The translations under genes and the position numbers were made by a program. The notes below the pieces were generated by a model. The model did not search any database. It saw nothing but the letters and a program-made list of their open reading frames with translations, and was not told where the DNA came from. From IMG/VR virus record IMGVR_UViG_3300033145_000551, positions 1 to 34,282 of that record: a stretch of DNA of 34,282 bases; one strand, 5' to 3'. Source of the stretch: a virus. Within the stretch, counting starts at the first letter, position 1, and the number at the start of each line of letters is the position of its first letter. Shown one piece after another: positions 1 through 34,282 of this stretch.

Positions 1-2
1 AA

Positions 3-323
3 CACCGCAGTGGTAACATAGCTATCGAAGTCTATAATCCTCGCCTTGGTAAACCATCTGGAATTACGGTTACCAAGGCATTTTTATGGGCACACGTATT
101 GGTAAACCAGGTAGTCTGGGTCGTGCCGGTAACAAAATTAAAAGACTATCTTGACAAACACACGCCAGGTCGTATAATAGATATAGGAGGGGACCAGAAT
201 GCCACGTTGTGGCTCTACTCCAGTCAAGCTATCTTGCCCAGTGCATTCGTACGTATAGATTCCATGGCACCTAATGAACTATACGACTTTCTAATCCAAC
301 AATGGGAGACGCGGGATGGATAA
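3..323 (+). CDS. PD-(D/E)XK-like nuclease, C-terminal part (5'-truncated by window)
   Basis: The frame is open from base 3 to a TAG at 321-323, giving 106 residues of a protein that starts outside the window. The segment around codons 4-35 (GNIAIEV, then GKPSGITVT, then a hydrophobic stretch with W) resembles the region after the catalytic E-x-K in a family of phage nucleases that carry TGN-x-x-E, G-x-PSGI and a later GGD element (codon about 60). The catalytic D and ExK pair would lie upstream and cannot be seen. A TTG at 99 is a possible internal start, but sequence similarity to the family continues upstream of it. The end overlaps the next gene by 8 bases. The nuclease call rests on pattern memory only; the alternative is an unknown phage protein. 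Confidence 0.45.
   Translation, partial: HRSGNIAIEVYNPRLGKPSGITVTKAFLWAHVLVNQVVWVVPVTKLKDYLDKHTPGRIIDIGGDQNATLWLYSSQAILPSAFVRIDSMAPNELYDFLIQQWETRDG
151..178 (+). promoter_or_regulatory. Sigma-70-type promoter inside the first gene
   Basis: TTGACA at 151-156 and TATAAT at 173-178 are separated by exactly 16 bases, a perfect match to both hexamers. It lies inside the coding region ending at 323 and could start transcription of the block beginning at 316. The same -35/-10 arrangement recurs elsewhere in the window. Activity is inferred, since such hexamers can occur by chance within genes. Confidence 0.5.
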
Positions 324-741
324 ATTTCATATTAAAGTCATGGCTAGCATATACGTTTGGAGTACCACGGTAAATGGCAAGCCCATTACCACATGTGGTT
401 TTTTAGAAGATGAGAATCATAACCTAACACTGCCGGCATGGACGCTGTCACACGAGCAACATGCGGCTCATATAGCTATCAAATTGTTTCGTAAATATAT
501 AGCCGTAGACCCACGAACACTAGACATTGTTCCCTATGGGTTTTTCGACCCCATCAGACCGCCACTGGATGAGCAAGAAATGCTCCGGCGCACCATTCAT
601 GTGTGTTACAAAACGCAAATTCACCCTGGCACTCCCGTCCATCCCACATTAAGGTTTATGACACATGAAGAACTCGAAATCGCTCGAAGAAGAATTGCAA
701 GAGGTCATTACGAAGCATACCGAGCAGGCGTCAGCGGCTAA
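316..741 (+). CDS. Nudix-like protein lacking the catalytic glutamates
   Basis: 141 residues, starting at an ATG that overlaps the previous gene by 8 bases. The layout is that of a small Nudix domain: a first strand, then LPAW (about residues 39-42) where hydrolases have LPGG, then an Ala-rich helix, then strands with a D-P pair and a late T-H-E-E helix. The usual GX5EX7REUXEEXGU box is not present: the helix reads IKLFRKY where R-E-x-x-E-E would be expected. If the fold call is right, the protein is probably not a metal-dependent pyrophosphohydrolase and may bind a nucleotide or act structurally. The 3' end overlaps the next frame by 77 bases. The fold assignment is tentative. Confidence 0.5.
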   Translation: MDKFHIKVMASIYVWSTTVNGKPITTCGFLEDENHNLTLPAWTLSHEQHAAHIAIKLFRKYIAVDPRTLDIVPYGFFDPIRPPLDEQEMLRRTIHVCYKTQIHPGTPVHPTLRFMTHEELEIARRRIARGHYEAYRAGVSG

Positions 742-1072
742 AGAAGATGATGCCATACAAAACTATCCATTTCAGGTGATATTTGCTGCTGATGCCAAAG
801 ACAACGTCAAAGTAACAGTACGCTGGCCACAAGATGCTGTACCGTTTCAAACCGTACGTACTATTGCAACTATGCTACATCATATCTCGGCGGGTCATTG
901 GAAACCCCCCATGATTGAATCCGTGAAAAAATACGGAACGGACGCACAACAAATAGATGTGTCTATGGAAATCTTACGAGAATGGGGCCAGGCACGCCAG
1001 GCTATTTTGTCAGAAGCAACTTGTGTCGTTCCCCGAAGTGTTTTTAGACCGCAACCACCCCCACAAGGATAA
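665..1072 (+). CDS. Hypothetical protein
   Basis: 135 residues, ending 4 bases before the ThyX start. The ATG at 665 lies 77 bases inside the preceding gene. The first 30 residues are charged (Lys/Glu rich) and probably helical. The middle (NYPFQVIFAADA, then VTVRWPQDAV) looks like beta strands. The C-terminus is Pro-rich (RPQPPPQG). No family recognised. The non-overlapping part fills an otherwise empty gap and reads like protein, so the gene is likely real. A later start, for example a TTG near 692, cannot be excluded. Confidence 0.6.
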   Translation: MKNSKSLEEELQEVITKHTEQASAAKEDDAIQNYPFQVIFAADAKDNVKVTVRWPQDAVPFQTVRTIATMLHHISAGHWKPPMIESVKKYGTDAQQIDVSMEILREWGQARQAILSEATCVVPRSVFRPQPPPQG

Positions 1073-1076
1073 GTAA

Positions 1077-2006
1077 ATGACACACATAAATACCCTAACA
1101 GAAAAATACTTTCCAGTTTTAGACCATGGGTTTTGTGCAGTGGTAGATAGTATGGGTAATGACCACGCCATTGCTCGCGCGGCACGATGTAGCTATGGCG
1201 TGGGTACCAAAACAGTATCAGATGACCGTGGACTAATACGCACATTGATACGTGATATGCACACGTCGCCCCTAGAAATGTGTGAGTTGGTCATCCATGT
1301 TGGATTACCTATTTTTGTTGCTCGACAATGGGTACGACATCGCACGGCGTCACTTAACGAATATAGTGGTCGCTACAGTGTTATGCCTATGATATTCTAC
1401 TCACCAGAACGCGACCGTCTTAAAACACAGAGTCAAACAAATAAGCAAGGAAGCACTGATGATTTGATTAGTGAGGATGCACATGCGAGAATGTTAGACA
1501 ACCAACACGATGCACGAACAGCTATAAAAACCTTGTATGCTAACAACATAGAATCCGACCTGGCGCGAGAATTGGCCCGCATAGACCTCCCTCTCAGTAC
1601 CTACACCTATTGGTATTGGAAGATAGACCTAAAAAATCTACTGCACTTCTTGAAACTTCGCCTGGATATCCATGCACAGTGGGAAATACGACAATATGCC
1701 AAGGTCATAGCTGGCATAGTTAAAGAATGGCTACCACTAACCTGGGAAGCGTTCTCCGACTATGTGCTTAATGGAGTACATTTCAGTAGACAAGAACAGG
1801 CTCTCTTGCTTAAACTCATTGACGGTGAGTCCAATATCAACTATGGTGCCAGTGACAATGGTATGACCCGACGTGAAACCAGAAGTTTTCTAACCAAGTT
1901 GCAATTTATGGATGGTCAAGTTACCGATGACATAGCGCTGGACTTGGAATCAGCTAAAACGCCTGAGTATTATGAAAAAATGATTCAACAAAACGGTGTC
2001 ATATGA
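1077..2006 (+). CDS. thyX: FAD-dependent thymidylate synthase ThyX
   Basis: ThyX makes dTMP from dUMP with methylenetetrahydrofolate, FAD and NADPH. The protein has 309 residues, somewhat longer than many bacterial ThyX. The signature RHRxxSxNExSxRY is present at residues 87-100 (R87-H88-R89, S92, S97, R99), the dUMP/FAD-binding ThyX motif. A conserved R-Q-W precedes it at 83-85, and DLPLSTYTYWYWKIDLKNLLHFL-like C-terminal helices are also typical. The C-terminal 60 residues beyond the core are not recognised. The start follows the previous stop by 4 bases. Together with dCMP deaminase, class II RNR and dNMP kinase it forms a dTTP supply route. Confidence 0.97.
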   Translation: MTHINTLTEKYFPVLDHGFCAVVDSMGNDHAIARAARCSYGVGTKTVSDDRGLIRTLIRDMHTSPLEMCELVIHVGLPIFVARQWVRHRTASLNEYSGRYSVMPMIFYSPERDRLKTQSQTNKQGSTDDLISEDAHARMLDNQHDARTAIKTLYANNIESDLARELARIDLPLSTYTYWYWKIDLKNLLHFLKLRLDIHAQWEIRQYAKVIAGIVKEWLPLTWEAFSDYVLNGVHFSRQEQALLLKLIDGESNINYGASDNGMTRRETRSFLTKLQFMDGQVTDDIALDLESAKTPEYYEKMIQQNGVI

Positions 2007-2626
2007 AAAAGAAAATAGTGTGGGAAAAATGGAAAGACCCATTGTTATCCAACTATGATGAAACCGAATGGCCGGGTTATGATTTGGATGAAAATGACGA
2101 TAAGATTCCTCTTCATACTGCCGAACGCCAGCCCGTTATACACACGCCGTTTGGTATGGTCAGTGTTGTTGGTGATGCCATGGCCTTCAACGCTTTTGAT
2201 TTTTGGATTATGCATACCAATTTCAACCTAACGGAAGGGATTGCTAATGCCATTGAACAAACCAACGGTGTAGAAACCATGGAGATTTGTACACGATATC
2301 GTGCCCGTATTGGCTTCCCACGCTCTGGCTTATTTCAACCACGTGATGTAATGCACGCTATTGAACAAGCCATCTATGATATGGACCATGAAATTCAAAA
2401 TCAATTGTTTGTAGGTTTAGAAACACAGGTGGTCCACCGCGCCATGGCAACTCGGGATAAGGTTGAAAAGAAATTTGAATACTGGGCTATGTGGATAGTA
2501 CCCAATGGCAACATCGAGGTGTTAGGAACCGATACGATGGATGAACAATATCGGCAGAAATTCAACACATTAAAGCAAGCACATGTATCAGTGGGTGGTC
2601 GTTTTCTCACATCAGAAAGTGAATAG
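2003..2626 (+). CDS. Hypothetical phage protein
   Basis: 207 residues, joined to thyX by an ATGA overlap, so probably translated from the same message. The N-terminal 40 residues are acidic and Trp-containing. From about residue 44 the sequence becomes more ordered: HTPFGMV, then FWIMHTNF, then TRYRARIGFPRSGLF, then a helix rich in acidic residues. The ordered middle looks like a compact alpha/beta domain. I do not recognise a named family or catalytic motif. Its place beside thyX and a ClpP-like protease gives no clear functional hint. Confidence 0.75.
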   Translation: MKKKIVWEKWKDPLLSNYDETEWPGYDLDENDDKIPLHTAERQPVIHTPFGMVSVVGDAMAFNAFDFWIMHTNFNLTEGIANAIEQTNGVETMEICTRYRARIGFPRSGLFQPRDVMHAIEQAIYDMDHEIQNQLFVGLETQVVHRAMATRDKVEKKFEYWAMWIVPNGNIEVLGTDTMDEQYRQKFNTLKQAHVSVGGRFLTSESE

Positions 2627-2632
2627 CACAAT

Positions 2633-3328
2633 ATGTCTAATCCTAAACGACGCAATATATCACAACGTAGTGAGATGATTTATGATGCACATCACTTTGG
2701 GATTATCATTGATACCCGAGAGCTTTTCATTGCCCCCAATCTCGAACAATCTGTTGATGAGGCCATGATTGACCATGTAGTGTGTAATCAATTCATACGT
2801 AATCTACAAATACTCAACAGCATGAGTAACGATACCATTCTAATTCACATGGCTACTTGTGGAGGCGATTGGAGTTATGGTATCGCTATTTATGATATGA
2901 TTAAAGCCAGTTGTGATGATGAAGACTCATCGAATATAGTGGTACTTTCACATGCCCATGCGCGTAGTATGTCTTCGATAATTCCACAAGCCGCCACGTG
3001 GCGTGTGTTGATGCCATGTATAGATTATCTTGTTCATTATGGTTATTATGCTGATTCGGGTAACTATACTAATGTCATGGCCAATGCCGATTGGTACAAA
3101 AAATCCAATGACTTAATGATGAATATGTACTTAGAACGTATTCGGGAAGGTCAGTTTTTCAAGCGAGAGGGCTGGGATGATAAACAAATTCTCACATGGC
3201 TTCGGACCACCATTGACAAGCGTCAGGAATTTTACATGACAGCACGAGATGCTGTAGACAAAGGGTTTGCAGACGCCGTGTTGGGTGATGAGGGGTTTGA
3301 AACCATTGCCAAGTTGAGAGATGAGTAG
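2633..3328 (+). CDS. ClpP-like serine protease
   Basis: 231 residues of the ClpP/crotonase fold. Motifs appear in ClpP order: TCGGDWSYGIAIYDMI (residues 75-90, like the NSPGG...AIYD motif), then ARSMSS with the likely nucleophile S112, then DYLVHYG with H135. The C-terminal stretch KRQEFYMTARDAVDKGFADAV matches the region of the third triad residue. By eye E199 aligns with the usual Asp. ClpP-like proteases in phages are often head-maturation proteases. Here the gene sits among metabolic genes, so a regulatory or host-directed role is also possible. The next gene begins immediately after the TAG. Confidence 0.8.
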   Translation: MSNPKRRNISQRSEMIYDAHHFGIIIDTRELFIAPNLEQSVDEAMIDHVVCNQFIRNLQILNSMSNDTILIHMATCGGDWSYGIAIYDMIKASCDDEDSSNIVVLSHAHARSMSSIIPQAATWRVLMPCIDYLVHYGYYADSGNYTNVMANADWYKKSNDLMMNMYLERIREGQFFKREGWDDKQILTWLRTTIDKRQEFYMTARDAVDKGFADAVLGDEGFETIAKLRDE

Positions 3329-4180
3329 ATGTCATACCTACTGTGCCGACCCAACAATGGTATTAACGACATGTTCAATCAAATTGAACTTTGTTGGCGA
3401 TATGCACAGGCATTTGACCGTACCCTCATTCTTGATACCAATCATAAGACCCCGTCATGTTTCTTTAGGTGTGACTTTGATATATTTTTTCAACGTAAAA
3501 ACCCACAAGATGATGTGGTGCTATGGTGTTCTCCAAATCTATGGCGAGAATTAGAACAGTTAAAAACACATAGTTTTGCACAAGGAAAGCTTCACAGCTA
3601 TTTTCTCCACCGGGATTGTCAGCATAGGTTTAACATGGACAAGAAACACGACCTACCACTTTTAATACATCATGTGGGGTGGGGGGGCATTTTGGGTGCC
3701 TATGGTATGAATCGTGTGGTCTTTACCAACCACATATCTCAAGCAATTAAACGTCGTTTACAACATTTACCATCACGGTATCATGCTATACACATACGAC
3801 ATACGGATATGCGTACAAAATATAAGCTCTTTTGCGAACAACTTAAACCCGAATTAGATGGTCAAAACTTACTTGTGTGCTCCGATAATTTTAGTTGTCT
3901 ACAATATGCACGACAGTTATTCAAAAACACACAGATATTTACAGTGTCTTCCATACCTGACCTAAATGGACATGGACTACACGGACCCCAAAATGCACAA
4001 AGTAAACTACACAGTAACCTGGACGCATTTACTGATTTAATGGCCCTATCCGGTGCTGTTAATTTATACTATCCACCCAAGGAAAAGACACATGGAAAAT
4101 ATCGACATTCGGGCTTTGCTATGCTAGCCAAGGCATTGCAACAATCGCCATCTATAAGAAATGAGCTTCTCCACCAATGA
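3329..4180 (+). CDS. Fucosyltransferase-fold (GT-B) glycosyltransferase
   Basis: 283 residues. The motif order matches the alpha-1,2/1,6-fucosyltransferase and protein O-fucosyltransferase superfamily. An N-terminal N-N-G-I-N-D-M and a YA-AF-R-x-L-I-L-D strand suggest the acceptor domain. HIRHTDMR (about residues 155-162) matches the H-x-R-R/H-x-D nucleotide-sugar motif. LLVCSDNFSCLQYA matches the second motif. DAFTDLMALSGAVNLYYPP with a later HSGFAMLAKAL matches the third. The donor cannot be told from sequence. It could decorate a phage or host surface glycan or protein. It starts directly after the protease stop and overlaps the sigma factor gene by four bases. Confidence 0.7.
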   Translation: MSYLLCRPNNGINDMFNQIELCWRYAQAFDRTLILDTNHKTPSCFFRCDFDIFFQRKNPQDDVVLWCSPNLWRELEQLKTHSFAQGKLHSYFLHRDCQHRFNMDKKHDLPLLIHHVGWGGILGAYGMNRVVFTNHISQAIKRRLQHLPSRYHAIHIRHTDMRTKYKLFCEQLKPELDGQNLLVCSDNFSCLQYARQLFKNTQIFTVSSIPDLNGHGLHGPQNAQSKLHSNLDAFTDLMALSGAVNLYYPPKEKTHGKYRHSGFAMLAKALQQSPSIRNELLHQ

Positions 4181-4662
4181 GTAAAACACAAATTACCAAT
4201 ACAGAATTCAATCTAGCCCGTGTTAAGTATTTACCTATGATTACCAAACTGGTGGTGCAATATGCCAGTACATTAACCCCAGACATATTAGCCGCCGCAG
4301 GAGACATGGCACTGTGGCGTTGTCTACAATCTTACGACCCATCCTTTGGGCAAAAAGTGTCCTCTTCTTTGTATCGCTTTGTCCATTGGGAATGCTTGCG
4401 AGCTATTAAAGACAATAAATGTAAAAATATCTCTATAAGTAGTGATGTAATTGGTGATGAAGAATTAGTATCTATACGCATGATATTAGACGACTATTTA
4501 TCATTACTGCCTAGAAAAGCAAGACGTATTGTTGAGGCCAGATTCCTAGAAAACCGTACATTAGACGAAATCGCACGTGTTGAGGGATATTCTAAGCAAG
4601 GAATCAAAGATATTGTAGACAGGTCAATTGGCACAATGTCAGAAGCCGCCCAAACCGGTTAG
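4177..4662 (+). CDS. Sigma-70 family RNA polymerase sigma factor, phage type
   Basis: 161 residues, the size of ECF or phage sigma factors. Residues about 15-78 form a region 2-like helical bundle (YLPMITKLVVQYAS, then ALWRCLQSYDPSFGQ, then FVHWECLRAI, the last with region 2.4 character). After a linker, residues about 109-150 form region 4 with a helix-turn-helix (LPRKARRIVEARFLENRTLDEIA, then YSKQGIKDIV). Regions 1.1 and 3 are absent. It probably redirects host RNA polymerase to phage promoters, perhaps late ones. The ATG overlaps the upstream stop (ATGA), and 93 non-coding bases follow. Confidence 0.85.
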   Translation: MSKTQITNTEFNLARVKYLPMITKLVVQYASTLTPDILAAAGDMALWRCLQSYDPSFGQKVSSSLYRFVHWECLRAIKDNKCKNISISSDVIGDEELVSIRMILDDYLSLLPRKARRIVEARFLENRTLDEIARVEGYSKQGIKDIVDRSIGTMSEAAQTG

Positions 4663-4755
4663 ATTTGGTGTATATTGTGGTAGGATTTAGGACTTTTATT
4701 TTTAGGGTACAACAATTGGATATAAACTTGGTCGCCAACTAAAAGGTGATACACA
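4663..4755 (+). promoter_or_regulatory. Intergenic leader, probable promoter region of the 4756-5655 unit
   Basis: 93 AT-rich bases between the sigma factor gene and a gene with a strong ribosome binding site (AAAAGGTGAT, 4741-4750). No clear TTGACA/TATAAT pair is present. The stretch TTTTATTTTTAGGG near 4695-4708 and TATAAAC near 4721 are visible, but no hexamer pair can be defended. The position, just after a sigma gene and at the head of a terminator-closed unit, makes a promoter read by the phage sigma factor plausible. Confidence 0.35.
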
Positions 4756-5310
4756 ATGGCTAATAATAAAGCTGATGGCTCCCTGTGGGACAAGGTAATT
4801 TCCGCCAATGTCGTGCGCGATAATGGTGCAACAGTTCTCATGGGCGGTGCAATTGATTCCAGTGCCACCGTTACAAACGCTCCCGACCTAGCAATTACTG
4901 GTGCTGGTCGCAGGGCTCAACCCAAACCCGTCGAAAGTGCTCAAGTGGGCACAACCAAATCTGTTACAGCAGGTACATTTGCTAAATTGGCTGCTGGTCA
5001 GTATATCGTTAAGGGTGGCAACATCACTACGGTACTAGCTGGCGTTGCATATCGCGGTCTACGCGGTGCAGGTAACCAAAACCAGATTCGTGGTATCCAC
5101 ACCTTGCTGACACGCAAGACGGTTCTTATCGACTCTTGGGATTACGCTACGGGTGCCGCTACATTGAGTGGTAGCAACCCCAGCGATGATGATTTTGACA
5201 TTGATGGCGATTACGCCATTCCCACTCGTGCTCTCCCCGGTAATGTAATTACCTTGCCAACCGGTCGTGAGACTCCAACCACCACAGCCCTACCAGCGAA
5301 GACTGGCTAA
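4756..5310 (+). CDS. Gly/Ala/Thr-rich protein, possible virion or surface protein
   Basis: 184 residues with low charge and a composition rich in Gly, Ala, Thr, Val and Asn. Alternating hydrophobic patterns suggest beta structure (SSATVTNAPDLAITGAG, then TAGTFAKLAAGQYIVKGG). A DDDFDIDGDY patch at about residues 137-146 could bind metal, and the C-terminus is Pro/Thr-rich. No signal peptide or family recognised. The strong ribosome binding site and the intrinsic terminator downstream at 5676 suggest high expression together with the pilin-like gene. Head decoration, tail or external protein are possibilities; none is shown. Confidence 0.75.
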   Translation: MANNKADGSLWDKVISANVVRDNGATVLMGGAIDSSATVTNAPDLAITGAGRRAQPKPVESAQVGTTKSVTAGTFAKLAAGQYIVKGGNITTVLAGVAYRGLRGAGNQNQIRGIHTLLTRKTVLIDSWDYATGAATLSGSNPSDDDFDIDGDYAIPTRALPGNVITLPTGRETPTTTALPAKTG

Positions 5311-5334
5311 TTTTAACACACAAGGAGTCATGTT

Positions 5335-5655
5335 ATGAAAACGTCTTATCAAACCCGAAATGGTGTTTTAACTTTTGAATGGATTTTACTACTGACCTTG
5401 TTAGTCATTGGTATTATTGGTGGAGTTAGTGCAGTTAGAGATGCCATAATTGATGAATTGGGTGACGTATCCAATGCTACAATCTCACTTGACCAAAGCT
5501 ACACTGTTGGAAATCCTTGGGAAGTTACTGTTGCAGATTGTATAGCCGACGGTGCTATAGGTTCACGATTTGTAGACAGCGCAACAATGGGTAGACAACG
5601 GCCTGGAAATAACTCTCCTCCTTCTTCACAAACTATTACAGAATGTGATTGGTAA
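5335..5655 (+). CDS. Type IV pilin-like precursor resembling a planctomycete pilin-like family
   Basis: 106 residues with strong ribosome binding site AAGGAG (5322-5327). After a short basic leader comes G-V-L-T-F-E-W (residues 10-16), matching the prepilin pattern: cleavage after Gly and Glu at mature position 5. A hydrophobic helix of about 18 residues follows, then AVRDAIIDELGDV and LDQSY. From memory this N-terminal block closely resembles pilin-like proteins abundant in Planctomycetes; I could not search. The C-terminal half is polar with two Cys and may form a small head domain. It shares a transcription unit with the preceding gene. A phage-borne pilin could change host pili or surface. 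Horizontal acquisition from the host is likely. Confidence 0.7.
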   Translation: MKTSYQTRNGVLTFEWILLLTLLVIGIIGGVSAVRDAIIDELGDVSNATISLDQSYTVGNPWEVTVADCIADGAIGSRFVDSATMGRQRPGNNSPPSSQTITECDW

Positions 5656-5675
5656 AAAGATTGAAACTATGTGAC

Positions 5676-5703
5676 GGGGGTCTTCGGACCCCCTATCTTT
5701 TTT
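5676..5703 (+). terminator. Strong intrinsic terminator with UUCG tetraloop
   Basis: A perfect 7-bp stem GGGGGTC (5676-5682) / GACCCCC (5687-5693) is closed by a TTCG loop and followed by TATCTTTTTT. The C(UUCG)G loop is unusually stable. It ends the unit 4756-5655. The next gene's ribosome binding site (GGGAG) begins right after the T tract. Confidence 0.92.
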
Positions 5704-5715
5704 GGGAGAGATATT

Positions 5716-6111
5716 ATGACTGATGAACCTTTTGTAGCAAAGGAAGTGTGTGATAGTCGTACTCGTTCTATGCGATGGGTTGCTGGTGTATCTTTTGGTG
5801 TCTTGAGTGTATTTTTAGCACTTGTGGTGTATGTCGCTGGACAGGCCACGAGCGCCAATGCTCAGTATATGACCTTAACGCAAAGTGTATCGACATCCAA
5901 GGGTAAAGTTGCCACGCAAATACAAGCGATTGGCTTACGATTGGACAGCCATCAAATTGCCCAGCGTTCTCATGAACTTTCTATTATGTCTAAACTAGAT
6001 GAAGTGAAAACAGAGCTTTCAGAACAACGTAAAGAACAGCGTAGTTTACTTGAACGAATTCTACAACTACAAGTTGAAATAGCAAAAAATCACGCCACCG
6101 CTTCGCGATAG
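5716..6111 (+). CDS. Membrane-anchored coiled-coil protein
   Basis: 131 residues from the ATG at 5716, preferred over the GTG at 5671 because GGGAGAG precedes it and the upstream extension crosses the terminator. Residues about 1-18 are polar. A single hydrophobic segment (WVAGVSFGVLSVFLALVVYVAG) spans about residues 20-41. The rest is a charged, heptad-like helix rich in Gln, Leu, Glu and Lys (LDEVKTELSEQRKEQ, then LLERILQLQVEI). This suggests an inner-membrane anchor with a periplasmic or cytoplasmic coiled coil. A spanin-like or superinfection-exclusion role is conceivable but unsupported. It lies between a terminator and a consensus promoter. Confidence 0.75.
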   Translation: MTDEPFVAKEVCDSRTRSMRWVAGVSFGVLSVFLALVVYVAGQATSANAQYMTLTQSVSTSKGKVATQIQAIGLRLDSHQIAQRSHELSIMSKLDEVKTELSEQRKEQRSLLERILQLQVEIAKNHATASR

Positions 6112-6113
6112 GG

Positions 6114-6141
6114 TTGACAATTTAGATTTGTGGTGTATAAT
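6114..6141 (+). promoter_or_regulatory. Consensus sigma-70 promoter ahead of tRNA-like element and 6357 gene
   Basis: TTGACA (6114-6119) and TATAAT (6136-6141), spacing 16, start three bases after a stop codon in non-coding DNA. The expected transcript starts near 6148, just before a 14-base palindrome and a tRNA-like sequence. This is the best placed of the six promoters in the window. Confidence 0.85.
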
Positions 6142-6151
6142 AGAAGGCAGT

Positions 6152-6165
6152 GGGACCATGGTCCC
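6152..6165. other. 14-base perfect palindrome at the predicted transcript start
   Basis: GGGACCATGGTCCC is a perfect palindrome located 10-24 bases after the -10 hexamer. As DNA it could be an operator. As RNA it could fold as a short hairpin protecting the 5' end or forming a processing signal before the tRNA-like element. Which applies is unknown. Confidence 0.5.
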
Positions 6166-6173
6166 GCCGCCGT

Positions 6174-6241
6174 GCCTCTCATGCTGGCGCTTACGGCTGT
6201 CCTGTAAACAGCTAGGCAGAGTTCGATTCTCTGGCGAGGCT
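6174..6241 (+). tRNA. tRNA-Thr(TGT)-like element, degenerate
   Basis: A 68-base tRNA-like sequence. The T arm is perfect (CAGAG / CTCTG with loop TTCGATT). The acceptor stem GCCTCTC / GCGAGGC pairs except one position. The anticodon stem GCTGT / ACAGC encloses CCTGTAA, giving TGT (6203-6205, Thr). Two features are abnormal: position 33 is C rather than the near-universal U, and the D arm is short and competes for bases with the anticodon stem. It lies directly after a strong promoter. It may be a functional but unusual tRNA, a decaying one, or a tRNA mimic. Confidence 0.45.
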
Positions 6242-6356
6242 CTTGCGAATGCCGAGAACGCATACATGGTAATATGACAGCGTCTCATTTTTGTCGCAAT
6301 GTTTTTTTACAATTCGGTCCTGGCAGACTTCCCAATGAAACGAAAGGAAATGCCAA

Positions 6357-7106
6357 ATGAGTAACGTCACGATTGACATGCGTGTTGATGGTCGCACTGT
6401 GCGTAAAATCAACCACGCGGGTAGAACCTATCTACCAGTTGAGTGCGGGAGAGAATTTACAATCCGCATTCAAAACAACAACAACTATCGGATTTGCGCG
6501 GTCGTCTCCGTAGATGGCCTATCCGTGATGACGAGTGAAGAAGCCAGCCATGATGACTCTGGTTACATCGTAGACCGCAACAGCCACATGGAAGTACGTG
6601 GTTGGCGTCGAGGCGATGAAGAGGTGGCCGCATTCGAGGTCACTGGTAAACACGGTTCCTATGCCGCACGCACTGGTAAGGGAACCACAAACACGGGCGT
6701 CGTTGGCGTAGTTATCTACCCAGAAAAGAAACGTAAGCGTACCACAAGCCCACCACTCAGGCGTTATGCCAGAAGTGGCGAACGCGAAGAACCCACTAGT
6801 GGTGGTATAGTGCTACCAGATGATTGTAGGTTTGACGGTGGTGTCCGGTGTATGTCATTAAACTCCGCAGTGCCGACACCACAGCGTGCTGGCACTGGTT
6901 ATGGCGAAAGTATCCAAGACCGAACCATGCGCGTGGATTTTGACCGCGACCTGAATCGTAAGAGCATCGTTGCTCTTTACTACGACACGGTTAATGGCCT
7001 CAAGGAAAAAGGAGTACCTGTGGACACCGTGGTTGGCTGTCCCAATCCCTTTCCTGGTGAGCCCGACCAGTTGTATTGCCCTCCCCCTCCCGGTGACTGG
7101 CGATAA
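6357..7106 (+). CDS. Conserved protein of unknown function with VDGLSVM / GYIVD / GWRR motifs
   Basis: 249 residues with ribosome binding site AAAGGAA. The first half has a motif order I have seen in a broadly distributed bacterial and phage protein family of unknown function: NNNNYRICAVVSVDGLSVM (about 38-57), GYIVD (68-72), GWRRGDEEVAAFEV (81-94), SYAARTG (101-107), then GVVGVVIYPEK (113-124). The pattern is beta-rich, and an extracellular or structural role is plausible. The second half is low-complexity, Arg/Pro-rich, ending in PPPPGDWR, with a few Cys. It follows the 6114 promoter and is followed by a UUCG hairpin. Confidence 0.75.
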   Translation: MSNVTIDMRVDGRTVRKINHAGRTYLPVECGREFTIRIQNNNNYRICAVVSVDGLSVMTSEEASHDDSGYIVDRNSHMEVRGWRRGDEEVAAFEVTGKHGSYAARTGKGTTNTGVVGVVIYPEKKRKRTTSPPLRRYARSGEREEPTSGGIVLPDDCRFDGGVRCMSLNSAVPTPQRAGTGYGESIQDRTMRVDFDRDLNRKSIVALYYDTVNGLKEKGVPVDTVVGCPNPFPGEPDQLYCPPPPGDWR

Positions 7107-7121
7107 TTGGAATTAAGACAC

Positions 7122-7139
7122 GCCCGTCTTCGGACGGGC
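7122..7139 (+). terminator. UUCG-capped hairpin after the 6357 gene
   Basis: GCCCGTC (7122-7128) / GACGGGC (7133-7139) with a TTCG loop: a perfect 7-bp stem of the same design as the hairpin at 5676. No T tract follows, so it is not a classic intrinsic terminator. It may stabilise the 3' end of the upstream mRNA or mark processing between that mRNA and the tRNA cluster, whose first gene starts 6 bases later. Confidence 0.6.
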
Positions 7140-7144
7140 AATAT

Positions 7145-7214
7145 AGCGATGTGATTTGGCAAATCTAACATACCTCATAAGTATGTCAAGGCGGTTCGAT
7201 TCCGCCCATCGCTA
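7145..7214 (+). tRNA. tRNA-Met(CAT)
   Basis: Acceptor AGCGATG / CATCGCT is a perfect 7-bp stem with discriminator A. The anticodon stem CATAC / GTATG encloses CTCATAA with U33 and anticodon CAT (7176-7178). The T arm is GGCGG / CCGCC with loop TTCGATT. The D arm is compact (GATT / AATC). CCA is not encoded. With a paired A1-U72 it is an elongator Met tRNA, or a tRNA-Ile2 if the anticodon C is modified to lysidine. Confidence 0.9.
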
Positions 7215-7216
7215 CT

Positions 7217-7290
7217 TGCGGGTGGACAGGCAGGGTTGCCTTCTCAGCCCCATAAGCTGAGCAATCGTGGTTCGACTCCACGGCCCGCTA
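7217..7290 (+). tRNA. tRNA(CAT) with unpaired 1:72, initiator-like
   Basis: The T arm CGTGG / CCACG with loop TTCGACT fixes the register. The acceptor is then TGCGGGT / GCCCGCT, with positions 2-7 paired and a T-T mismatch at 1:72. A mismatch at 1:72 is the hallmark of bacterial initiator tRNAs. The anticodon stem TCAGC / GCTGA encloses CCCATAA, anticodon CAT (7251-7253), with C at position 33. The three G-C pairs of normal initiators are missing from the anticodon stem. The role (initiator, elongator or Ile2) is undecided. Confidence 0.75.
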
Positions 7291-7419
7291 CTGGACTTTT
7301 GGGTTCGTTAGACCGAAGTTACGCGCAAATTTTATTTGCCCACAACCGGTACAGCGGCAGGGAGCCCGAAGTCATTCCGTAGGTGAATTCACCGATAGTT
7401 AATAGAAAGCTGCCGCTGA
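7291..7419 (+). ncRNA. Candidate structured RNA inside the tRNA cluster
   Basis: 129 bases between two tRNA genes with no credible reading frame. A perfect 9-bp inverted repeat CAGCGGCAG (7352-7360) / CTGCCGCTG (7410-7418) encloses a 12-base palindrome GGTGAATTCACC (7382-7393). Upstream is a hairpin GCAAAT-TTT-ATTTGC (7325-7339). GACTT..GGGTT (7294-7305) can pair with AGCCC.AAGTC (7363-7373), which would interlock with the 9-bp stem as a pseudoknot. The last base of the stem is two bases before the next tRNA. I could not match it to a known ribozyme, riboswitch or intron. See findings. Confidence 0.5.
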
Positions 7420-7491
7420 GCCCCTATCTTCTAGTGGTTAGGATACAAGTTTCTCAGACTTGAGACCGGGGTTCGACTCCCCGTAGGGGTA
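7420..7491 (+). tRNA. tRNA-Glu(CTC)
   Basis: Acceptor GCCCCTA / TAGGGGT (G1-U72 wobble), discriminator A. The D arm TCTAGTGGTTAGGA is typical of tRNA-Glu. The anticodon stem CAAGT / ACTTG encloses TTCTCAG, anticodon CTC (7453-7455) for GAG. The T arm is CGGGG / CCCCG with loop TTCGACT. CCA is not encoded. Confidence 0.93.
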
Positions 7492-7499
7492 CTTCACAT

Positions 7500-7583
7500 G
7501 GCACTGTGGCGGAATTGGTATACGCGCCACACTCAAAATGTGGTGGTCATCTGACCATGCGGGTTCGACTCCCGCCAGTGCTA
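7500..7583 (+). tRNA. tRNA-Leu(CAA)
   Basis: An 84-base class II tRNA. Acceptor GGCACTG / CAGTGCT (G1-U72 wobble), discriminator A. The D arm GGCGGAATTGGTATACGCG is typical of tRNA-Leu. The anticodon stem CCACA / TGTGG encloses CTCAAAA, anticodon CAA (7534-7536) for TTG. A long variable arm (TGGTC / GACCA) supports Leu. The T arm is GCGGG / CCCGC with loop TTCGACT. CCA is not encoded. Confidence 0.94.
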
Positions 7584-7601
7584 CTTTTTAGGACTAAGCA
7601 T

Positions 7602-7868
7602 ATGATTAAAAAAACTTATATTCTCAAGGAATATCCAGACACTCCCAAAGGGTATGGTCAAATGTACCCACCAGCCGAACAGGATAAGTGGGATAAGATA
7701 CTTGAAGTGTGCAACGCTAACGGCACCAGATACCTAAAACACATCGTCTCACAAGAATGGGTAGAAAACCCAGATGTAGAACAATATGTTCCGGAGTGTA
7801 ATCCCACGCTATCAATTCCGATGGGAACCACACAATATCACATTACGATATATATGCAGGGCACATAA
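7602..7868 (+). CDS. Hypothetical small protein
   Basis: 88 residues from the ATG at 7602, preceded by AGGA. The same frame is open upstream but runs through the tRNA-Leu gene, so the upstream extension is not used. The sequence is polar with several Pro, Tyr and Glu. No family recognised. It lies directly after the tRNA cluster and three bases before the next start, suggesting co-transcription with the glycosyltransferase gene. Confidence 0.6.
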   Translation: MIKKTYILKEYPDTPKGYGQMYPPAEQDKWDKILEVCNANGTRYLKHIVSQEWVENPDVEQYVPECNPTLSIPMGTTQYHITIYMQGT

Positions 7869-7871
7869 GAC

Positions 7872-8579
7872 ATGAAAATCATATTCAGTGTCCTAGACCG
7901 TTATGACCTCTGGCCCCATTTTCGCAAACACTATCAGGCACAGGGCGTAACACAATTTGTATGTGTGTCATATGGTCCTCAGTTACCCGGCACACTAACA
8001 GTTAACGCCGGCATCACACCATGTGACTTCACTGGACAGAAAGACGCCCTATTACACAATTCCCTGATTTACAGAATAATTGAACCCGACGAGTGGTTTA
8101 TCATTGCTGACCTAGATGAGTTTGCTGAAGTGCCCAACATGTCTTTAAGAGAGGCTACACAAGAGGCACAATCGGCGGGTGCCAATCACATTCGCGGCAT
8201 ATTCTATGACCGTGTTACTGCTAACGGCTCCATACCCACCCACCTGGAAGATAATATCTGGCAACAATTTCCCTTATCCACCAATGCAACCTCAGTCATT
8301 TGCGGCGGCTGGGCAGAAAAGATGGTTGCTATTCATGGTAAAATACCAGTTAACGGTGGACATCACGATGTACATGAAACGGTCTCCGAACAATACAAAC
8401 GGCAATGGCCAACCATAGCACATGTACATCACTTCAAATGGTGGGGCAAAGACATGGCGAGGTTTTTCTGGACCCGCACCCATGAGCCCGGTATTTATCG
8501 CGTGGAGCTACAACGGCTTGTGCAACATTTTAATCAACACCAGGGTCTTGACCTGACGATTCTAAAACAGTTTGAGTAA
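7872..8579 (+). CDS. Glycosyltransferase family 2-like protein
   Basis: 235 residues. The N-terminus (MKIIFSVLDRYDLWPHFRKHYQ, residues 1-22) resembles the GT2/GT92-like opening in which the chain of a backbone sugar transferase begins. EWFIIADLDEFAEVP (about residues 75-89) carries the D-x-D-E-F metal/nucleotide-sugar motif. HVHHFKWWG near residue 190 matches the C-terminal His-Trp motif of these enzymes. No membrane segment is seen, so it is probably cytosolic. Donor and acceptor are unknown. It is the second glycosyltransferase in the window, after 3329. Confidence 0.7.
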   Translation: MKIIFSVLDRYDLWPHFRKHYQAQGVTQFVCVSYGPQLPGTLTVNAGITPCDFTGQKDALLHNSLIYRIIEPDEWFIIADLDEFAEVPNMSLREATQEAQSAGANHIRGIFYDRVTANGSIPTHLEDNIWQQFPLSTNATSVICGGWAEKMVAIHGKIPVNGGHHDVHETVSEQYKRQWPTIAHVHHFKWWGKDMARFFWTRTHEPGIYRVELQRLVQHFNQHQGLDLTILKQFE

Positions 8580-8584
8580 TAATC

Positions 8585-8899
8585 ATGGCCCAAAACCTAA
8601 GTGTTCGATTTATACACAACTTTATCATTAAGGTTATCCAGACCGTAGAAGAAAATGACAAGCTTGTGGCTAAAGAAAAACGACATCACATATTGGCTGG
8701 TGATATATACTCTCTTGCTCAATATCATCGTCATCCCGATGGTAAACTCGACCTGCATTTTCCCGATTCTAGTCCCCTGTCCGGCGTTGCGCATCGCGTC
8801 GAAGATGGCTACTGCGAACTTACTGTACCCAAAAAACCCACACGAACCGTTACAACCGGATGTGCTGGCTGCGGTGGCAAAAAAAGAAAGAAGAAATAA
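8585..8899 (+). CDS. Hypothetical protein, first of two tandem paralogs
   Basis: 104 residues. The first 80 resemble the next protein: both start with a short R-F-I-x-N strand, then K-V, then an AGD element, then PDG and a GVA near residue 68. This suggests one small beta-rich domain. It differs in its C-terminal tail, G-C-A-G-C-G-G followed by a run of Lys and Arg. The two Cys could bind metal and the basic tail could bind nucleic acid. Function unknown. Confidence 0.7.
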   Translation: MAQNLSVRFIHNFIIKVIQTVEENDKLVAKEKRHHILAGDIYSLAQYHRHPDGKLDLHFPDSSPLSGVAHRVEDGYCELTVPKKPTRTVTTGCAGCGGKKRKKK

Positions 8900-8901
8900 C
8901 C

Positions 8902-9267
8902 ATGGCGTCTATTCGATTTATACAAAACGTCAATCTCAAAGTGACATATGAGGGTGAGGACACAATGGTCCCATTTAGTGCTGGTGATACCTTCAAGGTT
9001 GTCCGCATTGAAATAGATGACGAAGATTACAACAACATCTATATGCCAGATGGTAGTGTTCTGATGGGTGTTGCTGGTACAGTGTTTGAAACCAAGCGTG
9101 TTCCAGTGACAAGAGTCGAAGTTATAGAACCGGAACCAGACAACGCTCTGATTGTCGTTGAAGAAGCACCAGTGGACATGGCTGTTTTCAATGGAACTAT
9201 ACTAAGTGAAAGTGAAAGTTATGATACCGAACCATTTGCAGCAGAGAATGAAAGATATCCAAGATAA
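8902..9267 (+). CDS. Hypothetical protein, second of two tandem paralogs
   Basis: 121 residues from the ATG at 8902, two bases after the upstream stop. The first 65 residues share the RFIxN...KV...AGD...PDGSVLMGVAGTV pattern with the previous protein, so the pair arose by duplication. The C-terminal 55 residues are acidic (many Glu and Asp), in contrast to the basic tail of the first copy. The opposite tail charges could allow the pair to interact; that is speculation. It overlaps the next gene by 20 bases. Confidence 0.72.
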   Translation: MASIRFIQNVNLKVTYEGEDTMVPFSAGDTFKVVRIEIDDEDYNNIYMPDGSVLMGVAGTVFETKRVPVTRVEVIEPEPDNALIVVEEAPVDMAVFNGTILSESESYDTEPFAAENERYPR

Positions 9268-9448
9268 CCCACATCTTATTACATTTTATTCTAATATGAA
9301 GTGTAAAAACTGTTATGGTCGTGGGGTACGCATAGTGAATGTTCGTAATGCACACACCAACCAATGGGCTGACCAACGTATGTTATGCCATTGTGTAAAA
9401 AAAGCTATACAAAAAGAAACCCAAAAACTGGAACAGATAGATGGGTAG
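9248..9448 (+). CDS. Small zinc-finger protein, DnaJ-type CxxCxGxG
   Basis: 66 residues from the ATG at 9248 (GTG at 9206 is an alternative giving 80). CKNCYGRGVRI at about residues 18-28 is one DnaJ-like CxxCxGxG half-site, and MLCHCVKK at about 45-52 supplies a second Cys pair, so one zinc ion is plausible. The remainder is helical and Lys/Gln-rich. It is one of several one-zinc small proteins in this genome segment. Target unknown. Confidence 0.65.
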   Translation: MKDIQDNPHLITFYSNMKCKNCYGRGVRIVNVRNAHTNQWADQRMLCHCVKKAIQKETQKLEQIDG

Positions 9449-9623
9449 AACCTTTAATCGTGGACAACGTGCTAAACATCGCAAAGCACAACAAGGAAGC
9501 GGAAAGAAATCACGTAATGACGATGACACTACAACAATGGACACCGCAGGATTTTATGATGGCGGAATGGGTAGACGCCCACCCCGAAATCAAAAACGCC
9601 CATCTGTCTCAAAAGGCAGTTAA
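9441..9623 (+). CDS. Possible small basic protein overlapping the deaminase start
   Basis: 60 residues, very basic and Gly/Ser-rich with repeated Arg and Lys and a DDDTTT patch. Its ATG overlaps the upstream stop in an ATGGGTAG arrangement, which favours translation. The last 107 bases lie in the deaminase gene in another frame. It would fill the space between 9448 and 9517. No family recognised. It may be spurious. Confidence 0.3.
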   Translation: MGRTFNRGQRAKHRKAQQGSGKKSRNDDDTTTMDTAGFYDGGMGRRPPRNQKRPSVSKGS

Positions 9624-10101
9624 GCGCCTGTTTAACATGTCGCAAGCACACGTACCACATAATCGTCCATCGTGGGACGAAGTATTTTTACAGATAGCAA
9701 TTGATATAGCCAAGCGCAGCCCCGACTCTGAAACACAGGTTGGGGCTGTAATTGTTGATAGCAACAAGCATATCTTATCCGTAGGATACAATGGTTGGAT
9801 GCCAGGTATTGACGACTCAATAATACCCAACACCCGACCCGGAAAACACAACTGGGTATTACATGCTGAACTCAACTCTATACTCAACTGTGAACATCGT
9901 CCCAAGGGCGCCACGCTATATTCTACGCACAAGCCTTGTCTCCCATGTTTTTTTTGTTGTGTTGCCGCTGCCATCGTCGAAATGGTGTATATTAACGATA
10001 GTCCCACCACCAATACTATTCACCAGGATGTTGAGTGGGAGGTGGCAGTATTTTTAGCACGTGACAAAATCAAAGTACGAAACGTGGAATGGCCACGTTA
10101 A
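9517..10101 (+). CDS. Deoxycytidylate (dCMP) deaminase
   Basis: Converts dCMP to dUMP, the substrate of ThyX. The core begins at N49-R-P-S-W-D-E, then IAKRSPDSETQVGAVIV and GYNGWMPG, all typical of the family. H116-A-E118 gives the first zinc ligand and catalytic Glu; KPCLPC (C141, C144) gives the other two. The start at 9517 is preceded by GGAAAG and gives 194 residues, with about 45 residues ahead of the usual family start. A start at 9637, just before the core, is possible but has no good ribosome binding site. Confidence 0.9.
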   Translation: MTMTLQQWTPQDFMMAEWVDAHPEIKNAHLSQKAVKRLFNMSQAHVPHNRPSWDEVFLQIAIDIAKRSPDSETQVGAVIVDSNKHILSVGYNGWMPGIDDSIIPNTRPGKHNWVLHAELNSILNCEHRPKGATLYSTHKPCLPCFFCCVAAAIVEMVYINDSPTTNTIHQDVEWEVAVFLARDKIKVRNVEWPR

Positions 10102-10113
10102 TGGAGAACATAT

Positions 10114-12582
10114 ATGACCTACACGTACAAGCAAGCGCTCAAAGCGAGCGTTGCTTATTTTAATGGTAATGAACTGGCGGCAAAAGTTTTTGTTGATAAA
10201 TATGCGTTAAGAGACAAGAATAAAAACCTACTCGAATTGACACCACACGATATGCACACGCGCATAGCCACCGCACTTGCCCGTATAGAAAAACAAAAGT
10301 TCGGTTCCAATGCGTTAACATCTGACGAAATCCTTGACTACATTGACCATTTCAAGTATATTGTCCCACAGGGTGGGGCAATGTTTGGTATCGGCAATCC
10401 CAACTTTGTCACACTTAGTAGCTGCTATGTCATTGACCCACCACTAGATTCTTATGGTGGTATCATGTGGACTGATGAGCAAATAGTTCAAATTAGCAAA
10501 CGACGTGGTGGTTGTGGCACAGATATTTCACACCTCAGACCATGTGGGACCATAACACATAACTCATCACAAAGTAGCACGGGTCCAGTATGCTTCGCAA
10601 AACGCTTTTCTGACTCTGTGCGAGAAGTTGGACAAAACGGACGCCGTGGCGCTTTAATGCTAACTCTCAGCGTACATCATCCCGATGTAATAAAGTTTGC
10701 TCAATGTAAACATGACAAAACACAAGTCACAGGCACTAACATCTCCATTCGTCTTTCTGACGAGTTTTTACAGGCTGTCACTGACGATAAGACCTACGAA
10801 CAACGTTGGCCAGTGGATAGTGCAAAGCCAGAAATAAGCAAGGAAGTAAATGCCCGCCAAGTATGGAATGCCCTTATTCAAAACGCCCACGCTGACGCCG
10901 AGCCAGGGCTACTCTTCTGGGACCGTATCATCTCTGAAAGTCCCGCCGACTGCTATGCCCATCTAGGATTCCAAACCGTAAGCACCAACCCGTGCAGTGA
11001 ACTGCCCCTATCTGTCCTAGATTCCTGTAGGCTTCTCTTGCTTAATTCTTTGGGTTTTGTAGAAAAAGAGTTTACCAATAAGGCTACGTTTGATTGGGTT
11101 AAGTTCTACTCTTATGCTAAGGTAGCTCAAAGGCTCATGGATGATATCGTTGACTTAGAATTAGAATCTATTGAACGTATCATTAAAAAGATTAAAGATG
11201 ATGATGAACCAGACTACATAAAAAATAGAGAACTATACATGTGGCGACGAGTATGTACAAACTGTCAAGTTGGTCGTCGTACTGGTACTGGTTTAACCGC
11301 TCTGGGTGATACACTGGCCGCTTTAGGTATTCCTTATGGTAGTAAAAAAGCCATAGAATTTACTGAAAGACTTTACAGAACTCTCAAGTTTGGATGTTAT
11401 GTTTCGTCTATTGACATGGCCGAGGAGTTAGGAGCATTCTCAGTCTTTGATGTCAAGCGGGAAAAAAAGTGTCCGTTTTTTCAACGCTTTAGTAAAGAGG
11501 GCTGTAAGATAGGCGACATGGTAATTCATGGCAAGGATGTTATGAAGCGCATGGCCCAGGTTGGTCGTCGCAACATCGCATGTCTAACTGGTGCTCCCGC
11601 CGGTACGGTTAGCATTGAAACACAGACCACGTCAGGAATTGAGCCCCTGTATTTTATGTCTAGCATACGTCGCAAAAAAGGAAATCCAGGAGATGAAGGA
11701 TTTCGCTCTGACTTTGTTGATGACACTGGTGACCATTGGATGGAATTCAAAGTATTTCATCCCCAAGTACAACACTGGTTGGATATTACTGGTAAAACAG
11801 ACTTGACCAAATCGCCATGGCATAATAACTGTGCTGAAGATTTAGATTGGACACAACGTGTTAAACTCCAGGCTGCTGCTCAGTCACATATTGACCACGG
11901 CATAAGCAGTACAATAAATTTACCCACCAGCGCCACTGTTGAAAATGTCAAGAAGATATATGAAACTGCCTGGAAATCTGGATGCAAGGGCATTACTGTC
12001 TACCGAAAGGGCTGCCGTGATGGAGTAATTTTAGAAACTGGGGTTGACAATTCCAAAACCAATGATACAATGAGTATAGTACGCCCACGCATCATCCCGT
12101 GTGATGTTCACCACACCACCGTGAAAAATCAAAAATACTTTGTCTTGGTGGGCTTGCTTAACGGAAAGCCTTATGAAGTTTTTGCTGGAAAAAATGGATT
12201 TATTCATCCAAACATCAAGACTGGTACCATTGTTCGGAAACGCAAGAACTTTTATATTGCCAAGTTTGATGGAACTGATGATGAACTATCACCTATTACC
12301 GCTTCAACTGATGAGATGGAGGAGGTTGTTACTCGTTTAACATCGTTATCTTTACGCGCTGGAGCCGATATGCATCTAGTGGTACAACAGTTGGAGAAGG
12401 TAGGCGAACAACAAGAACTACACAGTTTTGCACGTGGGGTAGCACGCATACTCAAGAAATATATCCCTGACGGAACACCCGAGGGTGAGCAATGTCCCGA
12501 ATGTGGAGTTAAGAACAATTCGGTTATACGACAAGAGGGTTGTGTAACGTGTACGGCGTGTGGATGGAGCAAGTGTTTATGA
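10114..12582 (+). CDS. nrdJ: Ribonucleotide reductase, class II, adenosylcobalamin-dependent
   Basis: Reduces ribonucleotides to deoxyribonucleotides using a B12 radical. 822 residues, with no ATP-cone at the N-terminus. Visible motifs: LSSCYV with C104 (first reductant Cys), RRGGCGTDIS (about 130-139), QNGRRGALMLTL, and N292-P-C294-S-E296, the active-site N-x-C-x-E motif. LTGAPAGTVS and a C-terminal CPECG...CVTCTACGWSKC zinc-ribbon-like tail are characteristic of NrdJ. No small NrdB subunit is nearby, as expected for class II. The host must make or import B12. It works with ThyX, dCMP deaminase and dNMP kinase. A TTGACA/TACAAT pair lies inside at 12044. Confidence 0.95.
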   Translation: MTYTYKQALKASVAYFNGNELAAKVFVDKYALRDKNKNLLELTPHDMHTRIATALARIEKQKFGSNALTSDEILDYIDHFKYIVPQGGAMFGIGNPNFVTLSSCYVIDPPLDSYGGIMWTDEQIVQISKRRGGCGTDISHLRPCGTITHNSSQSSTGPVCFAKRFSDSVREVGQNGRRGALMLTLSVHHPDVIKFAQCKHDKTQVTGTNISIRLSDEFLQAVTDDKTYEQRWPVDSAKPEISKEVNARQVWNALIQNAHADAEPGLLFWDRIISESPADCYAHLGFQTVSTNPCSELPLSVLDSCRLLLLNSLGFVEKEFTNKATFDWVKFYSYAKVAQRLMDDIVDLELESIERIIKKIKDDDEPDYIKNRELYMWRRVCTNCQVGRRTGTGLTALGDTLAALGIPYGSKKAIEFTERLYRTLKFGCYVSSIDMAEELGAFSVFDVKREKKCPFFQRFSKEGCKIGDMVIHGKDVMKRMAQVGRRNIACLTGAPAGTVSIETQTTSGIEPLYFMSSIRRKKGNPGDEGFRSDFVDDTGDHWMEFKVFHPQVQHWLDITGKTDLTKSPWHNNCAEDLDWTQRVKLQAAAQSHIDHGISSTINLPTSATVENVKKIYETAWKSGCKGITVYRKGCRDGVILETGVDNSKTNDTMSIVRPRIIPCDVHHTTVKNQKYFVLVGLLNGKPYEVFAGKNGFIHPNIKTGTIVRKRKNFYIAKFDGTDDELSPITASTDEMEEVVTRLTSLSLRAGADMHLVVQQLEKVGEQQELHSFARGVARILKKYIPDGTPEGEQCPECGVKNNSVIRQEGCVTCTACGWSKCL
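12044..12071 (+). promoter_or_regulatory. Possible promoter inside the nrdJ gene
   Basis: TTGACA (12044-12049), 16-base spacer, TACAAT (12066-12071). The -10 differs from consensus by one base but is preceded by TGA, an extended -10. It could drive the sulfotransferase genes that begin at 12579. Inferred only from the sequence. Confidence 0.4.
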
Positions 12583-13139
12583 AAAGCCCCAAGATATTCT
12601 GCGTTGGTATGCACAAGACAGGTACGACCAGTGTTAGTCAAGTGCTACAAGAGTTAGGCTATACTTTACAGTCTTGGGTACCTACACAGACCCGGGCTCA
12701 AGCCGTTCAGTTAATAGACCGTATGTTGTTGCGTTATGATATGGCTAAAGACCATCCGTGGGCTTTAATGTTTAAGGAGTTAGACCAAAAGTGTCCTGAT
12801 AGTAAGTTCATTCTAACAGTACGACACTCAGAATCATGGTTTGCAAGTTTATTAAACGCCTTTGGTCACCTGGGCACTGCGCCCATGCGACAATGGATAT
12901 ATGGTCCTGGGAATCCACAAGGCAACAAAGACATCTATATTGCTCGATTTGAACGACACAACCGAGAAGTTCAGGAGTATTTTGCGGATAAACCCCAGAG
13001 TTTATTAGTGTTGGATTTACTTGATGGTCATGTCTGGAAAAAGATAGCACAGTTCTTACAACTTCCCATTCCCACAACGCCATTTCCCCACGCAAACAAA
13101 AGTGCTGAATACGATTCTCATAGGAGCTTGGCCCTGTGA
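12579..13139 (+). CDS. Sulfotransferase family protein, copy 1
   Basis: 186 residues from the ATG at 12579, which overlaps the nrdJ stop (ATGA). KIFCVGMHKTGTTSV (residues 4-18) is the 5'-phosphosulfate loop of PAPS-dependent sulfotransferases. KFILTVRHSESWFAS (about residues 72-86) is the 3'-phosphate motif with the conserved R and S. The C-terminal half (QYFADKPQSLLVLDLLDG, then WKKIAQFL) fits the P-loop sulfotransferase fold. It would move sulfate from PAPS to a carbohydrate or other acceptor. It is followed immediately by a divergent paralog. Substrate unknown. Confidence 0.85.
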   Translation: MKSPKIFCVGMHKTGTTSVSQVLQELGYTLQSWVPTQTRAQAVQLIDRMLLRYDMAKDHPWALMFKELDQKCPDSKFILTVRHSESWFASLLNAFGHLGTAPMRQWIYGPGNPQGNKDIYIARFERHNREVQEYFADKPQSLLVLDLLDGHVWKKIAQFLQLPIPTTPFPHANKSAEYDSHRSLAL

Positions 13140-13726
13140 AAAACCCCAAAGTATTTTGTATTGGATTGCACCAAACCGGTGAAACCAGCGTAGGTATTGC
13201 ACTTGACCACTTAGGATATCGTGTGACTGGTCCAGACGGATATGACCATCCACAAATTGAGACCCACGCTCATAGACTAGTAGACCAACGATTGCCACAC
13301 TTTGACGCCTTCAAAGATGTACCATGGTCAGTGCTATATCAATACCTTGATACTAAATGCCCACAAAGTAAATTCATATTGACAGTACGTGACCAAAAAA
13401 CATGGATACAAAACTATATCAGTTTCTTTGGTATATATCAGTCTCCAATGTTGCAATGGATTTATGGCCTGGGGGCCCCGCAAGACAATACATCACATTA
13501 CATCAACTACTTTAATCAGCACAACATGGGTGTGGTGCAATACTTTCAAAACAGACCAGATGACTTGTTGGTAATAAATGTTTCTAAAGACCCGCATCTA
13601 TGGCAAAGACTATGTAAGTTTCTAGCAATAGACACTGTACCACACAAACAATTTCCAAATCAAAGACACGGTCTTAAACACACATTCCATCAGGATGTGC
13701 TACACACACAGATTTTAGTTTCATAA
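13136..13726 (+). CDS. Sulfotransferase family protein, copy 2, altered PAPS motifs
   Basis: 196 residues starting at a GTG in a GTGA overlap with copy 1. The two proteins align along their length (KVFCIGLH, then KFILTVRD, then QWIYGLGAPQ), so this is a tandem duplication. Key positions have changed: the P-loop reads GLHQTGETS instead of GMHKTGTTS, losing the catalytic Lys, and the 3'-phosphate motif ends in N where copy 1 has S. It may be inactive, have a new substrate, or act as a partner subunit of copy 1. Confidence 0.82.
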   Translation: MKNPKVFCIGLHQTGETSVGIALDHLGYRVTGPDGYDHPQIETHAHRLVDQRLPHFDAFKDVPWSVLYQYLDTKCPQSKFILTVRDQKTWIQNYISFFGIYQSPMLQWIYGLGAPQDNTSHYINYFNQHNMGVVQYFQNRPDDLLVINVSKDPHLWQRLCKFLAIDTVPHKQFPNQRHGLKHTFHQDVLHTQILVS

Positions 13727-13764
13727 CACAGGACGTTGTGATGTTAATTTGGAGGACTACCAAA

Positions 13765-14862
13765 ATGAACGGTTTGTCATTGGACATGGATAAGGTACAC
13801 GAGTTGGTTCAACAGGGCTATATCTCGGCCCGTCCTCACCCCGAGTACCCACTATTCATCTATAACTACACTCCTCAGTGTCAGTACGATTGGCACTGGA
13901 CGCCTGAAACCATAGCGTGTCGTGGTCTGATTTTAGACGAACATGACAATGTTATTGCGCGTCCCTTCCCCAAGTTTTTTACTCATGCTCAATATGCAGA
14001 CCTGCGCAATAATGTGCATCATCTGTATGGCCTGCGGTACAAGGAGATGTATCAGGGAAAGTTTACCGTTACTGACAAAATGGATGGTTCCTTGGGTATA
14101 GCCTATGAATGGAACGGTCAGATACACATGGCTTCACGTGGCTCATTTACATCCGAACAGGCGGTCCACGGTACGCATATGCTACGTACATACGACTTTG
14201 ATTTCTGGCCCAATCGAACATACCTGTTTGAAATCATATACCCGGAAAATCGCATAGTAGTAGACTATAAAGGATTAGAAGACACTGTCTTGCTAACTGT
14301 TTTAGACAATGACACTGGCCAGGATTGTCCAGGGCTTATAAAGGATTGGGCCGACAATGACTATCCAGTGGTACAACCATGTACGTTTGCTTTGTTTGAT
14401 GATGTTCTAGCACATCAAGACGACGAGGGTGAGGGTTACGTAGTTAAGTTTGACAATGGTCTACGTGTCAAGGTGAAGTTTGCAGAGTACCTACGACTCC
14501 ATAGCATATTGACACATGTATCCGCGCGTGATATTTGGTGGAAACTACGTAATAAGGAACCGTTGGAAGATTTTTATGGCTTGGTACCGGACGAGTTCTA
14601 CACATGGATACAAGACCTGGCAGCCGAGCTTCGCGCTCAGTACGACAGTATAGAAACACATGCCCGTGCTGTGTTGAATAAGGATATCGTAAAGCGTAAT
14701 CCTCCGTTGACTAGAAAGCAGCTTGCTATTAAGTACACTGACTATGAATACAAGGCCATCATGTTTCAGATGCTTGACAATAAGCAGTATGCCGAATCCA
14801 TTTGGCGGCTAATACGACCTGGTGCCGACAAACCATTTGTGGTAAAGGATAACGGCCCATGA
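13765..14862 (+). CDS. RNA ligase, T4 Rnl1 type
   Basis: Joins 5'-phosphate and 3'-OH RNA ends with ATP. 365 residues from the ATG at 13765, chosen because GGAGGA (13751-13756) precedes it; an ATG at 13738 adds 9 residues. Motif I K105-M-D-G-S carries the nucleotidyl lysine. ACRGLILD (51-58) lies upstream as in Rnl1, motif III is near YLFEIIYPENRIVVDY, and motifs IV/V are EGYVVKF and LRVKVKFAEYLRLH. The C-terminal domain is helical. The gene lies in an operon with a T4-type kinase/phosphatase, so the likely job is repair of cleaved tRNAs. Confidence 0.92.
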   Translation: MNGLSLDMDKVHELVQQGYISARPHPEYPLFIYNYTPQCQYDWHWTPETIACRGLILDEHDNVIARPFPKFFTHAQYADLRNNVHHLYGLRYKEMYQGKFTVTDKMDGSLGIAYEWNGQIHMASRGSFTSEQAVHGTHMLRTYDFDFWPNRTYLFEIIYPENRIVVDYKGLEDTVLLTVLDNDTGQDCPGLIKDWADNDYPVVQPCTFALFDDVLAHQDDEGEGYVVKFDNGLRVKVKFAEYLRLHSILTHVSARDIWWKLRNKEPLEDFYGLVPDEFYTWIQDLAAELRAQYDSIETHARAVLNKDIVKRNPPLTRKQLAIKYTDYEYKAIMFQMLDNKQYAESIWRLIRPGADKPFVVKDNGP

Positions 14863-15224
14863 AATTACGTGGCGCACTCAGTATTTCTCGTGACAAAATC
14901 TTAGAGTTCAAGGCTGAAGCACTCAAAGAGCTAATGCGTGGACTACTGACAGTCACACGATTAAACTTTCCCAAGGTACGCCTGGGCTTTACGGTCTATC
15001 TACAATCACTGGGTTTACATCCAGACGACGACAGTGTGCTAGCATGGCTACAGGAAAACACCGGGCCATTTATAGCGGCCTTTATTTTTGACAAGGATGG
15101 AAAGTTAGACTTTCTACTGACTACTGGAACACAAGCGGAACTCAAACAAATAGGAATTATCAATGTCGAAGAAAGTAGTGATACTCAAGGGACTGCCAGC
15201 GTCGGGCAAGTCCACGTGGGCTAA
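14859..15224 (+). CDS. Hypothetical protein between RNA ligase and Pnkp
   Basis: 121 residues, joined to the ligase gene by ATGA and overlapping the kinase/phosphatase gene by 62 bases. The sequence is mixed alpha/beta with no cysteine cluster: KLRGALSISRDKILEFKAEALKELM, then LGFTVYLQSLGL, then AAFIFDKDGKLDFLLTTG. No family recognised. Its place between two RNA-repair genes suggests a related or accessory role, but nothing in the sequence shows it. Confidence 0.7.
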   Translation: MKLRGALSISRDKILEFKAEALKELMRGLLTVTRLNFPKVRLGFTVYLQSLGLHPDDDSVLAWLQENTGPFIAAFIFDKDGKLDFLLTTGTQAELKQIGIINVEESSDTQGTASVGQVHVG

Positions 15225-16080
15225 AAAAAAGGTCACATCCAGTCATGGTGCGTATAAGCGTGTCAATAGGGATGACCTACGTGCTATGATTGACGATGGT
15301 GTGTGGAGCAAGGGCAATGAAGCATTCATTGTTGGAATGCGCAATCATCTTATATTGGCGGCATTGGATGCTGGTAAGCATGTAATTGTGGATGATACCA
15401 ACTTCGCCAAAAGTCATGAGCGTGATATTCGTACACTAGTCAAGAACCACAACTTGCGTAACGATGATAATGTGGCTGTAGAAGTAAAGATGTTTGACAC
15501 CAGTGTCGAAGATTGTATTGAGCGTGACAAAACACGTACCAACTCTGTAGGTGCCGATGTGATTTTGAAAATGGCCAAACAATATCTACCTGGTTACGAT
15601 GTACCCACGCCAGAAATTAACTTAACAGCAGCCCAAGACAACGGGCTACCCTGGTGTGTTATCTATGACCTGGATGGTACGGCTGCTATCATGGGTAGTC
15701 GTTCACCATATGATGCTAGCCAATGTGATACGGTAGACCGTCCCAACATAGCTCTGCAATTAGTATTGGGAGCAATGCGGGTTTATAACCGCGATTCAGC
15801 AGGCGATATGCAATTCATTGCCATGTCGGGTCGTAGCTCACAATATCGAGAAGCTACGGAACTATTTATTACTAAGCACAATTTTCCATGTGATGCTTTA
15901 TACATGAGGGCTGAAGACGATAATCGTAAAGATGCGATTGTTAAGAAAGAAATGTATGAAGCCCATGTTAAGGGTAAGTTTAACGTCCTGGTCGTCTTCG
16001 ATGACCGTAACCAAATGATAGATTTTTGGCGCAAAGACGCCGGTCTACCATGCTTCCAAGTAAACTATGGAGACTTCTAA
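15163..16080 (+). CDS. Polynucleotide 5'-kinase / 3'-phosphatase, T4 Pnkp type
   Basis: 305 residues, close to T4 PseT (301). The N-terminal kinase has the Walker A GLPASGKST (residues 10-18), an R-V-N-R-D-D-L-R segment and DDTNF (77-81). The C-terminal phosphatase has D169-L-D171-G-T, the acylphosphatase motif, then SGR and a late VFDDR. It prepares cleaved RNA ends (removes 2',3'-cyclic or 3'-phosphate, phosphorylates 5'-OH) for the ligase 300 bases upstream. The start follows AGGA. It overlaps the preceding gene by 62 bases. Confidence 0.95.
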   Translation: MSKKVVILKGLPASGKSTWAKKKVTSSHGAYKRVNRDDLRAMIDDGVWSKGNEAFIVGMRNHLILAALDAGKHVIVDDTNFAKSHERDIRTLVKNHNLRNDDNVAVEVKMFDTSVEDCIERDKTRTNSVGADVILKMAKQYLPGYDVPTPEINLTAAQDNGLPWCVIYDLDGTAAIMGSRSPYDASQCDTVDRPNIALQLVLGAMRVYNRDSAGDMQFIAMSGRSSQYREATELFITKHNFPCDALYMRAEDDNRKDAIVKKEMYEAHVKGKFNVLVVFDDRNQMIDFWRKDAGLPCFQVNYGDF

Positions 16081-16095
16081 AGTGAGGAACCAATA

Positions 16096-16776
16096 ATGCC
16101 TGTCAAACCCGGCACTAAAGTTCTAGTTTTGAACGACGATTACGTTCCACTAAACACAGTGCATTGGAAAAAGGCAATCAAACGACTCTTTGAGTCACCT
16201 TGTGAACGCTGCCAAGAACGTGGATATGTCTACATCAACGGACGAAAGCAGACCTGCAATTACTGTCAGGGTAAAAAGACCTTGCCCCCCGCCACGCCAG
16301 TTGAATACTTTGACGCTGGTTATTCCGTGCGTGACGGACGAGGCAATGAGCATTTAGTACCCGCAGTTATTGCAAACGTCCACCACGTACGACGCAAGTA
16401 CCGCAAAGTGCCCTTTTCCAAATCCAATATCCTACGACGTGATGGATTTCGTTGTCAGTTCTGTGGTACGCAGTTTCCGCCACATGAATTGACCATGGAC
16501 CACGTGGTCCCACGCAGCATGTGGAATGGCAATGATACGCCCACGTGTTGGACCAATATCGTCGCCGCATGTCGCAAGTGTAACCTGACCAAGGCCAATC
16601 GCACACCAGCCCAGGCCGGTATGCCGCTACGTAAATTGGTCAATGGATGTTATTGGATAATCTATAAACATCCCAAGGCACCCACGGCCCAGGAAATCAC
16701 ACTGGGACTTACATATCGTATCACTCCCCACGAATGGGAAATTTATGTGGCTCCATTCAGAAAAAGTCTCCCATAA
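16096..16776 (+). CDS. HNH endonuclease with an extra zinc-knuckle insert
   Basis: 226 residues. The C-terminal HNH fold is clear: ILRRDGFRCQFCG (about 113-125), LTMDHVVPRS (132-141), then W-x-N-I-V-A-A-C-R-K-C-N and RTPAQAGM. The two C-x-x-C pairs are structural zinc sites. N-terminally, CERC and CNYCQGKK (about residues 36-59) form a DnaJ-like zinc motif not found in most HNH enzymes of this type. It may be a free-standing homing nuclease or a DNA-processing enzyme. The gene ends the 13765-16776 block and precedes a promoter. Confidence 0.85.
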   Translation: MPVKPGTKVLVLNDDYVPLNTVHWKKAIKRLFESPCERCQERGYVYINGRKQTCNYCQGKKTLPPATPVEYFDAGYSVRDGRGNEHLVPAVIANVHHVRRKYRKVPFSKSNILRRDGFRCQFCGTQFPPHELTMDHVVPRSMWNGNDTPTCWTNIVAACRKCNLTKANRTPAQAGMPLRKLVNGCYWIIYKHPKAPTAQEITLGLTYRITPHEWEIYVAPFRKSLP

Positions 16777-16778
16777 GG

Positions 16779-16808
16779 TTGACAATTAGCAGAATTGGTC
16801 TGTATAAC
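16779..16808 (+). promoter_or_regulatory. Sigma-70-type promoter after the HNH gene
   Basis: TTGACA (16779-16784) starts three bases after a stop codon in non-coding DNA. TATAAC (16803-16808) follows an 18-base spacer. The context GGTTGACAATT is shared with the 6114 promoter. It would drive the row of small genes from 16849. A T-rich tract lies between the -10 and the first gene. Confidence 0.75.
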
Positions 16809-16848
16809 TATATGGACCAGTTTTGTTTTTTTTACCACGGACACGCAA

Positions 16849-17259
16849 ATGATTACGTATGAATATACATGTGATGAGTGTAATGCCTGCTTTGATACAA
16901 TGCAAAGTATTAAAGATGAAGCACTTAGCGTTTGTCCTGTGTGTGACAATAATACCCTGCGACGTGTATTACATCCACCCTTGCATGTACAGGTGATTGG
17001 CGAACCAACTACTATGGGACAACTTGCCGAACGTAATGCTCAACATATGTCTCAAGAGGAAATGGCGAAAGCCCAGGAACGTTTTAAGACCCAGAAAACA
17101 ATTAGTAGGATTCCAGACAAGCATCGTCCAGCCAGTATTCCTAACGAACCCACAAAGGACTCACCAGAATGGATAAAAAAACCCCGCACGAAAACGACCA
17201 AGCAGGTCACGCAAATGACTCCCGAGCAAACCAAAAAGTACGTCCACACGGGGGAATGA
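16849..17259 (+). CDS. FmdB-type zinc-ribbon protein
   Basis: 136 residues from the ATG at 16849. The first 40 form an FmdB-like zinc ribbon: ITYEYTCDEC, then C, then VCPVCDN and RRVL, a common putative regulatory domain in bacteria and phages. The rest is charged and likely disordered or helical, rich in Gln, Lys, Pro and Thr. It is the first gene after the 16779 promoter, so early or middle expression is likely. Exact function is not known for this family. Confidence 0.75.
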   Translation: MITYEYTCDECNACFDTMQSIKDEALSVCPVCDNNTLRRVLHPPLHVQVIGEPTTMGQLAERNAQHMSQEEMAKAQERFKTQKTISRIPDKHRPASIPNEPTKDSPEWIKKPRTKTTKQVTQMTPEQTKKYVHTGE

Positions 17260-17591
17260 GCAGGAGAGCAGCAATGGGTACCAGTGCCATGGGAGCCCTC
17301 GCTGTTTTAATGGGAGGTACAGAGATAGTCCAGGCCGGACCGTCTAAACCAGAGGGACAGGATTACGACTCTTCTGTAGTTTGTATGCCAGAGCCACAGA
17401 CAACAATCGCAATAGATACTCTAATGAAAGTCATGGGAGAGTACAGTGCTGTACAAACCGACCATGACTTGAGTGATTGTATCCATATCATTGATAAAGA
17501 TAGAATGGCCGACATGGACGGGTATACTATTATGATACCAAAAGATGATAAGCATACACCATTGGGAGTGAGGACGAGGACCACAGCATGA
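17256..17591 (+). CDS. Tat-signal-like exported protein, first of two
   Basis: 111 residues from the ATG at 17256, which overlaps the upstream stop (ATGA) and follows GGGGGA. An ATG at 17169 gives a 29-residue extension inside the previous gene and is less likely. The N-terminus is M-S-R-R-A-A-M, then a Gly/Ala-rich hydrophobic stretch ending IVQAGPS, which looks like a twin-arginine signal peptide with a cleavage site after VQA (about residue 27). The mature part of about 85 residues is acidic, with two Cys. No family recognised. Confidence 0.68.
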   Translation: MSRRAAMGTSAMGALAVLMGGTEIVQAGPSKPEGQDYDSSVVCMPEPQTTIAIDTLMKVMGEYSAVQTDHDLSDCIHIIDKDRMADMDGYTIMIPKDDKHTPLGVRTRTTA

Positions 17592-18028
17592 AACGAAGAA
17601 ACTTTTTCAAAGGATTGGCGGTCTTGGTGCTGTCACCTATGGCGACGTTGGCTGCCAAGCCCAGCCCACCCCCAGAACCCACCACATTATATGACATCAA
17701 GCATCCCCCCATTGGGGAGTTTACTAAGCGATTGATGCGTCTCTCCAAGGAGACCCTACGACGTAGTGCTTCAATGTCTTTAGCCGAGGTTCGTGAGAGA
17801 CGCTACGACATAATGCAGCGGGCAATCAATTCTCATCACAAGCTGGCCAAGTCCGCCGCCAGAGTCCGTCGGGCGACCAAAAAGATGACTAAAGCCCTAG
17901 AAGGTCTTGGTAAGATACCACAAGCTTCAGATGGGCTACCAGGAACGAAGGGTCCCATTAACATACTAGGATGGGGCTATTCCTGCTCAGATTTGGCCGC
18001 GTTCTGTAAGGAAAAAGCTCATGCCTGA
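17588..18028 (+). CDS. Tat-signal-like exported protein, second of two
   Basis: 146 residues, joined to the preceding gene by an ATGA overlap. K-R-R-N-F-F-K (residues 2-8) is a near-perfect twin-arginine motif. A hydrophobic stretch GLAVLVLSPMATLAA and a probable cleavage after LAA (about residue 23) follow. The mature part begins with a Pro-rich linker, then basic helices (RRYDIMQRAINSHHKLAKSA), and has two Cys near the end. No enzyme motif is seen. It and its neighbour probably form an exported pair; a cofactor-bearing substrate is not evident. Confidence 0.7.
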   Translation: MKRRNFFKGLAVLVLSPMATLAAKPSPPPEPTTLYDIKHPPIGEFTKRLMRLSKETLRRSASMSLAEVRERRYDIMQRAINSHHKLAKSAARVRRATKKMTKALEGLGKIPQASDGLPGTKGPINILGWGYSCSDLAAFCKEKAHA

Positions 18029-18359
18029 ACAAACAATAACCAAGCCAGATGGAACACAAATTACCAAGCGTACTCCAGGAGTGGTACCAAACCTACAGGA
18101 ACCATGTCAGGCTATCGTTACTACTCAAATAGTCATTTGTGAACCCATGAGTGATAAAACATGGAGATTAGTTGCATCATTCACGGATAACTACAATATC
18201 ATACTAGACCAACGCGCACATGATGCCGCCCGTCAAGAAGTAGTTGGTCGAATACGGGAGATTAAACAACAATGGCAGGACAAAGGACGAATCATCTCAC
18301 TAGAGAACTTGCTAACCACCGGGCAGCCGAATTTATCGAAGACGGAAGCAAAGACATAA
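18021..18359 (+). CDS. Hypothetical protein
   Basis: 112 residues, starting at an ATG 8 bases inside the preceding gene. The N-terminus contains P-E-Q-T-I-T-K-P-D-G-T, a motif loosely repeated at the C-terminus of the next protein (TETITTPDGR). The middle is beta-like (QAIVTTQIVICEP, then WRLVASFTDNYNIIL) and the end is a charged helix. No family recognised. It overlaps the next gene by 88 bases. Confidence 0.65.
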   Translation: MPEQTITKPDGTQITKRTPGVVPNLQEPCQAIVTTQIVICEPMSDKTWRLVASFTDNYNIILDQRAHDAARQEVVGRIREIKQQWQDKGRIISLENLLTTGQPNLSKTEAKT

Positions 18360-18619
18360 TTTCCTGCTCGGCATGTGGTAAAAATCTTATTGAGGTATGG
18401 ATGGTGCGTCCCAAGGCACCATTAGTAACTGAACTGATAGTCACATGTCCATTTTGTGGAGATAGGTCTTTTAAGAAAACAATTCATGGACAATACTGCT
18501 TGGGTAATCTGGAATCGAAAAAAGTCGTGATGGTTGATACGCCAACTGAAACCATTACCACACCAGATGGTCGTCTGTTACAAAAAGTATTAGTTAAAAC
18601 CACAAAGAGAGAAACATGA
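18272..18619 (+). CDS. Zinc-ribbon phage protein
   Basis: 115 residues. A C-x-x-C pair at about residues 32-35 (CSACGK) and another at about 59-62 (TCPFCGD) with SFKK-I-G after it form a single zinc ribbon. I have seen similar ribbons in small phage proteins but cannot name a function. The N-terminal 30 residues are charged and lie in the overlap with the upstream gene. The C-terminus carries TETITTPDGR, similar to the start of the upstream protein. GGGAG precedes the start. Confidence 0.7.
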   Translation: MAGQRTNHLTRELANHRAAEFIEDGSKDIISCSACGKNLIEVWMVRPKAPLVTELIVTCPFCGDRSFKKTIHGQYCLGNLESKKVVMVDTPTETITTPDGRLLQKVLVKTTKRET

Positions 18620-19074
18620 ACACTAACGAATTTATTATGCAGCCACAGCGTGGCAAGCCCGCAGATGGCTTTGTGCCCGACATAGTTGAAGCAATTGGTT
18701 ATGGTACTCAAACCGCTATTGATACCATCACTAATAAACCGGGCCTCGTACCCATTGCAACCAAAATAATCATCGGAGTACAGGGCCAAGAACGCGAAGT
18801 GGACAACCCACAATGTTACGCGAAAATTCTCAAGTTTGATGGTGAAGGGGACTATGTATACTATATACGTATGAATTCCCATGGTGATGTGTCAGACCCA
18901 TGGGGTTTGTATCAAGATAGTCAATCTAATTCTCGTATGGCTAGTCACAAGGGTGTAGCCGAATACGAATTCCGACGAGTACATGAACGTGCTTTTATAA
19001 TATATCTGCGATACTTAACAACTCGCAACAACTCTCTACTACGAATTTGTGAAAGGGATATTAAAGATGCCTAG
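18616..19074 (+). CDS. Hypothetical protein
   Basis: 152 residues, coupled to the upstream gene by ATGA. The middle looks like a beta domain (PIATKIIIGVQGQ, then YAKILKFDGEGDYVYYIRM), followed by polar turns and a helix. No cysteine cluster, membrane segment or catalytic motif is seen. It overlaps the next start by 8 bases. Unrecognised. Confidence 0.7.
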   Translation: MNTNEFIMQPQRGKPADGFVPDIVEAIGYGTQTAIDTITNKPGLVPIATKIIIGVQGQEREVDNPQCYAKILKFDGEGDYVYYIRMNSHGDVSDPWGLYQDSQSNSRMASHKGVAEYEFRRVHERAFIIYLRYLTTRNNSLLRICERDIKDA

Positions 19075-19444
19075 AACACTCAGTCAAGCCGAACAAGACT
19101 ACATTATCAACCATCACGACAAAATGAGTCCCGAAGCCATGTGCGCGGATATGCCTGGCGTCGGTCCAAAAACCGTTGTGCAATTCATTGAAACATCCGT
19201 CATACCCGAAGTTGTTCCCGATGAAACGCCGAAAGAACGACAAAAAAAACTACAAAAGAAAACCGGACTCACCGCTGGTAAACTCATGGGACGAGACCCA
19301 GAACGAGGTATCGCCGTAATGACACCGGGTGCTTCTGAATTAGCCGATGCACGGCGCGTAATTAATGTACCAAGTATTGATAAGGCAGCACGCGCCAAGC
19401 CCGACCGTATTCATGTTATGGATGATAGCAAACAGGTACGATAA
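19067..19444 (+). CDS. Hypothetical protein with possible N-terminal helix-turn-helix
   Basis: 125 residues from the ATG at 19067; AAAGGG (19052-) supports this start over 19049. Residues 5-38 (LSQAEQDYIINHHDKMSPEAMC, then GVGPKTVVQFI) resemble a small HTH with a GVG-P turn. The rest is Lys/Arg-rich, with a later VMTPGASELADARRV segment that looks like a linear interaction motif. It could bind DNA; this is inference. The stop overlaps the next start by one base (TAATG). Confidence 0.65.
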   Translation: MPRTLSQAEQDYIINHHDKMSPEAMCADMPGVGPKTVVQFIETSVIPEVVPDETPKERQKKLQKKTGLTAGKLMGRDPERGIAVMTPGASELADARRVINVPSIDKAARAKPDRIHVMDDSKQVR

Positions 19445-19926
19445 TGAAGCAATCGCAATCACACGACGAAGTCATGGCGTCGTACGGTCTATGTTTATTC
19501 CGAGATGCCTTTGTGCGTGATAGATGTGGATGGGTCGTAGACCTACAGGATGGCACTAAGGTATTTCAGGATGACGATAGACCAGGACAACCTGCTGTAA
19601 GCGCCTGGGTACGCCTGGGACATTATATCGGTGACTATCCTCAAAACAACATTGCTCAAATGCGTTTAAGATTTCATACCCATATTATCGGCCTACCGCC
19701 AGATAAACCATTTTATTTTTACTCTAAGGGTATGCAACAATCTATGACACAAACCCACGGTCTGAATTTTCATATTGTGGGGTGGCCCGAAAAAAACAAA
19801 GATGACATACTGTGTGTGTGGTATAAGACCCCAGAATTGGTAGAAACCAAACGGGCACACCGTAAAATATCTGTGTGTCGCCCTCAACAGCTAGTCGGCT
19901 TGACAAAACCCATCGCCAATGTATAA
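19444..19926 (+). CDS. Hypothetical protein
   Basis: 160 residues in a TAATG overlap with the preceding gene. The sequence is rich in aromatic residues and beta-like (FRDAFVRDRCGWVVDLQDGTK, then PFYFYSKGMQ, then FHIVGWP). It has three Cys but no obvious metal site. A promoter (19900) lies at its 3' end. No family recognised. Confidence 0.65.
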   Translation: MKQSQSHDEVMASYGLCLFRDAFVRDRCGWVVDLQDGTKVFQDDDRPGQPAVSAWVRLGHYIGDYPQNNIAQMRLRFHTHIIGLPPDKPFYFYSKGMQQSMTQTHGLNFHIVGWPEKNKDDILCVWYKTPELVETKRAHRKISVCRPQQLVGLTKPIANV

Positions 19927-19927
19927 T
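19900..19927 (+). promoter_or_regulatory. Consensus sigma-70 promoter ahead of the recA-helicase block
   Basis: TTGACA (19900-19905) and TATAAT (19922-19927), spacing 16. The -10 overlaps the TAA stop of the preceding gene, and the next gene starts at 19936. It sits at the head of the 19936-26632 replication and recombination block. Confidence 0.75.
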
Positions 19928-19935
19928 AAAGCACC

Positions 19936-20376
19936 ATGGCTACTACTCGCACAGAAACAAGTCGATACCCCTCTCGCTATGGTGGTGGGTGGGTAACCCA
20001 CGCCCAGTACATTACTGAATGTTTGTGTGTGCTCATTGCTAAAAAAAAAAAAAAAAATCTACATGACCAGTTCTGGAATCAGGAACCTTGGAAAGCTATA
20101 TTTCGTCGCCAAGTTCCCTTGGCTATTAAGCTGTTAAAACAGTATCATCCCGAAGTCATCCTGGGTGTTCTACGTGACCGACGCTGCTGGAAAGTACATT
20201 CCTTTGGTGCAAACTGGTTACTCAAACCATTGCTCATAGAAAAGCAGCGCGCACACGATGCTCAAATTGCACAACAATCTGACACTGTATTAACCGACAC
20301 ATCTACGGTTCAAAAGCCTCAACGTATTACCACTGGTAAGAAGTCACTGTTCTCTCAATTGAAAGAGGCTGAATAA
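19936..20376 (+). CDS. Conserved phage protein with a 17-A tract
   Basis: 146 residues. The start includes YPSRYGGGWVTHAQYITE, which I recognise as a motif of a small phage protein family of unknown function, often near recombination genes. A run of 17 A residues (20041-20057) encodes K-K-K-K-K-N at residues 36-41. C-terminally, QFWNQEPWKAIFRRQV, then LLKQYHPEVILGVLRD, then WLLKPLLIEK fit a helical domain. The stop overlaps the recA start (TAATG). A frameshift or slippage at the A tract is possible. Confidence 0.75.
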   Translation: MATTRTETSRYPSRYGGGWVTHAQYITECLCVLIAKKKKKNLHDQFWNQEPWKAIFRRQVPLAIKLLKQYHPEVILGVLRDRRCWKVHSFGANWLLKPLLIEKQRAHDAQIAQQSDTVLTDTSTVQKPQRITTGKKSLFSQLKEAE

Positions 20377-21437
20377 TGGGCATTGTTCCCAGCAAATCAC
20401 TGATGGGCACAGACCTTATCAAAGAATTTGGTAAAAGCGCCTTTATCAAGGGCGATACCCTAGCACAATATACCAACGACATCATCCATGTAAGTCCACG
20501 TATCGACCTACTACTTGGCGGTGGTATTCCAGGCGGCACCGTAGTCACACTAGTTGGCCCCCCAAAGTGTGGCAAAACCGTGAGCGCCCTCCACATCCTC
20601 GGCAAGGCCCAACAATGCGGTCGTAAGGTCTTCTTTATCAATGTCGAAGGTCGCATCAAGCCCCGAGACCTCAATGGCATTTCCTGCTTAGACACATCAC
20701 GTTTAGAAATAGTCAGGTCGTATCGTGACAAGGATGGTACAACTCGCATTTTGAAGGCACATGAGTTCCTAACTATTGTAGAGAACATAATTCACAATCA
20801 TCCTGGTGCAGTCATTGTCATTGATTCCATCTCACAACTGGTAACTAGTGGTGAAATGGAAAACGAACTAGACAAACGCGACCGAGCGCCGGGTGCCACT
20901 CTCATGTCCAAGTTTTGTCGTCGCCTATCTAATGTGATACCAGTTAATGACATTGTGCTGATTGGCATACTACACTTTTATGCTAATACAAGTGGTTTTG
21001 GTAAGAGTAAACTCGTCAGCGGTGGTAACAAAATCAAATACGCCCTGGACATTGGCCTAGAGTGCAAGAAGTTTGAGATTGTACGCGAAGGAGGCACGGA
21101 AGAAGGACGCCCCCTTGGGCAAACTATTGACTGGATTACCACGTCTACGGCTTTTGCACCACCAGGACAACGTGCCACGTCTATGTTAACATATGGCGTA
21201 GGTATTGATGAAATCTATGAGATTGTCGATATGAGTATTGAGCTTGGTTTTGTTCAACAGGCTAAGTCATGGTATACTATGGCATACATGAAGGACCACG
21301 TGCCTGAAAAAACATGGGATGAAAGAAATTTTAAGGTACAAGGTAAAGAAAAGCTAGTTAATCGTATACGCAACAATGATGATGAGCGCCTGTTGTTGGA
21401 AAAAGATTTTCATGCTATGATGGGAATGGATACATGA
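20376..21437 (+). CDS. RecA/UvsX-like recombinase
   Basis: 353 residues, standard RecA length. Binds ssDNA and promotes strand exchange in recombination-dependent replication or repair. Walker A GPPKCGKT (61-68), with the usual ESSGK replaced by PKCGK. Walker B is AVIVIDSIS (about residues 148-156). An acidic PGATLMSKFCRRL segment and a VLIGILHFYANTSGFG stretch with a GGNK element follow, as in RecA/UvsX loops. The C-terminus, with an MGM end, is helical. It lies directly downstream of a consensus promoter region and is coupled to a small endonuclease gene (ATGA). Confidence 0.92.
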   Translation: MGIVPSKSLMGTDLIKEFGKSAFIKGDTLAQYTNDIIHVSPRIDLLLGGGIPGGTVVTLVGPPKCGKTVSALHILGKAQQCGRKVFFINVEGRIKPRDLNGISCLDTSRLEIVRSYRDKDGTTRILKAHEFLTIVENIIHNHPGAVIVIDSISQLVTSGEMENELDKRDRAPGATLMSKFCRRLSNVIPVNDIVLIGILHFYANTSGFGKSKLVSGGNKIKYALDIGLECKKFEIVREGGTEEGRPLGQTIDWITTSTAFAPPGQRATSMLTYGVGIDEIYEIVDMSIELGFVQQAKSWYTMAYMKDHVPEKTWDERNFKVQGKEKLVNRIRNNDDERLLLEKDFHAMMGMDT

Positions 21438-21841
21438 GTGTCATAGATTTTAATAATCGCACACACCCATGGCCACCACAGGGTCATGAAGTGGGCTTCA
21501 ATGACAAAAAACCTCGCTCGTCCCTACACCTACGATGCAGAGAACTACTGCGTCAAATGTACCCCACACAACCCATACTTGAGGAAGTACCTATCCCAGG
21601 CGTAGGTCTAACATGTGACTTTTACTTACCATTTCGTAAGGTTGTCATAGAATGTCATGGTGAGCAACACTATAAGTTTGTTCCATATTTTCATAATAGC
21701 CTACAGAACTATGCCAAATCTACTCAACGAGACCGACGCAAGATTGAGTGGTGTCACCTCAACAACTTGAGTATAGCAACCCTGCCATTTTCGGAGACCA
21801 ATAATGAGTGGCGAGAACGAATTGAAGAAGCCAACGATTGA
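21434..21841 (+). CDS. Small PD-(D/E)XK-like endonuclease (DUF559/Vsr-like)
   Basis: 135 residues. The motif C-D-F-Y-L-P (about residues 62-67), then KVVIECHGEQHY (about 70-81), matches the D...E-x-x-G-x-x-H-Y arrangement of DUF559- and Vsr-related nucleases. RDRRKIEWCHLNNLSI (about residues 100-115) is the usual R-D-x-x-K-x-x-x-C segment of that group. It is translationally coupled to the RecA-like gene, so a role in recombination or end processing is likely. The exact target is unknown. Confidence 0.7.
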   Translation: MSVIDFNNRTHPWPPQGHEVGFNDKKPRSSLHLRCRELLRQMYPTQPILEEVPIPGVGLTCDFYLPFRKVVIECHGEQHYKFVPYFHNSLQNYAKSTQRDRRKIEWCHLNNLSIATLPFSETNNEWRERIEEAND

Positions 21842-22307
21842 TGAACAGCGTGCCAAAGTAGAAGCACTGCTTCAACACTACCCTGCCAAGGTTGGCCTGG
21901 GCGTATTACAACCTGTCAATGAGGTTAACCGTTACCTAACTATAACCGTGGCGGAACAACGCAAATTAAGTGCTGAAGAATGTGGTGAAGCTTCTATTAT
22001 ATTGAATCAAGCCGCTACATATATTCAACTTGAAATGAATAGAATTAAAGCAGACATTGCTTGGTGTACCAATTATATTGATTGGTTAATCGCTAATACT
22101 ATCACACAATATGGTACACAATACACCCCGTTTGAATATCGAAGATTACTCGCCAGCAGAGATAACGACGTAGCTATGAAGTTATACGGTATTATAAATG
22201 ACGCAGAACTTCAGGCTAAGTGCTTGGAGTATTTGCCAAATCAACTGCGAGCGACAGCCATGTCATTTGCCGATTTACAACACACAAAGAGGAACCAACG
22301 AATATGA
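21804..22307 (+). CDS. Hypothetical helical phage protein
   Basis: 167 residues, overlapping the upstream gene by 38 bases. It is largely helical: NRYLTITVAEQRKLSAEECGEASII, then a long helix with IQLEMNRIKADIAWC, then later helices. I recognise the LSAEECGEA region as recurring in phage genomes close to recombination genes but cannot name it. The gene may work with the RecA-like protein or the helicase. Its stop overlaps the next start (ATGA). Confidence 0.7.
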   Translation: MSGENELKKPTIDEQRAKVEALLQHYPAKVGLGVLQPVNEVNRYLTITVAEQRKLSAEECGEASIILNQAATYIQLEMNRIKADIAWCTNYIDWLIANTITQYGTQYTPFEYRRLLASRDNDVAMKLYGIINDAELQAKCLEYLPNQLRATAMSFADLQHTKRNQRI

Positions 22308-23155
22308 GCACTATCAAAGAAGTATTTCGCGATGCCATCGCACATAGCAATTGGGATGACATATGTAGAGTCTACGAAGCCATCACTGGCGAACTGGCTC
22401 CCAGTCCTCCCATGGAGCCTTCACCAGGAACACTTGCTGATATACTAAATCAAAGCTTGGAAGAAGCCGACGAGCAATTAGACCCATACCCAGAGGAAGA
22501 CGATGTTCGAGGCATTCCCACACCACATGATGATACAACACCACCTGAGCCAGACGGGACTATCTCTGTACCTCCCATTCAAAGCAACGCGGATAACCAG
22601 GTGACATCAGATATTATATCTAAGTGTCACAAAGCGGTCGATGATTTATTAGACGATGTAACGTACACACCGCCTGAAGATACCGATACGGCTACGCCCC
22701 AACCCAACAGTGACACAGAAACGAACGAATTTCACATTGAACATGGCAACACGGCTCCGACTACCAATGAAGAGGGCGAACAACAATGTCGTAAAGAAGC
22801 CATGGTTATTCCTGAAGAACGCACAAACCGTTTTCGAGATAATGGCAAGGCGTATGCTGACGAAAAGGTAACCAATGACCCTAACAATCCAAAGCTAGGT
22901 ATTCAAATCATTAGACCACGCGGTAATCGCGATGACGAACTACTAGGGGCAGACACAGGCGGAACCATTGAAGCAACTTGTAGCTTATGTGGTGAAACTG
23001 CCAAAATTGCCACCAACTTGTCTCATGGATTTCATAAAAACCCAGAACACAATACTTATAAGTGTAATGCATGTAATACGCCCAACGGACGAAACAAGGC
23101 ACTGCGCAAGCAACGTCAAGATAATCAAGGCCCCCGGCGGGCACACAAGGGATAA
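22304..23155 (+). CDS. Acidic, mostly disordered protein with C-terminal zinc ribbon
   Basis: 283 residues from the ATG at 22304, after AAAGAGG. Residues 1-30 form a short helix. About 40-180 are strongly acidic, Pro/Thr/Asp-rich and likely disordered. The C-terminal 70 residues contain CSLCGET and YKCNAC, one zinc ribbon. A basic tail (KALRKQRQDNQGPRRAHKG) follows. The gene starts in an ATGA overlap and ends two bases before the helicase start. It may act as a helicase or ssDNA partner; this is inferred from position. Confidence 0.7.
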   Translation: MSTIKEVFRDAIAHSNWDDICRVYEAITGELAPSPPMEPSPGTLADILNQSLEEADEQLDPYPEEDDVRGIPTPHDDTTPPEPDGTISVPPIQSNADNQVTSDIISKCHKAVDDLLDDVTYTPPEDTDTATPQPNSDTETNEFHIEHGNTAPTTNEEGEQQCRKEAMVIPEERTNRFRDNGKAYADEKVTNDPNNPKLGIQIIRPRGNRDDELLGADTGGTIEATCSLCGETAKIATNLSHGFHKNPEHNTYKCNACNTPNGRNKALRKQRQDNQGPRRAHKG

Positions 23156-23156
23156 C

Positions 23157-24704
23157 ATGTCGTACGAAGAACATATGGCTGACCGTGCTGCTGAACGCGC
23201 TGTGCTAGTGGGACTATTTCAATATGGTGAAGATGCGTACTTGGATATAGCGGATTTCCTAGATGCAAGTAGTTTTACCGACTCGTTGAATCAAGCCATA
23301 TTCAAGTGCCTACATCATATGTATGAATCCAAAAACATAAAACGATTTGACCAAACATCTCTTATTGCATGTGCTCACGAACTAGGCTATGATAGTTTCT
23401 TTGATAAAGTTGCCGACATCAAACACGTGCGCAGTTTGATGGATGGTCGCGTATTGCTGGAAAACGTACGTACATGGGGAGCACAAGTTCGCAAACTCCA
23501 AGTTGGTCGTCTACTGCGTAACCAACTGCGTGAGGCAGCCATGACTCTGGAGGATATTAAGGGTACTGAATCCATAGAATCTATTTTAGGCATAGCAGAA
23601 AACGTCGTATTTGATTTCAGTAGTCTACTTCACACGGAAGAAACATCTACACCACAACGTATTGGTAAGGGACTACTGGATTATTTGGATGCCCTGGAGG
23701 CTAATCCTGTAGATATCGTAGGTATTAGTAGCGGAATGCGTTACTATGACCAGGCCATTGGTGGTGGTTTTCGTCGTAAAACCGTATCACTGATTGGCGC
23801 TAGACCCAAAATAGGAAAATCCATGTTAGCCGCCAACATAGGTCTGCACATTAGTAAAAACATTGATATCCCCGTCTTGTACTTGGATACCGAAATGGTC
23901 AAAACCGACCATTGGTCACGCTTACTACCCAATCTATGTTTTGACTTTGGCGCCCAGATAACTATCAGTGAGCTTGAAACCGGACAATACTCCAAAGATA
24001 GCTTTAAGCAAGGAAAGGTGCGTGAAGCAGCACATGTGTTGGCTGGCACTGCGGAACAAGCACCCGTCCCGTTCGATTATCTCAATGTGTCTGGTAAACC
24101 ATTTGAAGAAATCATCTCTATTATGCGGCGCTGGGTGACCAAAGAAGTAGGCTTTGACGAAGAAGGCAATCGTAATGATTGTCTTATCATTTATGATTAT
24201 CTCAAAATGATGAGTGGCGAAGGCTTAAATGACAGCATGAGAGAGTATCAAGTTCTGGGTTTTATGATGAGTGCCCTACACAACTTTGCCGTACGTCATG
24301 ATGCTCCCGTGCTTAGCTTTATACAACTAAACCGCGATGGAATTGACCGTGAATCCACAGATATTATTTCAGGAAGTGACCGTATATTGTGGCTAGTGAC
24401 CAACTTCACTATATATAAAGAAAAAACCCCTGAAGAAATAGCCGATATAGGACCACATGGCGGCAATCGTAAGCTAGTACCTATCAGTGCTCGACACGGC
24501 GAAGGCTTGGACCCCGGTGATTATATCAACGTACACTTTCAGGGGCGCTTTGGACGTATTCGTGAAGGTGAAACCAAACTCAATTTGAAACGTCGGGCCA
24601 GGGCTGCACATCCAGTTCAAAATGCGGACCACGTACCCTTTCAGGACGGGGACAATCATGACGCCAAGCAAGTACAGCCAAGCGGCGGTAAATCAGGTAA
24701 CTGA
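23157..24704 (+). CDS. Replicative DNA helicase, DnaB-like
   Basis: 515 residues from the ATG at 23157. The N-terminal region (ERAVLVGLFQYGEDAYLDIADFL) fits a DnaB N-domain. The C-terminal RecA-like core has Walker A GARPKIGKSM (about residues 218-227), then VLYLDTEM, then a DCLIIYDYLKMM Walker B-like strand and a C-terminal Q-L-N-R-D-G segment. It would unwind the fork ahead of the DnaE-type polymerase. It overlaps the primase gene by 47 bases, suggesting coupled helicase and primase expression. The C-terminal 40 residues are polar. Confidence 0.9.
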   Translation: MSYEEHMADRAAERAVLVGLFQYGEDAYLDIADFLDASSFTDSLNQAIFKCLHHMYESKNIKRFDQTSLIACAHELGYDSFFDKVADIKHVRSLMDGRVLLENVRTWGAQVRKLQVGRLLRNQLREAAMTLEDIKGTESIESILGIAENVVFDFSSLLHTEETSTPQRIGKGLLDYLDALEANPVDIVGISSGMRYYDQAIGGGFRRKTVSLIGARPKIGKSMLAANIGLHISKNIDIPVLYLDTEMVKTDHWSRLLPNLCFDFGAQITISELETGQYSKDSFKQGKVREAAHVLAGTAEQAPVPFDYLNVSGKPFEEIISIMRRWVTKEVGFDEEGNRNDCLIIYDYLKMMSGEGLNDSMREYQVLGFMMSALHNFAVRHDAPVLSFIQLNRDGIDRESTDIISGSDRILWLVTNFTIYKEKTPEEIADIGPHGGNRKLVPISARHGEGLDPGDYINVHFQGRFGRIREGETKLNLKRRARAAHPVQNADHVPFQDGDNHDAKQVQPSGGKSGN

Positions 24705-25800
24705 TGAATGTTGTGAGGTAATTGAAGACATGCTCACAGAGTTGCATGTAGACTTCACACGTAGTAATCGTCGTTTGTTTGGACCGTGTCCCGTACACGG
24801 TGGAGACAATCCGGGTGCCTGGAATCTTTATCCAGAGGGCGATGATGTTCGCGGCATTTGGTTTTGTCGTACGCATTATTGTCATGAAAGATGGAAAAAG
24901 ACACTGGTAGGCTTTGTTCACGCTTTGATTACCAATAATAACAAAAGACCATTACCATGGACGGCGGCTGTGGATTGGATGGTGGAGTTTTTAGGATATA
25001 AAGACCTACGTGAAGTCAAAACTCCTGACGCTGCTACGCTAGAACGACAACGATTTAATAACATGACTCGGCGTTTTAATATAACACGCACACAGGGCGA
25101 ACGAGTATGGAAGCCTCTGGTATACCGTAAAGCTGTAGACATACCATCACCGTATTATATCGCTAGGGGTTACCAGCCCAAGACACTAAAGCGTTATGAT
25201 GTAGGTGATGCGAGCCGTACTCAACGGTCAGTGGTTCCTATATACGATATGAAACACGAAACCATTGTAGGCATGACGGGACGCACTCACTGGCCACAAT
25301 GTCCCAAGTGTAAGTATTATCATCAACCAGAACAAGCATGTCCCACGCGCATCGTGGACCAAATCAATGCATGTAAATGGAAAAACTCTCCTGGATTTGA
25401 GGCCGCTCATTTTCTTTACAATCTCTGGTTTGCCCGTCAGCACATTATAGATAGCGGCGTCATTATATTAGTTGAAGGACCGGGAGATGTATGGAGGCTC
25501 GAAGAAGCTGAAATTAAAAACAGTGTAGCTATCTTTGGCACCGACATCACAGAAGCCCAACAGAGTCTAATTGATTCATCATGGGCAATGAACGTAGTGG
25601 TGTTAACAGACAACGACAAGGCTGGTCACAAAGCAGCACAAAGCATTAAGGATAAACTTAATCGTACACATCGTTTGTATTTTCCTCTATTTCTATCGTC
25701 TGTCAATGATATTGGAGACCTACAAACTGACCAAGTGACCGATGATATTGCACCGGTCTTAAAACAGATTCAGACTTTTAACGAGAAAATTGGAGTATAA
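24658..25800 (+). CDS. DnaG-like DNA primase
   Basis: Makes RNA primers for the replication fork. 380 residues. A CHC2-like zinc site is visible: C-P-V-H at about residues 43-46 and WFCRTHYC at about 65-72. The Toprim domain has VIILVEGPGDVWRLEEA (about residues 274-290) and VVVLTDNDKAGHKAAQ (about 315-330), carrying the acidic metal ligands (E and D-x-D). CPKCKYYHQPEQAC in between is an extra Cys cluster. The start lies inside the helicase gene, at an ATG 46 bases before its end. Lacks the C-terminal DnaB-binding domain of bacterial DnaG. Confidence 0.88.
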   Translation: MTPSKYSQAAVNQVTDECCEVIEDMLTELHVDFTRSNRRLFGPCPVHGGDNPGAWNLYPEGDDVRGIWFCRTHYCHERWKKTLVGFVHALITNNNKRPLPWTAAVDWMVEFLGYKDLREVKTPDAATLERQRFNNMTRRFNITRTQGERVWKPLVYRKAVDIPSPYYIARGYQPKTLKRYDVGDASRTQRSVVPIYDMKHETIVGMTGRTHWPQCPKCKYYHQPEQACPTRIVDQINACKWKNSPGFEAAHFLYNLWFARQHIIDSGVIILVEGPGDVWRLEEAEIKNSVAIFGTDITEAQQSLIDSSWAMNVVVLTDNDKAGHKAAQSIKDKLNRTHRLYFPLFLSSVNDIGDLQTDQVTDDIAPVLKQIQTFNEKIGV

Positions 25801-25801
25801 T

Positions 25802-26632
25802 ATGACCAAAATCCTAGGACTTTCAGGCAAGAAACAAAGTGGTAAAAACACCACTGCCAATTGGATTATCGGACAACAAATGTGTGCGGTAGACATGGTA
25901 TCATGGATAAAGATTGACGAACGAGGACGCCTGATAGTACCCACTGTGGTTAAAAAAGAACTTACAGAAGGTATCTTTGACCCACTAAGCCCTCAGCCCG
26001 AAGTACAAAATCTACTAGCACACTACGTATGGCCAGTTATCAAATTGTATTCCTTTGCTGATATTCTCAAACTATCAGCCATGGCTATTTTTGGTTTGAC
26101 ACACGAGCAAGTCAATGGTACCAATGAACAAAAGAACGAATCAACCAAGTTTCAATGGAAACAATTCAAGCGATTCATCTTGCCGAAAACACTTGAGAGT
26201 ATGAAAACTGTCATTGACTGGGATGCCTACATGACCAGTCGTCATATTCTTCAAACAATGGGTACTGATATCTTCCGCAGTATATACGGTAATGTGTGGG
26301 TAGACGCCTGTCTAAAGAATGTGAAAGATGATGGAGCCGAATTAGCAATCATTATTGACTGTCGTTTCCCCAATGAAGCTGATGGCATACACGCAGAAGG
26401 GGGTAAGGTCCTTAGATATCTACGTGCCCCGTTTGCAGGTCAAGATGAACACGTAAGTGAAACAGCCCTGGATGACTACGATAACTTTGATGACATCTGC
26501 GATAATCGTGAACTCAGCATTAAGCAACAGAACGAATACACTAACCGCTTATTACGTAAATGGGGATATGATACTTGGAAGTGGTTTGCCAGACACGACC
26601 CCGTTCTAAGCCACACACCCATTAAAGGTTAA
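25802..26632 (+). CDS. Deoxynucleoside monophosphate kinase, T4 gp1-like
   Basis: 276 residues from the ATG at 25802, after GGAG. The N-terminus K-I-L-G-L-S-G-K-K-Q-S-G-K-N-T has the P-loop GKKQSGKNT, as in T4 gp1. WKQFKRFILPKTL, then LQTMGTDIFR (about residues 156-165), then a later D-C-R-F-P-N-E motif are typical of phage dNMP kinases. The enzyme phosphorylates dTMP, dGMP and similar substrates to the diphosphate, linking ThyX to dNTP supply. It directly follows the primase gene. Confidence 0.9.
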   Translation: MTKILGLSGKKQSGKNTTANWIIGQQMCAVDMVSWIKIDERGRLIVPTVVKKELTEGIFDPLSPQPEVQNLLAHYVWPVIKLYSFADILKLSAMAIFGLTHEQVNGTNEQKNESTKFQWKQFKRFILPKTLESMKTVIDWDAYMTSRHILQTMGTDIFRSIYGNVWVDACLKNVKDDGAELAIIIDCRFPNEADGIHAEGGKVLRYLRAPFAGQDEHVSETALDDYDNFDDICDNRELSIKQQNEYTNRLLRKWGYDTWKWFARHDPVLSHTPIKG

Positions 26633-26635
26633 TCC

Positions 26636-26830
26636 ATGCGAAAAAAAACCAAAACCATCGCCATATGGCAATGTCAAGAATGTGGAGCTTTATATGCCAA
26701 ACAAATCTCCTGCTGGTGTTGTATTGACATGGAAGGTGTATATACTGGTAAATACAGTAGTTATCAAATTGTAAAACTTGGTGAGTTTACAGCCAACCAA
26801 ATTAAAAGCCTAAGACCGTATAGAAAGTAA
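26636..26830 (+). CDS. Small zinc-ribbon protein
   Basis: 64 residues. WQCQECGAL (about 11-19) and SCWCC (about 25-29) form a four-Cys site, suggesting one zinc. Lys-rich N-terminus and tyrosine-rich C-terminus. It starts 4 bases after the previous stop and ends 4 bases before the next start. Function unknown. Confidence 0.65.
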   Translation: MRKKTKTIAIWQCQECGALYAKQISCWCCIDMEGVYTGKYSSYQIVKLGEFTANQIKSLRPYRK

Positions 26831-26834
26831 CTAC

Positions 26835-27857
26835 ATGATAATTACTTACTTCAGGTCAAGCTCCTATAACTGTTGGGACATTTGCCCTCAACAGTATTTC
26901 TTGACTTACGTATTGGGTACGCCGTCACCCAGTGGAAAAAAAGCAGAGATGGGTACCATTCTACATAAGGTCATGGAAGGACTGGCTCATGGTAAAAAGT
27001 GCATCCAAGACGGCAATACCAAATTTGTGGATGATGTATTCGGTACTGTTTCGGTCAACGCAGATAGATTAGCCGACCCCCAATTCGTCGAATGGCTATT
27101 TGAAAAATCCTTTACCTATTATTCCTCTCCTGCTAAAAGTATTCACACATACACCCCTCGGGATAAGCGTGATATTTGGACCTGGTGTTGTGATGCACTC
27201 GAATTTCAAGACGGCATGTTTGACCCGCGCAAACGTCACGTCGTAGAAGCCGAACCACACTTTGACATTCCCATTAAAGAACCATGGGCTCAGTACGAGT
27301 ATACACTGCCTAGTGGCGAACAGTTAAGTGGACACCTACGTATCAAGGGTACCATTGACTTGGTCACTAGTGTTACCCCCGCCCATTATGAAGTCATTGA
27401 CTGGAAAAGCGGTGAATGTAAAAACTGGGCAACAGGTAAAGAGAAAGACTATGAAGACTTTTGTGTAGACCCACAGCTTCGGTTATACCATCTGGCACTA
27501 CATAAGCTGTACCCCAAAGTGAAATCATTCGCTATGACAATGAACTATGTTCGTACCAAGGGTCCATTTACTGTAGCGTATGATGATAGTGACGTACAGG
27601 CAACACTAAAAATGTTACGCACGCGCTTTGAACGCATTAAGGCCACCGTTCGTCCCAAGTTAAAATCCCTTAGTAACAAACACTGGTTTTGTAAACGTGT
27701 GTGTTGGTTTGGTAAGAATCCTCATTCTAAAGATGGGTCTAAAACTATGTGTCAATATATTGCAGAAAAGACCCGGCGTTGTGGAATAGAAGCTGTCATG
27801 CTTGATGAAACCGAGCCGGGTCATACTATTGGACATTATCATAACCCTGGGAGTTGA
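26835..27857 (+). CDS. RecB/Cas4-like PD-(D/E)XK nuclease
   Basis: 340 residues of the PD-(D/E)XK superfamily. Early elements: SSYNCWDICPQQYFLTYV (about 9-26) with a Cys near the start, then MGTILHKVMEG with the motif I His. GTIDLV (about residues 176-181) and YEVIDWKSG (about 190-198) carry the D and E/D-x-K triad. DPQLRLYHLAL (about 216-226) is the Q-x-x-x-Y motif. Several Cys near the C-terminus (FCKRVCW, then MCQYIAEKTRRC) are compatible with an Fe-S cluster as in Cas4/AddB. Role: ssDNA or end processing in recombination and repair. Confidence 0.88.
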   Translation: MIITYFRSSSYNCWDICPQQYFLTYVLGTPSPSGKKAEMGTILHKVMEGLAHGKKCIQDGNTKFVDDVFGTVSVNADRLADPQFVEWLFEKSFTYYSSPAKSIHTYTPRDKRDIWTWCCDALEFQDGMFDPRKRHVVEAEPHFDIPIKEPWAQYEYTLPSGEQLSGHLRIKGTIDLVTSVTPAHYEVIDWKSGECKNWATGKEKDYEDFCVDPQLRLYHLALHKLYPKVKSFAMTMNYVRTKGPFTVAYDDSDVQATLKMLRTRFERIKATVRPKLKSLSNKHWFCKRVCWFGKNPHSKDGSKTMCQYIAEKTRRCGIEAVMLDETEPGHTIGHYHNPGS

Positions 27858-27858
27858 T

Positions 27859-28335
27859 ATGCCTAAAGGTAAAAAAACCTGTCCATCATGTGAAAAAACC
27901 AATGGTTGTCGTACCAAAACATGTGAATGTGGACATGTATTTAACAGTAAAGCTAAGCAAGGAAAGAAATCATCAAAGGTCAAACAAGTTACCCATGCAC
28001 TTGGACTGAAATACATCCCAACTCCAGGTCTATGGGTATTCGATAGAGAACCAGGGATGCCAGCGGTTCACGCCCCTGACCAACTTCCGCCAGGGCCGTT
28101 AGACAATCAGACTATCTATGACCACTGTGCGTATAATGGTACTGGTGATTGTATGTTTGAATACATTCCTTCTCGGCGCATTGCGGACCCACAACTAAGA
28201 AAACTATGGAAGAAAGCTCACGATGCTATGCGTGAGACATGGGGATATTTGACAGATGGCCAAACTACCACGGAAACACGGTCGGAAAATACAGACCACG
28301 CCAGTAAACACACCGCAGACACCCCAGCGTGTTGA
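27859..28335 (+). CDS. Cys-rich zinc-ribbon protein
   Basis: 158 residues, one base after the preceding stop. CPSCEKTNGC and KTCECGHVF (residues about 8-27) form a compact zinc site. A basic Lys-rich segment follows, then a GLKYIPTPGLWVF strand and a Trp-containing C-terminal region, then a Thr-rich tail. No family recognised. The Thr-rich tail is read in the same stretch that opens the next gene (overlap 80 bases). Confidence 0.65.
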   Translation: MPKGKKTCPSCEKTNGCRTKTCECGHVFNSKAKQGKKSSKVKQVTHALGLKYIPTPGLWVFDREPGMPAVHAPDQLPPGPLDNQTIYDHCAYNGTGDCMFEYIPSRRIADPQLRKLWKKAHDAMRETWGYLTDGQTTTETRSENTDHASKHTADTPAC

Positions 28336-28552
28336 GATAAATCTTAACCGAAAGTTAATGACACATAGTATCGTTGCCCAATTACGCGACACCGCCAAGT
28401 CCAAGGGCATGTTAGCGGGTTCAGCCATTGTCGAACTACTGGATGAATACGACCGTATGCGCTACTTGATGGAAGGACTAGTAACTTCCTACGAACGGAA
28501 TGATGAGGTTAAAACACGTAAGGTAATTGAAGTATTAAGGATGCTGTTATGA
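28256..28552 (+). CDS. Hypothetical basic helical protein
   Basis: 98 residues starting at an ATG 80 bases inside the upstream gene. The N-terminal 25 residues are basic and Pro/Thr-rich. From about residue 35, a helical C-terminal part (THSIVAQLRDTAKSKG, then AIVELLDEYDRMRYLMEGLV) follows. No catalytic motif. The stop overlaps the next start (ATGA), so the two are probably translated together. Confidence 0.62.
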   Translation: MAKLPRKHGRKIQTTPVNTPQTPQRVEINLNRKLMTHSIVAQLRDTAKSKGMLAGSAIVELLDEYDRMRYLMEGLVTSYERNDEVKTRKVIEVLRMLL

Positions 28553-29001
28553 ACAGGGACACATTTGAAAAACTAGTCTGGGATGTCGTCAAGGACCAGC
28601 GAAATCAGACCATGGTGGTTGACAATTTCCACGCCTATGGTATAATAAAGAACAGGGTAGACTCCTTTTGGGAGCAGGTGCGCTTACTACAGCCCGATGA
28701 TGACCAACTGATGATATTGGGTGGACTCGTAGCCATTGCAGCTTATGCTCAATTAGCTGCGGAAAACCTGGCATTAGCACCCGAACAATTGGGATATGAC
28801 GACCGACACGAGGCCGCTGAACAGGATGCCATAGAAGCCGGTGGGGTGTTTCACCGATTGATTAGCACTATCAATCAATCAAAACAACCTGTTCGGTCTT
28901 TACAAAAAGGAACTCCAAGGTTTGCTTTTGAATTTAACGCAGACCAATTGTATGCTTGGATAGCTCAGGCACATGATATAAGTCAAGAGGAATTAGCATG
29001 A
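28549..29001 (+). CDS. Conserved helical phage protein
   Basis: 150 residues, ATGA-coupled both up- and downstream. Mostly helical: MNRDTFEKLVWDVVKDQR, then SFWEQVRLL, then MILGGLVAIAAYAQLAAENLAL (hydrophobic but not clearly a membrane segment), then a charged helix and a C-terminal helix. I recognise the overall pattern as a phage protein of unknown function. An internal promoter (28619) lies within it. Confidence 0.68.
   Translation: MNRDTFEKLVWDVVKDQRNQTMVVDNFHAYGIIKNRVDSFWEQVRLLQPDDDQLMILGGLVAIAAYAQLAAENLALAPEQLGYDDRHEAAEQDAIEAGGVFHRLISTINQSKQPVRSLQKGTPRFAFEFNADQLYAWIAQAHDISQEELA
28619..28646 (+). promoter_or_regulatory. Sigma-70-type promoter inside gene 28549-29001
   Basis: TTGACA (28619-28624), 16-base spacer, TATAAT (28641-28646), preceded by TGG (an extended -10). 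The context GGTTGACAATT is shared with 6114 and 16779. It could supply transcripts to the endonuclease and the polymerase gene that follow. Confidence 0.5.
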
Positions 29002-30104
29002 GCGAATATGTAGGAACACTAAGCAAAGAAGGTGGCGTGGACATTAACATGGAGCCATGGAGTCATATCAAGGGCGTTTATGAAATTCGTAATATGGTTA
29101 ATGGTTGGTGTTATGTGGGGGGTTGTAACCGTGCCAGTGGTGGAGTACGGACTAGAATACATGGCCATAGCAGTGGCCTAAATAATACTAACACTCAACA
29201 TGGTAAAGAATTTCTAGCAGACTGGCATCATGGACATAAATTTCAAGTAAGCTTGATGGCAGAGTACAAGATTGGAAGCATCATTCCGCTTACCACACTA
29301 GAAAAAAAACACTTGGATAAGTTGAGGTCAAATGGCATACCAACATACAATGTAAAGCCACCCAACGCAAGAAAAATTAGTTTTACAGATAAGGAAGCGC
29401 CGCAGGTTGAAGCAAAAATTCTATCAAATTGTACTGGTACTGATGACCCCAATAAATGTTGGTTATGGAATGGCAACATCGACAGCCGGGGTTATGGCAA
29501 AATGTGTCGTAAAGGCAAAAATTGTCTGGTACATCGCTTATTATATCAATTGAAACATCCTGATATAGATATCTCTGGATATCATATACGTCATGGAGAT
29601 AATTGTCCGAAACACTGCTGCAATCCAGCACACATGAAGAGGGGCGGTCATCAACAAAATGCCAATGATAGCGCTATAAAATATGAACTTAGGGGTCGTA
29701 CATACACGTGCTATGAGTTGTCGCAACTGGATGAGAGCCACAAAGACGTAACGCCAGAAATGATACGTATGCGTATACAAAACGGATATGATGTTTACCG
29801 TGCCATGACACAGGCTCCCGCTAGCAATGCTGGGAAAGCCCACTTATCACACGAACAGCAAGAACTTATAGTTCAACGACATAAAGACAAATGGACACTT
29901 AAACAAATTGGTACTCAAGTTGGTTGTCATCCGACAACCGTTAGTAGGATTCTACGCAATAGCAATATACATGAGAGCCAGCAAGCCCAAAAAAAACGAG
30001 GAATACAATGGTTACGTGAAAATCCACAAGCTACATATAACGAAACAAGGGAAACATTCGACATAAAGCGTCGCACATATAACAGATGGAAAAAACTCGT
30101 ATGA
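28998..30104 (+). CDS. GIY-YIG + HNH + helix-turn-helix endonuclease
   Basis: 368 residues with two different nuclease domains in one chain. The GIY-YIG domain: G26-V-Y28, then Y39-V-G41, R53 in RTRIHGH, E102 in TLEKK, N118 in TYNVK. The HNH domain: CWLWNG (154-159), GYG, L-V-H179-R, H-I-R-H199-G-D, C-x-N-P-A-H (208-212) and N221, as in His-Me finger HNH_3 enzymes. After it, a YELRGRTYTCYELSQL / TPEMIRMRI helix-turn-helix-like NUMOD segment (229-260) and a resolvase-type HTH (about 296-320). Probably a homing endonuclease; its stop overlaps the dnaE start by ATGA. Confidence 0.88.
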   Translation: MSEYVGTLSKEGGVDINMEPWSHIKGVYEIRNMVNGWCYVGGCNRASGGVRTRIHGHSSGLNNTNTQHGKEFLADWHHGHKFQVSLMAEYKIGSIIPLTTLEKKHLDKLRSNGIPTYNVKPPNARKISFTDKEAPQVEAKILSNCTGTDDPNKCWLWNGNIDSRGYGKMCRKGKNCLVHRLLYQLKHPDIDISGYHIRHGDNCPKHCCNPAHMKRGGHQQNANDSAIKYELRGRTYTCYELSQLDESHKDVTPEMIRMRIQNGYDVYRAMTQAPASNAGKAHLSHEQQELIVQRHKDKWTLKQIGTQVGCHPTTVSRILRNSNIHESQQAQKKRGIQWLRENPQATYNETRETFDIKRRTYNRWKKLV

Positions 30105-32062
30105 ACACATACTTCCCGCTTCATGTTCATTCGCACTACTCTTTATTAGATGGACTTGCCAAGCCCCTACAAATTGCCAATCGGTGTAAAGACCTTGGCC
30201 TAGCCGGGTCTGCTCTAACCGACCATGGCACCGTTGCTGGTGTAATATCATTCATGGATGCAATGAAAAAAAAAGAACTACAAGCCATCATGGGTTGTGA
30301 AATGTACATCGCACCCAGGGATGCTACACTGAGAGATGGAGACCGCACCCTGCATCACCTGGTGGTACTGGCCAAGAACCTAGACGGATGGCATCAACTT
30401 ATTCAAGCTACCAGTGAAGCCAATCGACCTGAACACTTCTACTATAAACCCCGCTTAGACCTGGAGCGTCTCGCGCCATATGCTAATGGTAATCTAATAG
30501 CATTCAGTGGACATCTTGGTTCTCATTTGTCTTCCTGTATTTTTTCTGATACCAACGCCCTACACAACTGTCTCACCGCAGACGAGGCCAAACGATTTAC
30601 ACGCAGCGATTGGGTTAAGCGCACCACCGAGGAGGCAGAGCGTCTTCAAGAGATATTTGGCAAGGGCAACTTCTTCATAGAAATACAACTGATAGATTCT
30701 AAGAACATGCCAGCGATGAACTTACTGGCCACCGGTCTGAGATATGTTTCCAAGCAAACTGGCATTCCCTGCATAGCTACGCCCGACGCACATTACGCAG
30801 AGAGAGCAGATGCTTACGACCAACGTACCCTGCTATGTAACTCACTCAATACCAACTTCAGAGAAATCAATGACAAATTAGTACGTGGAGAAGACATAGG
30901 ACTGGCCACGTTTTTTAAGTCCAACAATTATCACATACCCGCATACGATGAGATGTTAGACAGTGGTAATACTAAAGAAGAACTGGCCAACACACTCCAA
31001 GTGGCATCTATGTGTGAGGAATATAAGCTAACTGGACCACCCATGTTGCCTCAATTTCCATGTCCCGACAATGTGTCATCCAAGGACTATCTGAGACAAC
31101 TAATCGACAAGGGCTGGACCAAACGCTGGCCAAAGATTCAACACATTATTGATACCACACATCATACTGAAGAAGAATATCGCGCACGCTTAGAAACAGA
31201 GTTTGCTACGCTAACCGACATTGGCCTAGCAGATTATTTTCTGATTGTACATGACATCATAGACTGGGCACGCAAACAGGGACAGATTACGGGGGCTGGA
31301 CGTGGGTCTGCCGCAGGTTCTTTAATTCTCTATCTTTTGGAAGCCACTCATGTGGACCCCATTGAATATGACCTGTTGTTTGAAAGGTTTTATAACGCCG
31401 GTCGTAATACCGCCGACCGCATAAGCCTACCAGACGTTGATATGGACTTTGAGATTCAACAACGCGGCAAGGTCATGGAGTATATTCGGGAGCGCTATGG
31501 CATCGACCGCGTAGCTCAGATGCTTACGTTTACACGCTTGCAGGGTCGCGGTGCTTTGAAGGATGTGTTACGTGCTCACGCTGCGTGTTCATACGAAGAA
31601 ATGAACCGTATCACACTACACATTCCTGATGAGGCAGAAATTAGCGACCAGTTGCAGGCTATGAAAGAGCTTGACAAAAAAGCCGGTGGTGATGGAGAAG
31701 CCTCTATTATTATGTGGGCACTAGAACACAACACGGAAGAACTTAAACAGTGGGCCTTCTTAGATGACGACCACAATATCCAAGGTCCACTTTCCAAGAT
31801 GTTTGAACAGGCCATACGCATAGAAGGTACGAAGAAATCCCAGTCTAAACACGCCGCCGGTCTTGTAATTGCACAGGAACCACTGGCTCAAATATGTCCC
31901 ATGATATATGACAAGAGTAGTGGTGAAATGATATGTGGACTGGAAATGAATGACTTGGAAAGTATGGGGCATGTCAAATTTGACATCCTTGGAGTTGCGT
32001 TATTGGACAAGATACATGGTATTCTCAACTTGCTGAAATATGGAGAACTCACGTATGACTGA
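30101..32062 (+). CDS. dnaE: DNA polymerase III alpha subunit, N-terminal part (PHP and palm)
   Basis: 653 residues from the ATG at 30101 (ATGA overlap; an ATG at 30086 adds 5). The PHP domain opens with LHVHSHYSLLDG (H8, H10, H12). The palm has GRGSAAGS (400-407), PDVDMDFE with D445 and D447, and VKFD with D628, matching the E. coli D401/D403/D555 triad, so all catalytic acids are here. The chain ends at K-Y-G-E-L-T-Y-D about 30 residues after the third Asp, before the fingers. The gene at 33956 resumes with the fingers start, so this DnaE is split. A full E. coli alpha is 1160 residues. Likely assembles with the second fragment. Confidence 0.95.
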   Translation: MNTYFPLHVHSHYSLLDGLAKPLQIANRCKDLGLAGSALTDHGTVAGVISFMDAMKKKELQAIMGCEMYIAPRDATLRDGDRTLHHLVVLAKNLDGWHQLIQATSEANRPEHFYYKPRLDLERLAPYANGNLIAFSGHLGSHLSSCIFSDTNALHNCLTADEAKRFTRSDWVKRTTEEAERLQEIFGKGNFFIEIQLIDSKNMPAMNLLATGLRYVSKQTGIPCIATPDAHYAERADAYDQRTLLCNSLNTNFREINDKLVRGEDIGLATFFKSNNYHIPAYDEMLDSGNTKEELANTLQVASMCEEYKLTGPPMLPQFPCPDNVSSKDYLRQLIDKGWTKRWPKIQHIIDTTHHTEEEYRARLETEFATLTDIGLADYFLIVHDIIDWARKQGQITGAGRGSAAGSLILYLLEATHVDPIEYDLLFERFYNAGRNTADRISLPDVDMDFEIQQRGKVMEYIRERYGIDRVAQMLTFTRLQGRGALKDVLRAHAACSYEEMNRITLHIPDEAEISDQLQAMKELDKKAGGDGEASIIMWALEHNTEELKQWAFLDDDHNIQGPLSKMFEQAIRIEGTKKSQSKHAAGLVIAQEPLAQICPMIYDKSSGEMICGLEMNDLESMGHVKFDILGVALLDKIHGILNLLKYGELTYD

Positions 32063-32285
32063 TGAATTTGAAGAATATCGAAAAACTCTAGGTGACAAGG
32101 TAGTAGATACCTTTATTGCTAAGTTTGGTCTCGGACCAGATTTTACACCAATACAAGACTCACATGAATGTCCACAGTGCGGACAAAACAATGCATATTA
32201 CAAGGAGCTTCATGCTGATTGTAATGGTGGCCAAAACACCATTGTGTTGCATTGTCCTGACTGTGGGTGGAGCGAAGATATATAA
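32055..32285 (+). CDS. Small zinc-ribbon protein in the dnaE interval
   Basis: 76 residues from the ATG at 32055, overlapping the dnaE stop by 8 bases; GGAGAAC precedes. ECPQCGQ (about residues 38-44) and HCPDCGWS (about 66-73) form a classical two-pair zinc ribbon. The N-terminal 30 residues are a charged helix. It is the first gene of the interval that separates the two dnaE parts. Function unknown; a polymerase-linked DNA-binding role is conceivable. Confidence 0.72.
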   Translation: MTDEFEEYRKTLGDKVVDTFIAKFGLGPDFTPIQDSHECPQCGQNNAYYKELHADCNGGQNTIVLHCPDCGWSEDI

Positions 32286-32316
32286 CTAACCCAACTTGTT
32301 TTATTAGGACCGACCC

Positions 32317-33000
32317 ATGGACAACAGACATTTTTTATGCTTCGACTTCGAGACAGGCGGCAAATCCACAGAAACCGCAGAAATACTTCAGATTGGTGCC
32401 TGTGTTATTGACCGTAATTCGCTCAAGATAAAAGACAGCTTCACCTCTTTAATGAAGCCCGAAGATTTTGATGCGCTAGAAGAAGAGGCGCTTCAAGTCA
32501 ACGGGCTTACGCGAGAGCAGCTTGCCGAGGCTCCCGAGGCCAGTGTCATGTTCCCCACCTTCGCCGCTTGGATTCAAAAGTTCAACATCAACAAGACCAA
32601 GAATTCGTTTGGCGCACCCATTCCTGTCACCTGGGGTGGTGACCGCTTCGACATCCCCATCCTAGACCGCTATTGCAAGGACTATGGATACTGGGACAAA
32701 AAATGGGGCAACAGCACATTGGTTAATCCCGTGTTCACATTTGATGTGATGAAACACATGTGGTTTTGGACACGTACATTAGCCGACGTAAAGAACGTGA
32801 AACTCGTTACGGTCTTAGAATGGATGGGAGTTTCACCCGATGAAATTGCCGAATGTGCCCATGATGCTATGTGGGATGTGGAGTGGACTGCCAAAATTGC
32901 TATTCGATTATTGAAGACTGGCGTATACTTAACCAGTGTTAACGAAGAGGGTCAACGTCGTTTGAATATGGAAGGATGTTTCACGTCATGCATAAAATAG
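32317..33000 (+). CDS. DnaQ-like DEDDh 3'-5' exonuclease
   Basis: 227 residues. Exo I F-D10-F-E12-T-G-G, Exo II with D near FDIPILDRY (about residues 109-117), and Exo III with H and D in CAHDAMWDVEWTA (about residues 176-188), the DEDDh arrangement. It is the size of a free DnaQ epsilon-like proofreading subunit. Placement between the two parts of dnaE strongly suggests proofreading for the phage polymerase. It lies 31 bases after the preceding stop. The codon usage of the first half is somewhat GC-richer than its neighbours. Confidence 0.9.
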   Translation: MDNRHFLCFDFETGGKSTETAEILQIGACVIDRNSLKIKDSFTSLMKPEDFDALEEEALQVNGLTREQLAEAPEASVMFPTFAAWIQKFNINKTKNSFGAPIPVTWGGDRFDIPILDRYCKDYGYWDKKWGNSTLVNPVFTFDVMKHMWFWTRTLADVKNVKLVTVLEWMGVSPDEIAECAHDAMWDVEWTAKIAIRLLKTGVYLTSVNEEGQRRLNMEGCFTSCIK

Positions 33001-33296
33001 TTGATAAAAACCGACACGACAATGATGCTGTGGGTGGACTATGTTGTCCCCTGTGTGGAATCAAATTGACACTACTGGAACGCACACCACCCCCAGAAAT
33101 TGACTGGGGTAGCGATGATACACAAACCATCAAGCGCCAAGAAACCTGGTGGAAGCACTTTGAAAAGTGCAAGCGTGATGAGTATGCATGTCCTAATGGT
33201 CACTTTGAAAAAGACTTTCCGTTATATCACCATCAGCCGTTCCAGGGCATCGACAGTGCGCCAGGCGATAGTTGGTCTCTAAGTTGGGTGAAATAA
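32988..33296 (+). CDS. Small Cys/His-rich protein
   Basis: 102 residues from the ATG at 32988; an ATG at 32976 adds four but its GGAAGG is too close. LCCPLCG (about residues 18-24) plus a later H-F-E-K-C and ACPNGHF form a plausible zinc site. The rest is charged with several Trp and Pro. Unrecognised. The start lies within the end of the exonuclease gene. Confidence 0.62.
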   Translation: MHKIVDKNRHDNDAVGGLCCPLCGIKLTLLERTPPPEIDWGSDDTQTIKRQETWWKHFEKCKRDEYACPNGHFEKDFPLYHHQPFQGIDSAPGDSWSLSWVK

Positions 33297-33297
33297 A

Positions 33298-33537
33298 ATG
33301 ATAAGTGAACTATTAAGTGCTATCTTACCTACCGTACGTGTATTCCAAATTAAAGACGGCAGGGTTCACCAACGACTCCACACTTTTGTGTGTGTTGCCG
33401 TACCCAGGGTGGGTGAATATATAGCTGTAGAACACGAGTCATGGCCAGTTGTCAAAGTACAATGGGTCATCACAGAACCTAGTGTTCACATGGTTAATGT
33501 GTATGTAATGGAACTGGAACCACAAAATGATGAATAA
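33298..33537 (+). CDS. Small PRVG-motif protein, first of three tandem paralogs
   Basis: 79 residues. Shares with the next two proteins a strand R-V-F-Q, a D-G turn, H-x-R-L, then VAVPRVGEYI (about residues 39-48) and V-x-V-x-W near residue 59, followed by an acidic end. The pattern suggests a small beta-barrel or SH3-like domain. No catalytic residues stand out. Start one base after the upstream stop. Confidence 0.7.
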   Translation: MISELLSAILPTVRVFQIKDGRVHQRLHTFVCVAVPRVGEYIAVEHESWPVVKVQWVITEPSVHMVNVYVMELEPQNDE

Positions 33538-33739
33538 AGAAATACACACACGTGTATTCCAACTGAACGACGGCGGGATTCACAAACGACTCTCGTCATT
33601 CGTATGCACAGCCGTGCCACGTGTAGGTGACCATATCAACTCGCAATATGAATCTTTCTTAGTAAGACAGGTTCGGTGGTGCATAGACGAATCAAACCAC
33701 AAGGTTGAGTATGTGGATGTGTATGTAGAGGAGCCATAA
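33530..33739 (+). CDS. Small PRVG-motif protein, second of three
   Basis: 69 residues from the second of two overlapping ATGs (33527 or 33530), overlapping the upstream stop. T-R-V-F-Q-L-N-D-G, H-K-R-L, then AVPRVGDHI and V-R-W follow the order of its neighbours, so it arose by duplication. It is closest to the first copy. Function unknown. Confidence 0.7.
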   Translation: MNKEIHTRVFQLNDGGIHKRLSSFVCTAVPRVGDHINSQYESFLVRQVRWCIDESNHKVEYVDVYVEEP

Positions 33740-33740
33740 A

Positions 33741-33956
33741 ATGAATAACGAAATACGCATACGCATATACTTAATGTTTAGCAATGGCGACCCAACTCAA
33801 TTCCTTAGAGTCTTTCATGGTTCAGTGGTACCGCGCGTAGGTGAGTATTTTCGCTTACATGGCACGAGCCACCCTATTGTAGATGTAACCTGGGAGATGA
33901 TTGACCACGAACTATGCGCCAATGTTTATGTTGGAGAGACTGAGGAGCCACTATAA
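33741..33956 (+). CDS. Small PRVG-motif protein, third of three
   Basis: 71 residues. R-I-Y replaces R-V-F, then VVPRVGEYF (about residues 31-39), then IVDVTWE, and an acidic end. It is the most diverged of the three. The stop TAA shares its last A with the ATG of the second dnaE part, so the paralogs and the polymerase fragment are coupled. Confidence 0.7.
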   Translation: MNNEIRIRIYLMFSNGDPTQFLRVFHGSVVPRVGEYFRLHGTSHPIVDVTWEMIDHELCANVYVGETEEPL

Positions 33957-34282
33957 TGGGCAAAATAGTTTTCAATTGTGGCTGTGAGTTTCCTATCATC
34001 AATAGTGATGAAGAAATCCATGCCGACCTTTACGACAAACAACTCCCTACGGGGATTGATGTGGATATATACAACATTCCACATGATTGCCCTCGTACGT
34101 GGGCGTTGCTTGCCGAAGGCCGGACCAAGGGCGTCTTCCAACTCGAAGGACACCTAGGTAAAACATGGGCTCACAAAGTTGAACCAGAAAACATAGAAGA
34201 GTTGGCTGCATTAGTAGCATTGATAAGACCAGGATGTATTCGGGCTGTGTCTAAACCTGCTGTACGTTTCTTATATGACATG
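33956..34282 (+). CDS. dnaE: DNA polymerase III alpha, second part (fingers), truncated by window end
   Basis: 109 codons open to the window end. Residues about 39-57 (IDVDIYNIPHDCPRTWALL) and about 58-70 (AEGRTKGVFQLEG) then WAHKVEPENIEELAALVALIRPG match the start of the DnaE fingers, where the family reads G-D-T-x-G-V-F-Q-L-E-S and then R-P-G. The N-terminal 25 residues (FNCGCEFPII) contain two Cys and are not part of standard DnaE. It starts on its own ATG, so it is a separate polypeptide. It continues where the 30101 protein stops. Confidence 0.92.
   Translation, partial: MGKIVFNCGCEFPIINSDEEIHADLYDKQLPTGIDVDIYNIPHDCPRTWALLAEGRTKGVFQLEGHLGKTWAHKVEPENIEELAALVALIRPGCIRAVSKPAVRFLYDM

Follow-up and report, generated by a model that had tools for sequence, protein, structure and literature searches.

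The closest analogues of the protein described in this study are engineered enzymes. In MegaTev and TevCas9, the GIY-YIG domain of I-TevI has been placed on the N-terminus of a second nuclease, which results in two cuts per target (PMC5751168). The phage homing endonucleases covered by the open-access literature that we surveyed carry one nuclease domain each, and no natural homing protein combining GIY-YIG and HNH domains was found in this literature (subscription papers were outside its scope). A natural fusion of a GIY-YIG domain with endonuclease III, COG1833 of the Methanococcales, is described in the accessible part of a 2006 survey of GIY-YIG architectures; this part presents NUMOD and many other fusions, and contains no mention of an HNH fusion (PMC1564403). 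The free-standing endonucleases of phage T4 adjoin a gene, and most of those with a known target cut that neighbour; how a single HNH nick initiates homing is stated to be an open question (PMC2988022).

The stretch of viral DNA analysed here (34,282 nt; referred to as the window) contains an ORF (28998..30104, + strand) with a continuous frame over 368 codons. Its product carries nuclease domains of two kinds, each with its active site preserved, and very probably acts as a homing endonuclease. The protein is composed of (i) an N-terminal GIY-YIG domain, (ii) a linker, (iii) a central HNH/His-Me domain, (iv) a segment spanning residues 230-275, (v) a helix-turn-helix (HTH) and (vi) a C-terminal helix. 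The presence of GIY-YIG and HNH domains in one protein, claimed in an initial annotation of the window, is borne out by the uninterrupted ORF and by profile and fold matches: domain searches and structure prediction relate the GIY-YIG domain to I-TevI and the HNH domain to I-PpoI and I-HmuI. The two halves of the protein were modelled separately with AlphaFold, and the relative placement of the domains lies outside the prediction. The G+C content of the gene is 41.1%, compared with 44.4% for the whole window. No intron family of the Rfam database was found in the window, so the gene is, as far as can be discerned, not intron-encoded.

This protein resembles MegaTev and TevCas9 in that a single chain carries a GIY-YIG domain N-terminal to a second nuclease. 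It differs from these man-made enzymes, whose partner is a LAGLIDADG protein or Cas9, in being natural and in having a homing-type His-Me HNH partner. COG1833 is similar in being a natural fusion of a GIY-YIG domain to a second DNA-cleaving domain; it differs in its repair-type partner, in belonging to another GIY-YIG family and in not being encoded by a homing gene.

The GIY-YIG domain comprises residues about 24-121 (29067..29360, + strand). The NCBIfam model of group I intron endonucleases (TIGR01453) matched residues 25-141 with E=2e-5, under the model's own cut-off, and the GIY-YIG domain of Pfam (PF01541) was not reported in the 368-aa protein. A profile built from the fetched relatives matched the protein with E=3e-15. 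In an alignment of 59 rows (the 368-aa protein and 58 viral relatives) the invariant columns are Y28, Y39, G41, R53, H57, F82, E102 and N118, all of which are present here, and the identity of the domain to any relative found is at most about 35%. The five key residues named in the initial annotation (Y28, Y39, R53, E102 and N118) are thus all kept, and they are invariant across the alignment. The AlphaFold model of this domain is of high confidence (pLDDT about 82-96 across residues 21-120) and is most similar to I-TevI (1mk0; Z 11.6, rmsd 2.0 A over 90 residues), with UvrC (Z 7.6) and other GIY-YIG proteins well below. The comparison of the profile with solved structures likewise retrieved the I-TevI catalytic domain (E=1.9e-26), the matched entries being active-site mutants; the mutated positions, R27 and E75 of I-TevI, align with R53 and E102 of this protein. 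The domain is likely to cut DNA. Besides the fold and the catalytic residues, the protein shares with I-TevI and the Seg endonucleases a layout in which the nuclease lies at the N-terminus and is tethered to DNA-binding elements at the C-terminus that include an HTH; the Seg genes, like this gene, are free-standing beside essential genes. Unlike in I-TevI and Seg, the GIY-YIG domain and the HTH are separated here by an HNH nuclease domain.

A short, apparently flexible linker (residues about 122-137; 29361..29408, + strand), modelled with low confidence, connects the GIY-YIG domain to the HNH/His-Me domain (residues about 138-229; 29409..29684, + strand). The latter contains C154, R180, H199, C207, H212 and N221, with D201 at the H+2 position and C203 nearby. 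Residues 130-229 matched HNH endonucleases of the PHROGs collection (phrog_1872, E=6.7e-18, as well as phrog_826 and phrog_3593), and a profile of the fetched HNH relatives matched the 368-aa protein with E=2e-23. Six columns (C154, H199, C207, P210, H212 and N221) are invariant in 44/44 rows of the HNH alignment; H179 and R180, both present here, occur in 42 of the 44. The H+2 position is occupied by cysteine in 43/44 rows, the sole exception being D201 of this protein, with C203 two residues further on. Among the zinc ligands of the I-PpoI type (C, C at H+2, C, H), C154, C207 and H212 are therefore present and the H+2 ligand is represented by D201; C203 may replace the displaced cysteine. 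By homology with I-PpoI, H199 is presumably the general base and N221 a metal ligand, while C154, C207 and H212 presumably form a structural zinc site. Of the four HNH residues initially listed as key (H179, H199, H212 and N221) all are present, but H212 would, by the same homology, be a structural zinc ligand rather than a catalytic residue.

Comparison of the HNH profile with solved structures yielded I-HmuI (E=0.002) and I-PpoI (E=0.009), and the I-PpoI match carries the motif H-x-C-x4-C-x4-H...N. The model of the domain matched I-PpoI with Z 7.0 over 91 residues and I-HmuI with Z 6.8 over 74 residues; a Z near 7 is by itself a middling value for the His-Me fold, with which the sequence profile concurs. 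The model also resembles the DNA-binding domains SMAD MH1 and NFI. With the C-terminal half as a query, Foldseek ranked SMAD MH1 first, with no I-PpoI among the best 50 matches; VIA-align recovered I-PpoI and I-HmuI. The His-Me fold and the motif are common to this domain and to Mob, I-HmuI, HNH endonucleases of the HNH_3 type and I-PpoI. Phage HNH homing endonucleases also have a free-standing placement and the same succession of HNH domain, DNA-binding module and HTH. Compared with these enzymes and I-PpoI, the protein has a complete GIY-YIG domain ahead of the HNH domain and a displaced H+2 zinc cysteine. The retained H199, R180 and N221 favour cutting by the HNH domain as well and the displaced cysteine weakens this prediction, to which we give somewhat better than even odds.

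The remainder of the protein constitutes a putative DNA-binding region. The segment following the HNH domain (residues about 230-275; 29685..29822, + strand) had been described as NUMOD-like. We could not recognise a NUMOD in it: no NUMOD family matched these residues, and the confidence of the model is low there. By eye, the segment resembles the one following the HNH domain in an HNH protein of a Klebsiella phage. The HTH (residues 281-322; 29838..29963, + strand) is a firm assignment (PF13384, residues 290-322, E=1.7e-9). As for its initial description as resolvase-like, HTH_7 (resolvase) scored below its cut-off. According to the model, the protein ends with a helical extension (residues about 331-368; 29988..30101, + strand).

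The gene is inserted precisely between two others. Its start overlaps the stop codon of the upstream ORF (28549-29001) by ATGA (28998..29001, + strand; GCATGAGC), and its stop codon overlaps in the same manner (30101..30104, + strand; CGTATGAACACATAC) the start of the gene encoding the N-terminal part of the DNA polymerase III alpha subunit (PHP and NTPase domains; 30101..32062, + strand), the downstream neighbour and presumed target side. Because the endonuclease gene ends on it with an ATGA overlap, the polymerase start is likely 30101 and not 30086. Both neighbours are intact. In the related locus L030, whose polymerase N-part is 73% identical, the endonuclease gene is absent, and the small upstream gene directly overlaps that of the polymerase by ATGA (...GATATTGTATGACGACATAC...). 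Since this site is empty and the gene of the window fits between two ATGA overlaps, we class it as a homing gene of the Seg/Mob type, free-standing and without an intron, set in a replication operon. The empty site, the placement and the domain content together give us high confidence in this classification. In T4, mobE also has its start on an upstream stop codon (PMC2988022). A double overlap of the ATGA type was also observed for annotated GIY-YIG/HNH genes of the crAss-like phage cr125_1 and phage AIIMS-Plu-RaNi, and among the fetched ORFs it occurs in 10/76 HNH and 2/78 GIY-YIG genes. Within the coding sequence of the upstream ORF there is a perfect extended sigma-70 promoter-like sequence (28619..28646, + strand; TTGACA-16-TATAAT with an extended -10), both hexamers of which are also found in L030 (about 9716-9743). 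It could act as a promoter for the endonuclease gene as well as for the polymerase gene.

The GIY-YIG and HNH combination appears to be rare. This protein is the sole fusion in a set of 83 unique GIY-YIG ORFs and 87 unique ORFs with HNH, with no second case detected among the other 82 and 86, respectively, even at E=10; this search is limited by the fact that the two seed sets were gathered separately, using short peptide patterns. Homologs with the same order of the two domains are accordingly absent from this set. Queries with the protein or with its parts retrieved no fused relative from viral contigs, genomes, annotated phages or plasmids. No close whole-protein homologue was found in IMG/VR or in bacterial and archaeal genomes, and the only relative in 22 related phage records was one weak match confined to GIY-YIG. 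In annotated phages and plasmids, no place reached a coverage of 80% at E<=10, and the displaced-cysteine HNH motif, used as a DNA pattern, had no match in IMG/VR. These results support the rarity of the architecture, short of proving that it is unique. A match in Yvonnetastic (query residues 8-224) was rejected as a fusion, as it is a spurious extension over the RtcB gene. In Pseudomonas phage U9 and in one other locus (L169), separate GIY-YIG and HNH homing-type genes are located near each other, an arrangement that is a possible source for a fusion.

We propose that a free-standing homing endonuclease gene encoding a modular two-nuclease protein invaded the junction of the upstream gene and the split polymerase III gene, and that it homes as follows; the probability of this reading is, in our estimation, about 0.58. 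The protein would consist of an I-TevI-type GIY-YIG domain, a short linker, an HNH domain of the I-PpoI/I-HmuI type and a C-terminal DNA-binding region with the HTH. The latter region, together with the HNH domain, would anchor the enzyme on a co-infecting relative in which the junction is uninterrupted. The GIY-YIG domain, on its flexible tether, would then make a break, and the HNH domain would add a nick or a second cut close by. Repair templated by the gene-carrying phage would copy the gene across. The order of the domains, the retention of the catalytic residues, the precise insertion between the ATGA overlaps and the absence of the gene from relatives are seen in the sequence or the models; homing itself, the target site and cutting by both active sites are what we infer. 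It had initially been suggested that two active sites could make two nicks or recognise a composite site; two cuts or nicks, or a composite site, would be a reasonable consequence, and dual cutting by one chain seems likely, if less certain in view of the displaced zinc cysteine. A more specific version, in which one natural chain would use two nucleases for homing, GIY-YIG making a double-strand break and HNH nicking or cutting at a set distance from it, is put forward tentatively. If true, a gap or long overhang would favour repair from the donor, the target would be destroyed, and the protein would be a natural counterpart of MegaTev and TevCas9. With a natural protein that both makes breaks and nicks, the question of nick-initiated homing would be directly testable via single active-site mutations. 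The protein would also provide a linker and a spacing shaped by evolution to the design of dual-cut nucleases, which have hitherto been built only by engineers.

The main alternative is that only the GIY-YIG domain cuts, and that the HNH domain has turned into a DNA-binding or spacing module, comparable to SMAD MH1 and NFI, which have the His-Me fold without cutting. The location of the HNH domain, between GIY-YIG and the HTH, is that of the zinc-finger linker of I-TevI (PMC2988022), which it would replace; the similarity of the HNH-half model to SMAD MH1 and NFI and the absence of one usual zinc cysteine from its normal place point in the same direction. However, H199, R180 and the metal-ligand residue N221 would be needless in a pure binding module, and we judge this explanation unlikely, albeit worth serious consideration. 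The reverse case, in which only the HNH domain cuts (by nicking, like the phage Mob proteins) and GIY-YIG is left over from an earlier endonuclease at this position, would agree with the fact that phage HNH enzymes elsewhere work alone and with the turnover of homing endonuclease genes at a single site, which has been discussed (PMC10448857). It is improbable given that the eight invariant GIY-YIG columns are intact despite an identity to the relatives of at most about 35%. It may also be considered that two adjacent endonuclease genes were joined by a sequencing or assembly artefact, as only a single copy of the fused gene is known. The frame is nevertheless continuous over its whole length, and there is no in-frame ATG, GTG or TTG between codons 109 and 169 from which the HNH part could be translated as a gene of its own in this frame; both outer junctions also fit the operon neatly. 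We consider an artefact very improbable, and retain the two-nuclease reading.

The initial annotation noted that the endonuclease gene is adjacent to the split polymerase gene, as is indeed the case (it abuts the N-part), and suggested that it could have caused the split. Endonuclease insertions do split other phage genes, e.g. nrdA by mobE in Aeh1 (PMC2988022). The related set comprises 28 loci (about 14 distinct polymerase lineages, including loci with the first half only). The polymerase halves are separate ORFs in 23/23 records showing both, with a gene encoding a DnaQ-like exonuclease between them in 22, and the split position, before the finger domain (window 30101-34282; L008-L033), is common to all 23. 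A profile search of the 28 loci and of the rest of the window revealed no other ORF of these GIY-YIG/HNH families; in L030, the nearest relative, the polymerase is split in the absence of the endonuclease gene. Moreover, the insertion point lies where the polymerase gene begins, about 2 kb away from the split. The proposed causal role is hence scarcely credible. Because all 23 two-half records have the split and none has the endonuclease gene, the split is an old, ancestral feature of the replicase in these phages; the simplest account of the endonuclease gene is that a single member of the group acquired it later.

Several other features were observed in this region and in the related loci. 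Between dnaQ and the polymerase C-part, the window contains three small tandem, paralogue-like ORFs (33298-33956; 79, 70 and 71 aa), which had no match in L030. The C-part opens with a short common segment, CGCEFPI / CGCTFNV, before the recognised finger domain (window 33956-34050; L030 14537; L031 16676 ORF). The C-parts of L030 (14537-16642) and L027 (14176-16866) carry intein-like inserts, e.g. ...SFNK CLSPTTVVETIDGKYYTLEDVDIG. The PD-(D/E)XK exonuclease genes of L028 (3771-5786) and L029 (7432-9432) also contain an intein-like insert, located after ...DWK, the first residue of which is, unusually, Gly (GLPLDTP...). The window has a second HNH endonuclease gene (16096-16776), which, belonging to a different family (phrog_16726, E=1.7e-25), lies directly after genes encoding an RNA ligase and a polynucleotide kinase.

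What the first reader, a model, noticed from the sequence alone, without database searches (positions are those of the whole stretch)
30101..34282. DnaE polymerase split into two genes around its own proofreading exonuclease
The first gene ends about 30 residues after the third catalytic Asp (D628), and the second begins just before the fingers motif GVFQLE. Between them are six complete genes on the same strand, including a DnaQ-like exonuclease. Both parts start on their own ATG and no frameshift joins them. The break sits at a domain boundary, so the fragments probably assemble as a two-chain enzyme. The known split DnaE of cyanobacteria uses inteins. Here none is seen, so reassembly would be non-covalent. 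Similar split polymerases may exist in other phages; I could not check.
Basis: partly seen in the sequence, partly recalled or inferred. Interest (0 to 1): 0.8.

Follow-up and report, generated by a model that had tools for sequence, protein, structure and literature searches.

The report
Phage DNA polymerase made as two proteins
A large group of uncultured phages builds its only recognised DNA-copying enzyme from two separately encoded halves, with a proofreading-type exonuclease gene always lying between them, which suggests an enzyme that assembles from parts without being joined.

Summary
The first gene (30101-32062) covers positions 2-572 of the full-length DnaE profile and the second starts at 576, so the break falls cleanly between palm and fingers. 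The window ends inside the second gene; relatives complete it (about 510-570 aa without inserts).

All 75 related loci that hold the whole region (N chains under 90% identical) have the order PHP-palm gene, DEDDh exonuclease gene, fingers gene; none has a full-length dnaE. The split members form one clade (25 tested, 100/100). Twenty contigs of 84-244 kb hold one split DnaE each, and no family A or B polymerase or DnaN clamp was detected. Catalytic residues are conserved and all three genes are under purifying selection. No intein or intron lies at the seam, though some relatives carry inteins elsewhere in the fingers.

Best reading: a two-chain, non-covalently assembled replicative DnaE with a separate exonuclease. 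Assembly is inferred, not shown. Precedents: a different split minimal Pol III in jumbo phages (PMC7824862), and cultured phage phiT1, split independently at the same linker. New variant of a known kind.

The parts
30101..32062 (+). N chain of the split DnaE: PHP and palm domains with all three catalytic aspartates (ORF open from 30086; conserved Met at 30101)
   Evidence: PF02811 and PF07733; TIGR00594 positions 2-572; AlphaFold model pLDDT 89.7, aligned to E. coli alpha 1-577, Z 37.0; catalytic Asp 100% conserved
32040..32285 (+). small Cys-rich ORF, 81 aa, overlapping the end of the N gene
   Evidence: ORF list; weak PF25208 match below its cut-off
32317..33000 (+). DEDDh DnaQ-like 3'-5' exonuclease, 227 aa, conserved in the interval of every complete relative
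   Evidence: PF00929; 75 of 75 loci; active-site residues conserved
32976..33296 (+). small Cys-rich ORF, 106 aa, homologue in the L030 interval
33298..33537 (+). small ORF, 79 aa, first of three similar ORFs
   Evidence: similarity by eye
33527..33739 (+). small ORF, 70 aa, second of three similar ORFs
   Evidence: similarity by eye
33741..33956 (+). small ORF, 71 aa, third of three similar ORFs
   Evidence: similarity by eye
33956..34282 (+). C chain of the split DnaE: start of the fingers domain behind a lineage-specific CxC...C leader; cut by the contig end after 109 aa
   Evidence: PF17657; TIGR00594 from position 576; relatives carry the complete chain

Best explanation
The locus encodes the replicative family C DNA polymerase (DnaE type) of an uncultured tailed-phage lineage as two separate polypeptides. 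One chain holds PHP and palm with all three catalytic aspartates; the other holds fingers, helix-hairpin-helix and OB parts and appears to lack the C-terminal tau-binding part. Shown: the break lies at the palm-fingers linker with almost no profile positions lost, it is inherited by a whole clade, both chains and the exonuclease are conserved and under purifying selection, and no family A or B polymerase is detected in long contigs of the clade. Inferred: the chains are made from one operon and associate non-covalently into a working polymerase, and the DEDDh exonuclease between them serves as its detached, epsilon-like proofreading subunit.
For: Profile coverage 2-572, then from 576, of TIGR00594. 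Structural coverage of E. coli alpha 1-577 by the N model and 571-1073 by the C model of relative L030. 75 of 75 dereplicated loci share the order and none is full length; the deep L031-type branch agrees. Split clade 100/100. Catalytic Asp 100%, DEDDh present wherever the column is covered, PHP metal-site residues 87-98%. pN/pS about 0.2-0.3 with saturated synonymous sites for N, exonuclease and C. One PF07733 and no PF00476 or PF00136 in 20 contigs of 84-244 kb. Exonuclease end overlaps or lies within 30 nt of the C-chain start in 66 of 75 loci, and the three gene trees are congruent (distance r 0.84-0.92). The window also carries DnaB-like helicase, primase and UvsX-like recombinase genes.
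Against: No complex was modelled or measured; association and activity are inference. The window's own C chain is truncated. The contigs are metagenomic and may be fragments, so an undetected second polymerase cannot be excluded in each phage. Tree congruence is expected for linked genes anyway.
Confidence: 0.85

Rival explanations
1. The two chains are joined covalently after expression, by protein trans-splicing or by RNA trans-splicing across the interval.
For: Inteins occur in this lineage, and in L013 and near-copies a second break inside the fingers is flanked by intein halves.
Against: No intein match at the end of the N chain or the start of the C chain of the window or L030. No intron match at the seam. 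The C chain has its own start, in the window with GAGGAG upstream, and in most relatives a CxC...C leader (62 of 75) with no counterpart in full-length DnaE.
Confidence: 0.05
2. The split gene is a decaying or mis-assembled polymerase; another enzyme copies the phage genome.
For: The records are metagenomic contigs and may be incomplete.
Against: The arrangement recurs in 75 dereplicated loci; purifying selection on all three genes; invariant catalytic residues; no family A or B polymerase in 20 long contigs.
Confidence: 0.03
3. The two chains do form a polymerase, but the exonuclease between them is not its proofreading partner; the gene order is a frozen accident of an ancestral insertion and proofreading is done by the PHP domain.
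For: The PHP metal-site residues are largely intact (87-98%). Position in an operon does not prove contact.
Against: The exonuclease is in the gap in 75 of 75 loci with an intact active site, and shares a conserved C-terminal tail in 61 of 75 by a loose pattern.
Confidence: 0.2

Closest known systems
Split minimal Pol III alpha of group 2.2 jumbo phages (Iyer et al. 2021, PMC7824862)
   Same: A phage family C catalytic module made as two stand-alone proteins thought to reconstitute one enzyme.
   Different: There the enzyme is a minimal core without other Pol III domains, the two genes are far apart and a family B polymerase is the main replicase. Here PHP, palm, fingers, HhH and OB parts are present, the genes flank an exonuclease in one gene cluster, and no family B enzyme is found.
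Rossellomorea phage phiT1 gp20 and gp18 (PV767480)
   Same: DnaE split at the same palm-fingers linker (TIGR00594 1-573 and 580-1022), in a cultured phage.
   Different: Lies outside the split clade, so the break looks independent; only a 49-aa ORF lies between, with no exonuclease in the gap.
Cyanobacterial split dnaE with trans-splicing intein
   Same: Two genes for one DnaE.
   Different: There the break is inside the fingers and is sealed by a split intein (own knowledge); here it is at the palm-fingers linker with no intein.
Other two-gene phage dnaE: Microbacterium EF phages (OverHedge; Annapurna, PMC13080520), Rhodococcus phage ChewyVIII, Alicyclobacillus phage MMB025
   Same: dnaE annotated in two genes in isolated phages.
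   Different: Broken between PHP and palm, or later in the gene beside an endonuclease; not around an exonuclease.
Split family B polymerases (for example Methanothermobacter PolB and some T4-like phages; own knowledge) and the intein-split PolB of phage MIJ3 (PMC6892783)
   Same: A replicative polymerase encoded in two genes.
   Different: Unrelated polymerase family.

Membership tests
Family C DNA polymerase, DnaE type | PHP, palm and fingers in DnaE order, without an internal exonuclease domain | tested here: met
   PF02811, PF07733, PF17657; TIGR00594 covered 2-572 and from 576; fold matches
Family C DNA polymerase, DnaE type | three catalytic aspartates of the palm | tested here: met
   100% conserved in 83 representatives
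Family C DNA polymerase, DnaE type | usually one polypeptide | tested here: not met
   two ORFs in all 75 complete representatives
Family C DNA polymerase, DnaE type | C-terminal tau-binding domain (as in E. coli alpha) | tested here: inconclusive
   the C chain of L030 aligns only to position 1061 of 1146 of the DnaE profile; profile evidence only
Intein-spliced split DnaE (cyanobacterial type) | intein halves at the break | tested here: not met
   no intein match in the window's N or C chain or at the start of the L030 C chain
DEDDh DnaQ-like exonuclease | D, E, D, H, D active-site residues | tested here: met
   present in 75 of 75 for the last three, 73 of 75 for the first two because two ORF calls lack that part
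DnaQ epsilon subunit of a DnaE polymerase | physical contact with the polymerase | not testable with these tools
   gene order and a conserved C-terminal tail only
Split minimal Pol III of jumbo phages (Iyer et al.) | no PHP, distant genes, co-occurring family B polymerase | tested here: not met
   PHP present, genes in one cluster, no PF00136 in 20 contigs

The most novel reading that the evidence does not exclude
The replicase of this phage lineage is an obligate three-protein unit (PHP-palm chain, fingers chain, DEDDh exonuclease) in which the exonuclease and the lineage-specific cysteine leader of the fingers chain help hold the seam, forming a clamp-independent family C replicase not seen in cells.
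Probability: 0.25. Interest if true: 0.75.

Novelty: new variant of a known kind. Interest (0 to 1): 0.62.

Why it matters
Family C polymerases are normally one long chain whose palm and fingers work as a unit. A whole phage clade that has kept them as separate proteins over deep divergence is a natural test of how those parts cooperate, and supplies individually expressible halves for biochemistry. It also raises the question of how proofreading and processivity are organised in a replicase for which no DnaN-type clamp gene was detected.

Tried and rejected
Assembly error or single-contig artefact: rejected, 75 dereplicated loci share it. Intron at the seam: nothing at the gathering threshold, and with E up to 5 only an irrelevant snoRNA-family match. 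Full-length dnaE elsewhere: none. Gut phage records, the best hits among annotated phages: the four examined hold full-length DnaE that groups with bacterial DnaE. A search for phiT1-like splits in viral contigs gave no relative. Literature searches for a described split DnaE of this type found only the precedents cited; subscription journals are mostly not covered. A two-chain structure prediction was not possible with the tool. Metal binding of the CxC leader could not be tested, and that stretch of the C model is poorly predicted.

Full report
Observation. The window is a viral contig of 34,282 bases. The N gene runs from 30101 (conserved Met; the ORF could start at 30086) to 32062 and encodes PHP plus palm. 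The C gene starts at 33956, with GAGGAG upstream, and runs off the contig end after 109 aa. Six ORFs lie between them on the same strand, one of them a DnaQ-like exonuclease. Against the full-length profile TIGR00594 the N chain covers 2-572 and the C chain starts at 576, so the break removes almost nothing.

Breadth. Single-protein searches found 28 viral loci for the N chain and 4 for the C fragment; every locus with enough sequence had the same split. With profiles built from the three proteins, 75 loci whose N chains are under 90% identical (pairwise down to 33%) have N chain, exonuclease, C chain in this order and none is full length. The interval is 611-5609 nt, median 872. In L002 and L031 the exonuclease is the only gene in it. 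A search from the deep L031 branch gave the same picture. The next relatives in cellular genomes, at 36% identity or less, are full-length DnaE apart from one PHP|palm split. Caveat: the kept loci are the best matches to split members, so exceptions further out could be missed.

History. In a tree of 69 N regions the 25 split members form one clade with 100/100 support on a long stem. Rossellomorea phage phiT1, split at the same linker, lies outside it, so its break looks independent. No record in the annotated phage collection exceeds about 33% identity to the N chain, so the clade seems to have no cultured member there.

Function. The palm aspartates are invariant, the PHP metal-site residues are 87-98% conserved, and the DEDDh residues of the exonuclease are present wherever the column is covered. 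Between the window, L024 and L030, synonymous sites are saturated while pN is 0.16-0.26 for all three genes. Twenty contigs of 84-244 kb hold one palm domain each, and no family A or B polymerase and no DnaN clamp were detected. The window also has DnaB-like helicase, primase and UvsX-like recombinase genes. That the split enzyme is the replicase is inferred from this.

Structure. The N-chain model (pLDDT 89.7) aligns to E. coli alpha 2hnh residues 1-577 (Z 37.0, rmsd 3.6, 574 residues) and best to 5lew (Z 41.8). The C-chain model of L030 (pLDDT 82.5) aligns to E. coli alpha residues 571-1073 (5fku_A, Z 19.2, rmsd 8.6, 462 residues) and 572-911 (4jom, Z 19.4, rmsd 4.0, 324 residues). Together the halves cover one polymerase up to the tau-binding part. 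No complex was modelled.

Seam. Neither chain of the window has an intein match and no intron is found. In 62 of 75 loci the C chain begins with a CxC motif, usually followed by another Cys before the fingers, for which phiT1 and the deep L031 branch have no counterpart; it may bind a metal (inference). Inteins do occur within the fingers chain of relatives L004, L021 and L024, and a split one with an endonuclease-like gene between its halves is in L013 and near-copies, where DnaE is therefore in three genes. The lineage thus has sporadic intein-associated breaks and one constant break without an intein.

Coupling. The exonuclease stop overlaps or lies within 30 nt of the C-chain start in 66 of 75 loci, consistent with coupled translation. 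The exonucleases share a conserved C-terminal tail (61 of 75 by a loose pattern), a candidate contact with the polymerase (inference).

Prior work. Iyer et al. 2021 (PMC7824862) described a minimal Pol III core split into two proteins from distant genes beside a family B polymerase in jumbo phages. Two-gene dnaE is also annotated in other phages, broken elsewhere. I found no description of this clade, or of an exonuclease gene conserved between the halves, in the open-access library searched. Hence: a new variant of a known kind, with the physical two-chain assembly still to be shown.

Noticed in passing
L013:12807-15802 (near-copies L011, L012, L026, L082): The fingers chain is broken again by a split intein at FNK|SHS, with a DUF559-type endonuclease-like gene between the intein halves, so DnaE is in three genes.
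   Followed up: partly
L122, L227 and L231, C-chain regions: Other relatives in which the fingers chain is itself in two ORFs; in L231 two overlapping ORFs split it near the middle.
   Followed up: no
L004:13522-15693, L021:14176-16866, L024:14537-16642: Inteins at three different sites of the fingers domain.
   Followed up: partly
L007 and L013 (one 221-kb contig); L008 and L012 (one 206-kb contig): Two different versions of the split-dnaE locus about 146 kb apart in one record: chimeric assembly or two polymerases.
   Followed up: no
window 33298-33956: Three similar small ORFs in tandem inside the interval, with a similar ORF in the L030 interval; function unknown.
   Followed up: no
window 28998-30104: Just upstream of the N chain: by eye a GIY-YIG-like N-terminus, with a helix-turn-helix at the C-terminus (Pfam); possible homing endonuclease.
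   Followed up: no
L030:7353-8000: An ORF that looks by eye like an HNH-type endonuclease lies in the interval right after the N chain; no Pfam match.
   Followed up: no
L129:926-5325: A complete N-exonuclease-C locus on a contig binned as Candidatus Lokiarchaeota, probably a phage contig in the bin.
   Followed up: no
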